From IMG/VR virus record IMGVR_UViG_3300025141_012580, positions 1 through 34,247 of that record: 34,247 nucleotides of DNA; one strand, written 5' to 3'. The notes under the pieces are model-generated. The model saw nothing but the letters and a program-made list of their open reading frames with translations. It did not search any database and was not told where the DNA came from. Below, one piece after another: positions 1 through 34,247 of this stretch. The number at the start of each line of letters is the position of its first letter. Position 1 is the stretch's first letter. Both the position numbers and the translations under genes were made by a program. This DNA comes from a virus.

Positions 1-119
1 GAGCGCTTAAGGATCAAGACCTTATTGCCGTCGTAAACTATCGCTTTAGCTATTTTACTGCTATCCACTTGTTTATCCTCATATAAATAGTCTCTCCACT
101 TGTTAATAATCGTCTTCAT
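1..119 (-). CDS. Nudix-like hydrolase, N-terminal part only (runs off the left edge)
   Basis: The start codon is at 119-117 and the frame is open to base 1, giving about 39 residues. The visible protein has a charged N-terminal peptide containing KWRDYLYE. It is followed by a stretch ending AIVYDGNKVLILKR, which looks like the first beta strands of a Nudix domain (a hydrophobic strand, a turn with N/G, then hLxxKR). The catalytic Nudix box would lie outside the window, so the family call is tentative. No clear Shine-Dalgarno sequence precedes the start; the upstream bases are T-rich. The gene follows the thioesterase in the same direction. The KWRDYLYE peptide resembles the N-terminus of the 907-residue protein upstream (KWRQFLAE) and may be a shared targeting tag. 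Confidence 0.5.
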   Translation of the reverse strand, partial: MKTIINKWRDYLYEDKQVDSSKIAKAIVYDGNKVLILKR

Positions 120-203
120 ATTAAAAACTAAAAATCTCAAAAATTAGCCTGCAAAAAAATTTGAGCAATTGCGATTTTCGAGATCGGCTTAGCTCACAGG
201 CCT

Positions 204-644
204 TTAGTCTCCTCCGTAAGTTGCATATAGCTGTTCATCGTCAATAGCCGGCGAGATTGATGCGCCGAATTTTCTTTTAACCTTCTCGCTAATCGGTATC
301 GCCTCACCATCACCATCGATTCGTACGAAAGTCATGTCGGTTGTCAACACGGTCTTTTGCGAACCGTTATACACGCTGTGTCTTCTTGCTTCAAGGTGAA
401 TTATTATCGACCTATTTCCAACCCTTTGGACTTCGCCATAAATTTTAATAATTTGACCTGGGCGGACCGGCTTTTCAAATACTACCTCTGTTATTTTCTT
501 TGTAACCATGCGCGGCGTATCGCAGGCCTGACAGGCGAAGGCTGCGCCGGCCTCGTCAAGCCACGCTAACATAGTTCCTCCAAATAGGTTCCCGTGATAG
601 CCAACATTCGCGGCCTTACAAAAGTGTGTAGATATTAACTGCAT
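204..644 (-). CDS. Hotdog-fold acyl-CoA thioesterase (YciA/ACOT type)
   Basis: This protein of about 146 residues looks like a complete single hotdog domain. Such enzymes hydrolyse acyl-CoA to free fatty acid and CoA in the cytoplasm. The signature is N-L-F-G-G-x4-W-L-D-E near residues 19-31, with Asn19 and Asp30 as the likely active-site residues. It is followed by the usual VVFEKPVRPGQ strand-loop and a GNRSI strand. I chose the ATG at 644 because GGAG lies 9 bases upstream. The in-frame ATG at 659 would add five residues but has no ribosome site. The start lies inside the 3' end of the 907-residue gene (stop at 635), so translation is probably coupled. A metabolic enzyme of this type is unusual next to phage replication genes. 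The family call is firm; the substrate is unknown. Confidence 0.85.
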   Translation of the reverse strand: MQLISTHFCKAANVGYHGNLFGGTMLAWLDEAGAAFACQACDTPRMVTKKITEVVFEKPVRPGQIIKIYGEVQRVGNRSIIIHLEARRHSVYNGSQKTVLTTDMTFVRIDGDGEAIPISEKVKRKFGASISPAIDDEQLYATYGGD

Positions 645-3358
645 AAAAACTTTCTCCATTTATTGTACATGCGTGCTGTCTGCCTGTGCCTGACCTCGGT
701 TAGCTCAGAAGATCCTTCGGGCTCTTCTTGCCGCATACCTGAAGGCATCCTGAGTCTTTTCATAGTCTGCAGAGTGTTCATGAGAATTGTTTCTATTTCT
801 TCATCGCCGATCTCTTCAATGACAGTCTTAAACAGAGAAGCTATTTCATTCGGGAGTTCGTCGTGGGTCACCAGAACAAATTCGTATTTTATTCCTCCAG
901 GACCGACACTAGAACCCGTAGAGTGCTCATCAATATCTATGTAATATTCTATCCCAGTCTGTTTGCGAAGGGGATCGAGCATGCTCTTGCGTACGGCCTG
1001 GCGAAACTCTCGATCCTCCAGCACCATCTGTAAAACTTTCGGATTCATCTCGACCTCATCCGGATCGAATACATATTCGACAGTAGCCGTTATCTCGTAG
1101 ACCTCGTCAGGATCATGCGGATTGTCCGTCTTTACAGTCCAGGCGTTAGTTGGCCATGGCCATTCGCCATTCACGACCTCATGTGCTAGCTTTAAAAACT
1201 CACCGCCATGCATGTGACCTTCATTTTTATAGTGTCTGGTAATAATATGTTTAATTCCATCGTACATGTCATCAATCTTATTGATGGCCGCGCCAAAGGA
1301 TTCGACCTCATCTGCGTCGATGGCCCATCTCGGGAGTGTGTCTGGGGGTGTAATTTTTGTAGGATCTATCTTAAAGCCTAGCTGTATATTATCGCTTTGT
1401 GACCTTTGGCCTCCAGGACCCAGGTGTCGACGATGAATCCAGGAGCTATCTTTATCTGCCCAGAGCCAGCCAAAGTCGTTGAGTTCGCCGACGGGCCAGT
1501 GGGCGGTGTTGGGGAGAGGCAGTTTATCCCAATCATCAAGGTTCCAAGTGACTGTCATCCATGCCTTGAGAAAAATAATAATTTGGCCATCCTCGTCCTG
1601 GATGTCGGCCTCGATTTCGGCGGCTTGATAAAGATTATTCCACTTATCTACTATTACATCCACTTCTCTCTGCAGTTCGGCCATTTGGCCGGCTGTGAAC
1701 ATGGTGGGATCTAGATCGTCTTCTTCCTCTGTATCTTGTCCGACATTCCCTACAAATTGATCTTCTGGCAAACCCGTGAGTTGAGACATTAGTATTTTGC
1801 GGCCCGCGGGCATGGCCGTGTCTTCGTATGAGCCGCCGACGATGGCAAAATTATCCAGTTCTATCAAACCGTTTTCATCCCTTGGCATTTTAGAGAGAAC
1901 TTCTTCTTGATTTTCTCTGGCCCAAGACGCAACACGATCTACAAATCCAGGAATTTTCTTGCCATACACGCGCTTCTCCGGTACCGCTAACTGAGCTGTG
2001 CTCCAGTGTGGACCGTGTTCTGTATCAAGGCCGGCGCGCTGATCGAAATCGTAGGTAAACTTTCTAAGACGGACTCTGGAGACCGGATTTATGTCATATC
2101 CGCCGGCGCCTGATCTTTTATCGTCTGGAAAAAGTTCACCTTCTTGGATCTCTTGTTCTGCACTGTCTATATTACCAGTATTTGTAGCACTCAGCAAGTC
2201 TTTTGTTTCGACAACATACGCGACGGCGCCGTGGCCGTGAGCCTCTGCGACAGCACATTTATAATGGGTATCACCGCCGCCTCTAGACGGAGGAGTGTGG
2301 CACGATGTGATGTTTTCAAAGTCGCTCATGCGTAGAATATCAATGGGATCCCTTGTAATGATGATGGAATATTTATCATTTTCAAGCGTGCCAATATTTT
2401 CTTTGATCCACTTAGCTTTTTTTAGCCAATAGGTGCCCATATCTGCAAATCGAGTCTCGGGCGGCACTATTGGTTTTCTATCGCGGGGCTCTTGGCCATG
2501 GTTGCGGTCCTGCTTATCCTGATAATCTCTGCGCGACTGCTCATTGGCTGTCCACTCTGATTGATCAAGAGGATTCATCATGTATCTTCCAAGTGCGCGC
2601 TGGCTTGAAGTTCCGAGATACAACTCTAACTGATTTAGTACTTGGCGGTAGCGTTGCATCTCCTGTTCAGTAAGCGCTTCGAGAATGTCTCTCATCTCAT
2701 ACCGAAGCAGCCACCTGTCTCGATCGGTAGGCTCGATAGTGCCTGGGCCGTGCTTATGGTCGCCAAGCTTTTGTAGTATTTTTTTGTATTGTGTTGCAAG
2801 CTGGTCGACCTTGGCAAAGTACTTGCCGATCTTCATCTGAAATGCTTTTTTTATCACCTTGGCCGGCGCATGCCTGCCCATAGTTCGCTGAACCAGTTGC
2901 TCAAAATTTTCTTCTGAGTGTTCGTCCCACTCTCTCTTCGCGGAAGCTATACCCTTATTCCAGTCTATATTTAGTTTAAATGTCCTCTCAAGTTCGTTAA
3001 CGAACTTGCCTAGCTCCGATTCGCTATCTTTCACTGGGAATCTGGTAACGAGGCGGGTTTTTCCGCGAAATAAGTCATTGAACGCCAAATCTTCCGGGCC
3101 CATTTCATTAATGGCTCTCCGAATGTGTTCCACTTCGGCTTCAGATATCTCACGAAGGAGGCGTACACCTTCTCCCATAGGAGGAGCGGACTTACCAGAT
3201 GGTTTAGTCATACCTCTGACTCCAGGGCCCTCTCTTTTGTCGTTGCTTCCTGTATTCAGTAGGAAGTTCAGTTCGTCGGGAAGATCATCCCTCATCTCCC
3301 TTTGAAACGGTTCTTCTTCGGCCAGGAACTGGCGCCACTTAGTGTGAAAGTCAGACAT
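635..3358 (-). CDS. Large protein of unknown function (907 aa), possible virion-packaged protein
   Basis: I do not recognise the family. The N-terminus reads KWRQFLAEEE (residues 7-16), like a T4 capsid-targeting peptide with an L-A-E protease site. A charged helical region spans roughly residues 90-300. Around residues 340-400 there is a distinctive block with ITRDPIDILRMSD, then SCHTP, a GGG turn, and A-E-A-H-G-H-G before AYVVE. Its Cys and His residues could be catalytic or metal-binding, but I see no known active site. The C-terminal third is acidic and ends NKWRKFL-C-S. Those last bases also form the ribosome site of the thioesterase, so the C-terminal likeness may be chance. The start at 3358 has TTAGG just upstream and lies 14 bases after the exonuclease stop. 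A virion or injected protein is an inference from the N-terminal peptide only. Confidence 0.85.
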   Translation of the reverse strand: MSDFHTKWRQFLAEEEPFQREMRDDLPDELNFLLNTGSNDKREGPGVRGMTKPSGKSAPPMGEGVRLLREISEAEVEHIRRAINEMGPEDLAFNDLFRGKTRLVTRFPVKDSESELGKFVNELERTFKLNIDWNKGIASAKREWDEHSEENFEQLVQRTMGRHAPAKVIKKAFQMKIGKYFAKVDQLATQYKKILQKLGDHKHGPGTIEPTDRDRWLLRYEMRDILEALTEQEMQRYRQVLNQLELYLGTSSQRALGRYMMNPLDQSEWTANEQSRRDYQDKQDRNHGQEPRDRKPIVPPETRFADMGTYWLKKAKWIKENIGTLENDKYSIIITRDPIDILRMSDFENITSCHTPPSRGGGDTHYKCAVAEAHGHGAVAYVVETKDLLSATNTGNIDSAEQEIQEGELFPDDKRSGAGGYDINPVSRVRLRKFTYDFDQRAGLDTEHGPHWSTAQLAVPEKRVYGKKIPGFVDRVASWARENQEEVLSKMPRDENGLIELDNFAIVGGSYEDTAMPAGRKILMSQLTGLPEDQFVGNVGQDTEEEDDLDPTMFTAGQMAELQREVDVIVDKWNNLYQAAEIEADIQDEDGQIIIFLKAWMTVTWNLDDWDKLPLPNTAHWPVGELNDFGWLWADKDSSWIHRRHLGPGGQRSQSDNIQLGFKIDPTKITPPDTLPRWAIDADEVESFGAAINKIDDMYDGIKHIITRHYKNEGHMHGGEFLKLAHEVVNGEWPWPTNAWTVKTDNPHDPDEVYEITATVEYVFDPDEVEMNPKVLQMVLEDREFRQAVRKSMLDPLRKQTGIEYYIDIDEHSTGSSVGPGGIKYEFVLVTHDELPNEIASLFKTVIEEIGDEEIETILMNTLQTMKRLRMPSGMRQEEPEGSSELTEVRHRQTARMYNKWRKFLCS

Positions 3359-3365
3359 TACCTAA

Positions 3366-3374
3366 TAAATAGTT
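3366..3374 (-). promoter_or_regulatory. Recurrent AACTATTTA motif upstream of the 907-residue gene
   Basis: The same 9-mer occurs before the sheath gene (24750-24742) and the 87-residue gene (27800-27792), and with one mismatch before the scaffold gene (32204-32196). All are in the same orientation. It could be part of a phage promoter or leader element. Here it spans the exonuclease stop codon and the bases just before the ribosome site. Confidence 0.3.
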
Positions 3375-4338
3375 ATTCTGCCGCGTTGTTGGCCACAATT
3401 CTTTTCATCGAGGCGAATAAATCTGAAAAGTCGACCACACCGAAGCCATCTTCAATCATCATAGTCTTAAATGTAGTTTGATTTAACTCCGTATCGAAGT
3501 TTTCAATGACATATTTCAGTTTTGTTTTGCCCTGCACGCTAATGGACGGTGCATATAACTGCATCATTTTATAATTATGCTCGATAATCTCTTTATTTTC
3601 TGCGATCGTTTTATAAACTTTTAAATTACCTTCAGCATTGTCACAATGTTTAATAACACTATCGATAGTATAGGTCTTATTTTCAATTAAGAAGGGTAAG
3701 CGCTTGGCGATAGTTGAGAGGCCAACACCTTTAATTCCAGGCAGATTATCGCTGCGATCGCCGACGATGGCTCTTGCGAGTGCAAAATTAACAGGATGAA
3801 TGCCGAACTCCTCAACAATTCTCTTAGAGTTTAAAACTTGTTTCTGAATTGGTCGGTACAGGACTACTTCTTCGTTACAAAGTTGAAAGAAATCTTTATC
3901 GGACGATACGATAACTTTTTGCCAGGAATCGTACTTCTTGTTCTGGCATACAAACGAAATAATGTCATCGGCTTCAACATTCGGCAACACAACCTGTATA
4001 ATTGGCAAATGGTTGAGGTATTCGAATAGCCTAGTTTGCTGCCAGATTTTGTTGGCCGTCTCCTCAGACTCAGTTAGATTTCTAATATCTCGATTGAGAC
4101 GAATAGGTTTTCGGCCTTGTTTATAATTTTTATCCTGCGACTTCCGGCGCTGGGATCCGCCTTCGCCATCCCAGCAGACCACTATCTCATCTGGACGGGT
4201 TTCTCTGATTAGTTTTTGCAGAATTCCTAGGAAACCCTTTACGCCTCCAATCGGCTGGCCGTTTGTGGACAAGCTCGGATTAACAATGTATGCCCTAAAA
4301 TACATATTAAGAGCATCAACTACCAATAATCTTTTCAT
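3373..4338 (-). CDS. 5'-3' exonuclease / flap endonuclease (Pol I N-domain, T4 RNase H-like)
   Basis: This is a protein of 321 residues from the start I prefer. It should remove RNA primers and 5' flaps during lagging-strand synthesis. The FEN/PIN acidic residues are present: D8 (VVDALNMYFRAY), D57 (CWDGE), E122/D124/D125 (VEADD), D147 and D149 (SSDKDF), and D194/D197 (GDRSDN). A helix-hairpin-helix, GIKGVGLSTIAKRL, follows. The ATG at 4338 overlaps the upstream TGA as ATGA and has GGTGA 7 bases before it; the protein then starts MKRLLVVDA, as family members do. The same frame is open back to an ATG at 4434, which would add 32 atypical residues overlapping the upstream gene. With the separate family A polymerase at 8260-9456, it completes a split Pol I toolkit. 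Confidence 0.93.
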   Translation of the reverse strand: MKRLLVVDALNMYFRAYIVNPSLSTNGQPIGGVKGFLGILQKLIRETRPDEIVVCWDGEGGSQRRKSQDKNYKQGRKPIRLNRDIRNLTESEETANKIWQQTRLFEYLNHLPIIQVVLPNVEADDIISFVCQNKKYDSWQKVIVSSDKDFFQLCNEEVVLYRPIQKQVLNSKRIVEEFGIHPVNFALARAIVGDRSDNLPGIKGVGLSTIAKRLPFLIENKTYTIDSVIKHCDNAEGNLKVYKTIAENKEIIEHNYKMMQLYAPSISVQGKTKLKYVIENFDTELNQTTFKTMMIEDGFGVVDFSDLFASMKRIVANNAAE

Positions 4339-4580
4339 CTTTTGTTCACCGGATAATGTTTGATCCATTTTTCGGATATCTTCTTCTTCAAGAAGCTCTC
4401 CAATATGCGCGACTGCCATCCTATAACCTCCCATAAAGTACCAACATGTTGACGCCTTCTTTCATCATAATATGGTTGCTGTTTTTTATGTAGAATGCCT
4501 TGTTCTGGCTTGCCATTATCATACTTGATAACCATATCGCCAATATTTAATTTTATCTTTTTCCATGGCCTACTGTTCAT
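4335..4580 (-). CDS. Small basic protein, possible SH3-like barrel
   Basis: This protein of about 81 residues is of unknown function. The N-terminal half has KLNIGDMVIKYDNGKPEQGI followed by a TLWEVIGW strand, the pattern of small SH3-like barrels common in large marine phages. The C-terminal part is a Lys-rich helix. I favour the ATG at 4580 over the one at 4595, because the latter lies inside the arm of a perfect hairpin (4590-4616). The GGGG of that arm, 9 bases before the 4580 start, is the best ribosome-site candidate, so access to it may depend on whether the hairpin forms. The stop overlaps the exonuclease ATG (ATGA), indicating translational coupling. Confidence 0.65.
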   Translation of the reverse strand: MNSRPWKKIKLNIGDMVIKYDNGKPEQGILHKKQQPYYDERRRQHVGTLWEVIGWQSRILESFLKKKISEKWIKHYPVNKR

Positions 4581-4589
4581 ATAAAAAGT

Positions 4590-4616
4590 CCCCATATGTT
4601 ATTATAACATATGGGG
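4590..4616 (-). terminator. Perfect 27-base palindromic hairpin with T-run (terminator and/or RBS-masking hairpin)
   Basis: Thirteen-base arms (CCCCATATGTTAT and its exact complement) flank a single central base. On the minus strand the hairpin is followed by ACTTTTTAT, as in an intrinsic terminator for the His-rich protein gene that ends at 4637. An A/T run on the other side makes it roughly bidirectional. The final GGGG of the minus-strand arm is also the only ribosome-site candidate for the gene starting at 4580. It could therefore also mask translation, as known hairpins do at some T4 genes. The inverted repeat is plainly visible; the function is inferred. Confidence 0.7.
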
Positions 4617-4636
4617 ATAAAAAAGCAAATGGTTTT

Positions 4637-4942
4637 TTAAAATCTAATAACGACTACCCACTTATTGCGGGCATGATTCCATCTCCACATCAAGTGCGGC
4701 CTATGGTGTGTCATTACCCAGTGTCCTCGATAGAAATACACCGAGTGGGCGGTTCGTGCTGCAGCGGGCCGAGCGGGTCGGGGCACATTATATGAATGAT
4801 GCCTGTGTGTAGCGTGCCGGTAGCGGTGGGCTCTTTGGCGCTGGTGTGTGTGGTGGCGATGAGGTACCGCCCTCTTTTGCTTTTGTGCTTCGGCGACATT
4901 AAGTTGTGTTGCCAACAATAGTGTTGTGATTAGTGAAGTCAT
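4637..4942 (-). CDS. Secreted His/Arg-rich small protein
   Basis: This is a protein of 101 residues with a likely signal peptide: a short N-terminus, the hydrophobic core LITTLLLATQL, and an A-E-A-Q cleavage site near residue 19-20. The mature part is very rich in His and Arg (stretches such as HRHHTHQRQ and RHATHRHH in residues 25-50). It then has a Pro/Ala-rich linker and a C-terminal part with regularly placed aromatic residues (YFYRGHW, MWRWNH, KWVVVI) that may form a small beta unit. Metal binding in the periplasm or envelope is plausible but unproven. The start has a good GAGGAG site. It sits directly after uvsX, separated by 52 bases, and ends at the 4590-4616 hairpin. I do not recognise a family. 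Confidence 0.75.
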   Translation of the reverse strand: MTSLITTLLLATQLNVAEAQKQKRAVPHRHHTHQRQRAHRYRHATHRHHSYNVPRPARPAAARTAHSVYFYRGHWVMTHHRPHLMWRWNHARNKWVVVIRF

Positions 4943-4994
4943 TTTGTTCTCCTCTGTTAAGACTTGCTATAGTATAGACGCGCAGGTATTAATT

Positions 4995-6107
4995 TTATTC
5001 ACCTGTTCCATAAAATTCTTCTGCAATACCCTCTCTCTTATCGAACTTCATAATCACTTCTTCATCCATGATCTCTAACACATTCTTTCGAAACTCTTCA
5101 TTAGACAACTTCTCGGGCCACTTGCTAGCCTGAAACTTTGGACCAATTGGTTTCCCTTTTCTGTCCAGCAGTTCATACCATGCGCCGGAGCGCTTCAGTC
5201 TGTGCGAGCCAGAGATGGCATCAAACCAACTTTCTTCATCTTGTACTCCGATCTCGTCGCCCCACAGAATACGAAAATTACATTGTCGGCCCTGCGTTCC
5301 AAAGCGAGATTTCTCAAGTTTAACTTTCACCTCCGATCCTATTCTAAAGCCTTTATCATCAAGCACAAAACTTGCCTTTGCTTTGCGGCCGGTAAGCCAG
5401 ATCCGTAAGGAGTAGGCATAAATCATAGCCTTGCCGCCGGGCGTCATATACGGCGTTGTGAGGGCTTCAGATGGAGAACGAGTAATATTAGTCTTAAGCT
5501 GGTTAAGTACAAGGAAGGTGCTCTGAGAGTTGGCTATCGGTACCGTAAGCTTGGACATGCCCTTGGCCAAGATCCTTGCCTTGACGGCCATCGAAGATAA
5601 GGGATTAAAATCGCCCTCGATATCTGATATTGCTGGTGTTAAGGCTAACGAATCCCATATGAATAACATACGGTTATCGTTCGAACCAAGAAGTTCTTCA
5701 ATCGTTTCCAACACAAACTCTACAGAAGCTGCCTGCACATACAGGAGGCTACTCACATCACAGCCGGCCCTTTCTAAAAACGAAGGATCGATTGCGGACT
5801 CTGAGTCGAAATAAATGACATCAATTCCTATCTTTTGTGCGTTAGCCGCAACCTGTGCAGCCATATAGGACTTCCCCGTTGCTTCTAATCCAGCGATTTC
5901 AACAATTTTTCCAACCGGAACACCAGCGAGTCGACCACGACAGATGATCGAGTCAAGCCATCGTGATCCAGTAGGAATCCAATCCTTAACAGCAGTTGGA
6001 TTGTCTTTTGTAAGATCGTGTGCAACATTCTGGCCCGCCTTTTTATTAATCAAAGCCCTCATATCTGCCATAGAGAGCTTGCCTACTTTTGTTTTGGTTC
6101 TACCCAT
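4995..6107 (-). CDS. uvsX: UvsX/RecA-family recombinase
   Basis: This is a 370-residue RecA-fold strand-exchange ATPase, which forms filaments on single-stranded DNA in recombination-dependent replication and repair. Walker A is GLEATGKS (residues 73-80). The catalytic glutamate region is DSESAID (E103), and Walker B is MLFIWD (147-152). The loop-2 region includes NQLKTN, followed by PSEAL and TPGGKA. The length is close to T4 UvsX (about 390). An AAGGA site lies 6 bases before the ATG. It is transcribed after ssb with an intervening hairpin (6138-6162). This mirrors the functional pairing of gp32 and UvsX in T4. Whether it is closer to phage UvsX or bacterial RecA needs a tree; I use the phage name because of context. 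Confidence 0.92.
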   Translation of the reverse strand: MGRTKTKVGKLSMADMRALINKKAGQNVAHDLTKDNPTAVKDWIPTGSRWLDSIICRGRLAGVPVGKIVEIAGLEATGKSYMAAQVAANAQKIGIDVIYFDSESAIDPSFLERAGCDVSSLLYVQAASVEFVLETIEELLGSNDNRMLFIWDSLALTPAISDIEGDFNPLSSMAVKARILAKGMSKLTVPIANSQSTFLVLNQLKTNITRSPSEALTTPYMTPGGKAMIYAYSLRIWLTGRKAKASFVLDDKGFRIGSEVKVKLEKSRFGTQGRQCNFRILWGDEIGVQDEESWFDAISGSHRLKRSGAWYELLDRKGKPIGPKFQASKWPEKLSNEEFRKNVLEIMDEEVIMKFDKREGIAEEFYGTGE

Positions 6108-6137
6108 TGGGCTTCCTTATTATTATATTAAAAATGT

Positions 6138-6162
6138 GAGGCACCTGTTCTCCCTGTGCCTC
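6138..6162 (-). terminator. Hairpin between ssb and uvsX (possible terminator or attenuator)
   Basis: On the minus strand, the arms GAGGCAC and GTGCCTC (7 bp) enclose an 11-base purine-rich loop and are followed by ACATTTTT. It lies in the 82-base gap between the SSB stop and the UvsX start. The stem is short and the T-run imperfect, so partial termination that keeps SSB above UvsX levels is the more likely reading. Confidence 0.5.
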
Positions 6163-6189
6163 CCCGTGGGCTGTACCTAATTAGTTAAA

Positions 6190-6975
6190 TCACGCATTCA
6201 TAAGTTCGTCAAATGCTCGGTCGACACTCGAAGTAGTGGACGCAGGCGGTACAGTAGAGGAAGAGTCGTTGGTATACTTCGTTGACTCTGTTGATGCCTG
6301 TTCGGCGCCGGAATCCCCTAACAGGAAAGCGTCCAACATAGCACCAACCTCCTCCGGAGTCTTTCTCTCAAAGAGAGAGTTAAAGTCTGGGATCGATTCC
6401 AGAAGCTCTGCACAGTATTCGTCTCCTCCGTTAGACTCATCGCACAACTGGCTTGGGCGTCGGCGAGGAGTGAGCTTCGTTTGCGGAAACGATGCGCCAG
6501 CTGGCTTACCGTAATGCAAGACGAGATCAGTGCCTGTATCTGGATCAGTGATATCACCGTACTCGGGATTAAGAACAAGGTTGATGAGTTGCTCATACAC
6601 CATCTTTCCAAAGCCCCAAACACGAACTCCCTTGGCCTCTTCACCCCTTACAATTACTGGGGCAAAAAACCGTTGGCGAGCCATCAGGTTTTTGGCCATT
6701 TTGATGCTTTCCTCAGTGCCCTCATTAAAAAGTTTGCGTACGAAAGCGTCAAGCGGATCATCTTCTCCAAAATTCTTCTTCGGACTTAAGAATCCAGAAT
6801 TATTTCCGACATTATAATGGAACCAGAAGTCCTTGAACGGATCTCCATCGGCGGTGGGAACAATGCGGATCGTCTGTTCTCCATCTTGAGGACGCCAGAA
6901 ATAGGATCCCCCTCCATTGCCTCTATGTTCAAGAGCCTGCTTTCGGGCCCTCATTTTACTCATATCAATTGCCAT
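6190..6975 (-). CDS. Single-stranded DNA-binding protein, T4 gp32-like
   Basis: This protein of 261 residues coats single-stranded DNA at the replication fork and in recombination. The N-terminus is basic (SKMRARKQALEHRG). It is followed by a core with YFWRPQDGEQTIRIVP, FKDFWFHYNVG and GVRVWGFGKMVYEQL, the last matching the KVFKYRFGKKIWDKI strand-helix of T4 gp32. The tail is Ser/Thr-rich with an acidic end (DRAFDELMNA), like the partner-binding C-terminus of gp32. The Cys/His zinc site of T4 gp32 is absent: the expected region reads GFLSPKKNFGEDDP. AAGGAG lies 9 bases before the ATG. The gene has its own strong promoter (7067-7095) and a structured leader that may be a translational operator. 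It is followed by uvsX. Confidence 0.85.
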   Translation of the reverse strand: MAIDMSKMRARKQALEHRGNGGGSYFWRPQDGEQTIRIVPTADGDPFKDFWFHYNVGNNSGFLSPKKNFGEDDPLDAFVRKLFNEGTEESIKMAKNLMARQRFFAPVIVRGEEAKGVRVWGFGKMVYEQLINLVLNPEYGDITDPDTGTDLVLHYGKPAGASFPQTKLTPRRRPSQLCDESNGGDEYCAELLESIPDFNSLFERKTPEEVGAMLDAFLLGDSGAEQASTESTKYTNDSSSTVPPASTTSSVDRAFDELMNA

Positions 6976-6996
6976 TTTTATTTTCTCCTTTTATTT

Positions 6997-7045
6997 TATT
7001 TGTGGCTGTTTGGCCTATAGTCGAGATGACAAATATTTCACCTCG
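6997..7045 (-). promoter_or_regulatory. Predicted pseudoknot in the ssb leader (candidate autoregulatory operator)
   Basis: In the transcript, CGAGGUGA (7045-7038) pairs with UCAUCUCG (7029-7022): eight pairs including one G-U. The 8-base loop is AAUAUUUG. Six loop bases, UAUUUG (7035-7030), are exactly complementary to CAAAUA at 7002-6997, giving an H-type pseudoknot. A 19-base linker separates the two stems. An A/U-rich unstructured stretch and the AAGGAG site (6990-6985) follow. The first stem lies 47-70 bases before the start codon. In T4 the gene 32 leader carries a pseudoknot in a similar place, where gp32 nucleates to repress its own translation. Pairing is read from the sequence; regulation is inferred by analogy. 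Confidence 0.6.
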
Positions 7046-7066
7046 CTAAAGTTGGTATACTATATA

Positions 7067-7095
7067 AATATATCCCATTTCAATTACTATGTCAA
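7067..7095 (-). promoter_or_regulatory. Sigma-70 promoter of ssb
   Basis: On the minus strand there is a perfect -35 TTGACA (7095-7090), a 17-base spacer and a -10 TATATT (7072-7067, 5 of 6 matches). A run of A residues lies just upstream of the -35. Transcription should start near 7060, giving a leader of about 85 bases before the SSB start. This is the best host-type promoter in the window and suggests early or middle expression by host RNA polymerase. Confidence 0.82.
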
Positions 7096-7103
7096 GTATT
7101 TTT

Positions 7104-7403
7104 TTAAAAATCTTTTTTAAGCGGTACGGCATAATACGCGTTGTTGCCGGAGGCACACCAGCAGCGGCCTTCGTCATCATAACTTTCGTATTCCATTTCT
7201 AAAAATGCGCATCCGACTTGGCACTGCCCTTCTCTTTTGCCATGTTCATAGCCCTTATCATAAGAAGAGAGGCCTAGATATACAGCAGAACCAACAACCG
7301 ATACTATTAGTAATACAACCGATGTCCATTTCCAAAAAGCTTTCCACGGAAGCCGACCGATCCAGCCGAAGATGCCTGATATTATTTCTCTTATTTTTTT
7401 CAT
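7104..7403 (-). CDS. Small single-pass membrane protein with a Cys-containing C-terminal domain
   Basis: This 99-residue protein is of unknown function. A basic, aromatic N-terminus (residues 1-27) precedes one transmembrane helix (about 28-48, SVVLLIVSVVGSAVYLGL). The C-terminal 50 residues hold four cysteines (C-x3-C then C-x-C) and an acidic loop. The positive-inside pattern predicts a cytoplasmic N-terminus and an outer, possibly disulfide-bonded C-terminal part. The ATG overlaps the upstream stop (ATGA), with GGAG inside the upstream gene, so it is translationally coupled to the FtsZ-like gene. A membrane anchor partner for that protein is a tempting but untested idea. Confidence 0.75.
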   Translation of the reverse strand: MKKIREIISGIFGWIGRLPWKAFWKWTSVVLLIVSVVGSAVYLGLSSYDKGYEHGKREGQCQVGCAFLEMEYESYDDEGRCWCASGNNAYYAVPLKKDF

Positions 7404-8251
7404 TTGTAATTTGCTCCTTGTATTATAGAAGAGCTTGAAACAATATAGACAAAAGGCTCTTCATATTCTGATTGGTATACACCAAAGTTTATTTTTATTT
7501 TACCATCTTCCGTTCGTTTTTTAACCTGATCCATTATCTTTTTCATCAACTTGACATCTTTGTTTAAAACATCTTCGGGAATTAAATAATAATAAGTTTT
7601 TTCTTTGGGATACTCGATTGGGAATAACAGCAATTCTTCTTGCTCTTCGATCGAGGCCATCCCGAAAGTGCAGATTCTCGCTATATCGATTGCGGGAGTA
7701 AAATTAGCATACACAGGCTCACTATGTGTCATAACATTTATTATATGAAAAACAAACGAAACAAATTCTGCTGTCTTTTTCTTGTAGTCAATAATCGGTA
7801 CCTCTCCTATCGCCGTGCTGAGCAGTTCTTGAGAGACTATATAAATCTTTGAAAATATTCCGGACCTAGCATATTCTTGAAACACATTAAACGCAGCATT
7901 GTTTAATAATCGGCCGTGGGCGTCGAGCAAAAGCGCATCAGGCTTAAAATATATTATACTTATACTTGTGCGATCCTTGATTGTTTCTAAAATTCTTAAA
8001 GTAGCCGAGCAGATTGCGTCCTGGCCCGACACGACCAGCGCAGCTTCGCCACTTATATTTTTAAAAAAGTTTTTCATCGATGGGCACTGCTCTTCATATT
8101 GCTCAGCGCTTGAAAAGTTGGGAAAATTATATATCCCATTTTTTTTCAAGCCCGACAAGCCATGATCAATCTTGTATACACTGTATTGTGGATGTTCTTT
8201 TAGTTTGTCCACAACCTCACAGCCAAATCCTCCGAGACCTATCAAATTCAT
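7400..8251 (-). CDS. Divergent FtsZ/tubulin-fold protein with degenerate GTPase motifs
   Basis: This is a 283-residue protein. Its layout follows the FtsZ core: a first strand and P-loop-like turn LIGLGGFGCEVVDKL (residues 3-17); a second strand with an Asp, YKIDHGLSGLKK (26-37), like FtsZ FAVNTDxQAL; a strand leading to SGQDAICSATLRILE (75-89), where FtsZ has GGGTGTG; a strand and acidic region (98-110); and VYANFTPAIDI (180-190), where FtsZ has the synergy loop NVDFADV. The C-terminal part (220-283) has alternating helices and strands, like the FtsZ C-terminal domain. The tubulin signature glycines and the catalytic acidic pair are missing, so it may bind nucleotide weakly or not at all. 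The gene lies between polA and the membrane protein with tight coupling. The fold call is pattern-based inference. Confidence 0.55.
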   Translation of the reverse strand: MNLIGLGGFGCEVVDKLKEHPQYSVYKIDHGLSGLKKNGIYNFPNFSSAEQYEEQCPSMKNFFKNISGEAALVVSGQDAICSATLRILETIKDRTSISIIYFKPDALLLDAHGRLLNNAAFNVFQEYARSGIFSKIYIVSQELLSTAIGEVPIIDYKKKTAEFVSFVFHIINVMTHSEPVYANFTPAIDIARICTFGMASIEEQEELLLFPIEYPKEKTYYYLIPEDVLNKDVKLMKKIMDQVKKRTEDGKIKINFGVYQSEYEEPFVYIVSSSSIIQGANYK

Positions 8252-8259
8252 ATCCTGCT

Positions 8260-9456
8260 TTACCCTAACTCTCTCATACTTCCATAATCCACGCCGGCGC
8301 TAATGTTTATTTCAAAGTTTCCAAGAGCCGTTTCCGAGAAAGTTAATGCCAGGAGAGGAATAAGATCTTTTTCCTCATGTGACAGATCAATTATCACACT
8401 ATCGTGCATTGTGAATGCCACAAATGATTTACAATTTTGCAACAAGCTGTGTAACCTATACATCTGTTTTAGTGTATTGTCTGAACTAGTGCTTTGCACT
8501 AAGTAATTAATTGCATGATGCGAGTCTGCTTCTATTTTTCTTCCGAAGGGAGTGCTTATTACACCATTTGAGTAGTACATCCCTTCTATAAATGCTTTGT
8601 CATAATATTTATCTGGAGCATTGTCTGTAGAGTTAGGATTATACAGCCAAGCAAATATTTTCTTTTTTGCCTCGTCCCTTGTTACTCTATCATTGTATAT
8701 GTTCTTTACATTCCAAGCATGGATATCTTCTCTTGGCTGTTTTTGGTTGCTTAAAGATAAAATCGTTCTTAGCTCTGCGGCGTTAAAATCAAACTCCACA
8801 AACCAATCGTTTGTTGGTTTCAGAACGGAGCGATATTTCTTATCCATTGTTAAGATTGGAAAAGTACCTTTTTTTGTTGTGAGGCGGCCGGTCTTGGTGC
8901 CAAATATATTGTAATCACAAATCTGCTTACTCTGGCTTACCTTCTGTATGAAATTTTTTGCTGCAAGATTGTGGGCCTGATTCCTCAGTGCCGAGAGATC
9001 TAAATTTAGCGGCTGTCTTTTAATTTCCTCTAGCACTTTCGTTAGCCTTACTAAAAACATATAATTTTCTGGTCTTTGGTAATTGTCAAATACATATTTG
9101 GTTATGTCATTTCTTATATCATAGTAACTTAATAAGAACTTGTGGGGTACAAGATTGAAAAAACAATTTTCGTCCAACGACACCTTTGCTTCCATAAAAG
9201 ATCTCAAAAAAGCCTTCAATTTTGTTGTGTGGATATCTAATCGGTCTTGCAGGTGAGGAGGGCATACCTCTTCGAACGACTGCCCGGCACAGTATAAGCT
9301 TGCAAAGTCAATTCTACTGCTGTTAATGCCCTCAAGAGCGCTCGAATATTTCCATGTCTTGCTCAAGTTTTCTGGCAATTCTTCTTCAAAAAATAGTTTG
9401 CCGGCCGCACAGTATCCCATACAATCTATTTTATTATCTATCAGTTGAAATAACAA
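8260..9456 (-). CDS. Family A DNA polymerase, polymerase domain only
   Basis: This protein of 398 residues carries the Pol I palm and fingers: TGRLTT (189-194); motif A DFNAAELR (223-230, with metal-binding D223); motif B R260-x3-K264-x3-F268-x3-Y272; TPFGRK (302-307); the AINYLVQSTSSD helix (315-326); and motif C HDS (351-353, with metal-binding D352). Motif C is normally HDE, so the Glu is replaced by Ser; motif B has Ala in place of the usual Gly after Phe268. The 180 N-terminal residues show no 3'-5' exonuclease motifs, so proofreading appears absent. The start is TTG at 9456, with AAGGA 7 bases upstream. The 5' nuclease is a separate gene (3373-4338). T4-like phages usually carry a family B polymerase, so this is a mosaic. 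Confidence 0.9.
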   Translation of the reverse strand: MLFQLIDNKIDCMGYCAAGKLFFEEELPENLSKTWKYSSALEGINSSRIDFASLYCAGQSFEEVCPPHLQDRLDIHTTKLKAFLRSFMEAKVSLDENCFFNLVPHKFLLSYYDIRNDITKYVFDNYQRPENYMFLVRLTKVLEEIKRQPLNLDLSALRNQAHNLAAKNFIQKVSQSKQICDYNIFGTKTGRLTTKKGTFPILTMDKKYRSVLKPTNDWFVEFDFNAAELRTILSLSNQKQPREDIHAWNVKNIYNDRVTRDEAKKKIFAWLYNPNSTDNAPDKYYDKAFIEGMYYSNGVISTPFGRKIEADSHHAINYLVQSTSSDNTLKQMYRLHSLLQNCKSFVAFTMHDSVIIDLSHEEKDLIPLLALTFSETALGNFEINISAGVDYGSMRELG

Positions 9457-9472
9457 TTTTTTTCCTTGCTTA

Positions 9473-10786
9473 TTAATAATCAGTCGTTTCTATCGCAACA
9501 TTTGACTGATATTCTGACTGTTGTCGCTTTTCAAGCTTCTCTGCATTGGGTAAGAATTTTTGTGGAGGTAGCCGATTTTCAAATGCTTCGTTCTTAAACT
9601 GTTCATTAATATAACTCACTGCGGCCTCGATGTCAAGATTTTTTTCTACGCCAACGGCTGTTTTTGTTATTCTGTCTATAATATTTTCGGTAAACTTGCC
9701 AATAGATTCAACCGCTTTAATTTCACAGTAAAGTTTAATCCATTGGGATGTTTTTATTTTTTCGTTTAACTGATCTACTGTATATCTTGTTCGCTTTATT
9801 TTTATGGGAGTGGTTCCGCCGGCGGTGCACCTAGGTGATCTGCGCTTGGCCACGGGATTCTTGTCAACAAACCCATTCCACATTGCCAGTATAAGCTTCT
9901 TTATATTTTCGATATCGCCGTGGAGCGCTGCTGTATAATGAGTATTCCACAAGTCTTCTTTCGAGGTTAGCCTCTCTTCCATGTAGCCGGCCATGGCCGA
10001 GGAGTCGAGGTTCGCCACTATTTGCCACGGCGCATTTTTATTAATCATAAACCCGTGCTTTAATGCAGCTTGTCTATAGAAATCAAATATGATCTCGTTC
10101 ATGAATACGGACTTAGCCTCATCGTCATCAAATTTAGTATCCTTTAATATAATTGACAAGCCGCTATTGATTACGGAACAATGACTGGATGACAGAATCG
10201 AAGTATGGGTTATTGGAACTTTTTTCAATATCTCCTGGTTGCTTCGGATGTGTTGTGAGACCTTGTCCATAAATTGTTCTATTGTTACTAAATCATTAAG
10301 CCTTCTCCAGTGTGATTTGCCTGTTGCTCTATGATCAAAAATGCCCATTTCGATACTTCGGACTGTATACACAACCGCTATACTGGCAGCAATCGTATGA
10401 GGTTTCCACGCGCTGATGACTTTTAGATTTACATCATCTGCCGAGATGCCACAACGAGATTCTCTTACAAGAGTTTCAAACTCCTTTATAAAATTTTCAT
10501 AAGCGTCCACTACGAAGTCTGCAGCCCTATGCCCTGATGCCTTTTTGTCAGCGGGAGTGCTTTTAAAATATCTTGTGCGGCCCGGCTGGAGAATTACAAA
10601 ATTTCTTTTTTCATCTGTCCTGCCATAGAATGACAAGTCGGTTCCTACAAAGAAATCTTGAACTCCGGAGGTGAACACCCCATCCTCTGTTAGGAAAAGT
10701 GCACCATCTCTGTACTCTTTGCGGTTTTCGAATAGCGCCCTGGCCTGTTGGCTATTTTTCCCTTTAAAATCATATTCATTTGCCAT
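9473..10786 (-). CDS. Protein of unknown function at the structural/replication boundary (437 aa)
   Basis: I do not recognise a family. The first 80 residues look like small beta elements (GALFLTEDGVFTSG, NFVILQPGRTRYF). Residues 85-330 are mixed alpha/beta, including HGFMINKNAPWQIVANLDS and AALHGDIENIKKLILAMWNGF. A Cys/Gly/Arg-rich turn (RRSPRCTAGG) occurs near residue 320, followed by IKIKRTRYTVDQLN, and the C-terminal 80 residues are charged and helical. There is no signal peptide or membrane helix. The start follows the hub-like gene after three bases with a GGAG site, and the stop is 17 bases before polA. The spacing suggests a virion or assembly protein expressed with the baseplate genes, but that is only context. 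Confidence 0.8.
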   Translation of the reverse strand: MANEYDFKGKNSQQARALFENRKEYRDGALFLTEDGVFTSGVQDFFVGTDLSFYGRTDEKRNFVILQPGRTRYFKSTPADKKASGHRAADFVVDAYENFIKEFETLVRESRCGISADDVNLKVISAWKPHTIAASIAVVYTVRSIEMGIFDHRATGKSHWRRLNDLVTIEQFMDKVSQHIRSNQEILKKVPITHTSILSSSHCSVINSGLSIILKDTKFDDDEAKSVFMNEIIFDFYRQAALKHGFMINKNAPWQIVANLDSSAMAGYMEERLTSKEDLWNTHYTAALHGDIENIKKLILAMWNGFVDKNPVAKRRSPRCTAGGTTPIKIKRTRYTVDQLNEKIKTSQWIKLYCEIKAVESIGKFTENIIDRITKTAVGVEKNLDIEAAVSYINEQFKNEAFENRLPPQKFLPNAEKLEKRQQSEYQSNVAIETTDY

Positions 10787-10789
10787 TAT

Positions 10790-13700
10790 TTAGTCTCCAG
10801 CCTCGGGAGTGCCCGGGTCGCCGAACGGTAACTCGCTAGCAGGGCCGGACCCAGGCTCGCCCGAAAGTGGCGCGATGGATAGTGCAAACGACGACGCGTC
10901 TTCAGAGGTAATGCGGGCGCCTTTTGCGAGTAGATTTTGTTCATTTCCGGAGGAAGCCTTGCAGATATCAAGTCTACCGGCAGAATGCCACACACACTTT
11001 AAAGTAGTTTCATAGAACTCTGCGGTGATAGTACTCTCAATATCCAGCACGACATAGTATCCGCCTAGGCCCAACAACAAAGCAGCATCAGTATAATCGG
11101 TGCCAAAATCGCCAGAACCAACACTGTCTGGATTTATGTATATATATTGTCCCGGCAGAAAGAAGGTGTTCCCCTGCATTATAACCGTTGCCTCATATCT
11201 CCCTCTCAGCTGATTATATCCAAAAGCTCCGTGACCCATAAGTCTTGCCTCGGCAAGGTATTCTTGATCTGTTCGTGTAAATTTAATACTCTTGATCATG
11301 CCCTGGTTTTGGCCTAAATAAAAATGAAATATTCCGCGAGACAAATCCCCTGGCATGGTTGGATTGTCGGCATATGCTTCTCCTAGCTGGGACTCAATCC
11401 AGCCGCCGGGCTCAGATGCCGCCTCCGCCTCTTCGTCGGTCTCTAGGCCCAATAAAGTAGACGACTCATAGCCCCGGGCATAAATAGCTATAAAGTGAAA
11501 AACTTCTGTATTGTCTTCGCTCGTTTCGAACAGAGATGTCTTGGGACTATCAGGATTCATGGCATCTCCCGCCAGAGCATTCATAATTTTATTAACATCG
11601 ATACGATAATTCGGCTCCTCGCCATCTGGAGGATCTGGATTTATGTACATCTCTGGCGAGGTTATAAATGATGCAGGATTTTCATACTCTTCCGTCTCCG
11701 GATTGTAATAGGCTGGAAGCGTAAAATTAGTAATTCCGATATCGAAGGTCTGCTCGGTAAAGTTCGACTGGGCGGGACTAGCATAACATCCTCTACCACC
11801 TAAAATATCTAACACCAAATCGTTTAATGTGTCATTTATAAATTGTTTTAAGTTATAGCTATAGACGCCCGGGCGTTGAATTTTGTTGATAAAAAACTCA
11901 TTCCATCTGGCCAAAGATATTGGAATGTCTGCGAGATTGACATCTCTTGTAATTCCTTTAACGGGATCAAAATATTCTACCGAACCAACTACAATATTAA
12001 GCTTATCAAACTTCCTCTCTTTCATGTTATCTAGTCTTTTTATAGCATCATATATTGTAACTGTTTGTTGATTTTGTGATGCATCTCCCATTGACTGCGG
12101 TACCGACGGGCCCATGATGCTACCGCCGGTATTGTTTGTCTGGCCTGGGACTGGGTTACTGTCTGCTTCAGGAGTATTTGGAGCTTCATAAAAAAGATCA
12201 AGAGCTGATAACGATCCAAAATACTGATATAAGCGATCTTGGGCGGCGCCGGCCTGTTTGGCCATATCGGAAAATGTATCTAGAGCGACATAAAATTGAT
12301 CTGGTGTAAAGGGAGGGCGCCACAAAGCTTTTCTGATTGCCCAATCCAACAGATCTCCGTAATAAATATATCTGAGCGGATAGGTGTTATTACCCACAGC
12401 CTGCTTGGTGGCAGCATCCTGATCGCCAACAGGATTTCCGCTGCCAAGATTGAGATCGTGCAACACCTGTCTTGTAACAGTGCTGTTAATAGCCCGCTGA
12501 GAGATGTGTGACTGCTGTTCATTGCCGGTGGCCAGCCCGGGTGACATTCCTTCGCCGATGGCCTGATCCATTTGTTCCCCGATTTCCCGGGCCTGCTCAT
12601 CATCGAGCGCTATCGAGCCCGGGGCGATTCCGGTGCCAGCCAAGGCCCCGGAGGAGCCCATGCCCGTGTCTAGGGAGAGGGTGCGGTCATTGCCCCCCGT
12701 GTCTTGTTGGGCCCACGGAGGCTCAACAAAAGTAATGGAAGTAACATCCTCGGCGCCGGTGGCGTTCTCGGTTTCCCGGCCGACAGCCATTGGATCAACT
12801 AAAATTGTTTTAATTCTAGATAGTCCAAGATGCGCACCTGGCCATCCCGTGCCTGGTATCGTTGTCAGGCCTCCGTGGTCGGCGCCGTGGGGGTAAGCAT
12901 AGCTCAGGGGCCACGGTGCACCGTATAATCCGGCCGGAGGCGTTCCTCCAGCATAGGCACTATCCGAAAAGGCTACGAGCCTCGTGAAGCCGGTTTGGGG
13001 GTCCTGGAGATGGCCACCGGCATTGCCGCCGGTGGCGGTGGCGGAATAATCTACAGGATCTTCTTTCAACTTTCTGCCGCGGTTGGTAACAACCCGGGTT
13101 TCGCCAAGATGTTGATCATTCAATGTTGGAATGTATGTTTCGTCCCATAACCATTTTTGTAATGTAGCATATCCCATGCCTCTCGTCAGGCCGCGCATTT
13201 CGTTTAGATGACTTATAAGTGCATCTTTCAGGCCCTCGTCGCTCAACTCATTGGCGGGCCCTTTGGATAGGCCCGCTCGCTGGGTGCCGCGGGCGGTGGG
13301 ATCGGCACTAGCTTCATATGCATTTTGCGGATCCGCTCTAATGTTCCCGTCTCCCGATACTATTTGATCGTCGCCAGTTTCCAATGCCTCTATCATTGCT
13401 TCAATCTGCGCCTGTCTCGTTCTTTCGAACACGGTTAAAAACAGGTCTGTATTTCTATCTTCTAATATGCCTTCGATTGCGGCCTTATACGATATATCAA
13501 GGCTCATGGTACCATCTTCGTTATAGGAAATAACATGATCATAGATTGTTAAGTATAATATTATGCTAGCACTTTTCAAATTTTGCCTTTGTGCTGGACT
13601 GAAAGGCGCGCCGTCCTTAAATTCCCAGCCGACCACGGCTTTAAGCTCAAAATACTCTGGATCATACAACCACATCCATTTACAGAAAGCCTCACTATCC

Positions 13701-14407
13701 GCATCGCTAACACCGCGAGGGACCGAAGCTTCTCCGGTGCTGGCTGTACGCATTATCAAATCTGCGAACTGGAAGTAACAGTCTTCTTTTTCTGCCAGAG
13801 TCCCGTCTTCCTTGGGTTCGGGAGGGTTTAATGTTGCTGAGAACGGGCCGCGCTTTTCAAATAATTCTCGGATATCATTAAGGTGTATGCTCAAATTCGC
13901 ACTTAAAAGATTGGCGGCCTCTGCCGGGTTTGTACCCTCATATTTCCAGCTAAACCCTCTTATACCCACTCCCGTGCCGCGGCCTGCGCGGTCAGACAAC
14001 ATCCTTTCTACTGGATTAGAGTGTTCTGCTAGTGCAGTGTTTTCTATGATTCCCGGGAAATTGTCAGCAAATAATAGTTCAACATCCCAAGTTTTGTCTT
14101 CGTGTTCGGCGCCGGGCTGGCCGAGATAAGTTTTGTATAGTCTAATTTTTGGTACTAAGAACGAAAGTTGGTATGGGGTAAGGTGTAATAACGAAGCCAG
14201 ATCCGATCTGCCTGTTAAGGCGCTCATCATCTCTGTCGGTTTGCCCTTAATTGGTATAAAGGATGTATATTTACAGTTTTCGTTAAAATGAGCTATGCCT
14301 ATCCCGTCGCCCTCATCGTCTGGGAGGGCCCCCTCTAACAGGTAATGTAGCAATAGGCATTGCTCATTTTTCTTTCTCCTCGCTAACCGGCTATCCGAAA
14401 CTGACAT
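10790..14407 (-). CDS. Very large baseplate hub-like structural protein (1205 aa)
   Basis: This large protein is probably part of the baseplate hub. The C-terminal 300 residues have the features of hub/gpD-like domains: a strand-rich region with IKSIKFTRTDQEYLAEARLM, then GRYEATVIMQGNTFFLPGQY followed by IYINP, and LGLGGYYVVLDIES. That PGQ-x-IYI-x-P...LGLGGYY pattern is typical of tail proteins that complete a beta barrel. The middle (about residues 450-780) is a low-complexity region rich in Gly, Ala, Pro and Thr with many turns. The N-terminal part (ALTGRSDLASLLHLTPYQLSFLVPKIRLYK) is helical. It lies after the LysM protein with a GGAG site. T4 gp27 and gp5 are far shorter, so this could be a fusion or an expanded hub. 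The exact equivalent is uncertain. Confidence 0.75.
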   Translation of the reverse strand: MSVSDSRLARRKKNEQCLLLHYLLEGALPDDEGDGIGIAHFNENCKYTSFIPIKGKPTEMMSALTGRSDLASLLHLTPYQLSFLVPKIRLYKTYLGQPGAEHEDKTWDVELLFADNFPGIIENTALAEHSNPVERMLSDRAGRGTGVGIRGFSWKYEGTNPAEAANLLSANLSIHLNDIRELFEKRGPFSATLNPPEPKEDGTLAEKEDCYFQFADLIMRTASTGEASVPRGVSDADSEAFCKWMWLYDPEYFELKAVVGWEFKDGAPFSPAQRQNLKSASIILYLTIYDHVISYNEDGTMSLDISYKAAIEGILEDRNTDLFLTVFERTRQAQIEAMIEALETGDDQIVSGDGNIRADPQNAYEASADPTARGTQRAGLSKGPANELSDEGLKDALISHLNEMRGLTRGMGYATLQKWLWDETYIPTLNDQHLGETRVVTNRGRKLKEDPVDYSATATGGNAGGHLQDPQTGFTRLVAFSDSAYAGGTPPAGLYGAPWPLSYAYPHGADHGGLTTIPGTGWPGAHLGLSRIKTILVDPMAVGRETENATGAEDVTSITFVEPPWAQQDTGGNDRTLSLDTGMGSSGALAGTGIAPGSIALDDEQAREIGEQMDQAIGEGMSPGLATGNEQQSHISQRAINSTVTRQVLHDLNLGSGNPVGDQDAATKQAVGNNTYPLRYIYYGDLLDWAIRKALWRPPFTPDQFYVALDTFSDMAKQAGAAQDRLYQYFGSLSALDLFYEAPNTPEADSNPVPGQTNNTGGSIMGPSVPQSMGDASQNQQTVTIYDAIKRLDNMKERKFDKLNIVVGSVEYFDPVKGITRDVNLADIPISLARWNEFFINKIQRPGVYSYNLKQFINDTLNDLVLDILGGRGCYASPAQSNFTEQTFDIGITNFTLPAYYNPETEEYENPASFITSPEMYINPDPPDGEEPNYRIDVNKIMNALAGDAMNPDSPKTSLFETSEDNTEVFHFIAIYARGYESSTLLGLETDEEAEAASEPGGWIESQLGEAYADNPTMPGDLSRGIFHFYLGQNQGMIKSIKFTRTDQEYLAEARLMGHGAFGYNQLRGRYEATVIMQGNTFFLPGQYIYINPDSVGSGDFGTDYTDAALLLGLGGYYVVLDIESTITAEFYETTLKCVWHSAGRLDICKASSGNEQNLLAKGARITSEDASSFALSIAPLSGEPGSGPASELPFGDPGTPEAGD

Positions 14408-14436
14408 TTTTATCTCCGCTATTGTTTATTTTAATC

Positions 14437-14766
14437 CTAATAACCATAATATTTAAGAACTTTATTTAGTGGCTTTGGTATATATATGGAATCTCCGATT
14501 TTACAATGTGCCTCAGTAGGTTTCAGGTTGTACCACGCGATTACCCACCAATATCCAGAATCGTTGTAATAATGAGCAGCCAGCTTCCAGTAACGATCTC
14601 CGTGAGACCATATATGCTCCACATTGGCTAAAGCTTTTTTTCCCTTTTCTGTCGGATGTAGCAGTTTTGGAGTCGTATAGTGTTCTATGTTTGTAGTCGG
14701 TCGAGTTTCTGCAATTTCACTATTATTAATAATTTTTCGACGATTTTTGTATCTAGATTTTGCCAT
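14437..14766 (-). CDS. LysM-like baseplate protein (gp53-like)
   Basis: This protein of 109 residues has a basic N-terminus (KSRYKNRRK) and a C-terminal LysM-type module. The pattern is DRYWKLAAHYYNDSGYWWVIAWYN, then a K-I-G-D-x-IYIP strand (residues 53-97). This matches the small LysM baseplate or tail proteins of contractile systems (T4 gp53 and its relatives), where the fold serves protein contacts rather than cell-wall binding. It is preceded by the two paralogous tail-cap proteins and followed by the hub-like gene, as expected for a baseplate cluster. An AGAGGA site lies upstream. There is no signal peptide, so a secreted cell-wall enzyme is unlikely. Confidence 0.78.
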   Translation of the reverse strand: MAKSRYKNRRKIINNSEIAETRPTTNIEHYTTPKLLHPTEKGKKALANVEHIWSHGDRYWKLAAHYYNDSGYWWVIAWYNLKPTEAHCKIGDSIYIPKPLNKVLKYYGY

Positions 14767-14790
14767 CTTGTTTATCCTCTTTCTTGTTCA

Positions 14791-15648
14791 TTAGTCTAAC
14801 TCGCCGTCGTCGGTATCTGGATCGCCATAGCCAGTTCGATTAGCAAACCCTACACCATAAATATCACCAAAAGCATTTTTAAACTCGCCAGTTATTTCGT
14901 CGGCTAAAATGTTTGGCGTAGCTTGGTGTAAAACGGTAAACATACAGGTTAGATCGTATATTTTTGGGTACAATACGCCAAAATCAATCTCAAAAAAACC
15001 GGCATCTATTCTAGGGCTGATGTGAAACGAATCAAAGGCGCCGATGACGCCACTTATAATCTCTTCTCCATACAGCCGCTTAGAAATAACTTCGGGATCT
15101 GGATATGAACCGTATGGTATCTGGCCATAGTTGCGTGCGTTCTGTCCATCAATGGCGCTCTTTATCAAGTTCGCAAACCTAACCACAATTAAGGGCGGGC
15201 CGGATATGCACCAGCGATGAGCGTCCGTTGAGTCTGATCGCATAGCCTCTCCGAGAGCAAGGCCTTCTTCGGCGCCGGGTGAACCAGAAGAGATATGGCC
15301 ACGATTTTCATAAATGGGATACTGCATTTGTGCCAGTGCTGATATTTTTCTCATGTTGTCGGCGGCTTCTTCGGCGGTTGAAGCCACGCACTGCCAGGAA
15401 ACCTGCATGGTCCTGCTAGTGCCTGAGAAATGTCTAATGGGATCGGCCTTTCCATACGGCTGATCGGAAGCCCACGAAGAATTAAAGTTGTCCATAAAAT
15501 CTGTTATAAAAGCTTTAAAATCTGCGCGTACGCCCGTGGCGAGACTAGAAAACGAAAGTACCATACCACCATTACGAGCGTATACATTTTCAACCGAGCG
15601 GCCAAGCGAGCCGGTACCATAAAATGTTAATTGTTCCGATATACTCAT
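14791..15648 (-). CDS. Tail-tube cap / baseplate protein, paralogue 2 (gp48/gp54-like)
   Basis: This protein of 285 residues shares a collinear core with the gene just upstream. The common pattern is aromatic-K-A-F/L-I-T, then W-x-S/D-x-Q-x-L/P-YG-K/R-x-DP-I/V-x-x-F-x-GT-x-R, then a strand ending W, and E-x-A/G-x-x-N-[ML]-RK with YP about 14 residues later. T4 gp48 and gp54 are a pair of related proteins that cap the baseplate and start tail-tube assembly, which fits both the pairing and the position between tape measure and hub. Residues 205-260 (a strand-rich segment with FFEIDFGVLYPKIYDLTCMFTVLH) are typical of tube-like folds. The ATG overlaps the previous stop as ATGA. I call the role by context plus weak resemblance. 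Confidence 0.7.
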   Translation of the reverse strand: MSISEQLTFYGTGSLGRSVENVYARNGGMVLSFSSLATGVRADFKAFITDFMDNFNSSWASDQPYGKADPIRHFSGTSRTMQVSWQCVASTAEEAADNMRKISALAQMQYPIYENRGHISSGSPGAEEGLALGEAMRSDSTDAHRWCISGPPLIVVRFANLIKSAIDGQNARNYGQIPYGSYPDPEVISKRLYGEEIISGVIGAFDSFHISPRIDAGFFEIDFGVLYPKIYDLTCMFTVLHQATPNILADEITGEFKNAFGDIYGVGFANRTGYGDPDTDDGELD

Positions 15649-16475
15649 ATTGATATGGTGCCTCCGAGCCGCGGATCTTCATCGTCTACTTCAAAGAATC
15701 CAGCACCAGATGAACCAAAATCGGGATTAAAGTTGAATCCGTTGATTGTTCCAGTGAGGGCCCTGTTCGCGTCTGTTGGACCTTGCGATACGAGGTTTGT
15801 AAATTTAATTGCCATCATTGGGGGCGCCTTTATCGATGTAGCACTACCTCTTGTTGTTTGTGTGGGATAAAGCATCTTTGCAAAGTTTGTGCATTTTCTC
15901 AGATTTTCAATTCCTTCTTCTATGGAAGAAGACACTATATCCCACCTGATAGACACCACCCTTTGCGTTCCTTGAAATGATTTTACCGGATCCATTCGAC
16001 CATACAGTGTTTGAGAGTCCCACTTTGTTGTATAAGAATCCGACAACCCTGTTATGAGGGCTTTAAAGTGTAGAGTCATCCCGGTTGGTATGTTTATTAG
16101 TGTTATAAAGTATTCTCTTTGTCTTGCGAGAACAGCTTCGCGGATGTCTCCATTTTCAAATAGGCTTAACTCGTGCCATGTGTTACCTTCTCCCCAGTCC
16201 GACTTCCAGCCCCCTGCGCCGCCATAGGCATCTCGGCCGTCTCCAGATGAAGCTTCGGTCGTAGAAATATCGTCTGCGTTGGACATTTCCATAGAAGCTT
16301 TAATGTCTGGTGATTCCGTTATGTCCAGGCCATACGGAAAATGTTTCATGTCTTCGGTACCGTGGCCGGAATGGATCCACTGACCAGTGGAACGATCAAA
16401 CCCTAGAAGGTGATCGTGCACCACCGTTAGTGTACAGGAAACATTAAGTAATTTTGGAATTAAAGTGATCGCCAT
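15645..16475 (-). CDS. Tail-tube cap / baseplate protein, paralogue 1 (gp48/gp54-like)
   Basis: This protein of 276 residues is paralogous to the next gene. Its core has LHFKALITGLSDSYTTKWDS, YGRMDPVKSFQGTQR, a strand with VSIRWDIV, and EEGIENLRK before YPTQ. The segment PPMMAIKFTNLV matches PPLIVVRFANLI in its partner. It lacks a recognisable Shine-Dalgarno site: the bases before the ATG are an A/T-rich run, with TATTAT ending three bases upstream. It may therefore be expressed by readthrough, or from a very short or leaderless transcript. It follows the tape measure by 51 bases. A tail-tube initiator or baseplate cap role is inferred. Confidence 0.7.
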   Translation of the reverse strand: MAITLIPKLLNVSCTLTVVHDHLLGFDRSTGQWIHSGHGTEDMKHFPYGLDITESPDIKASMEMSNADDISTTEASSGDGRDAYGGAGGWKSDWGEGNTWHELSLFENGDIREAVLARQREYFITLINIPTGMTLHFKALITGLSDSYTTKWDSQTLYGRMDPVKSFQGTQRVVSIRWDIVSSSIEEGIENLRKCTNFAKMLYPTQTTRGSATSIKAPPMMAIKFTNLVSQGPTDANRALTGTINGFNFNPDFGSSGAGFFEVDDEDPRLGGTISI

Positions 16476-16526
16476 TGTATAATATATATAGGTAGTACAA
16501 AAATAAACCTTTTTATCTCAGGAGTA

Positions 16527-18890
16527 TCAGTAGCCGCGGCGATTTAATTGTTTATTAATTTCGCCAGTAATCATGGGCACCACTTGGCGTGCGAGTGTTG
16601 AGCCGTGCATATTTAGCGTGACTTCAACATTTTCCGGACCAGCATAACCGCCTCCGCCCCCGCCGGTACCGCCGGCGCGGCTTTGTGCGGCTATTTGAGC
16701 CACGGAACGAACCAAGGCACTTAACTCATCCCCTTGAGAAACTCTACTAGCTGCAGATAACTTATTTGCTTGTTCGACCAAGTCGGTAACCTTTTGTACA
16801 TCATCTCTGGAGAGTTGCACAGCCGAGTTGACAACCCGGGCCACATTGTGGCTGGCAAAGGTTTCAACAGAAGCCCTAAATTGAAGCGACTTGTTTACAT
16901 CCACCTCGTTTAAAGCGCCGGCGATGTTTCTGATCGAGCCAGCTACCTTATTCATGCCGTGAGTATCAACATCTTGAAAGCGGTTAACGACACTTAATGC
17001 GTTTGCCATGGCGGGAGCGAGGGGGGACGCCGATGTAGATAGGTCGCGCAAGCCGGTAGCCGCATCACGGGCGGCGGCGGCGTTGCGCCTTAAACGCGAG
17101 GGCAGTGCCGCAAGGCCGTCATATAAAGAAGGGGAGTGTTGGGGTGTAAACAAGTTTCTGGCCAGCATGCTAAACGCCACCACCAAACCAACGCCGCCGA
17201 GCATACCGCCGCCAATTAGAGCCATTCGCAATCCCGTTGCGGCGCCGGCTGCGGCGGTGGCAGAGGCAGTCCAGGCATGCATGCCTGTCTGTAGTATTGG
17301 TAAAATGGCGCCAAGGAGCTTCAAAGCTCCCCAAACTTTTACCAAAGTTGTCGCTTTTCTCTTCCAGGCCTCAGCGTTGTCTGAAATATGTTTGACCCAC
17401 CCGACCAACTGGCTCATAAGCTGGCCCAAATACGGAGCTAACTGTTGCAGTGTTGCGTTCCATCTTTGCTGTAGGCTCATAAGGGCCATCTGCTGATCCG
17501 CCATGGCCTCTGCGGTCATAGCTTGATCCCGCATAGCCACTGTTCCAGTCTCTAGTCGACGGGACATCAATAAGGCCAACTCTCCCACTCCTTCTAAGCC
17601 TGCAGCTGATGCAATTGCACGCCTTTCATAATATTCCATCTGTTCGAACGCGCCTGCTGCTTCTTCTATCCCTTGTCTTAATTTTCGAAATCTTGCAGTA
17701 GGATCTGTGGTCAACAACATATCCAAGGAATTAAACAAGTCTTTACCCAAGACTGCGTTGAGTCGACCAGCGGCGTTTGCCGCGCCTTCGAAGGTGTCAA
17801 ACTGGGCGGTTATTGACATCAACCGATTCATTGATATGCCGGTTTCTTTTGATGCAATCGATAAATTTTGGAATGTGCTGATCATCTTATCTCCATAGAC
17901 GGCTAAGTCCATGCTCATTTCTGCGAAATCTTGTTGCACTATTCTTGGCGGAACGCCCAAAGAACGAGCAAAAGCATCTAGTTGCCGAACCGATTGAGCT
18001 GCCGTAGAGCCTGATTGATTCATGACTTTGTTCAACATTTGCATGCTTTGCGCAGCATGCTGTGCTGAGGTGCCACTTTGCATTAATACCGATATGGTTT
18101 CCGACATGGCGCGCTGGGCTTCTTGGCTCATATGAGTGAAATTGGTCACAGTGCTATATAATGTACCAAAAGCTTCGCCTACTTGTTGTGATGTAACCCC
18201 CGCACGAAGATTTGCGTAGGTGATCGCCTCTATTGAACTCTTATAGTCGTCTAATCTCCCCGTAGTGAGACCCACAGTTTGGGCGAACTGGGCCTGTGCG
18301 TTTTCAAGGCCCATGGAGATATCCCAACCTTTCTTAAGAACGATTAAAAATCCCTGCTCCATAAAGCTAGTGAGCGTATTAAAGGTTGTGGTCAGTCCGG
18401 CGGTGACATTTCGCAAAGAAATTAATTTTCTCTCTCCGGATCCGGCTTTGGCCGCTAGCGAGGCCAGTTGAAATATAAAATTCGATGAAGCGTCCGTGGC
18501 GATACCAAACGATCGAGCTAAATTACGGACGGCTCCTTCGGCTGCTTCCGAGACTCGCGCTTGCGCCTGCGTTTTGTCTATTATTGTATTAAGCTCCCCG
18601 TTCGCAACCTGCAGCCGCGCGGTCAGCTTGGCCACAGCTGCGGTATTTCCTTGGTTCGCCTGTATCTGTTGCTGAATCAGGGCTATCTGATCTGTTAGGC
18701 CTTTAATCAGAGATCTGGTAGCACGGTTTTGATAGTCTGTCGCCTGAGCCGTTCCCTTTAGGGCACTCGCCATCTGTCCCATTGCAGCCGCGGCTTTTTC
18801 GGAATCTGTTTTTATACGCTTAAGCAGTTCATCAAACTCTTCCGCAGTTTTCACATCTTTTGGGTTAACCGGACTTGGTCCATTTGCCAT
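16527..18890 (-). CDS. Tail tape measure protein
   Basis: This protein of 787 residues sits between the tail tube/chaperone genes and the baseplate genes, the standard place for the tape measure. The first 140 residues are helical and Gln/Ala-rich, with a long coiled-coil (ALIQQQIQANQGNTAAVAKL). Residues 150-450 are the Ser/Thr/Ala/Gln-rich helical body with repeated SQQV/AQ patterns. There are hydrophobic segments around residues 515-575 (LLGAILPILQ, then MALIGGGMLGGVGLVVAFSML), and a Gly-rich linker (GGTGGGGGGYAG) precedes a beta-like C-terminus (VEVTLNMHGSTLA). Using the usual 1.5 angstrom per residue, the tail would be roughly 115-120 nm. A TAGGAGA site precedes the ATG. The identification is strong from context, length and composition. 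Confidence 0.88.
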   Translation of the reverse strand: MANGPSPVNPKDVKTAEEFDELLKRIKTDSEKAAAAMGQMASALKGTAQATDYQNRATRSLIKGLTDQIALIQQQIQANQGNTAAVAKLTARLQVANGELNTIIDKTQAQARVSEAAEGAVRNLARSFGIATDASSNFIFQLASLAAKAGSGERKLISLRNVTAGLTTTFNTLTSFMEQGFLIVLKKGWDISMGLENAQAQFAQTVGLTTGRLDDYKSSIEAITYANLRAGVTSQQVGEAFGTLYSTVTNFTHMSQEAQRAMSETISVLMQSGTSAQHAAQSMQMLNKVMNQSGSTAAQSVRQLDAFARSLGVPPRIVQQDFAEMSMDLAVYGDKMISTFQNLSIASKETGISMNRLMSITAQFDTFEGAANAAGRLNAVLGKDLFNSLDMLLTTDPTARFRKLRQGIEEAAGAFEQMEYYERRAIASAAGLEGVGELALLMSRRLETGTVAMRDQAMTAEAMADQQMALMSLQQRWNATLQQLAPYLGQLMSQLVGWVKHISDNAEAWKRKATTLVKVWGALKLLGAILPILQTGMHAWTASATAAAGAATGLRMALIGGGMLGGVGLVVAFSMLARNLFTPQHSPSLYDGLAALPSRLRRNAAAARDAATGLRDLSTSASPLAPAMANALSVVNRFQDVDTHGMNKVAGSIRNIAGALNEVDVNKSLQFRASVETFASHNVARVVNSAVQLSRDDVQKVTDLVEQANKLSAASRVSQGDELSALVRSVAQIAAQSRAGGTGGGGGGYAGPENVEVTLNMHGSTLARQVVPMITGEINKQLNRRGY

Positions 18891-18900
18891 CGTCTATCTC

Positions 18901-19248
18901 CTATTGAAACGGCCAACTTAAGCCAGTCAGCCTCTCAAAATTGCTTACCGATTTTCTCAATACAGCATGATCTTTATATGTACGCGGGTCATCGAGTCCA
19001 TGTGTTCGCCACGAATCCATATATTTCTTTTCGCTAGCGAGAGTGTTAGCAAAAGAGCTAATTTGTGCTGGATTTCCTTTAACCTGTACTGGGATGGCTC
19101 CGCCGCCGAACATACTGCCTAAAATTTTTTCGACAACCCAACCGAACATGCCTAAAAATCCAGCCTCGTTTATTTGTCCAGTTTGTATAGCATTAAGATC
19201 AATTACAACTTTAGTAATCTTGTCTTCATTAATCGTTTTTTGATTCAT
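18901..19248 (-). CDS. Small protein between chaperones and tape measure
   Basis: This protein of about 115 residues is of unknown function. Residues 1-35 form a strand-helix pair (ITKVVIDLNAIQTG). They are followed by a hydrophobic Gly/Met-rich segment (FLGMFGWVVEKILGSMFGGG), too broken to be a clear transmembrane helix but possibly amphipathic or membrane-active. The C-terminal half is charged (SEKKYMDSWRTHGLDDPRTYKDH). I chose the ATG at 19248 because GGGGA lies 8 bases upstream; an ATG at 19257 and a TTG at 19263 are in frame. It lies after a terminator and 10 bases before the tape measure start, so it is probably co-expressed with the tape measure. Confidence 0.72.
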   Translation of the reverse strand: MNQKTINEDKITKVVIDLNAIQTGQINEAGFLGMFGWVVEKILGSMFGGGAIPVQVKGNPAQISSFANTLASEKKYMDSWRTHGLDDPRTYKDHAVLRKSVSNFERLTGLSWPFQ

Positions 19249-19287
19249 CGTGTGCATCCCCAAAATAATTAGTTATAGATAGAAGAA

Positions 19288-19315
19288 AAGCTGGAAAAGT
19301 TTCCTTTTCCAGCTT
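19288..19315 (-). terminator. Intrinsic terminator between tail chaperones and tape measure
   Basis: A perfect 12-bp stem (AAGCTGGAAAAG with its complement) is closed by GAAA in the minus-strand RNA, a stable GNRA tetraloop. It is followed by TTCTTC after the stem's own TT. It lies 13 bases after the small chaperone frame. It would keep chaperone transcripts in excess over the tape measure. Confidence 0.8.
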
Positions 19316-19327
19316 AAGACGCGTGAC

Positions 19328-19510
19328 TTAACTTCTTTTTGACTTTGCATCTTCGTGAGCCTGCTTAACCTGCTCATTTTCTTTTTCAAATTGTTGTGCT
19401 AGCCGGTCTATAAACCATCTGCGTAGCGCAACTGGTAAGTTATAGGCCTCAAAGAAGCTCCAACCTCCATGATATTTTAAAAGAAAGAACTCTTCATACA
19501 CATTTGCCAT
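19328..19510 (-). CDS. Small tail assembly chaperone frame (gp51-like), perhaps made as a frameshift fusion
   Basis: This reading frame encodes about 60 residues: EEFFLLKYHGGWSFFEAYNLP, then LRRWFIDRL and a Lys/Glu-rich tail. The GGWSFFEAYNLPxxxRxWF pattern is typical of the second component of tail assembly chaperones that follow gp26-like genes (gp51 in T4). The ATG at 19510 has only a weak GATGAG site, and the frame is open upstream of it into the 3' end of the gp26-like gene. A +1 or -2 shift at the seven-T run (19535-19529) would join the two, adding GLTDEY before this ATG. Either the frame has a weak independent start or it is the C-terminal half of a longer chaperone form. A terminator follows. 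Confidence 0.75.
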   Translation of the reverse strand: MANVYEEFFLLKYHGGWSFFEAYNLPVALRRWFIDRLAQQFEKENEQVKQAHEDAKSKRS

Positions 19511-19514
19511 ATAC

Positions 19515-20366
19515 TCATCGGTTAGGCCAAAAAAAGTCCGCCGTAAATGGCACCTCCAGTCGGGATTCTGTCCCGCACTCGGCGCAGCTATATGGCAGAG
19601 TCATGTCTATGTTTGGTACTATTCTATTGTATGCAACTCGTAAATATTGTGCATCCAATGTTGGCATATTTTCAATAAAGTTGTTGAGCTGTGCTCGATC
19701 TGTGTGTCCGCCCACAGATACAACAAATTGTTTCATTTGTGTTGTCACTGGAGTTTCCATTAGATTGTGCTTTCGACGATTTTCAATAATTTTCATTACA
19801 TTTTTTTCATCGCGGCCAGTTAATAGCCTGACTTCTACTGCCAAGCCGCTCTTAGGCAAACCAACTGAGTATGTACCGTGCTCTGTTGGCCCACTCACAT
19901 TTAGCTCACCCCAATCATCGCCGTGATTTAGCTCCACTTCCATCAAATTGAAATTATTCGAACCGGGGGTGGAACAAGACGGACAAAGAACCTTAGTTTC
20001 ATACTCTGCTCCATATGCATGTATACGAGTCTGAATTAATATAGCATTTTTATCGCCAACCAGCAAACTATCGACATCAAACGACTTCTCTACCAATACG
20101 CTCTGGATGAGGCGATCGATCGCTAATCCCTTTTTTAATAAAGATCTAGATGTTAATATATCTTCGTCTTTTGCTGTCATGTGTCGTATTTCTACAACTT
20201 CCTTGTTACAAAGCGAGTGATCTTCTGGATAGTGCTTGCCGCGGCTTGGCAACTCCACAAATTCGGTGGGTACTACATATGATAAACCAGGGGCCTCATG
20301 CTGTTGCATGGTCGCTGGTACAGGCGGAGACGACGACTTCAGTCGATCCTTATTTTTTCTTGACAT
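19515..20366 (-). CDS. gp26-like baseplate/tail assembly chaperone with zinc ribbon
   Basis: This 283-residue protein is of the T4 baseplate family that includes gp26. The core pattern is FVELPSRGKHYP (36-47), VVEIRHMTAKDEDIL (57-71), the LLKKG turn (76-80), SLLVGDKNAILIQTRIHAYG (100-119), then EYETKVLCPSC. Two CxxC pairs (C128/C131 and C261/C264) probably bind zinc. The in-frame end is FFWPNR and a stop. By position, between the tail tube and the tape measure, it should act with the small frame that follows to handle the tape measure. Just before the stop there is a seven-T run that could allow a frameshift. The start has CGAGGT upstream, and a candidate promoter lies 45-73 bases before it. 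Confidence 0.85.
   Translation of the reverse strand: MSRKNKDRLKSSSPPVPATMQQHEAPGLSYVVPTEFVELPSRGKHYPEDHSLCNKEVVEIRHMTAKDEDILTSRSLLKKGLAIDRLIQSVLVEKSFDVDSLLVGDKNAILIQTRIHAYGAEYETKVLCPSCSTPGSNNFNLMEVELNHGDDWGELNVSGPTEHGTYSVGLPKSGLAVEVRLLTGRDEKNVMKIIENRRKHNLMETPVTTQMKQFVVSVGGHTDRAQLNNFIENMPTLDAQYLRVAYNRIVPNIDMTLPYSCAECGTESRLEVPFTADFFWPNR
19529..19535 (-). promoter_or_regulatory. Candidate ribosomal frameshift site (seven-T run)
   Basis: On the minus strand the gene reads GAC TTT TTT TGG CCT AAC CGA TGA. Dropping one base or stepping back two at the T run gives TTT GGC CTA ACC GAT GAG TAT ATG, which enters the small chaperone frame with no stop. A simple -1 shift does not reach that frame. Tail chaperones in many phages use programmed shifts at this place, and phage Mu is reported to use -2. 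The predicted fusion would be about 345 residues. Confidence 0.5.
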
Positions 20367-20410
20367 TTATACCTCGTTGTCTTAATGTTCAATGTTTCAG
20401 CATTAACAAT

Positions 20411-20439
20411 ATAATATAATAATCGCTATCGTATGTTAA
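20411..20439 (-). promoter_or_regulatory. Candidate sigma-70 promoter for the chaperone genes
   Basis: On the minus strand, -35 TTAACA (20439-20434) and -10 TATTAT (20416-20411) are 17 bases apart, with five of six matches each. They lie in the 124-base gap between the tail tube stop and the gp26-like start. The gap is A/T-rich, so a chance match is possible. Confidence 0.5.
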
Positions 20440-20490
20440 GCTATTTATCTTTTAAATGTGTGGTAATTTGGTTGAGCTTGGAATTGTTTG

Positions 20491-21153
20491 TTATCCCCAG
20501 AGTTTGCCGTTTACTGAGGAGCCTAAAAGATTCGGAGCGTCGGCATCGCCGCCTTCGCCGGAGGCCGAGCCCATGCGTTCATAGGTTGCAAAGTCATATC
20601 GAACACTAGTGTCTACTGTAAGCATTTCTTCGCTGCCATAGTCTAATCCAGACAAGCGCACACTCTTAAAGAACGCATTATGTAGCGTCCACTTTTCTAT
20701 AGGATCGCCATGTGCATTGACCATGGTAATAACCACATCCCCCAAAGCATCAATCATGCTTTGCTTGCCAAGGGTGACTAGATTTGGCTGGTCACTGAGA
20801 TCGCCGGAGGACCCGGGGATCTTATATCCGGCATCATAAAGCATGCCAAGGAATATATCGGCGGCGCCGTCTGCCCCAACCACATCAACGAAAGATAGAG
20901 AAACTTCTGACCATTCAACTCGGCCGGGATAGTAAAATTTGTGATTAATATATGTATGCTCCGTTTCTGATACCGATAAAGACGGTCTATCGACTCTCTT
21001 GCACGCATATTGTAGCGCGGCACCATCAGAAGACCAGCCGCCTTCGTTATCGCCGTACGAGCTTGCTCCTAAATTTGTGAAATGCACGAACCATCGATAA
21101 GCGCGCTTTGGCTCTTGAACGGGGGCTGCGTTTCTCCAGAATGTTGCTGCCAT
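20491..21153 (-). CDS. Tail tube protein (gp19-like)
   Basis: This protein of 220 residues forms the inner tube through which DNA passes. Recognisable parts are AYRWFVHFTNL near the start, then HKFYYPGRVEWSEVSLSFVD (70-89), ALGDVVITMVNAHGDPIEKW (135-154), TLHNAFFKSVRLSGLDYGSE (155-174) and a closing strand with SVRYDFATYE. This YYPG-x-x-EW...WTLxNAF...LDYGSE layout is typical of gp19-type tubes. T4 gp19 is 163 residues, so loops are slightly expanded. It follows the sheath by 57 bases with a GAGGAG site, and the gap holds a small ACTATATAGT palindrome. Confidence 0.9.
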   Translation of the reverse strand: MAATFWRNAAPVQEPKRAYRWFVHFTNLGASSYGDNEGGWSSDGAALQYACKRVDRPSLSVSETEHTYINHKFYYPGRVEWSEVSLSFVDVVGADGAADIFLGMLYDAGYKIPGSSGDLSDQPNLVTLGKQSMIDALGDVVITMVNAHGDPIEKWTLHNAFFKSVRLSGLDYGSEEMLTVDTSVRYDFATYERMGSASGEGGDADAPNLLGSSVNGKLWG

Positions 21154-21210
21154 TATAAAGTTTCTCCTCTTTCTAATACTATATAGTGCTCAACTAATTT
21201 TCTTATTTTT

Positions 21211-24200
21211 TTAATCATCAAAAGAAGCACCACTCTTTGTAATAATGAAGTCAATAGCAATGAACTCAATTGCTCTTGCTGGCTTCAGATAAATTTGAGC
21301 GTATAGAATGTTTCTATCAATCAAATCGTCTGTAGTCGTTGTCTCATCGAGCTTGACCAAGAAATCAGTTAAACCAAACCGGGACTGCACATCAGACAAG
21401 AATGTTTCCGCTCTACTTCTAAACGAATCCCAAGTAGCTTGGACATTTTGACCAAACAGTGTTGTGTGAGCAATTAAAGAAATCTCTTTCTTAACATATA
21501 ACAACAAGCGACGAACATTGATTCTATCTAGTGCAGATGGCACCAGCTGTAGTGTCTTCTGTCCAAACACTACCAAACCCTCCGAAGGGAATTTGGCGAT
21601 AGGATTAACGCTTCGTTCATATAAATCATCACGGTCGCTAGAAGTAAGGCGCTCTCTGACATTTAAAATCTTTAAGCCGGCTGCGCCCGATCGGGCGCCC
21701 TGGCTAGTCAGTCCGCCGCGAACAAATCCTGCGGGGGCAAACCAAAGCTCTGCCTTAGACTGAGAGCCTCCCATAACTCCAACTCCTACCACCGATGGCG
21801 GGGCCCACAATCTCTGACCTGTTCTATTATCTCGGACCTGAACCCATGGATAATAGGCACAACCATAACTATTGTCAAGCTCTCTGTCTTTAAGCTTGCT
21901 GACGATATCCTTTATAGTTCCGCGTCTGTTGACCTCTGTCGCGTTCGATTCGGTGTATGGCACAAAACCACCCTCGACATCGATAACTGCCAAGGCGTCG
22001 GCACGGTCGGAACAAGTTGTAATCATCTTCTTTGTTAGATTGCGTTCAGTCAGCCCGGGCATCGATAGAATATTGTATTCAACATATTCTGGATCGGACA
22101 AGGTCTCAATTGCTCGGAGTACTGTGTTATATCCATAGTTTGTTGTCCTGTCTGCCGATGCGTCATCGAGATACGAATTTCTAAAGGGCTCTCTCTCTTG
22201 AATATCTAAGCCATCGTGACCGCCGTGGAATAAGGTTGTAAACTGGCCGTATCCTAAGTCCACTAATCCCAAGCTTCCTGTGTGGAAGGCGCCGGACACT
22301 GCAGTCCAACTTTTTCCATCTGGCGCTGGGCGGACAGTTAAAGCGGTAGAGTCTGTACTAGATTGCCTAGAGCCGGAAACATAGTATGCCTTTGGCTGCG
22401 TTACATTGTTGCTGGTGATGCCAGCATTGTATTCTAATTGTACATCGTCCAAAGTAAAGATCCAGGCATATTCCATATCATAGCTGTACGGGTCGTCTTC
22501 GTAAGCTGCGTAATAAGAAGGCAATCTCCTAAGCGTGTCAACAACGCCAGACTGTAACTGTAATGTTGGCGTATCATCGGAGTCGCTTGTAAGCTTGGAC
22601 CACTCGACTCCCATGTGAGAGTGGTGATCGGTGGTGCCATAGGAGTTGGCCTTGGCAACAAGTCGAGGGGCCGGGAACTCAAAGCTCCATCTACTGGCGT
22701 CACTTCCTAAAGAAACTTCGTATTGGCTAGCGTCTGGAACATCTCCTAGGGTCGAAGTAATTGTGTCCGGACCGTTGGCGTCAATCATGAAGTTTGGAAT
22801 CGCACCGGATGCCTCAACAAATGCATTGGCGAAGGCAGTGTCTGTACCGCCAGAGAACCCAGAAGTCGTGACATTGCTTAATCCGTCGGTGATCGTAGTA
22901 TTGCCAACTGTACCTTTAACGGTCTGCGTTAAGGTGAGTACATTGCTCGCAGCAGAAACGGTGATTGTTCCATTGTGACCATTCGCAGCTGCAATACAGT
23001 TCGCAAGAGACGCTGCTATAGCCGTAGCTCCGCCAGAGGAGCGCGCGAATTCGGGCGGTGAAGCGCTCGTATCCTCCGAAGTGGCGGCAGTATATGCCAC
23101 GCTTCTGCCTGCGGAGTCAATTAGCGTAAGAGTCTCGGAGGCGGAGGCTGCACCATTAACGGTTATCGTTGCTGTTGCAGCAGTTCCGGCGCCGGGTGAG
23201 ACGATTCCACTGGTGGAATTTACAAGCATGAAAGGCTTGAATCTTGGAGGACCATAGACCCCAAATGGCAATAACTCGGGAGCGACTGAGCCTCGCTTGA
23301 CGGACTCGTTCATTTCGATTCGTATATAGTCCGACATATTGTCATATGTGCCGTATTCTCTCGCGCGAACATTTACCGCATCCCATTGTACATATCTATC
23401 ACCAATTTTCTTAGCAATATAGTTTTCAGAATTAGGATCTAAGCTGCAGCCTGAGAAGGTTTCTACCGCTGTATCTGGCGAGTCTGGAGAGTTGATATAC
23501 CTCAGTACGACATCGAAACTTCCATACAAATATTTTGTATTATTAGACTTCTTGAGATTTTCAATCGATATTTTCATATTATTCTGCAGCCATTCTCCGT
23601 GGCCGCGGCCATGAAATCGGAAGAGCTTCTGTGCAGTGAGTGCATTATAATTTGATGGAGTACCGGTGTCCTGGGCAATGTACCAGCCAGTTTTCGCATC
23701 AGTATATCCCTCTCGATGCTGCTGCCACTCTGCATTTGAATTACCTAGGCCAAGGATTATGCCCATTTGGTAGCCGGCGTTTCCGCTGATTTCCGTTACA
23801 AGCTCTTGAACTTGCTGTTCATATGTTTCGCCAAGCCAATATGTTTTTCTGTCTCCGGAGGCCTCTGTAGTTCCGTTCGTCGCAGTAGGGTCCATGTTGA
23901 ATACGCCAGAATCTCTAATATGTCTTCCGGTATCGCCTTGAGTAAAATCAAAAACATGTTCCGAGGTAGTTCCTGCGCTGTCTGCTATAACTACCGTAAA
24001 TGTGGACGGATTGTCGCCGTCATTCGACCTGGATTTGACCACGCCGGCTGCGCCGGAGACCTCGGCCATCGCAGTATTAATTGCTGGGCCCTTCAGATAT
24101 ATTGCACCTTCTGTCAAATACCAAACAGCGGCCAAGGATCCAGTATAGTTCAGTGCGGTGGGAGTGCCAGATGGTGTTGTAGAAGTTGCTCCGTCTCCGG

Positions 24201-24672
24201 AACCACTGGCCACTATGAATAGTCCATAGGCGCCACCGTTTGAAGAGTAGGCTGTCGTATTGTTTAAAGCAGAGGCGGCGTGAGTTACAGAGGTTCCGCT
24301 AGAGTTCTTAGTATCCCAGCCGGCCTTTCCGGCGGTGGTTGCGCTCTGATCTTGTTCGCCCAATAATCTAAAAACGGTCGCAGGCGCGACTCCGGATTGA
24401 AGCCAAGCTTCCACTGCATATGCGCCATAAGTGGGGCCTCCATGTGGGTTCCCTCTCCAAGAATCGGTATCGCTACCGCCGGGGTGGGGTGGTCCAAATA
24501 TTTTTATAAAATCAGAATAACTGGTCACCGTTATGGGGCGCATCGCAGGACCCCTCTGATAGCGGCCAATAATTGCCGGCCCTCTCTCTGGCCGCGTGGG
24601 GGTGAGTACGGACTCATCTATCTCCCTAAGAAAAATTCCAGGCGATACAAACCTATAACCTTTAACTGACAT
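21211..24672 (-). CDS. Tail sheath protein (gp18-like), enlarged
   Basis: This is the contractile sheath subunit of 1153 residues. The N-terminus KGYRFVSPGIFLREIDES is the classic sheath start, followed by RGPAIIGRYQRGPAMRPI and FIKIFGPP. The C-terminal third (about 850-1150) is the conserved core: MPGLTERNLTKKMI, DALAVIDVEGG, YPWVQVRD, APPSVVGVGVM, LNVRERLTSSDRDDLYERSVNPI, and INVRRLLLYVKKEI. Compared with T4 gp18 (659 residues) it carries large insertions. One, at about residues 485-615, is a separate beta-rich domain (ATITVNGAASASETLTLIDS ... KGTVGNTTI ... FSGGTD) of a type seen as a decoration module in phage structural proteins. The start follows the gp15-like gene by 120 bases; AAGGAG lies upstream. 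The identification is firm. Confidence 0.93.
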   Translation of the reverse strand: MSVKGYRFVSPGIFLREIDESVLTPTRPERGPAIIGRYQRGPAMRPITVTSYSDFIKIFGPPHPGGSDTDSWRGNPHGGPTYGAYAVEAWLQSGVAPATVFRLLGEQDQSATTAGKAGWDTKNSSGTSVTHAASALNNTTAYSSNGGAYGLFIVASGSGDGATSTTPSGTPTALNYTGSLAAVWYLTEGAIYLKGPAINTAMAEVSGAAGVVKSRSNDGDNPSTFTVVIADSAGTTSEHVFDFTQGDTGRHIRDSGVFNMDPTATNGTTEASGDRKTYWLGETYEQQVQELVTEISGNAGYQMGIILGLGNSNAEWQQHREGYTDAKTGWYIAQDTGTPSNYNALTAQKLFRFHGRGHGEWLQNNMKISIENLKKSNNTKYLYGSFDVVLRYINSPDSPDTAVETFSGCSLDPNSENYIAKKIGDRYVQWDAVNVRAREYGTYDNMSDYIRIEMNESVKRGSVAPELLPFGVYGPPRFKPFMLVNSTSGIVSPGAGTAATATITVNGAASASETLTLIDSAGRSVAYTAATSEDTSASPPEFARSSGGATAIAASLANCIAAANGHNGTITVSAASNVLTLTQTVKGTVGNTTITDGLSNVTTSGFSGGTDTAFANAFVEASGAIPNFMIDANGPDTITSTLGDVPDASQYEVSLGSDASRWSFEFPAPRLVAKANSYGTTDHHSHMGVEWSKLTSDSDDTPTLQLQSGVVDTLRRLPSYYAAYEDDPYSYDMEYAWIFTLDDVQLEYNAGITSNNVTQPKAYYVSGSRQSSTDSTALTVRPAPDGKSWTAVSGAFHTGSLGLVDLGYGQFTTLFHGGHDGLDIQEREPFRNSYLDDASADRTTNYGYNTVLRAIETLSDPEYVEYNILSMPGLTERNLTKKMITTCSDRADALAVIDVEGGFVPYTESNATEVNRRGTIKDIVSKLKDRELDNSYGCAYYPWVQVRDNRTGQRLWAPPSVVGVGVMGGSQSKAELWFAPAGFVRGGLTSQGARSGAAGLKILNVRERLTSSDRDDLYERSVNPIAKFPSEGLVVFGQKTLQLVPSALDRINVRRLLLYVKKEISLIAHTTLFGQNVQATWDSFRSRAETFLSDVQSRFGLTDFLVKLDETTTTDDLIDRNILYAQIYLKPARAIEFIAIDFIITKSGASFDD

Positions 24673-24792
24673 TCCGTGTTGACTCCTTATATCAAAAAAA
24701 ATAAATAATCTATTGTGTATAGTACACTATTTTATCGTTAGTAAATAGTTCTGAAAATGTTGAAAGTCCAAAATTACTATTGAATAGATAAA
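24673..24792 (-). promoter_or_regulatory. Sheath leader region with inverted repeats
   Basis: This 120-base gap lies between the gp15-like stop and the sheath start. On the minus strand it holds AACTATTTA (24750-24742), whose ACTATTT half can pair with AAATAGT about ten bases on. A GTGTA-CTA-TACAC hairpin follows, then a TATACA that could be a -10. The combination suggests a promoter or mRNA structure for the abundant sheath protein, but no convincing -35/-10 pair is present. Confidence 0.35.
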
Positions 24793-25653
24793 TTAAAACT
24801 CTCGGTAATCTTTGTCCTTATCTAAATAGGGATTAATATCGCCCAAAGCTGACCTTTCTCTAGATATCCTTATTTCTGCTGTGTTCTCTTTTACTACAAC
24901 TTTTGGCTTATCATCGTTTTTGTCAGAGCCCATTATATATCCCAACACTTTTACGGTTACTGAAGTCTCATAACTCTTCTCGCTCTCGCCGATGTTTGTA
25001 ATATTGTTTTTTTGTCCATATGATGCCTCAATAAAGGCTTCATACACATGCCCATCAGCCTTTATAATTACTGAGTTTATGGCAGAGCTATTTGGCTTGT
25101 TGATAAATGTTGAAATAACCTCATTCATCTGCTGTAAATAATCGGTTTTAATTGTAATAGTATATACCACATTCAGGTACACGGGTATAGGCACTAATAT
25201 TGTTTCATAAACAACTTTTGTATTCTTCGTTCGCGAAGTGACGCTATCATTAGCATTGATTGTCTGATTTGCAAAGTTAGATGTTTTCTTTTGCTCAATG
25301 CGACGATTAATTTTTCTAACTCCGCCCCTGACCGATGACATATCTTCATTAGAATAGTTTATATTATCGGGCAGTGCGGCATAATGCCCCCCCTTGTCGT
25401 TCGGATCTTTAACAATGGAAACTTTTTCCACAGATATGATTGGGCGTTTAAGCGCTCCAGTAGAATCTCTCAGATCCTTGTCATTTTTAATTTGAAAGGC
25501 GCGCTCGGCTGATAACCATATAACTGGTACTTTATCCCAGCCCTTGTTCGTGGTCGCATGCGCATTAACATCTTCGTTAATCCATGTGAAAAAAGCTCGA
25601 TCAATTGTTTCAATGGTCGAGGGCATAAATTCATATTCTTTAATCTTAGACAT
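24793..25653 (-). CDS. Tail terminator / sheath stabiliser (gp15-like)
   Basis: This protein of 286 residues probably caps the tube and sheath at the head-proximal end and joins the tail to the neck. Resemblance to T4 gp15 is visible in the strand VPVIWLSAERAFQIKND followed by KRPIISVEKVSI (near residues 42-82; gp15 has VPITYASKEHF, then ILPRI). It is also visible in VYLNVVYTITIKTDYLQQMN before EVISTFINKP (157-187; gp15 has IYELSIFTRYEDDMFQIVEQ). The C-terminal tail is charged. Position between gp14-like and sheath genes agrees with T4 gene order. GGAGG overlaps the stop of the gp14-like gene just upstream. Similarity is low, so the name rests on pattern plus synteny. Confidence 0.75.
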   Translation of the reverse strand: MSKIKEYEFMPSTIETIDRAFFTWINEDVNAHATTNKGWDKVPVIWLSAERAFQIKNDKDLRDSTGALKRPIISVEKVSIVKDPNDKGGHYAALPDNINYSNEDMSSVRGGVRKINRRIEQKKTSNFANQTINANDSVTSRTKNTKVVYETILVPIPVYLNVVYTITIKTDYLQQMNEVISTFINKPNSSAINSVIIKADGHVYEAFIEASYGQKNNITNIGESEKSYETSVTVKVLGYIMGSDKNDDKPKVVVKENTAEIRISRERSALGDINPYLDKDKDYREF

Positions 25654-25664
25654 AATACAGCCTC

Positions 25665-26153
25665 CTACAGTGCATCAAATAGTCCCTCTCTCGCCTTAAC
25701 ACACTTCGCGGAGATCTCCATTTTGTGCTCGGCTTGACCAAATATTTGTCTGGGCTCTGATAATGTAACAATCTCATAGTATATACTACCATAAACCACA
25801 AAGTCGCCCTCTCTAACATAAAGCTCTTGGTCTTCAGTGAGTCGTCTCTTGTGAAAATGCACAGTTATAGAAGAGGTCTTATCTAATCCGGTATTTCCCG
25901 TCTCTGTCCGAAGGCCTTCCCAGTCGACGAGGGCATACACTCTTATTGGGGGGAGAAAGGTTTTTTCTATTGCTTCGCCGTACAGATCGTGAAAGTTCGT
26001 CCTCATCAGATCTATCGGATAATAAACCACCTGTTGTCCGACGACGCGCTCAATTAGTTCATCATTAACCTGCTTGACAAGATCTCGCTCTTTTTTACCG
26101 GCGAATAGCGGCGGAGGAGGTTGTTCTGGTTGTTTCCATTTGTTGCCTGCCAT
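25665..26153 (-). CDS. Neck protein (gp14-like head completion)
   Basis: This protein of 162 residues is probably part of the neck that seals the head after packaging. After a Pro-rich start (residues 8-15) comes a helix, then VVGQQVVYYPIDL (like the gp14 segment GVECYYVPREY). Next come a DKTSSITVHFHKR strand and REGDFVVYGSIYYEIVTLSE, then PRQIFGQAEHKMEISAKCV. The last part parallels gp14 KEGDLIYFPMDNSLFEI...LGQ...KIQAGKF. T4 gp14 is longer (256 residues). The gene lies between gp13-like and gp15-like genes, exactly as in T4. AAGGAG precedes the ATG by 13 bases. Confidence 0.75.
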   Translation of the reverse strand: MAGNKWKQPEQPPPPLFAGKKERDLVKQVNDELIERVVGQQVVYYPIDLMRTNFHDLYGEAIEKTFLPPIRVYALVDWEGLRTETGNTGLDKTSSITVHFHKRRLTEDQELYVREGDFVVYGSIYYEIVTLSEPRQIFGQAEHKMEISAKCVKAREGLFDAL

Positions 26154-26168
26154 CGGTCGTTATTCTCC

Positions 26169-27440
26169 TTATCCTACAATAATTGGCAAAGGCACCTTCT
26201 CTTGTATGGCCCTAGCTGTATCCGTAATCGATGCGTCCTTCTCCATAAGCTTGGCATAAGTAAGCTCGTCAAGAGTTGTTTTAAGCTCTTCGCGAAGCTT
26301 GTCCTGCTCTTCTCTACCTTCCGCAATTAATGCCGGGCCATTTAGCGTTAATGATTCTCCCGGTATTGGAATTGCTGCGAATTTGCTTCGAACTTGGCCC
26401 AATATTTCTTTCGTTAGTGCTAAGGCGAATCTTCTAATCCACTGTTTCCCGATTGCATTAATATTTTTATAAGGGATGTTTTCGAATGGAAGCGTATTCA
26501 TGTTATTGATACCATGAGTTCCCGACTGTCGTGTTGAGTCTTCTTCCCATGGATTTTCATCAATTGTAAATTGAAACCAAATCTGTGAGGGGCTCACAGA
26601 AGAGGGTTTTGGATATATTCTTATATTATTATCTTTGAGTTCATATGAATAGTGCGAAACCCTAGTCCATATGTTGTCCTCGAACTGCATTGCTTGGAGC
26701 TTGTTGTGCCATGCGGGAATCAACTCGAATGTAGAATCGTCCGCGTACATACCGTAAGAAGACATATTTCCCACTGTATTGATCCCGCCATAGTATCCAA
26801 AAAACCTCCACATGGCATGTGGAGTTTTAAAAAACACTTTTTTAATCCGAATCTTTTTGCCAGGTTCATTAACTTTATCTGTAAATAATTCTCCCGTGGC
26901 ATCGGCAACAATTTTCTGCAAGTCATAGTCTTGCTGGCCGCTCTGAGTTGAAAAAGAAGCAGAATATTCAGTTCTGTCGCCGCCCAAGCCGGCGCGTTGC
27001 GCAATTCCGTCAGAAACTCGGCGCTCATAAGAAAGCGTATATTTAGGATATTTAAGCGCCACTGCTCGATCGGTCTGGTTCGACCCAGACAAAGAATCGC
27101 CAGAAACTAGTCTACCCTGATGATCAAAGCTGCCCGTGGTTGAGCCCAGCAAATCCGATAATACATTCTTAGACTGATGTATGTTAATTATATACGAATA
27201 TTCTAGTACGGCTTCCTCATATGCAGCGTACACATTGCCGGCAGTTAGCTCAATATCTAGAACATCTCCACCAAGCTTCTTAAAGGTATAAGCTACCTGT
27301 TCGGAGGCGCCGGATAAGAAATCTACGGATCCCGTATACATACCGTATGGTAGCGAATCTGCGACAAGAGAGGTGCTCCCTGTCGACGGGAGTACAACGG
27401 CGCTTAATTGGCTGGCCGGTGTGAGCGTTGGGTATGACAT
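26169..27440 (-). CDS. Neck protein (gp13-like head completion)
   Basis: This protein of 423 residues should form the neck with the gp14-like protein. The diagnostic region is C-terminal: WIRRFALALTKEILGQVRSK followed by FAAIPIPGESLTLNGPALIA, then a helix with EEQDKLREEL. This W-x-RxxALAxxKExLGxxRSKFxxIPIPGxxxxLNG pattern is typical of gp13-like proteins of T4-related phages. The N-terminal half includes VYAAYEEAVLEYSYIINIHQ and strands such as KKIRIKKVFF. Earlier residues (1-60) are Ser/Gly-rich. GGAGG precedes the ATG. It is followed by the gp14-like gene after 15 bases. Confidence 0.85.
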   Translation of the reverse strand: MSYPTLTPASQLSAVVLPSTGSTSLVADSLPYGMYTGSVDFLSGASEQVAYTFKKLGGDVLDIELTAGNVYAAYEEAVLEYSYIINIHQSKNVLSDLLGSTTGSFDHQGRLVSGDSLSGSNQTDRAVALKYPKYTLSYERRVSDGIAQRAGLGGDRTEYSASFSTQSGQQDYDLQKIVADATGELFTDKVNEPGKKIRIKKVFFKTPHAMWRFFGYYGGINTVGNMSSYGMYADDSTFELIPAWHNKLQAMQFEDNIWTRVSHYSYELKDNNIRIYPKPSSVSPSQIWFQFTIDENPWEEDSTRQSGTHGINNMNTLPFENIPYKNINAIGKQWIRRFALALTKEILGQVRSKFAAIPIPGESLTLNGPALIAEGREEQDKLREELKTTLDELTYAKLMEKDASITDTARAIQEKVPLPIIVG

Positions 27441-27504
27441 ACATGAATCCTCCTATGCCTAATTAGTTCAGCAAAGGAGAAACCGGCTCTTTATTGAAAC
27501 AGAA

Positions 27505-27768
27505 TTATTGTTTCGTTGTCTTTTTAACTTTTCTATTAGTAGTCCTACGGGTGACGGTCTTCGTCACTTTTCTTTTCAGGGGCAGGGGTGTTTCTACAAG
27601 CTCGATAGTTGAAGTCTTGTCTGCTACTGCCTTGTTTGTTTCTTCGACCGTCTCGATAGTCTGATCCACTTGTTCGACCAGTTCTTGTGTCCTTCTAACT
27701 TGCTCCAGCCAAGCTGCTCGTTTGGTATTGTATTTATTGCTTGTTAAGATTCTTCTTTTTTTGCCCAT
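27505..27768 (-). CDS. Small charged coiled-coil protein
   Basis: This protein of 87 residues is of unknown function. The N-terminus is basic (KKRRILTSNKYNTKR). Residues 17-60 form an acidic coiled coil with heptad-like valines and leucines (LEQVRRTQELVEQVDQTIET). The C-terminal 25 residues are strongly basic (LKRKVTKTVTRRTTNRKVKK), suggesting nucleic-acid or capsid-interior contacts. GGGAGG lies 7 bases before the ATG. It stands alone between a strong terminator and the gp13-like gene, with an AACTATTTA motif just upstream, so it may begin a transcription unit. A head-associated DNA-binding protein is a guess from charge and position. Confidence 0.65.
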   Translation of the reverse strand: MGKKRRILTSNKYNTKRAAWLEQVRRTQELVEQVDQTIETVEETNKAVADKTSTIELVETPLPLKRKVTKTVTRRTTNRKVKKTTKQ

Positions 27769-27791
27769 AATGTGGCCTCCCTATGTTATAT

Positions 27792-27800
27792 TAAATAGTT
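27792..27800 (-). promoter_or_regulatory. Recurrent AACTATTTA motif upstream of the 87-residue gene
   Basis: An exact copy of the 9-mer lies directly after the UUCG terminator and about 25 bases before the gene start. This is where a new transcription unit would be expected to begin. Confidence 0.35.
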
Positions 27801-27810
27801 CATAAAAAAG

Positions 27811-27835
27811 AAAAACCCCCTTCCGAAGAAGGGGG
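27811..27835 (-). terminator. Strong intrinsic terminator with UUCG loop
   Basis: On the minus strand, CCCCCTTC and GAAGGGGG (8 bp) are closed by TTCG, a C(UUCG)G tetraloop. TTTTTC and a further T run follow. It lies about 50 bases after the LamG-like gene stop and before the 87-residue gene. This is a textbook rho-independent terminator. Confidence 0.92.
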
Positions 27836-27886
27836 CAAAACTTTAAAGGTTTATAATTATATTTTTGAAACTAAGGACTACAATGA

Positions 27887-28801
27887 TTAGCTAAGCTTTC
27901 TGCTGATCTTTTGGTAGTGCACGCGAAGCGCTCTAGCGGCAGATCCTGCATGTGCTCTTACTCCGATGATCGGTATAAGGGCCTTGTTGTTGGTCAACGC
28001 AGCAGACATGTCGGTACCTTTGCCCGTATCAACACCACCAGCAGTAGTAGCCGAAGTGAGACTGTATTGAGCACCATTAACATAAACGCTTACCTGTCTA
28101 CTTGAATCAATCTTGATTTTAAGTCTGTATGTGGTGTCCGCAGCGAGCGTAATCCCCAAATCAGAAATATAATCAGTGCCTCCGATGCTGTGCACGAAGT
28201 GAAGGTTTCCATTAGATGTAAACGCTCCTAAGTCGTCATCAGTACACGAAACAAAGTATGCTTGATCGGTATCGGTGGCGTAAACCCCCGTATCGGTCAA
28301 CTTAAGGCCAGCGAATATTGAGTAAGTGGTAATGGTACCACCAGTTGTAATGGCACAAGACCATTCAACCTCGTTTTGACTGTCCCAAATACCCGCAAGA
28401 CCCCAAGCACTTTGGTTGGTGTCTTCGTGTGGCTGAATCATCATCTCATGATTGTCGGAAGTACCAGTAGTAAGGGTAATTCCCGGATAATCGTGATCAA
28501 AGGTAACCAAAGCGGTTGTCGCTCCGGAACCTGCAACCTCGAAGTTTCTATTCGCGACACTTCTAGCTAAAATCAACGCATCGTTATCACTGTGTGACGC
28601 GTCTGCGTTTGTAAGCGGTGCAGCCGCTACAGCATTCAACGCTGGTCTCTGCAAGAAAGGCTCAAAAAGCTCATATCTATCTGATCCTGCCTGTGGATCG
28701 GTCTTGGAATCAAAGGTTGTGTTACCAACTGTGGTTGGGGCGCCCTCCGACATTTTTTCAAAAACGGCCTCCATGCGGCCTAAACTCATTCTTCTTCCCA
28801 T
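27887..28801 (-). CDS. LamG-like virion protein (304 aa), possible head decoration
   Basis: This protein of 304 residues is probably on the capsid or neck surface. The first 60 residues are helical and polar (SLGRMEAVFEKMSEG). The rest is beta-rich with a jelly-roll (concanavalin/LamG) pattern: EVEWSCAITTG, YSIFAGLKL, AYFVSCTDDD, LHFVHSIGGTDY, TTYRLKIKIDSSRQVSVYVN and GAQYSL. The TYRLKIxID...VxVYVNG strand pair is typical of such sandwiches. A glycan-binding or stabilising role is inferred from the fold and from its place directly after the capsid gene. Terminators flank it on both sides, and GGAGG precedes the ATG, so it should be a highly expressed single-gene unit. Confidence 0.75.
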   Translation of the reverse strand: MGRRMSLGRMEAVFEKMSEGAPTTVGNTTFDSKTDPQAGSDRYELFEPFLQRPALNAVAAAPLTNADASHSDNDALILARSVANRNFEVAGSGATTALVTFDHDYPGITLTTGTSDNHEMMIQPHEDTNQSAWGLAGIWDSQNEVEWSCAITTGGTITTYSIFAGLKLTDTGVYATDTDQAYFVSCTDDDLGAFTSNGNLHFVHSIGGTDYISDLGITLAADTTYRLKIKIDSSRQVSVYVNGAQYSLTSATTAGGVDTGKGTDMSAALTNNKALIPIIGVRAHAGSAARALRVHYQKISRKLS

Positions 28802-28898
28802 ATTTATTTCCTCCTATAATAAATTAAAATATGTTCGGAAATGAAGCAAAAGCTCCATCTCCTTCTTTCACCTATAAGTAGGGCCACGATACAAGAAA

Positions 28899-28922
28899 GC
28901 CCCCGACTTTTTTGCCGGGGGC
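28899..28922 (-). terminator. Intrinsic terminator after the major capsid gene
   Basis: The arms GCCCCCG and CGGGGGC, extended by a C-G pair past one mismatch, enclose an A6 loop on the minus strand and are followed by TTTCTT. It lies 28 bases after the capsid stop. The opposite strand has TTAACTTTTT, so it may also stop plus-strand transcription. Confidence 0.88.
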
Positions 28923-28949
28923 TTAACTTTTTCTTTAACTTAGTGTTTA

Positions 28950-30839
28950 CTAGCTTGTGGCGCCAGCCTCACCCAGTAGACCGCGAACGATGACTAATCC
29001 ATACATATCAGGACGGACCATCTTCTTACCGTAGCGCGTCATGACGCCCTTACGGGGTACGAAGTCTTCCGTTCCGAAGATTGTAGGAGTGGTCTGCAGC
29101 GGCACATAAGGTGCGTACACATAACCGCTCTCAAGGAAGCTGTTACCGCGTCGTCCAACGAGGACCACATTACGGGGGAAGTACGGGTCAACCCAAACAT
29201 CCCACTTCTTGGAGATCGAGCCAGCGTTAACTGCCCCGACAGTGCCCTTATCGGCATCAGCGGTAATGTTAGCGCGGAATCCACTAGTGAACTCAAGGAT
29301 ATTGGCAACTTCGGGGCCTACGACCAAGAAGTTAGCTCCACCCCGCAGAGTCTTGCGGTGGATCTGTGCCGACACATCGTTGACGGTCTCGACAAGAGTC
29401 TCGTACCACTCGCTAACTGTACCGGTGAAGTCGGGCGCAGCAGAGCTAGCTCCGATTTCAACGCCAGATACGCGATTGAGGAACATACCCGGGGAACGAG
29501 CCCAGTAATATGTACCAGCAGTGGCGCCTCTAATGAGGTCGTTGACGATCTCGCGGTCAATCTCAAGAGCAATTTGCTCAGAGAGAATGCCAGTAAGCTC
29601 GACCTCGGCATCAAGGTTGTGATAGGCATTAAGATCCTGTCCCAACTCTGGTGTCCACTTGGCCTTCAGCTTCTTGGTGATCGCGGTGATTGCTGTTGAA
29701 TCGACCTTGATGTCGATCTCGGGGATTCCCGGATCATTTTCAAGACCCCAAACATCAGCACCAACGACGGCACCAAGTGCTCTCTCGCCGACATTATCGA
29801 GGTTGTCGATGATCGGATAAGAGAAAGACTTACCGGTCGCGCCGGCGACATCTGTAGATGCTCCGTTGTTTTCGATCAACGAGGCGTCGATTGTGCCAGC
29901 CGCGGTGGAACCAACAGCCTGCCAAACCATGATGACAGATGCATCACCCTGAGAACCAAGATGGTTATCAAGATCTAGCTGACGAAGTCCCTTACCTACC
30001 GAGTTCTGATCGACAATATCTGTCAATCGGCGAACCAGTCGGCACTCGCTTCTATCGACATCAGACTTATGTGTCGCGCCAGAACCTGTTGCTTCAATTG
30101 CAATTAGGTTATCGGTGTTAAGTCTAGAACCAGATGCATGCAGCCACTGTCCAGAAGCAGAAGCTGCTGTGATGACTACAACGGAACCAGAAAGATCTGG
30201 ATCGTAGCGAACCAGTTTGTCGGCTGTGAGCGTTGTGCTTCCGCCGTGATATCCACTAAATGTGAACTCATATGCGGATCCGCCAGAGGTTTTAACGCCA
30301 TCACCAATAGTACCCTGCCAGACAACATCGAGATCAAGCTGAGTTGATCCTGTTGGAGACGAGTAGCCCTGATTCATGGAATAAAATCCAGCTTCGGCGA
30401 AAGAACCAGTAAGGCTTACACCTCCCTGGAGTTCCTGACCGACCACGCCGCCACCGAAGAGCGACTGATCACCGTCGGAGCTACCGCGAGTGGTAGATCC
30501 AGGTGTGAACTGGAAGTCAAGGAAGAAGATGAGGCCCGAAGGTAAACTCATCGGCTGAACCGAGACAAGATCGTTAGCGATTAAGCCACCGAAAACTCGG
30601 CGCACGATTGGGAATGCAACAGATGCAAAACCCTCGACATCTCCACCAGCCATGGTAGATGCCTCGCGCAAAAGCTCTTTAGCTTGATTTTCAAGCAAAC
30701 GAGCCATGTTAGAACGGTTATTGTCGTTGCTAAGACCTTCTAAAAGACCGGTGCGTTCCCACTTAGAGAGTAGAGCGCTGCCTTCCTTGCCGAGATCCCT
30801 GCTGACAATACCTTCTGTTAATTTCTTTAAAACAGACAT
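28950..30839 (-). CDS. Major capsid protein (gp23-like)
   Basis: This is the 629-residue HK97-fold shell protein. After an N-terminal delta-like region comes NMARLLENQAKELLREA (44-60), then VAFPIVRRVFGGLIANDLVS (74-93) and VQPMSLPSGLIFFLDFQF. In T4 gp23 the same places read VRRAIPNLIAFDI and VQPMNSPTGQVFAL. The C-terminal half has LGQDLNAYHNLDAEVELTGI, SEQIALEIDREIVNDL, and the P-domain strands ending YGLVIVRGLL. The N-terminal segment has KWERTGLLEG and several L-x-E triplets (LLE34, LLE50, LRE59) that could be prohead-protease sites; T4 gp23 loses its first 65 residues this way. AAGGAG precedes the ATG. It follows the gp22-like gene by 41 bases and has its own terminator. Confidence 0.95.
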   Translation of the reverse strand: MSVLKKLTEGIVSRDLGKEGSALLSKWERTGLLEGLSNDNNRSNMARLLENQAKELLREASTMAGGDVEGFASVAFPIVRRVFGGLIANDLVSVQPMSLPSGLIFFLDFQFTPGSTTRGSSDGDQSLFGGGVVGQELQGGVSLTGSFAEAGFYSMNQGYSSPTGSTQLDLDVVWQGTIGDGVKTSGGSAYEFTFSGYHGGSTTLTADKLVRYDPDLSGSVVVITAASASGQWLHASGSRLNTDNLIAIEATGSGATHKSDVDRSECRLVRRLTDIVDQNSVGKGLRQLDLDNHLGSQGDASVIMVWQAVGSTAAGTIDASLIENNGASTDVAGATGKSFSYPIIDNLDNVGERALGAVVGADVWGLENDPGIPEIDIKVDSTAITAITKKLKAKWTPELGQDLNAYHNLDAEVELTGILSEQIALEIDREIVNDLIRGATAGTYYWARSPGMFLNRVSGVEIGASSAAPDFTGTVSEWYETLVETVNDVSAQIHRKTLRGGANFLVVGPEVANILEFTSGFRANITADADKGTVGAVNAGSISKKWDVWVDPYFPRNVVLVGRRGNSFLESGYVYAPYVPLQTTPTIFGTEDFVPRKGVMTRYGKKMVRPDMYGLVIVRGLLGEAGATS

Positions 30840-30880
30840 GTTTATAATTTCTCCTTTTGTATTGTTTTGTTTTGTTTGTG

Positions 30881-32137
30881 CTATTTTAGGCCAGCTAGAG
30901 CCTTCATCCTTCGATATGCTTGCACATCTCTAGAATTGTTCTCTTTCGTTCGCCTAGGAAGTAGAAGAGATCGATCTCTACTAACTGCTTCCCGAAGTGA
31001 TTTTGGCGCCTTTCCGATGTTGGTAGAGGAGCCCACTGCGTTTTGAAGCGTCTCATAGATCACTTTTGCTTCTTCTACAGAACCGCACTGGGAGATCGCG
31101 TCGACAATCTTATTCTGTTGTCGCTCATTCAGCGAGGGATCGCTTAATACACGGTTCGTATAAAGCAACTTAGCGTTAGAAAGGTTGACACGATGAACAT
31201 GTTCCTTCATCTTGTTTAACACTTTCTTATACTCGTTGCTTTGATTTTTGTGATAGTTTATTTCCGTTCGTAATCTTCGAAAATGCTCTTTTAATTCTTT
31301 TTCTTCGGCATCTTCGCGGGCCTGAGCTACCGCAACCTCGGCTTGTGCAATCTCGTCCGCTTCCTGTACCACGGCCGCGGGAGTAGTTCTACCCCCAAGG
31401 CCCATATCGGGAGCGCTAAAGTTTGCACGAAGTTCCTCGGCTATTCTTTCGACCAAATCGTCTGAAATAAAGGAATCGTCTGTAGATTCGAGTTCGGAAT
31501 CAACTATCTCTTGTAAATGTTTCGTATTCAAAGTTAATGTTTTACTATCAATACTTTCTGCCAGACCCATGGGCCCGCCAGGAGCTAAGGGGCTCGGACC
31601 GGGGGGGAGGCCGGGAGGCATCGGGGGCGCCATTCCAGGGGGGCCGCCCATGGGAGGGCCAGGAGGCATCGGGGGCGCCATGCCGGCGGCTTGAGCCTGT
31701 TGTGCCTCTAGGGCTTGCTCTTCGGCATCTATTCTGCCTGCTAATTCATTAAAATCTATTGTTATTTGCTGTCCTTCATCTGGACAGGGGCAAAGCGGTT
31801 CTCCGTCTGTGGCTGCCATAGGTGCTACTGGGATACCAGCTAATGCAGCAGGATCTGGGCCTGGAGGCGGTGCTCCCATAGCGGGATCCATCGGCATGCC
31901 GCCCATTGCAGGATCCATCGGGGGTGCTCCGGGGGGCATACCTCCCATAGTGGGATCCATCGGGGGCGCGCCCATCATCATAGGATCGGGCGGGGGCATT
32001 TCTTGCTCTACCAAGGCTTGTACTGCCTTTTTAATTTCTGGCGCGTATTTCTCAATAATTGACTGCTCTGCGCTTTTAACTGCGGCTTCTCTGAGTGCGG
32101 CCGCATCAATAATTGCTTGTTCAAGCAATGTGGACAT
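30881..32137 (-). CDS. Prohead core scaffold protein (gp22-like) with Met/Pro/Gly-rich insert
   Basis: This protein of 418 residues should form the internal core on which the capsid assembles, to be degraded later. The N-terminal 46 residues are helical. Residues 47-95 and 145-195 are low complexity, built from PPMDPxMGGMPPGAP-like and MAPPMPPGPP-like units. Between them lies a C-P-C-P segment. The C-terminal half is the recognisable part: a coiled coil (KEHFRRLRTEINYHKNQSNE), then NLSNAKLLYTNRVLSDPSLN, ERQQNKIVDAIS, GSVEEAKVIYETLQ and APKSLREAVSR, as in gp22-like scaffolds of T4-related phages. GGGAG precedes the ATG. It lies upstream of the capsid gene, as in T4 (22 then 23). The Pro/Met/Gly part is unusual for a scaffold. 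Confidence 0.88.
   Translation of the reverse strand: MSTLLEQAIIDAAALREAAVKSAEQSIIEKYAPEIKKAVQALVEQEMPPPDPMMMGAPPMDPTMGGMPPGAPPMDPAMGGMPMDPAMGAPPPGPDPAALAGIPVAPMAATDGEPLCPCPDEGQQITIDFNELAGRIDAEEQALEAQQAQAAGMAPPMPPGPPMGGPPGMAPPMPPGLPPGPSPLAPGGPMGLAESIDSKTLTLNTKHLQEIVDSELESTDDSFISDDLVERIAEELRANFSAPDMGLGGRTTPAAVVQEADEIAQAEVAVAQAREDAEEKELKEHFRRLRTEINYHKNQSNEYKKVLNKMKEHVHRVNLSNAKLLYTNRVLSDPSLNERQQNKIVDAISQCGSVEEAKVIYETLQNAVGSSTNIGKAPKSLREAVSRDRSLLLPRRTKENNSRDVQAYRRMKALAGLK
31555..31998 (-). repeat. Imperfect tandem repeats in the scaffold gene
   Basis: Two G-rich blocks (on the plus strand, about 31575-31690 and 31860-31995) contain repeated units such as GGAGGCATCGGGGGCGCCAT and GGATCCATCGG. They encode Met/Pro/Gly-rich segments of the gp22-like protein. 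Copy number is likely to vary by recombination or slippage, and assemblers may collapse it. Confidence 0.7.
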
Positions 32138-32195
32138 GTTTTTTCTCCCGGAATATTGTTGTTATTAGAAAAGTATAATGACTTTTAATCAAAAA

Positions 32196-32204
32196 TAAAT
32201 AGTA
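32196..32204 (-). promoter_or_regulatory. AACTATTTA-like motif and -10-like TATACT upstream of the scaffold gene
   Basis: The minus strand reads TACTATTTA, then 18 bases, then TATACT. This places the motif at about the -35 position relative to a -10-like box, in the 122-base gap between the fibre-like gene and the scaffold gene. The gap also has a TCTCATGAGA palindrome. Promoter function is inferred. Confidence 0.35.
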
Positions 32205-32259
32205 TCTCATGAGACTAAATGCCGATTTTCAAAAAAGAAAGTCCCTATATCAATCCTCG

Positions 32260-34247
32260 TTACGAGACGGTGCCGAAGCTGCCCCATGTATTCGAGCCGG
32301 TATAAACAAACATAACATAGGCGCCCGCAGCCATTGTGACCGCAGCATTAGAGCCTGCTGCATTAATTTGTTGGCCGCTTGCAGGGTATACTTTAAGGTT
32401 TGAACCGCCGCTATTAGAGATGTGACAAGTCATTCCGGCGATGGCTCCCGTTGGAAGCTCGACGCCCTTAGTGCCGTCTGCTCCTGAAACTGAATTATAA
32501 AATTTTGTCATATCCGCTGCGTCACCCTGATTCGAGCCTGCTGCGGTCACTGCTGCGAAAGAACTCACGATCATGGTGCCAGCAGGGACAAGGGCAAAGT
32601 TTCCGCCACTATCAGAGCCGGCGGTGACGGCGTTGCTGCTATCATACGATAGTTTAAGCTGACCTGTTGCAACAGAACTGTCCAGAATTTCAAGAAAATG
32701 ATCCGGGTCTGACACGCCAATTCCAACTTTACCATCGGAGCCAATGCGCATTCTTTCAGATGCGGCTTCGCTTGCAGCAGTCTTGAAGACTAATGCTGCG
32801 GCGTTGTTATCAGCCGCATGTGTGTCTGTGGCTAACGCTTCGACAGCGGCGCAAGTTAGAACAGCATCGGTGCCACCAGAGTCACCACCCTTGAAATGAA
32901 GGCCGCCAATGGTTTCATCGGCTATGATGGCATCTTCTTCCGATTTAAGTGTTAGATAAATTGGCTTATTATCGCCCGTGAGTGTATTTGTGAGAGTAAG
33001 CCCAACATTATGTTCGTGTGTTAATGTAATTTCAGAGTTGGCACCAAAGGTTAGTGGGGCGGCGCCGTCTGTTCTAAAGGCCAGAGTCCCTTCGTCTGTA
33101 ATACGGCAAACCTCGTTCCCATCATATTGTTTGAATACAAGATCATCGCCATTAACTTTAAGCTGCATGATAATCTCGCCAGCAGTGCCATCCATATCAA
33201 GCGTCAACTGAGAGGTACCCCCGTCTTGGAAGTCAATATCGCCAGTTGCAGAGTCAAGAGTAATAGCTCCACCAGAATCAAGAGTGATTGGGTTTGCTGC
33301 AAATGTTACCCCAGTGGTTCCATCGTGAGTGAGCGTGACATCGTTACCAGCGCCCATGCTTATAACACTAGAGTCTGTAGTGAGAGATACATTGTCTGTA
33401 ACATTTAGATCGTCACCAACTGTTAAATCTGCAGAGGTTACCAAAGTATTCGCATTCACCGTTAAAGTATTGCTGCTGTGCGTGATATTGCAGTTATCGG
33501 AATGCCAACCAACCACACCTCCGGAGGCCAAAAACACATCAGAATAGCCCTTGGCAGCTTTTCCGAGAGCAACGCCATCATTGGTTTGTGGATAGAAGGC
33601 GTTTTCTTCTAAGGTTAATTCATGAGCGTTGTTTGCGTAAAATTGAATTTTATTGGCTGTTCCAAAATCAATTTTGGTCTCGTCGTCTTCGCCGATCTTA
33701 ATATCTGTTGCGAACAACGAAGTTATACCTGTCTGTGCTGCATCGACTGTAATTGTTAAATCATAAGGATCCCCATCGGATCCAGTCGAGGTATCTGTCC
33801 AATTAGTCGTAACACCAGAACCAATAATCTTGATTTCTTTGTTGTTGTTGACTGTTATTTCCGTACCATCATCATCTTCAAGATAAAACTGAGAGAAGGA
33901 GCCGCCGCCGCCGCCTGATGCGTCTGCCCACGAAGGCAGGCCGCTTGCTAGAGTTAGAACCTGATCGTTGCTGCCCACGGCCAATCTTGTTAATACTCCA
34001 GAGGCATTATTATAATATATATCGCCGGTCGCATCGGATCCTTGTACGATACCACCTGTAATGGTGATATCCCCGCTGATTGTCGTTACAGAATCGGCGC
34101 CCTTTCCGATAGTGACATCAATTTCATCTTCAGCCGAACCATCCTTAAGTCTTAAGCCGGTATTCATCTCACCGTCGTGAGAGGCAACTTGAAAATCTAA
34201 CTGACCGCCTTCTTGTCCATTGGTTTCGACTGCAACGCGGGCTCTAA
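32260..34247 (-). CDS. Fibre-like virion protein, C-terminal 661 residues (runs off the right edge)
   Basis: The frame is open through the right edge, so the start lies outside the window. The ATG at 34167 is internal, because the 26 residues before it (RARVAVETNGQEGGQLDFQV and on) are plainly coding. The protein is made of short beta repeats rich in Gly, Asp, Thr and Ser, with units such as TLDSGGAITLDSATGDIDFQ and LTVNANTLVTSADLTVGDDL. It looks like a trimeric beta-helical shaft. Near the end comes ERMRIGSDGKVGIGVSDPDH, a common fibre motif, followed by a Gly/Ala/Ser-rich tip (NLKVYPASGQQI ... GAYVMFVYTGSNTWGSFG). There is no catalytic motif. A tail fibre, whisker or head fibre is possible; next to head genes, a head or neck fibre cannot be excluded. 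Confidence 0.8.
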   Translation of the reverse strand, partial: RARVAVETNGQEGGQLDFQVASHDGEMNTGLRLKDGSAEDEIDVTIGKGADSVTTISGDITITGGIVQGSDATGDIYYNNASGVLTRLAVGSNDQVLTLASGLPSWADASGGGGGSFSQFYLEDDDGTEITVNNNKEIKIIGSGVTTNWTDTSTGSDGDPYDLTITVDAAQTGITSLFATDIKIGEDDETKIDFGTANKIQFYANNAHELTLEENAFYPQTNDGVALGKAAKGYSDVFLASGGVVGWHSDNCNITHSSNTLTVNANTLVTSADLTVGDDLNVTDNVSLTTDSSVISMGAGNDVTLTHDGTTGVTFAANPITLDSGGAITLDSATGDIDFQDGGTSQLTLDMDGTAGEIIMQLKVNGDDLVFKQYDGNEVCRITDEGTLAFRTDGAAPLTFGANSEITLTHEHNVGLTLTNTLTGDNKPIYLTLKSEEDAIIADETIGGLHFKGGDSGGTDAVLTCAAVEALATDTHAADNNAAALVFKTAASEAASERMRIGSDGKVGIGVSDPDHFLEILDSSVATGQLKLSYDSSNAVTAGSDSGGNFALVPAGTMIVSSFAAVTAAGSNQGDAADMTKFYNSVSGADGTKGVELPTGAIAGMTCHISNSGGSNLKVYPASGQQINAAGSNAAVTMAAGAYVMFVYTGSNTWGSFGTVS

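What the first reader, a model, noticed from the sequence alone, without database searches (positions are those of the whole stretch)
6976..7060. ssb leader folds into a predicted pseudoknot like the T4 gene 32 operator
Seen: an 8-pair stem (7045-7038 with 7029-7022) whose loop bases UAUUUG are exactly complementary to CAAAUA at 7002-6997. An unstructured A/U-rich stretch and the ribosome site follow. Known: T4 gp32 represses its own translation by binding a leader pseudoknot roughly 40-70 bases upstream of the start and spreading over the ribosome site. Inferred: this phage has the same control by different sequences, even though its SSB lacks the gp32 zinc site and its polymerase is of another family.
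Basis: partly seen in the sequence, partly recalled or inferred. Interest (0 to 1): 0.82.

Follow-up and report, generated by a model that had tools for sequence, protein, structure and literature searches.

The report
Conserved RNA hairpin controlling phage ssb
The mRNA of a marine phage's single-stranded-DNA-binding protein begins with an RNA hairpin that nearly all of the phage's close relatives keep by compensating mutations, most likely a docking site through which the protein limits its own synthesis, although the pseudoknot first proposed is not supported.

Summary
The 8-pair stem at 7045-7038/7029-7022 is real and is the core of a strongly conserved RNA element. Of 93 distinct ssb leaders from related viral contigs, 88 carry it. 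Consensus: AG-(8 bp)-[RANAUUNR]-(8 bp)-A-CU-NWA. 99.3% of stem cells pair (68.9% shuffled), all eight variable pairs show compensatory changes, and all exceed a tree-based null. Loop bases A2, A4 and U6, the 5' AG and the 3' CU are invariant. In whole viral records (up to 184 kb) the element occurs once each, at ssb, in 30 of 33. No Rfam family matches.

The pseudoknot is not supported. The UAUUUG/CAAAUA match exists, but the loop is conserved in sequence while its partner is not. Across 78 leaders, loop complementarity equals the shuffled expectation (4.0 vs 3.9 pairs), and the window's own 6-base match is reached by 30% of shuffles.

Best explanation: a hairpin translational operator through which the gp32-fold SSB represses its own mRNA, nucleating on the loop and spreading over the A-rich ribosome site. 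It works like T4 gene 32 control but with a different RNA; by architecture it is nearer the T4 gene 43 operator. Structure and restriction to ssb are shown; SSB binding is inferred.

The parts
6190..6975 (-). ssb, 261 aa, gp32-fold single-stranded-DNA-binding protein
   Evidence: Pfam gp32 6.7e-13; PHROG 1192 ssDNA-binding protein 1.6e-23; AlphaFold model matches T4 gp32 1gpc 3.7e-10 and RB69 2a1k
7067..7095 (-). sigma-70-type promoter TTGACA-17-TATATT
   Evidence: 11 of 12 matches; promoters in the same place in 53 of 76 relatives against 2% at random places. In the window the -10 box lies about 12 nt further upstream of the hairpin than in most relatives
7019..7047 (-). conserved operator-like hairpin with its clamp: AG / 8 bp / 8-nt loop / 8 bp / bulged A / CU
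   Evidence: covariation in 74 distinct sequences, tree-based null, model R1 matches 7014-7049 at E 4e-9
7038..7045 (-). 5' arm of the 8-bp stem, CGAGGUGA
7030..7037 (-). 8-nt loop AAUAUUUG (consensus RANAUUNR; A2, A4 and U6 invariant)
7022..7029 (-). 3' arm of the 8-bp stem, UCAUCUCG
7016..7021 (-). conserved 3' flank ACUAUA (consensus ACUNWA): bulged A, then CU pairing with AG at 7047-7046, then NWA
   Evidence: CU invariant in 74 of 74, A (7021) in 72, A (7016) in 73
7004..7015 (-). small second hairpin GGC-CAAACA-GCC
   Evidence: a hairpin here in 51 of 80 leaders against 10.3 in shuffles, with variants GAC/GUC, GGGU/ACCC, GAGU/ACUC
6997..7002 (-).
   Evidence: not conserved, chance-level
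6985..6990 (-). ribosome-binding site AAGGAG in an A-rich stretch
   Evidence: last 25 nt before AUG mostly unpaired in models of 83 leaders, mean 0.74

Best explanation
The leader carries a 29-nt RNA operator: a hairpin with 8 bp, an 8-nt loop RANAUUNR and a base clamp AG/CU with one bulged A. The phage's own gp32-fold SSB, when in excess over single-stranded DNA, binds this hairpin (loop and bulge as the specific contacts), nucleates cooperative binding into the A-rich single-stranded stretch 3' of it, covers the Shine-Dalgarno region and stops translation of ssb. Shown: the structure, its sequence-constrained loop, its attachment to ssb alone, and an A-rich mostly unpaired path to the ribosome site. 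Inferred: that the ligand is SSB, that binding represses translation, and that spreading bridges the 20-56 nt to the AUG.
For: 88 of 93 distinct leaders of this ssb family have the hairpin (80 strictly, 8 with a 7-bp stem, an extra bulge or a lost pair); 0 of 1860 shuffled leaders pass the strict scan. Covariation: 99.3% of cells paired, 8 of 8 variable pairs with double changes, score 0.895 vs 0.287 shuffled and at most 0.250 for slid versions; mutual information of all 8 pairs exceeds all 1000 simulations on the SSB tree. Loop and flank invariants point to specific recognition. Exactly one significant copy per whole record, always at ssb, in 30 of 33 records up to 184 kb: the ligand has one target, which fits autogenous control and not a multi-gene regulator. 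The hairpin stays with ssb whether the transcript starts at it (-10 box ends 8-9 nt before the stem in 46 loci) or it follows the stop codon of an upstream gene, and with seven different families of upstream gene. Where a gene has been inserted between promoter and ssb (L066), ssb kept its own copy. The five leaders without it fall into three lineages, which sit on the three longest branches of the ssb tree. The SSB has the gp32 fold of a known mRNA autorepressor (PMC535899, PMC3014915).
Against: No binding or expression data. The longest-branch correlation is post hoc and partly general divergence: relative to RecA it is strong for L307/L324 (0.72 vs 0.18), modest for L074 (0.61 vs 0.40), absent for L263/L268 (0.50 vs 0.72). 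The UAAA/UUAAA repeats that T4 gp32 uses for spreading are hardly enriched. Helix-to-AUG distance varies widely (20-56 nt). More distant gp32-like families (Mel-JY01, immuto, SPO1, Syn19) lack this hairpin.
Confidence: 0.66

Rival explanations
1. The hairpin is the operator of another protein, a phage-encoded or host RNA-binding regulator that acts on ssb mRNA alone (repressor or activator).
For: A sequence-constrained loop and bulged A say only that something specific binds. Host factors are possible since many copies sit at a host-type promoter.
Against: One copy per genome, always in cis to ssb, is unusual for a general regulator. The SSB fold already has a known autorepressor.
Confidence: 0.17
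2. The hairpin is a 5'-end stabiliser or an RNase processing signal of the ssb mRNA, without a dedicated protein ligand.
For: In 46 loci the -10 box ends 8-9 nt before the stem, so the mRNA would start at or next to the hairpin. T4 gene 32 mRNA is itself very stable and RNase E processed (PMC3014915, read).
Against: A stabiliser does not need an invariant A-N-A-U/G-U loop, a never-A.A 1/8 pair or a bulged A with invariant CU. The hairpin persists in intercistronic positions.
Confidence: 0.1
3. One reading: loop UAUUUG pairs with CAAAUA to form an H-type pseudoknot like T4 gene 32.
For: The 6-base match exists and is sterically possible in the window; L272 has the same match.
Against: Loop complementarity across 78 leaders 4.0 vs 3.9 expected; the partner is absent in nearly all; 30% of shuffles of the window leader do as well. 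Loop conservation in sequence rather than by covariation.
Confidence: 0.03
4. The palindrome works as DNA, as a single-strand initiation hairpin or part of a replication origin, hence one copy per genome.
For: One copy per genome beside replication genes.
Against: Fixed orientation and place within 45-80 nt of the ssb AUG with seven different upstream neighbours. G-U pairs occur in the stem on the mRNA strand. In L066 the copy stays with ssb after an insertion.
Confidence: 0.04

Closest known systems
T4/T2/RB69 gene 32 translational operator (gp32 autorepression)
   Same: gp32-fold SSB; a structured RNA element some tens of nucleotides upstream of the AUG (T4 pseudoknot 67 nt upstream, window hairpin 70 to 47 nt upstream) followed by an A-rich unstructured stretch over the ribosome site (PMC535899, PMC3014915).
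   Different: No pseudoknot; a plain hairpin with a conserved 8-nt loop and bulged A; no UUAAA repeats; no zinc site in the protein.
T4/RB69 gene 43 (DNA polymerase) translational operator
   Same: A hairpin with a conserved loop about 40 nt upstream of the AUG, no pseudoknot, autogenous repressor that is a replication protein (PMC3014915, read).
   Different: It belongs to the polymerase gene, has other loop bases (UAAC) and a shorter hairpin (16-18 nt); here the element is at ssb only and the polymerase is of family A.
Rfam RF02980 freshwater-2 RNA
   Same: A leader ending in AAAGGAGAAAA-N-AAUG; best Rfam hit in the window.
   Different: 20.0 bits against a gathering score of 49.9; three hairpins of other shape; most of the score seems to come from the ribosome site.
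MS2-type phage coat-protein operator (from memory)
   Same: Hairpin with a single bulged A and a sequence-read loop bound by a phage protein that represses translation.
   Different: 4-nt loop, bulge inside the upper stem, unrelated protein; no homology claimed or tested.

Membership tests
T4-type gene 32 operator | downstream gene encodes a gp32-fold SSB | tested here: met
T4-type gene 32 operator | H-type RNA pseudoknot, second stem conserved | tested here: not met
   chance-level, partner not conserved
T4-type gene 32 operator | UUAAA/UAAA repeats between structure and AUG | tested here: not met
   UAAA 0.58 vs 0.49 shuffled, UUAAA in 11% of leaders; the window itself has three UAAA and no UUAAA
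T4-type gene 32 operator | SSB binds the leader and represses its translation | not testable with these tools
   needs binding and translation assays
T4-type gp32 protein | Cys/His zinc site in the core | tested here: not met
   only H53 is an invariant Cys/His position; C178 and C188 in about 75 of 94 rows and no others
T4-type gene 43 operator | hairpin with conserved loop upstream of the AUG, no pseudoknot | tested here: met
T4-type gene 43 operator | located at the DNA polymerase gene | tested here: not met
   at ssb only
any Rfam 15 family | score at or above the family's gathering score | tested here: not met
   no hit to the hairpin above threshold in the window or nine relatives

The most novel reading that the evidence does not exclude
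A previously undescribed RNA family: a hairpin operator read in its 8-nt loop by a zinc-less gp32-fold SSB, so that autogenous control of phage SSBs has been built on at least two unrelated RNA architectures (pseudoknot in T4, looped hairpin with bulged A here) and can be lost as the SSB diverges.
Probability: 0.58. Interest if true: 0.75.

Novelty: new variant of a known kind. Interest (0 to 1): 0.62.

Why it matters
Reviews of T4 post-transcriptional control state that the gene 32 pseudoknot may be the only viral pseudoknot used in translational autoregulation, that phage RB49 lacks it, and that autocontrol in diverse relatives needs study (PMC3014915, PMC535899). Here is a large uncultured marine phage family with gp32-fold SSBs in which a different, very strongly covarying RNA takes that place. 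It gives an exact consensus to test by mutation, natural knock-outs (three lineages without it), and a way to ask how a sequence-indifferent ssDNA-binding protein comes to read one RNA. If the ligand proves to be another protein, it is still a new phage mRNA element.

Tried and rejected
Pseudoknot stem 2: tested against shuffles across 78 leaders, rejected. Membership in Rfam: only sub-threshold hits. A regulon reading (same hairpin at several genes): rejected by whole-record searches; the only convincing second copy is in L066/L298, at an inserted gene between promoter and ssb. The other four extra hits of the pattern scan (L018, L275, L287, L303; 6 of 8 pairs) lack the conserved NWA flank and were set aside as likely chance. 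DNA neighbours in named phages: none by blastn; by protein only distant ones, whose ssb leaders do not show this hairpin. A consensus structure for the Mel-JY01-like leaders: none found by RNAalifold. Host: one relative (L327) in a MAG labelled WOR-3, but with a shortened RecA next to cellular genes, so a join or a remnant; not used as host evidence. Literature searches found no description of this element in the open library; subscription papers and Rfam source papers could not be read.

Full report
What is there. The gene (6190-6975) encodes a 261-aa protein of Pfam gp32 and PHROG 1192. Its AlphaFold model (mean pLDDT 81) matches T4 gp32 1gpc (E 3.7e-10) and the RB69 protein 2a1k. It has no Cys/His set that could be the T4 zinc site. 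A RecA-like recombinase and a 5'-3' exonuclease gene lie downstream, a family A polymerase gene upstream; the record is a 34-kb viral contig with contractile-tail genes.

Relatives. tblastn-confirmed relatives were fetched from IMG/VR and their ssb starts located. Of 93 distinct leaders of the window's ssb family, 80 contain AG-N8-RANAKUNR-N8-N-CU with at least 7 of 8 pairs; none of 1860 shuffled leaders does. Eight more have a 7-bp stem, an extra bulged base or a lost pair (L035, L041, L058, L068, L071, L265, L274, L293; listed). Five leaders in three lineages lack it (L074; L263 and L268; L307 and L324).

Structure. 74 distinct 36-mers align without a gap. The structure is A-G, eight pairs, an 8-nt loop, eight pairs, one unpaired A, then C-U pairing with the A-G. 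99.3% of cells are standard pairs against 68.9% when shuffled; 276 cells carry changes on both sides against 97.5; slid versions reach at most 53% paired. Because related sequences can inflate such counts, I simulated columns independently along an SSB tree with matched rates and composition: mutual information of each of the eight pairs exceeded every one of 1000 simulations. A caveat: the sequences were picked with a finder that rewards pairing, but 83 of 93 real leaders passed it against 94 of 1860 (5%) shuffled ones. The AG/CU clamp never varies, so it has no covariation support of its own; the window fold includes it.

Sequence constraints. Loop positions 2 (A), 4 (A) and 6 (U) are invariant; position 5 is U or G; positions 1 and 8 are purines in the combinations G.A, A.G and G.G, never A.A (5 of 3178 tree simulations lack A.A), which suggests a purine-purine closing pair. 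The pairs next to the loop are always Y-R, R-Y, R-Y with one exception. The flank is ACUNWA in nearly all. Constraints of this kind in a loop are what a protein contact produces; they are not what a pseudoknot loop whose role is base pairing would show.

Pseudoknot test. For 78 leaders the longest Watson-Crick match between the 8-nt loop and the sequence 3' of the stem averages 4.0, against 3.9 for dinucleotide shuffles; the window's 6-base match is equalled by 30% of its shuffles; only L272 shares CAAAUA pairing with UAUUUG. The second pairing is therefore best seen as a by-product of a U-rich loop and an A-rich leader. It could still form in this one phage. A different small hairpin does follow in 51 of 80 leaders (10.3 in shuffles), in the window GGC-CAAACA-GCC at 7015-7004.

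Where it sits. In 53 of 76 loci a promoter of at least 9/12 lies just upstream (2% at random places), and in 46 of these the -10 box ends 8-9 nt before the stem, so transcription should begin at or next to the AG. The window's promoter (TTGACA-17-TATATT) lies about 12 nt further up. In other loci there is no promoter there and the hairpin follows the UAG stop of the upstream gene, the stop sharing the conserved AG. The upstream genes fall into seven unrelated families. The hairpin-to-AUG distance is 20-56 nt (median 34), the linker is 52% A and the last 25 nt before the AUG are mostly unpaired in models.

One copy, at ssb. A covariance model searched in 33 whole records, up to 184 kb, found one significant match in each of 30, at ssb, and none in the records of L263, L307 and L324; one further hit in G002 has E 0.56 and counts as chance. 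In L066 a second copy stands behind the promoter in front of an inserted ORF (2268-2894) whose end runs into the ssb copy. The three lineages without the hairpin are the three longest branches of the ssb tree; against the neighbouring RecA, the SSB-specific speed-up is clear only for L307/L324. I read this as suggestive of protein-RNA co-evolution, not as proof.

Mechanism. T4 gp32 binds a pseudoknot upstream of gene 32 and spreads through an unstructured A+U-rich stretch over the ribosome site when SSB exceeds ssDNA (PMC535899, PMC3014915). Here a gp32-fold SSB, a single cis-located RNA element with a protein-like recognition loop, and an A-rich mostly unpaired path to the ribosome site make the same logic the most economical reading (0.66). 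The varying distance favours nucleation plus spreading over simple steric blocking. Rivals are another protein ligand (0.17), an mRNA stabiliser or processing signal (0.10), a DNA-level element (0.04) and the pseudoknot (0.03).

Relation to known systems. Membership in the T4 gene 32 operator class is not claimed: its defining pseudoknot was tested and not met. It works, most likely, like that operator, and by architecture resembles the gene 43 operator, a hairpin with a conserved loop and no pseudoknot. No Rfam family matches and no paper in the open library describes it. Hence: new variant of a known kind, with a new RNA family as its substance.

Noticed in passing
L108-L160 (Mel-JY01-like marine ssb leaders): A different element: an invariant GGUUA(C/U) within small hairpins (AUCAAG-GUUAUA-CUUGAU or GUUAC-GAAA-GUAAC) just after a Bacteroidota-like promoter, again close to the likely 5' end of the ssb mRNA. 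No consensus structure from RNAalifold.
   Followed up: partly
L066:2198-2894 (same contig as L298): Second copy of the hairpin behind the promoter, then an inserted ORF of 208 aa without family match whose 3' end encodes part of the ssb hairpin, recalling T4 segG overlapping the gene 32 pseudoknot.
   Followed up: partly
L263 and L268 ssb leaders: The conserved hairpin is replaced by an unrelated one, AGAGGGUC-AAGCCAAA-GACCCUCC, also with an 8-nt loop; possibly a changed operator.
   Followed up: no
L327 (CP070664.1, MAG labelled candidate division WOR-3): A piece of a related phage (family A polymerase, ssb with hairpin, RecA shortened to 277 aa) directly beside cellular genes (2-thiouracil desulfurase, TspO, ScpA): assembly join or prophage remnant.
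   Followed up: partly
window 8260-9456 (-): A very short (398 aa) family A DNA polymerase; the next ORF 9473-10786 (437 aa) has no family match and could hold missing parts.
   Followed up: no
window 10790-14407 (-) and 635-3358 (-): Large ORFs (1205 and 907 aa) with no PHROG or Pfam match.
   Followed up: no

Follow-up and report, generated by a model that had tools for sequence, protein, structure and literature searches.

The window analysed here is the whole of a 34-kb virus fragment (34,247 nucleotides; IMG/VR record IMGVR_UViG_3300025141_012580). T4-type tail genes and the gene for a T4-type major capsid protein lie upstream of its replication genes. Within the replication genes is a minus-strand open reading frame, 7400–8251, that starts with ATG and encodes a protein of 283 residues, here called FtsZL. 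The gene and its neighbours are as follows:

8260–9456, minus strand: short family A DNA polymerase (polA), 398 residues, TTG start as listed (DNA_pol_A, E 1.5e-12)
7400–8251, minus strand: FtsZL, predicted tubulin/FtsZ-fold protein without GTPase motifs, 283 residues (AlphaFold2 and VIA-align)
7104–7403, minus strand: 99-residue protein with one hydrophobic segment, membrane-type (open reading frame listing)
6190–6975, minus strand: gp32-like single-strand DNA-binding protein (gp32, E 6.7e-13; phrog_1192, E 1.6e-23)
4995–6107, minus strand: UvsX/RecA-type recombinase (RecA, E 5.3e-35; phrog_97, E 1.1e-53)
3373–4434, minus strand: 5'-3' exonuclease (5_3_exonuc_N, E 3e-31)

The polA stop codon lies 8 nucleotides upstream of the FtsZL start, and the start of the 99-residue protein overlaps the FtsZL stop by 4 nucleotides. 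The initial annotation, made from this sequence alone, had described the gene as encoded among replication genes. Its place is in fact a fixed one: polA adjoins FtsZL in relatives too, and the recurring order there is polA-FtsZL-gp32-uvsX-exo.

Several neighbouring genes deserve mention in their own right. The polymerase, at about 398 residues (family mean, 396), is too short to include the proofreading exonuclease domain that such enzymes usually have. No Pfam or PHROG match was obtained for the proteins of 1205, 437, and 907 residues (10790–14407, 9473–10786, and 635–3358, respectively); many relatives keep the first two in synteny with gp25, polA, and FtsZL. The 99-residue protein contains a Cys pattern, and similar small proteins occupy its slot in loci L001, L235, L236, L246, L251, and L254. 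A membrane anchor as a core part of the system was considered and rejected, because the 99-residue membrane protein occurs in few relatives only. Directly after FtsZL in L220, L072, L207, and some 20 other loci is a conserved gene for about 80–95 residues (MKAYTGTF..KKNG..RTM.FV.L.DLP).

Scanning viral contigs with the single FtsZL sequence identified 13 relatives at identities of 28–74%, and a profile scan identified 95. A scan by way of polA contributed 73 additional distinct full-length sequences. Lengths in the first member set range from 268 to 292 residues. The open reading frame is more than a chance one: it has these relatives, the same predicted fold in two members, and a full-length structural match. 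No relative turned up when the genomes of 84,980 prokaryote species were scanned with the profile, and no cellular or prophage version was seen; tblastn with two members found no match in 50,697 phage records. Profile searches of RM378, immuto, Mel-JY01, C48C1, and two huge phages found none, and permissive local searches of RM378 and parts of the other phages returned noise only. E. coli FtsZ, used as a query in the viral contigs, gave no pattern match, and neither the window protein nor its profile drew a usable match from Pfam, PHROGs, or PDB sequences. The family is seen only in uncultured Far-T4-like aquatic phages, of which a large group carries it.

The assignment to Far-T4-like phages comes from the major capsid protein (28950–30839). 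Its nearest named records are Flavobacterium phage immuto (47% identity), Microcystis phage Mel-JY01 (46%), and RM378 (42%), followed by cyanophages at about 31%; the 42–47% identities to RM378 and immuto span about 55–60% of the capsid protein length. Judged by these capsid neighbours, the source genome appears to be Far-T4-like. The capsid also is near those of uncultured 484-kb and 595-kb phages, so that Far-T4-like capsids reach into very large phages. Others have linked this uncultured phage group to Flavobacteriales or Bacteroidetes hosts (PMC13037479, PMC7198788). Papers on Far-T4 phages make no mention of FtsZ or tubulin, and none combining Far-T4 and FtsZ was found in the literature searched.

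What kind of protein is FtsZL? The initial annotation had proposed an FtsZ/tubulin-like protein, and structure prediction bears this out. From a 66-sequence alignment, AlphaFold2 modelled the window protein as a complete two-domain tubulin/FtsZ fold (pLDDT 93.3, pTM 0.91). The same fold was predicted for L077, a divergent member only 32% identical to the window protein, at the head of a 121-sequence alignment (pLDDT 96.2, pTM 0.93). The best PDB matches of the window model in Foldseek were FtsZ, TubZ, and CetZ (E 2.5e-12). VIA-align, with coverage of residues 1–283, matched this model to CetZ with a Z of 25.2 over 258 residues at 3.0 Å, and to FtsZ and TubZ with Z values of about 22–23; for the L077 model the values were 25.8 and 24.9 (CetZ) and 24.2 (TubZ). 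The CetZ matches of both models cover 256–258 residues, and most structural matches of either model comprise 256–275 aligned residues, with a Z of about 22–26, across both domains. The best 50 were all FtsZ, TubZ, CetZ, or tubulin entries. Structural matches to predicted viral proteins were led by phage FtsZ-type proteins and PhuZ.

Sequence comparison alone provides weak proof of FtsZ homology, so the homology claim rests mainly on structure prediction. The window protein has no hit to the Pfam tubulin family (PF00091), and 6 of 66 members have weak ones (best E 0.0014) that do not reach the cut-off. Weak hits to TrkA_N are more frequent (19 of the 66; best E 0.00097), and might suggest that FtsZL is some other Rossmann protein, NAD-binding or TrkA_N-like, whose resemblance to tubulin is due to chance. 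Profile-profile comparison with FtsZ leaves room for this explanation, being marginal (E 0.026–0.037; 4 of 300 column shuffles reached its score). However, the real FtsZL-FtsZ alignment extends over 176 columns and lines up T1, T4, T6, and the start of H7, whereas no shuffle exceeds 97; and both confident models match tubulins over two domains. A chance resemblance therefore is highly improbable. No different fold emerged, and no match to ThiF or to an NAD-binding family beyond the sub-threshold TrkA_N/NAD-type Pfam hits. Membership of FtsZL in the tubulin/FtsZ superfamily by predicted fold is well supported.

The elements of the fold can be placed on the gene:

8219–8239, minus strand: T1-type loop, residues 5–11, GLGGFGC (aligned with FtsZ T1)
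8003–8029, minus strand: T4 position, residues 75–83, SGQDAICSA, which replaces GGGTGTG (alignment register)
7859–7891, minus strand: H5 motif, residues 121–131, FNVFQEYARSG (conservation counts, 121 members)
7829–7831, minus strand: T6 position 141, Gln in the window protein and Asn in 107 of 121 members (aligned with FtsZ N165)
7727–7795, minus strand: core helix H7, residues 153–175 (DSSP on the model)
7676–7726, minus strand: T7/H8 slot, residues 176–192, a short loop with no helix and no NxDxx[DE] (DSSP on both models and motif count)

The motifs named at the outset are all present where they were said to be. GLGGFG (residues 5–10) stands at the end of strand 2–6; Asp29 ends the second strand, 24–29; SGQDAICSA directly follows strand 68–75; and VYANFTPA (residues 180–187) directly follows the long helix 153–175. 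For VYANFTPA, suggested as a stand-in for the synergy loop, the position holds; the idea of an altered loop followed by H8 does not, as H8 is absent from both models and H7 leads through a short loop to S7. Within the T1-type loop, Gly7 is invariant and Cys11 is present in 116 of 121 members. The most conserved stretch of the family is the H5 motif, with Q125 and S130 each in 120 of 121 members and R129 in 119. Positions kept throughout the 121-member alignment are H5 QEYARS, two residues close to the H7 end (His169 and Asn172), Arg192, and Gln278. Conservation thus sits in H5, the H7 end, and Gln278; the nucleotide pocket is not conserved throughout.

Tubulin-superfamily proteins are best known as polymerising GTPases. 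The GGGTGTG motif is their phosphate loop; GTP hydrolysis is catalysed by the T7 loop and H8, which also supply the bottom of the filament contact. The absence of the GTPase signature, first noted in the window protein, extends to the entire family: GGGTG[TS]G occurs in none of the 121 members, and NxDxx[DE] in none of their T7 slots (residues 176–192), five regular-expression matches starting later, at 198–202. Both models show S7 at residues 193–199, no H8 before it, and a hairpin in place of H9. With neither the phosphate-loop motif nor a T7 loop and H8, GTP hydrolysis and canonical filaments are not expected; on sequence and models together, both hydrolysis and canonical protofilament formation by FtsZL appear very unlikely.

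Binding of a nucleotide is a separate matter. FtsZL positions 141, 157, and 161 align with FtsZ N165 (T6), F182, and N186 (H7 start), in a register taken from the marginal profile alignment; in FtsZ, these residues contact guanine. Position 161, within H7, is Asn in 108 of 121 members and Ala in the window protein. N141 and N161 are both kept in 107 members and both lost in 13, with one member mixed. The T4 glycine at position 78 is missing in all 13 members without N161, versus 8 of the 108 with it. In a tree from which columns 141, 157, and 161 were left out, the N161 state switches at least five times, and well-supported branches force four of these switches. The window protein (Q141, K157, A161) belongs, together with L001, to a pocket-less lineage. 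These sequence patterns indicate that a likely nucleotide pocket was lost several times independently, on at least four branches.

Such patterns raise the question of a nucleotide sensor, in which FtsZL would bind GTP, GDP, or dGTP without turnover and report the pool to the polymerase or to a regulator. Joint retention of N141 and N161, their joint loss along with the T4 glycine, and the correspondence of N141, Y157, and N161 to the three FtsZ positions all favour this idea. However, the coupled loss comprises only four independent pairs, in which N141 and G78 change alike almost always (p 0.125; four pairs cannot reach significance), and the phosphate loop is altered in every member. Moreover, because the window protein has lost all three pocket positions, nucleotide sensing cannot be the function shared by the family. 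As a general explanation the sensor is decidedly unlikely.

Comparison with known tubulins sharpens the picture. FtsZL shares its two-domain fold, glycine-rich T1, and core helix H7 with the archaeal and bacterial GTPases CetZ and FtsZ, but it lacks GGGTG[TS]G, the T7 motif, and H8, has a hairpin for H9, is shorter, and was found here in phages only. PhuZ and TubZ also represent the tubulin fold in phages and plasmids: the TubZ proteins of B. cereus and B. thuringiensis match with a Z of 22–24, and phage Noxifer PhuZ is among the viral-model matches. Both form filaments driven by GTP and have a catalytic T7 loop (PMC3678025, PMC7950403). FtsZL, in contrast, has neither the T7 loop nor a C-terminal tail helix of the PhuZ kind (in the window model only 9 residues, and no helix, follow the last strand, 267–274), and its gene keeps a constant place next to polA. 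The FtsZl1 and FtsZl2 proteins of Makarova and Koonin (2010) keep the signature GTP-binding loop and have long extra regions (PMC2875224), whereas FtsZL has no signature loop and, at 283 residues in all, no long C-terminal region. The literature searched, which covered few subscription journals, yielded no earlier description of a family of pseudo-GTPase tubulins with a fixed place next to a phage DNA polymerase.

PhuZ provides a precedent for the positioning of phage DNA (PMC7950403). With a tubulin fold and a replication context, FtsZL might serve as its static counterpart: a GTP-independent scaffold, self-assembled through non-canonical contacts, that organises or positions replicating phage DNA. 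The missing T7 loop, H8, and canonical bottom contact argue against such a scaffold, as does the lack of the tail helix. Nor was a partner tubulin found; a search for a canonical one (PF00091, E 1) in 12 contigs of 86–204 kb detected none. The scaffold thus is doubtful.

Gene order offers clues to function. All 79 testable contigs that were reached through polA, in a search that did not use FtsZL itself, carried FtsZL. This set comprised the 80 nearest polA relatives rather than a random sample, so deeper branches may differ in FtsZL presence. Of 123 loci, 63 have FtsZL overlapping or abutting polA, and 87 have the two genes within 30 nucleotides of each other; gp32 is never overlapped. In the 12 contigs of 86–204 kb FtsZL is single copy, and no T4-type sliding clamp was detected there at threshold. 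Pairwise FtsZL identities track those of polA best (r 0.63, versus 0.58 and 0.42 for the other two neighbours).

Other Far-T4-like phages manage differently. Flavobacterium phage immuto has the same polA-gp32-uvsX-exo order, but two different small genes fill the slot and FtsZL is not detectable; the 484-kb phage LR756508 has a related polA-gp32-uvsX-exo module, again without FtsZL; and RM378, a Far-T4-like isolate with a related capsid, has no detected FtsZL. Such a polymerase therefore does not need FtsZL in general, and FtsZL looks like a clade-specific core gene in a module found without it in other Far-T4-like phages. The possibility that immuto gp002 and gp003 are a split FtsZL was rejected, as they have no profile similarity to it. 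Immuto gp002 (L269, 1346–1801) and an LR756508 open reading frame (L271, 10785–11174), both between polA and gp32, share the pattern NTLYTIN.LN.LI..LN.G.LD, and so represent another family in the slot. Immuto also encodes a 441-residue polA relative besides its full-length one.

That the gene is universally present and coupled to polA suggests a part in replication more than in host division. Counted against a replication role are the immuto and LR756508 modules, the polA-FtsZL gap of at least 0.3 kb in about a quarter of loci, the median pI of 5.7, which speaks against simple DNA binding, and the rate of evolution: FtsZL is the fastest-evolving of the four genes (median pairwise identity 39%, versus 46% for polA, 56% for gp32, and 66% for uvsX). 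Fast evolution keeps a host-facing reading alive. FtsZL might bind one end of a host FtsZ filament by a tubulin-type longitudinal contact, as a cap or decoy, and so stop host division during infection; without T7 and H8, it would block further growth of the filament. A terminator subunit would be compatible with its fold and its lack of a bottom face, and unrelated phage proteins are known to target FtsZ: T7 Gp0.4, T5 Hdi, and lambda Kil (PMC4944311, PMC10714956, PMC3961180). However, its constant place between polA and gp32 and its coupling to polA are unlike those of a host-takeover accessory gene, and 13 members persist although the nucleotide-side face that capping would use is degraded in them. 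A cap or decoy is possible; it is unlikely, and less likely than a replication subunit or regulator.

Together, universality, single copy, polA coupling, and independence of the pocket favour a tubulin-fold protein that does not polymerise and serves phage DNA replication as a subunit or regulator. This is the best reading, though a tentative one. The role and a partner in replication are what gene order, universality, and conservation make most likely. The initial annotation had offered three possibilities; the non-polymerising regulator fits best, and nothing here specifically supports a capping subunit or a host-FtsZ decoy.

How might such a protein work? FtsZL would be a minimal tubulin-superfamily protein turned pseudo-GTPase, with both domains and H7 kept. 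Translated together with the short PolA, it would act as a folded unit in the replication module, and its conserved surface (H5 QEYARS, the H7 end, and the C-terminal Gln) may be where it binds PolA, gp32, or some other protein of replication. Most lineages could keep a guanine nucleotide bound as a structural or sensing ligand; the window lineage would have lost the pocket and kept the rest.

In a common group of uncultured phages, the replication module includes a core gene, that for FtsZL, which has gone unannotated. The hydrolysis machinery is absent from the whole family and the likely pocket has been lost repeatedly, yet the gene remains beside polA in every testable contig. Lineages with and without the pocket form a natural series for asking what the tubulin fold does without GTP turnover. 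More tentatively still, a tubulin devoid of GTP hydrolysis and polymerisation may have become a fixed subunit or regulator of the phage replication machine, a non-cytoskeletal use in a widespread clade of aquatic phages. The family thus suggests that a cytoskeleton protein has been put to another, probably replication-linked, use.

Follow-up and report, generated by a model that had tools for sequence, protein, structure and literature searches.

The window, i.e., the whole stretch of 34,247 nucleotides analyzed, is a 34 kb record of a virus of bacteria, probably a fragment, and contains on its minus strand a module for a contractile tail. The genes of this module are ordered as sheath, tube, gene 1, gene 2, a 120-aa ORF and tape measure. 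The tail sheath gene is at 21211-24672 and the tail tube gene at 20491-21153; the tape measure gene (16527..18890) was identified by a match to PHROG 167 (E 7.8e-7). Genes 1 and 2 are thus located between the tail tube and tape measure genes, the position of tail chaperones, with only the 120-aa ORF separating gene 2 from the tape measure gene, whose product would be the expected client of the chaperone.

The window also encodes a major head protein and a head-tail adaptor. Concerning these other genes, the sheath protein is 1153 aa long, with the sheath domains covering only residues 850-1144 and about 800 N-terminal residues unexplained. The major head protein (28950-30839, 629 aa) matches PHROG 138 on residues 369-606 and another head family on residues 31-100, a pattern pointing to an extra domain or to a long insertion. 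Two ORFs near the tail genes, 10790-14407 (1205 aa) and 9473-10786 (437 aa), gave no PHROG match, and an ORF with a TTG start that adjoins the structural genes (8260-9456, 398 aa) resembles a DNA polymerase fragment (PHROG 17).

Gene 1 (19515..20366, minus strand) codes for a 283-aa protein, a putative gp26-like short tail assembly chaperone (TAC-N). It matches PF12322 (T4_baseplate, the T4 gp26 family) with 60.4 bits (E 2.5e-16), above the curated cut-off of 24.5, and PHROG 150 with E 7.1e-21. Its AlphaFold2 model had a pLDDT of 89. With Foldseek, the top match of the model was the HK97 tail assembly chaperone 2ob9, a weak one (E 0.42), and with VIA-align YqbN (3klu) and 2ob9 gave Z values of 5.4 and 4.4, both within the range of unrelated matches. 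So, the matches to solved structures were weak, although the top ones were phage proteins. One gp26-like copy was found in each of 10 records, five of them public phage genomes, with no separate long gene found in them.

The 3′ end of gene 1 reads GCG GAC TTT TTT TGG CCT AAC CGA TGA. The final TGA (19515..19517) is the 0-frame stop that would be bypassed after a shift; in relatives it varies (TGA, TAA, TAG), always just past the shift site. The candidate +1 site TTT TTT TGG (19527..19535, minus strand) would place TTT 19535-19533 in the E site, TTT 19532-19530 in the P site and TGG 19529-19527 in the A site, and it is the only in-frame TTT-T of gene 1. A preliminary description of this DNA had placed a T run five codons before the stop of the first gene, with the second frame open from that run through its own, weakly served ATG and with no connection in the -1 frame, and each of these points is borne out. 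The run of seven T spans 19535->19529, and its second TTT is exactly five codons before the stop. The ATG of gene 2 (19510) lies 4 nt past that stop in the +1 (equal to -2) frame relative to gene 1, and this frame runs open from 86 nt ahead of that stop to 187 nt past it. The -1 frame closes 7 nt short of the gene 1 stop, which leaves the window outside the -1 slippery class (X_XXY_YYZ with the second ORF in -1). The anti-Shine-Dalgarno energy is -1.5 kcal/mol at the gene 2 ATG versus -6.0 kcal/mol at the gene 1 ATG.

Read from this ATG, gene 2 is an annotatable ORF of 60 aa (19328..19510, minus strand), which is probably not an independent gene. Read after the shift, the second part (TAC-C) comprises 66 codons (19331..19528, minus strand), GLTDEYMANVYEEFF...KSKRS, followed by the stop 19328-19330. 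The predicted fusion (TAC-NC), translated with one four-base step at F278, has 345 aa (19331..20366, minus strand). The N and C parts were modelled apart; a single model of the fusion was dropped, the mixed alignment being misaligned. In TAC-C, helices are predicted at residues 4-21 and 33-65. DUF6760 (PF20546) was considered as a name for gene 2 and rejected, as its score in the window was 21.5 bits, with a cut-off of 27, and gives only a hint of kinship; a literature search for DUF6760 returned no match.

Conservation of the junction

Eighty relatives of 78% to 46% identity were taken from viral contigs and yielded, together with the window, 63 distinct junctions. The overlapping-frame pattern was found in 80/80 of these first relatives, down to 46% identity, and the +1 frame was open in all of them. 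The site was TTTTTTTGG in 57 of the 63 junctions and TTCTTTTGG in the other six. The P-site Phe codon was TTT in 63/63, versus 74% TTT and 26% TTC elsewhere in gene 1; the search patterns used for finding relatives included PFTADFFW, which selects Phe-Phe-Trp and not TTT over TTC. A run of seven T elsewhere in gene 1 occurred once in total across 61 loci.

The +1 frame of the close relatives reads G-L-x-x-x-Y-(M/I)-x-x-(V)-Y-E, with no indel between the site and the VYE motif. The Tyr lying past the 0-frame stop and ahead of the ATG position is present in 60/61 relatives, and since both of its codons are in use (TAC 31, TAT 29), the constraint acts on the protein. The position of the gene 2 Met is occupied by M in 29 of 61 close relatives and by Ile, Ala or Leu (ATC/ATT/ATA, GCT or CTT) in the other 32. 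As far as the VYE motif, 30 of the 63 junctions lack an ATG, GTG or TTG, and in two of the second ORFs, both of full length, none of these codons occurs anywhere. Where the ATG is present (29 relatives), the mean anti-Shine-Dalgarno energy is -1.7 kcal/mol. As a control, the neighbouring junctions of the same loci were open across the upstream stop in only 9/58 and 0/59 cases. The pattern at this junction is far beyond chance.

Such a comparison of homologous pairs had been proposed in the preliminary description, which would have taken as contrary evidence relatives whose second frame is interrupted between the T run and the second ATG, or which have no T run and a strong ribosome site for the second gene. 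The shift site and the open frame were conserved in every relative having both parts, a stop between site and second start was seen in none of them, and no strong gene 2 ribosome site was found, about half of the close relatives lacking even a start codon there.

The comparison was extended to 371 loci, collected from named phages and from viral contigs, the latter scanned three times with profiles and once with a single protein. Gene 2 was sought with an iterated HMM among all ORFs in the neighbourhood of the gene 1 end, whatever their frame and with neither overlap nor openness required. It was found in 359/371 loci, 252 times in +1, 107 times in -1 and never in frame; six loci had no gene 2 match, three of these being contig ends. 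In all the complete junctions with both parts (359/359), the gene 2 frame was open across the gene 1 stop. Among 209 distinct +1 junctions, the P-site tetramer was always TTT-T, TTT-C or CTT-T, a result that the typing of sites may have biased, since the final codons of gene 1 were searched for just these tetramers; all 209 had such a tetramer, and the printed products align at the same place. The A-site codons were TGG (165), TAC (26), CGN (10), CTA (4) and a few others. Of 77 distinct -1 junctions, nearly all carried the heptamer T_TTT_TTC on the homologous Phe-Phe codons.

Named isolates occur on both sides. The +1 arrangement was found in Microcystis phage Mel-JY01 and Rhodothermus phage RM378 (both TTTTTTTGG), Flavobacterium phage immuto (TTTCTTTGG), Bacillus phage SP-15 (TTTTTTCAC), Streptococcus phage GXN1 (TTCTTTCGT), Listeria phage LIS04 and the huge phage LR756508 (TTTCTA). 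The -1 arrangement with T_TTT_TTC was found in cyanophages S-SSM4 and Sf-FS3 and in Paride, Atu_ph07, Serratia BF, Mendera and PBECO4, and with T_TTT_TTT in Stenotrophomonas RAS14. Public phage records start the second part internally in SP-15 (SP15_046) and immuto (immuto35A_232) and leave it unannotated in LIS04, GXN1, S-SSM4 and Paride.

Some members depart from these patterns. Vibrio phage D510 and Ackermannviridae phage Marshall (L386 1369-1423, L387 1459-1513) have the -1 frame with CTT TTC or ATT TTC and no canonical heptamer. In one -1 clade (L085, L181-L251) about 30-70 nt separate the shift site from the 0-frame stop, so that the short form ends in a basic extension of at most about 20 residues. 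The only -1 member within the +1 clade (L148, one contig, junction near 2747) has A_AAT_TTC and could reflect either a genuine switch or an assembly error of a single base. A genome scan for extracellular injection systems yielded four loci, phage-like genes in metagenome bins: three have a shift site (two +1, one -1), and the fourth (L376), in the -1 frame, lacks a canonical heptamer. A search for the family of L376 came back empty.

On a tree of 91 representatives, built by a quick method, three switches of direction are needed, two of which are imposed by well-supported branches. We consider it likely that, at the homologous Phe-Phe site of this T4-type chaperone, the direction has switched more than once between -1 (U_UUU_UUC) and +1 (UUU_Y/CUU_U), and that it is the fused product and its ratio that are selected, not the direction of the slip.

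A predicted +1 shift and its alternatives

The preliminary description had put forward a programmed shift fusing the two proteins, and the conserved site, the open frame and the missing gene 2 starts of the relatives argue for it. From the comparison of these sequences, we estimate a probability of roughly 0.9 that genes 1 and 2 are one expression unit, in which a ribosomal +1 shift gives the long chaperone TAC-NC. Most ribosomes would stop at the end of gene 1, producing the short chaperone TAC-N. A minority would pause at GAC UUU UUU UGG with tRNA-Phe paired to the second UUU, slip one base forward, from UUU to UUU, and go on in the +1 frame, adding 66 residues to give TAC-NC. In the window, the P-site tRNA-Phe is proposed to re-pair on TTT 19531-19529. 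In the -1 lineages, the fusion would be kept by shifting at the homologous U_UUU_UUC.

A simple P-site slip is proposed because the natural variants TTC TTT TGG, TTT CTT TGG, TTC TTT CGT and ACC TTT CTA, which contain no long run, allow +1 re-pairing only, and because CUU_U and UUU_U are the known class of release factor 2 shift sites, CUU_U being the classical one and UUU_U occurring in a few species (PMC5009743). Concerning possible stimulators, no conserved RNA structure was found in 61 gapless sequences (alifold energy 0), and an upstream internal Shine-Dalgarno was only slightly better than background (-3.2 vs -1.75 kcal/mol) and not conserved across clades. With no RNA structure and near-background anti-Shine-Dalgarno energies, no stimulator is evident. 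Besides, the A-site codon UGG is not known to be decoded slowly in the host.

The direction had been left as +1 or -2 in the preliminary description, and only the first of these options withstood the comparison. A ribosomal -2 shift reaches the same frame with one extra Phe (ADFFFGLTDEY instead of ADFFGLTDEY), Mu offers a precedent for it (PMC5009743), and the TTTTTTT of the window would permit re-pairing of the P-site tRNA at -2. It is nevertheless very improbable, as -2 gives no acceptable pairing in TTC TTT TGG (6/63 close junctions), TTT CTT TGG (29/209 distinct +1 junctions) or TTC TTT CGT, whereas +1 re-pairing is always kept; in the family members with TTCTTTT or TTTCTTT only a +1 shift re-pairs.

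The same variants bear on transcriptional slippage, in which the loss of one base or the gain of two on the seven-T run would generate fusion mRNAs. The homopolymer is present in 57/63 close junctions, as slippage would have it, but several lineages have only four T (TTCTTTT) or three (TTTCTTT, TTCTTTC, TTTCTA), and slippage has no need for the constant reading phase of the site. We regard it as less probable still than the -2 shift. The least probable of the alternatives is that of two separate genes, with ribosomes that terminate at the nearby stop re-initiating on the ATG of gene 2: the distance of 4 nt in the window and the M found at that place in 29/61 close relatives would suit it, but there is no Shine-Dalgarno at gene 2, no ATG, GTG or TTG is available there in 30/63 junctions, the codons ahead of the ATG show constraint on the encoded protein, and the predicted helix 4-21 starts ahead of Met7. 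Low-level re-initiation may occur alongside the +1 shift.

Should the +1 shift be confirmed, the +1 branch would rank among the larger viral sets of +1 programmed frameshifts, without an evident stimulator, offering hundreds of natural site variants with a simple, testable rule. Since carriers such as Mel-JY01, immuto, SP-15 and RM378 are cultured, the shift would be directly measurable. The annotation of public genomes, where the second part is a truncated hypothetical gene or is missing, would be corrected.

Relation to T4 and to other tail chaperones

The profile of the fusion was compared by hhalign with the T4 gp51 family, giving a probability of 84.5% (E 7e-6) over 195 columns that include both C-termini, where 'GGWSFFEAYNLPVALRRW' aligns on 'SNYSLNSISKMIPAERGF'. 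The fusion thus has the same N- and C-terminal order as gp51 in one chain, and from this alignment gp51 resembles the long form as a single gene. In addition, a 63-aa cyanophage gene named hub assembly catalyst matches the TAC-C HMM (4.5e-9). The term gp51-like, applied earlier to the 60-residue protein, suits it as a counterpart of the gp51 C-terminal domain and not of whole gp51. T4 genes 26 and 51 are separate, as the preliminary description has it, and they are divergently transcribed, so T4 cannot join them by frameshift. It would seem that phages keep the pair of long and short chaperones and change the route to it: +1 shift, -1 shift or, in T4, two genes.

The chaperone role is suggested by gene position, by family and by the published T4 proposal. 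By analogy with lambda G/GT, TAC-N would coat the tape measure protein, and the extension would recruit tail-tube subunits, the two forms being made in a fixed ratio. Vladimirov, Gautam and Davidson reportedly described in 2022 frameshifted chaperones in several T4-like groups at poly-T, with a gp26-like TAC-N and gp51 as TAC-NC. The unification of the T4-type pair with the G/GT chaperones, advanced in the preliminary description, is not new, as that paper (Virology 566:9-15) proposed it according to those citing it (PMC10885494, PMC12846349). With the 2022 proposal, as it is represented there, the present system shares the gp26-like TAC-N, gp51 as TAC-NC and the poly-T frameshift. The T4-like signals are called -1 in the citing paper (PMC12846349), whereas here the shift would be +1, with another codon rule and in other lineages, T4 itself having separate genes.

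Tail chaperones are reviewed as using -1, -2 or +1 shifts depending on the phage, with T4 named as an exception (PMC5009743). Lambda G/GT, with the long form at about one in thirty (PMC5009743), and other siphophage and myophage systems (P2 E/E′, HK97) have in common with the present system the short and long forms, the location at the 3′ end of the first gene and the adjoining tape measure gene, but they use a -1 shift and belong to different sequence families. The chaperone of the haloarchaeal myovirus HSTV-2 is likewise predicted to use +1 (PMC5009743); the direction is the shared feature, the host being archaeal and the prediction concerning one virus. In the prfB +1 frameshift (CUU_U, rarely UUU_U; PMC5009743) the same P-site tetramers re-pair at +1, but prfB has UGA in the A site and an internal Shine-Dalgarno, while here the A site holds a sense codon (UGG, UAC, CGN, CUA) and no Shine-Dalgarno is conserved. 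The Vandenendeviridae TAC (PMC12846349) also has a poly-T and a conserved shift found by comparison, and it is set apart by its description only, as a -1 shift at GTTTTT in other phage families. Judged against the 2022 paper as citing papers reflect it, three things appear to be new: the large size of the +1 branch, the codon rule that this branch follows and the changes of direction at a single homologous site.
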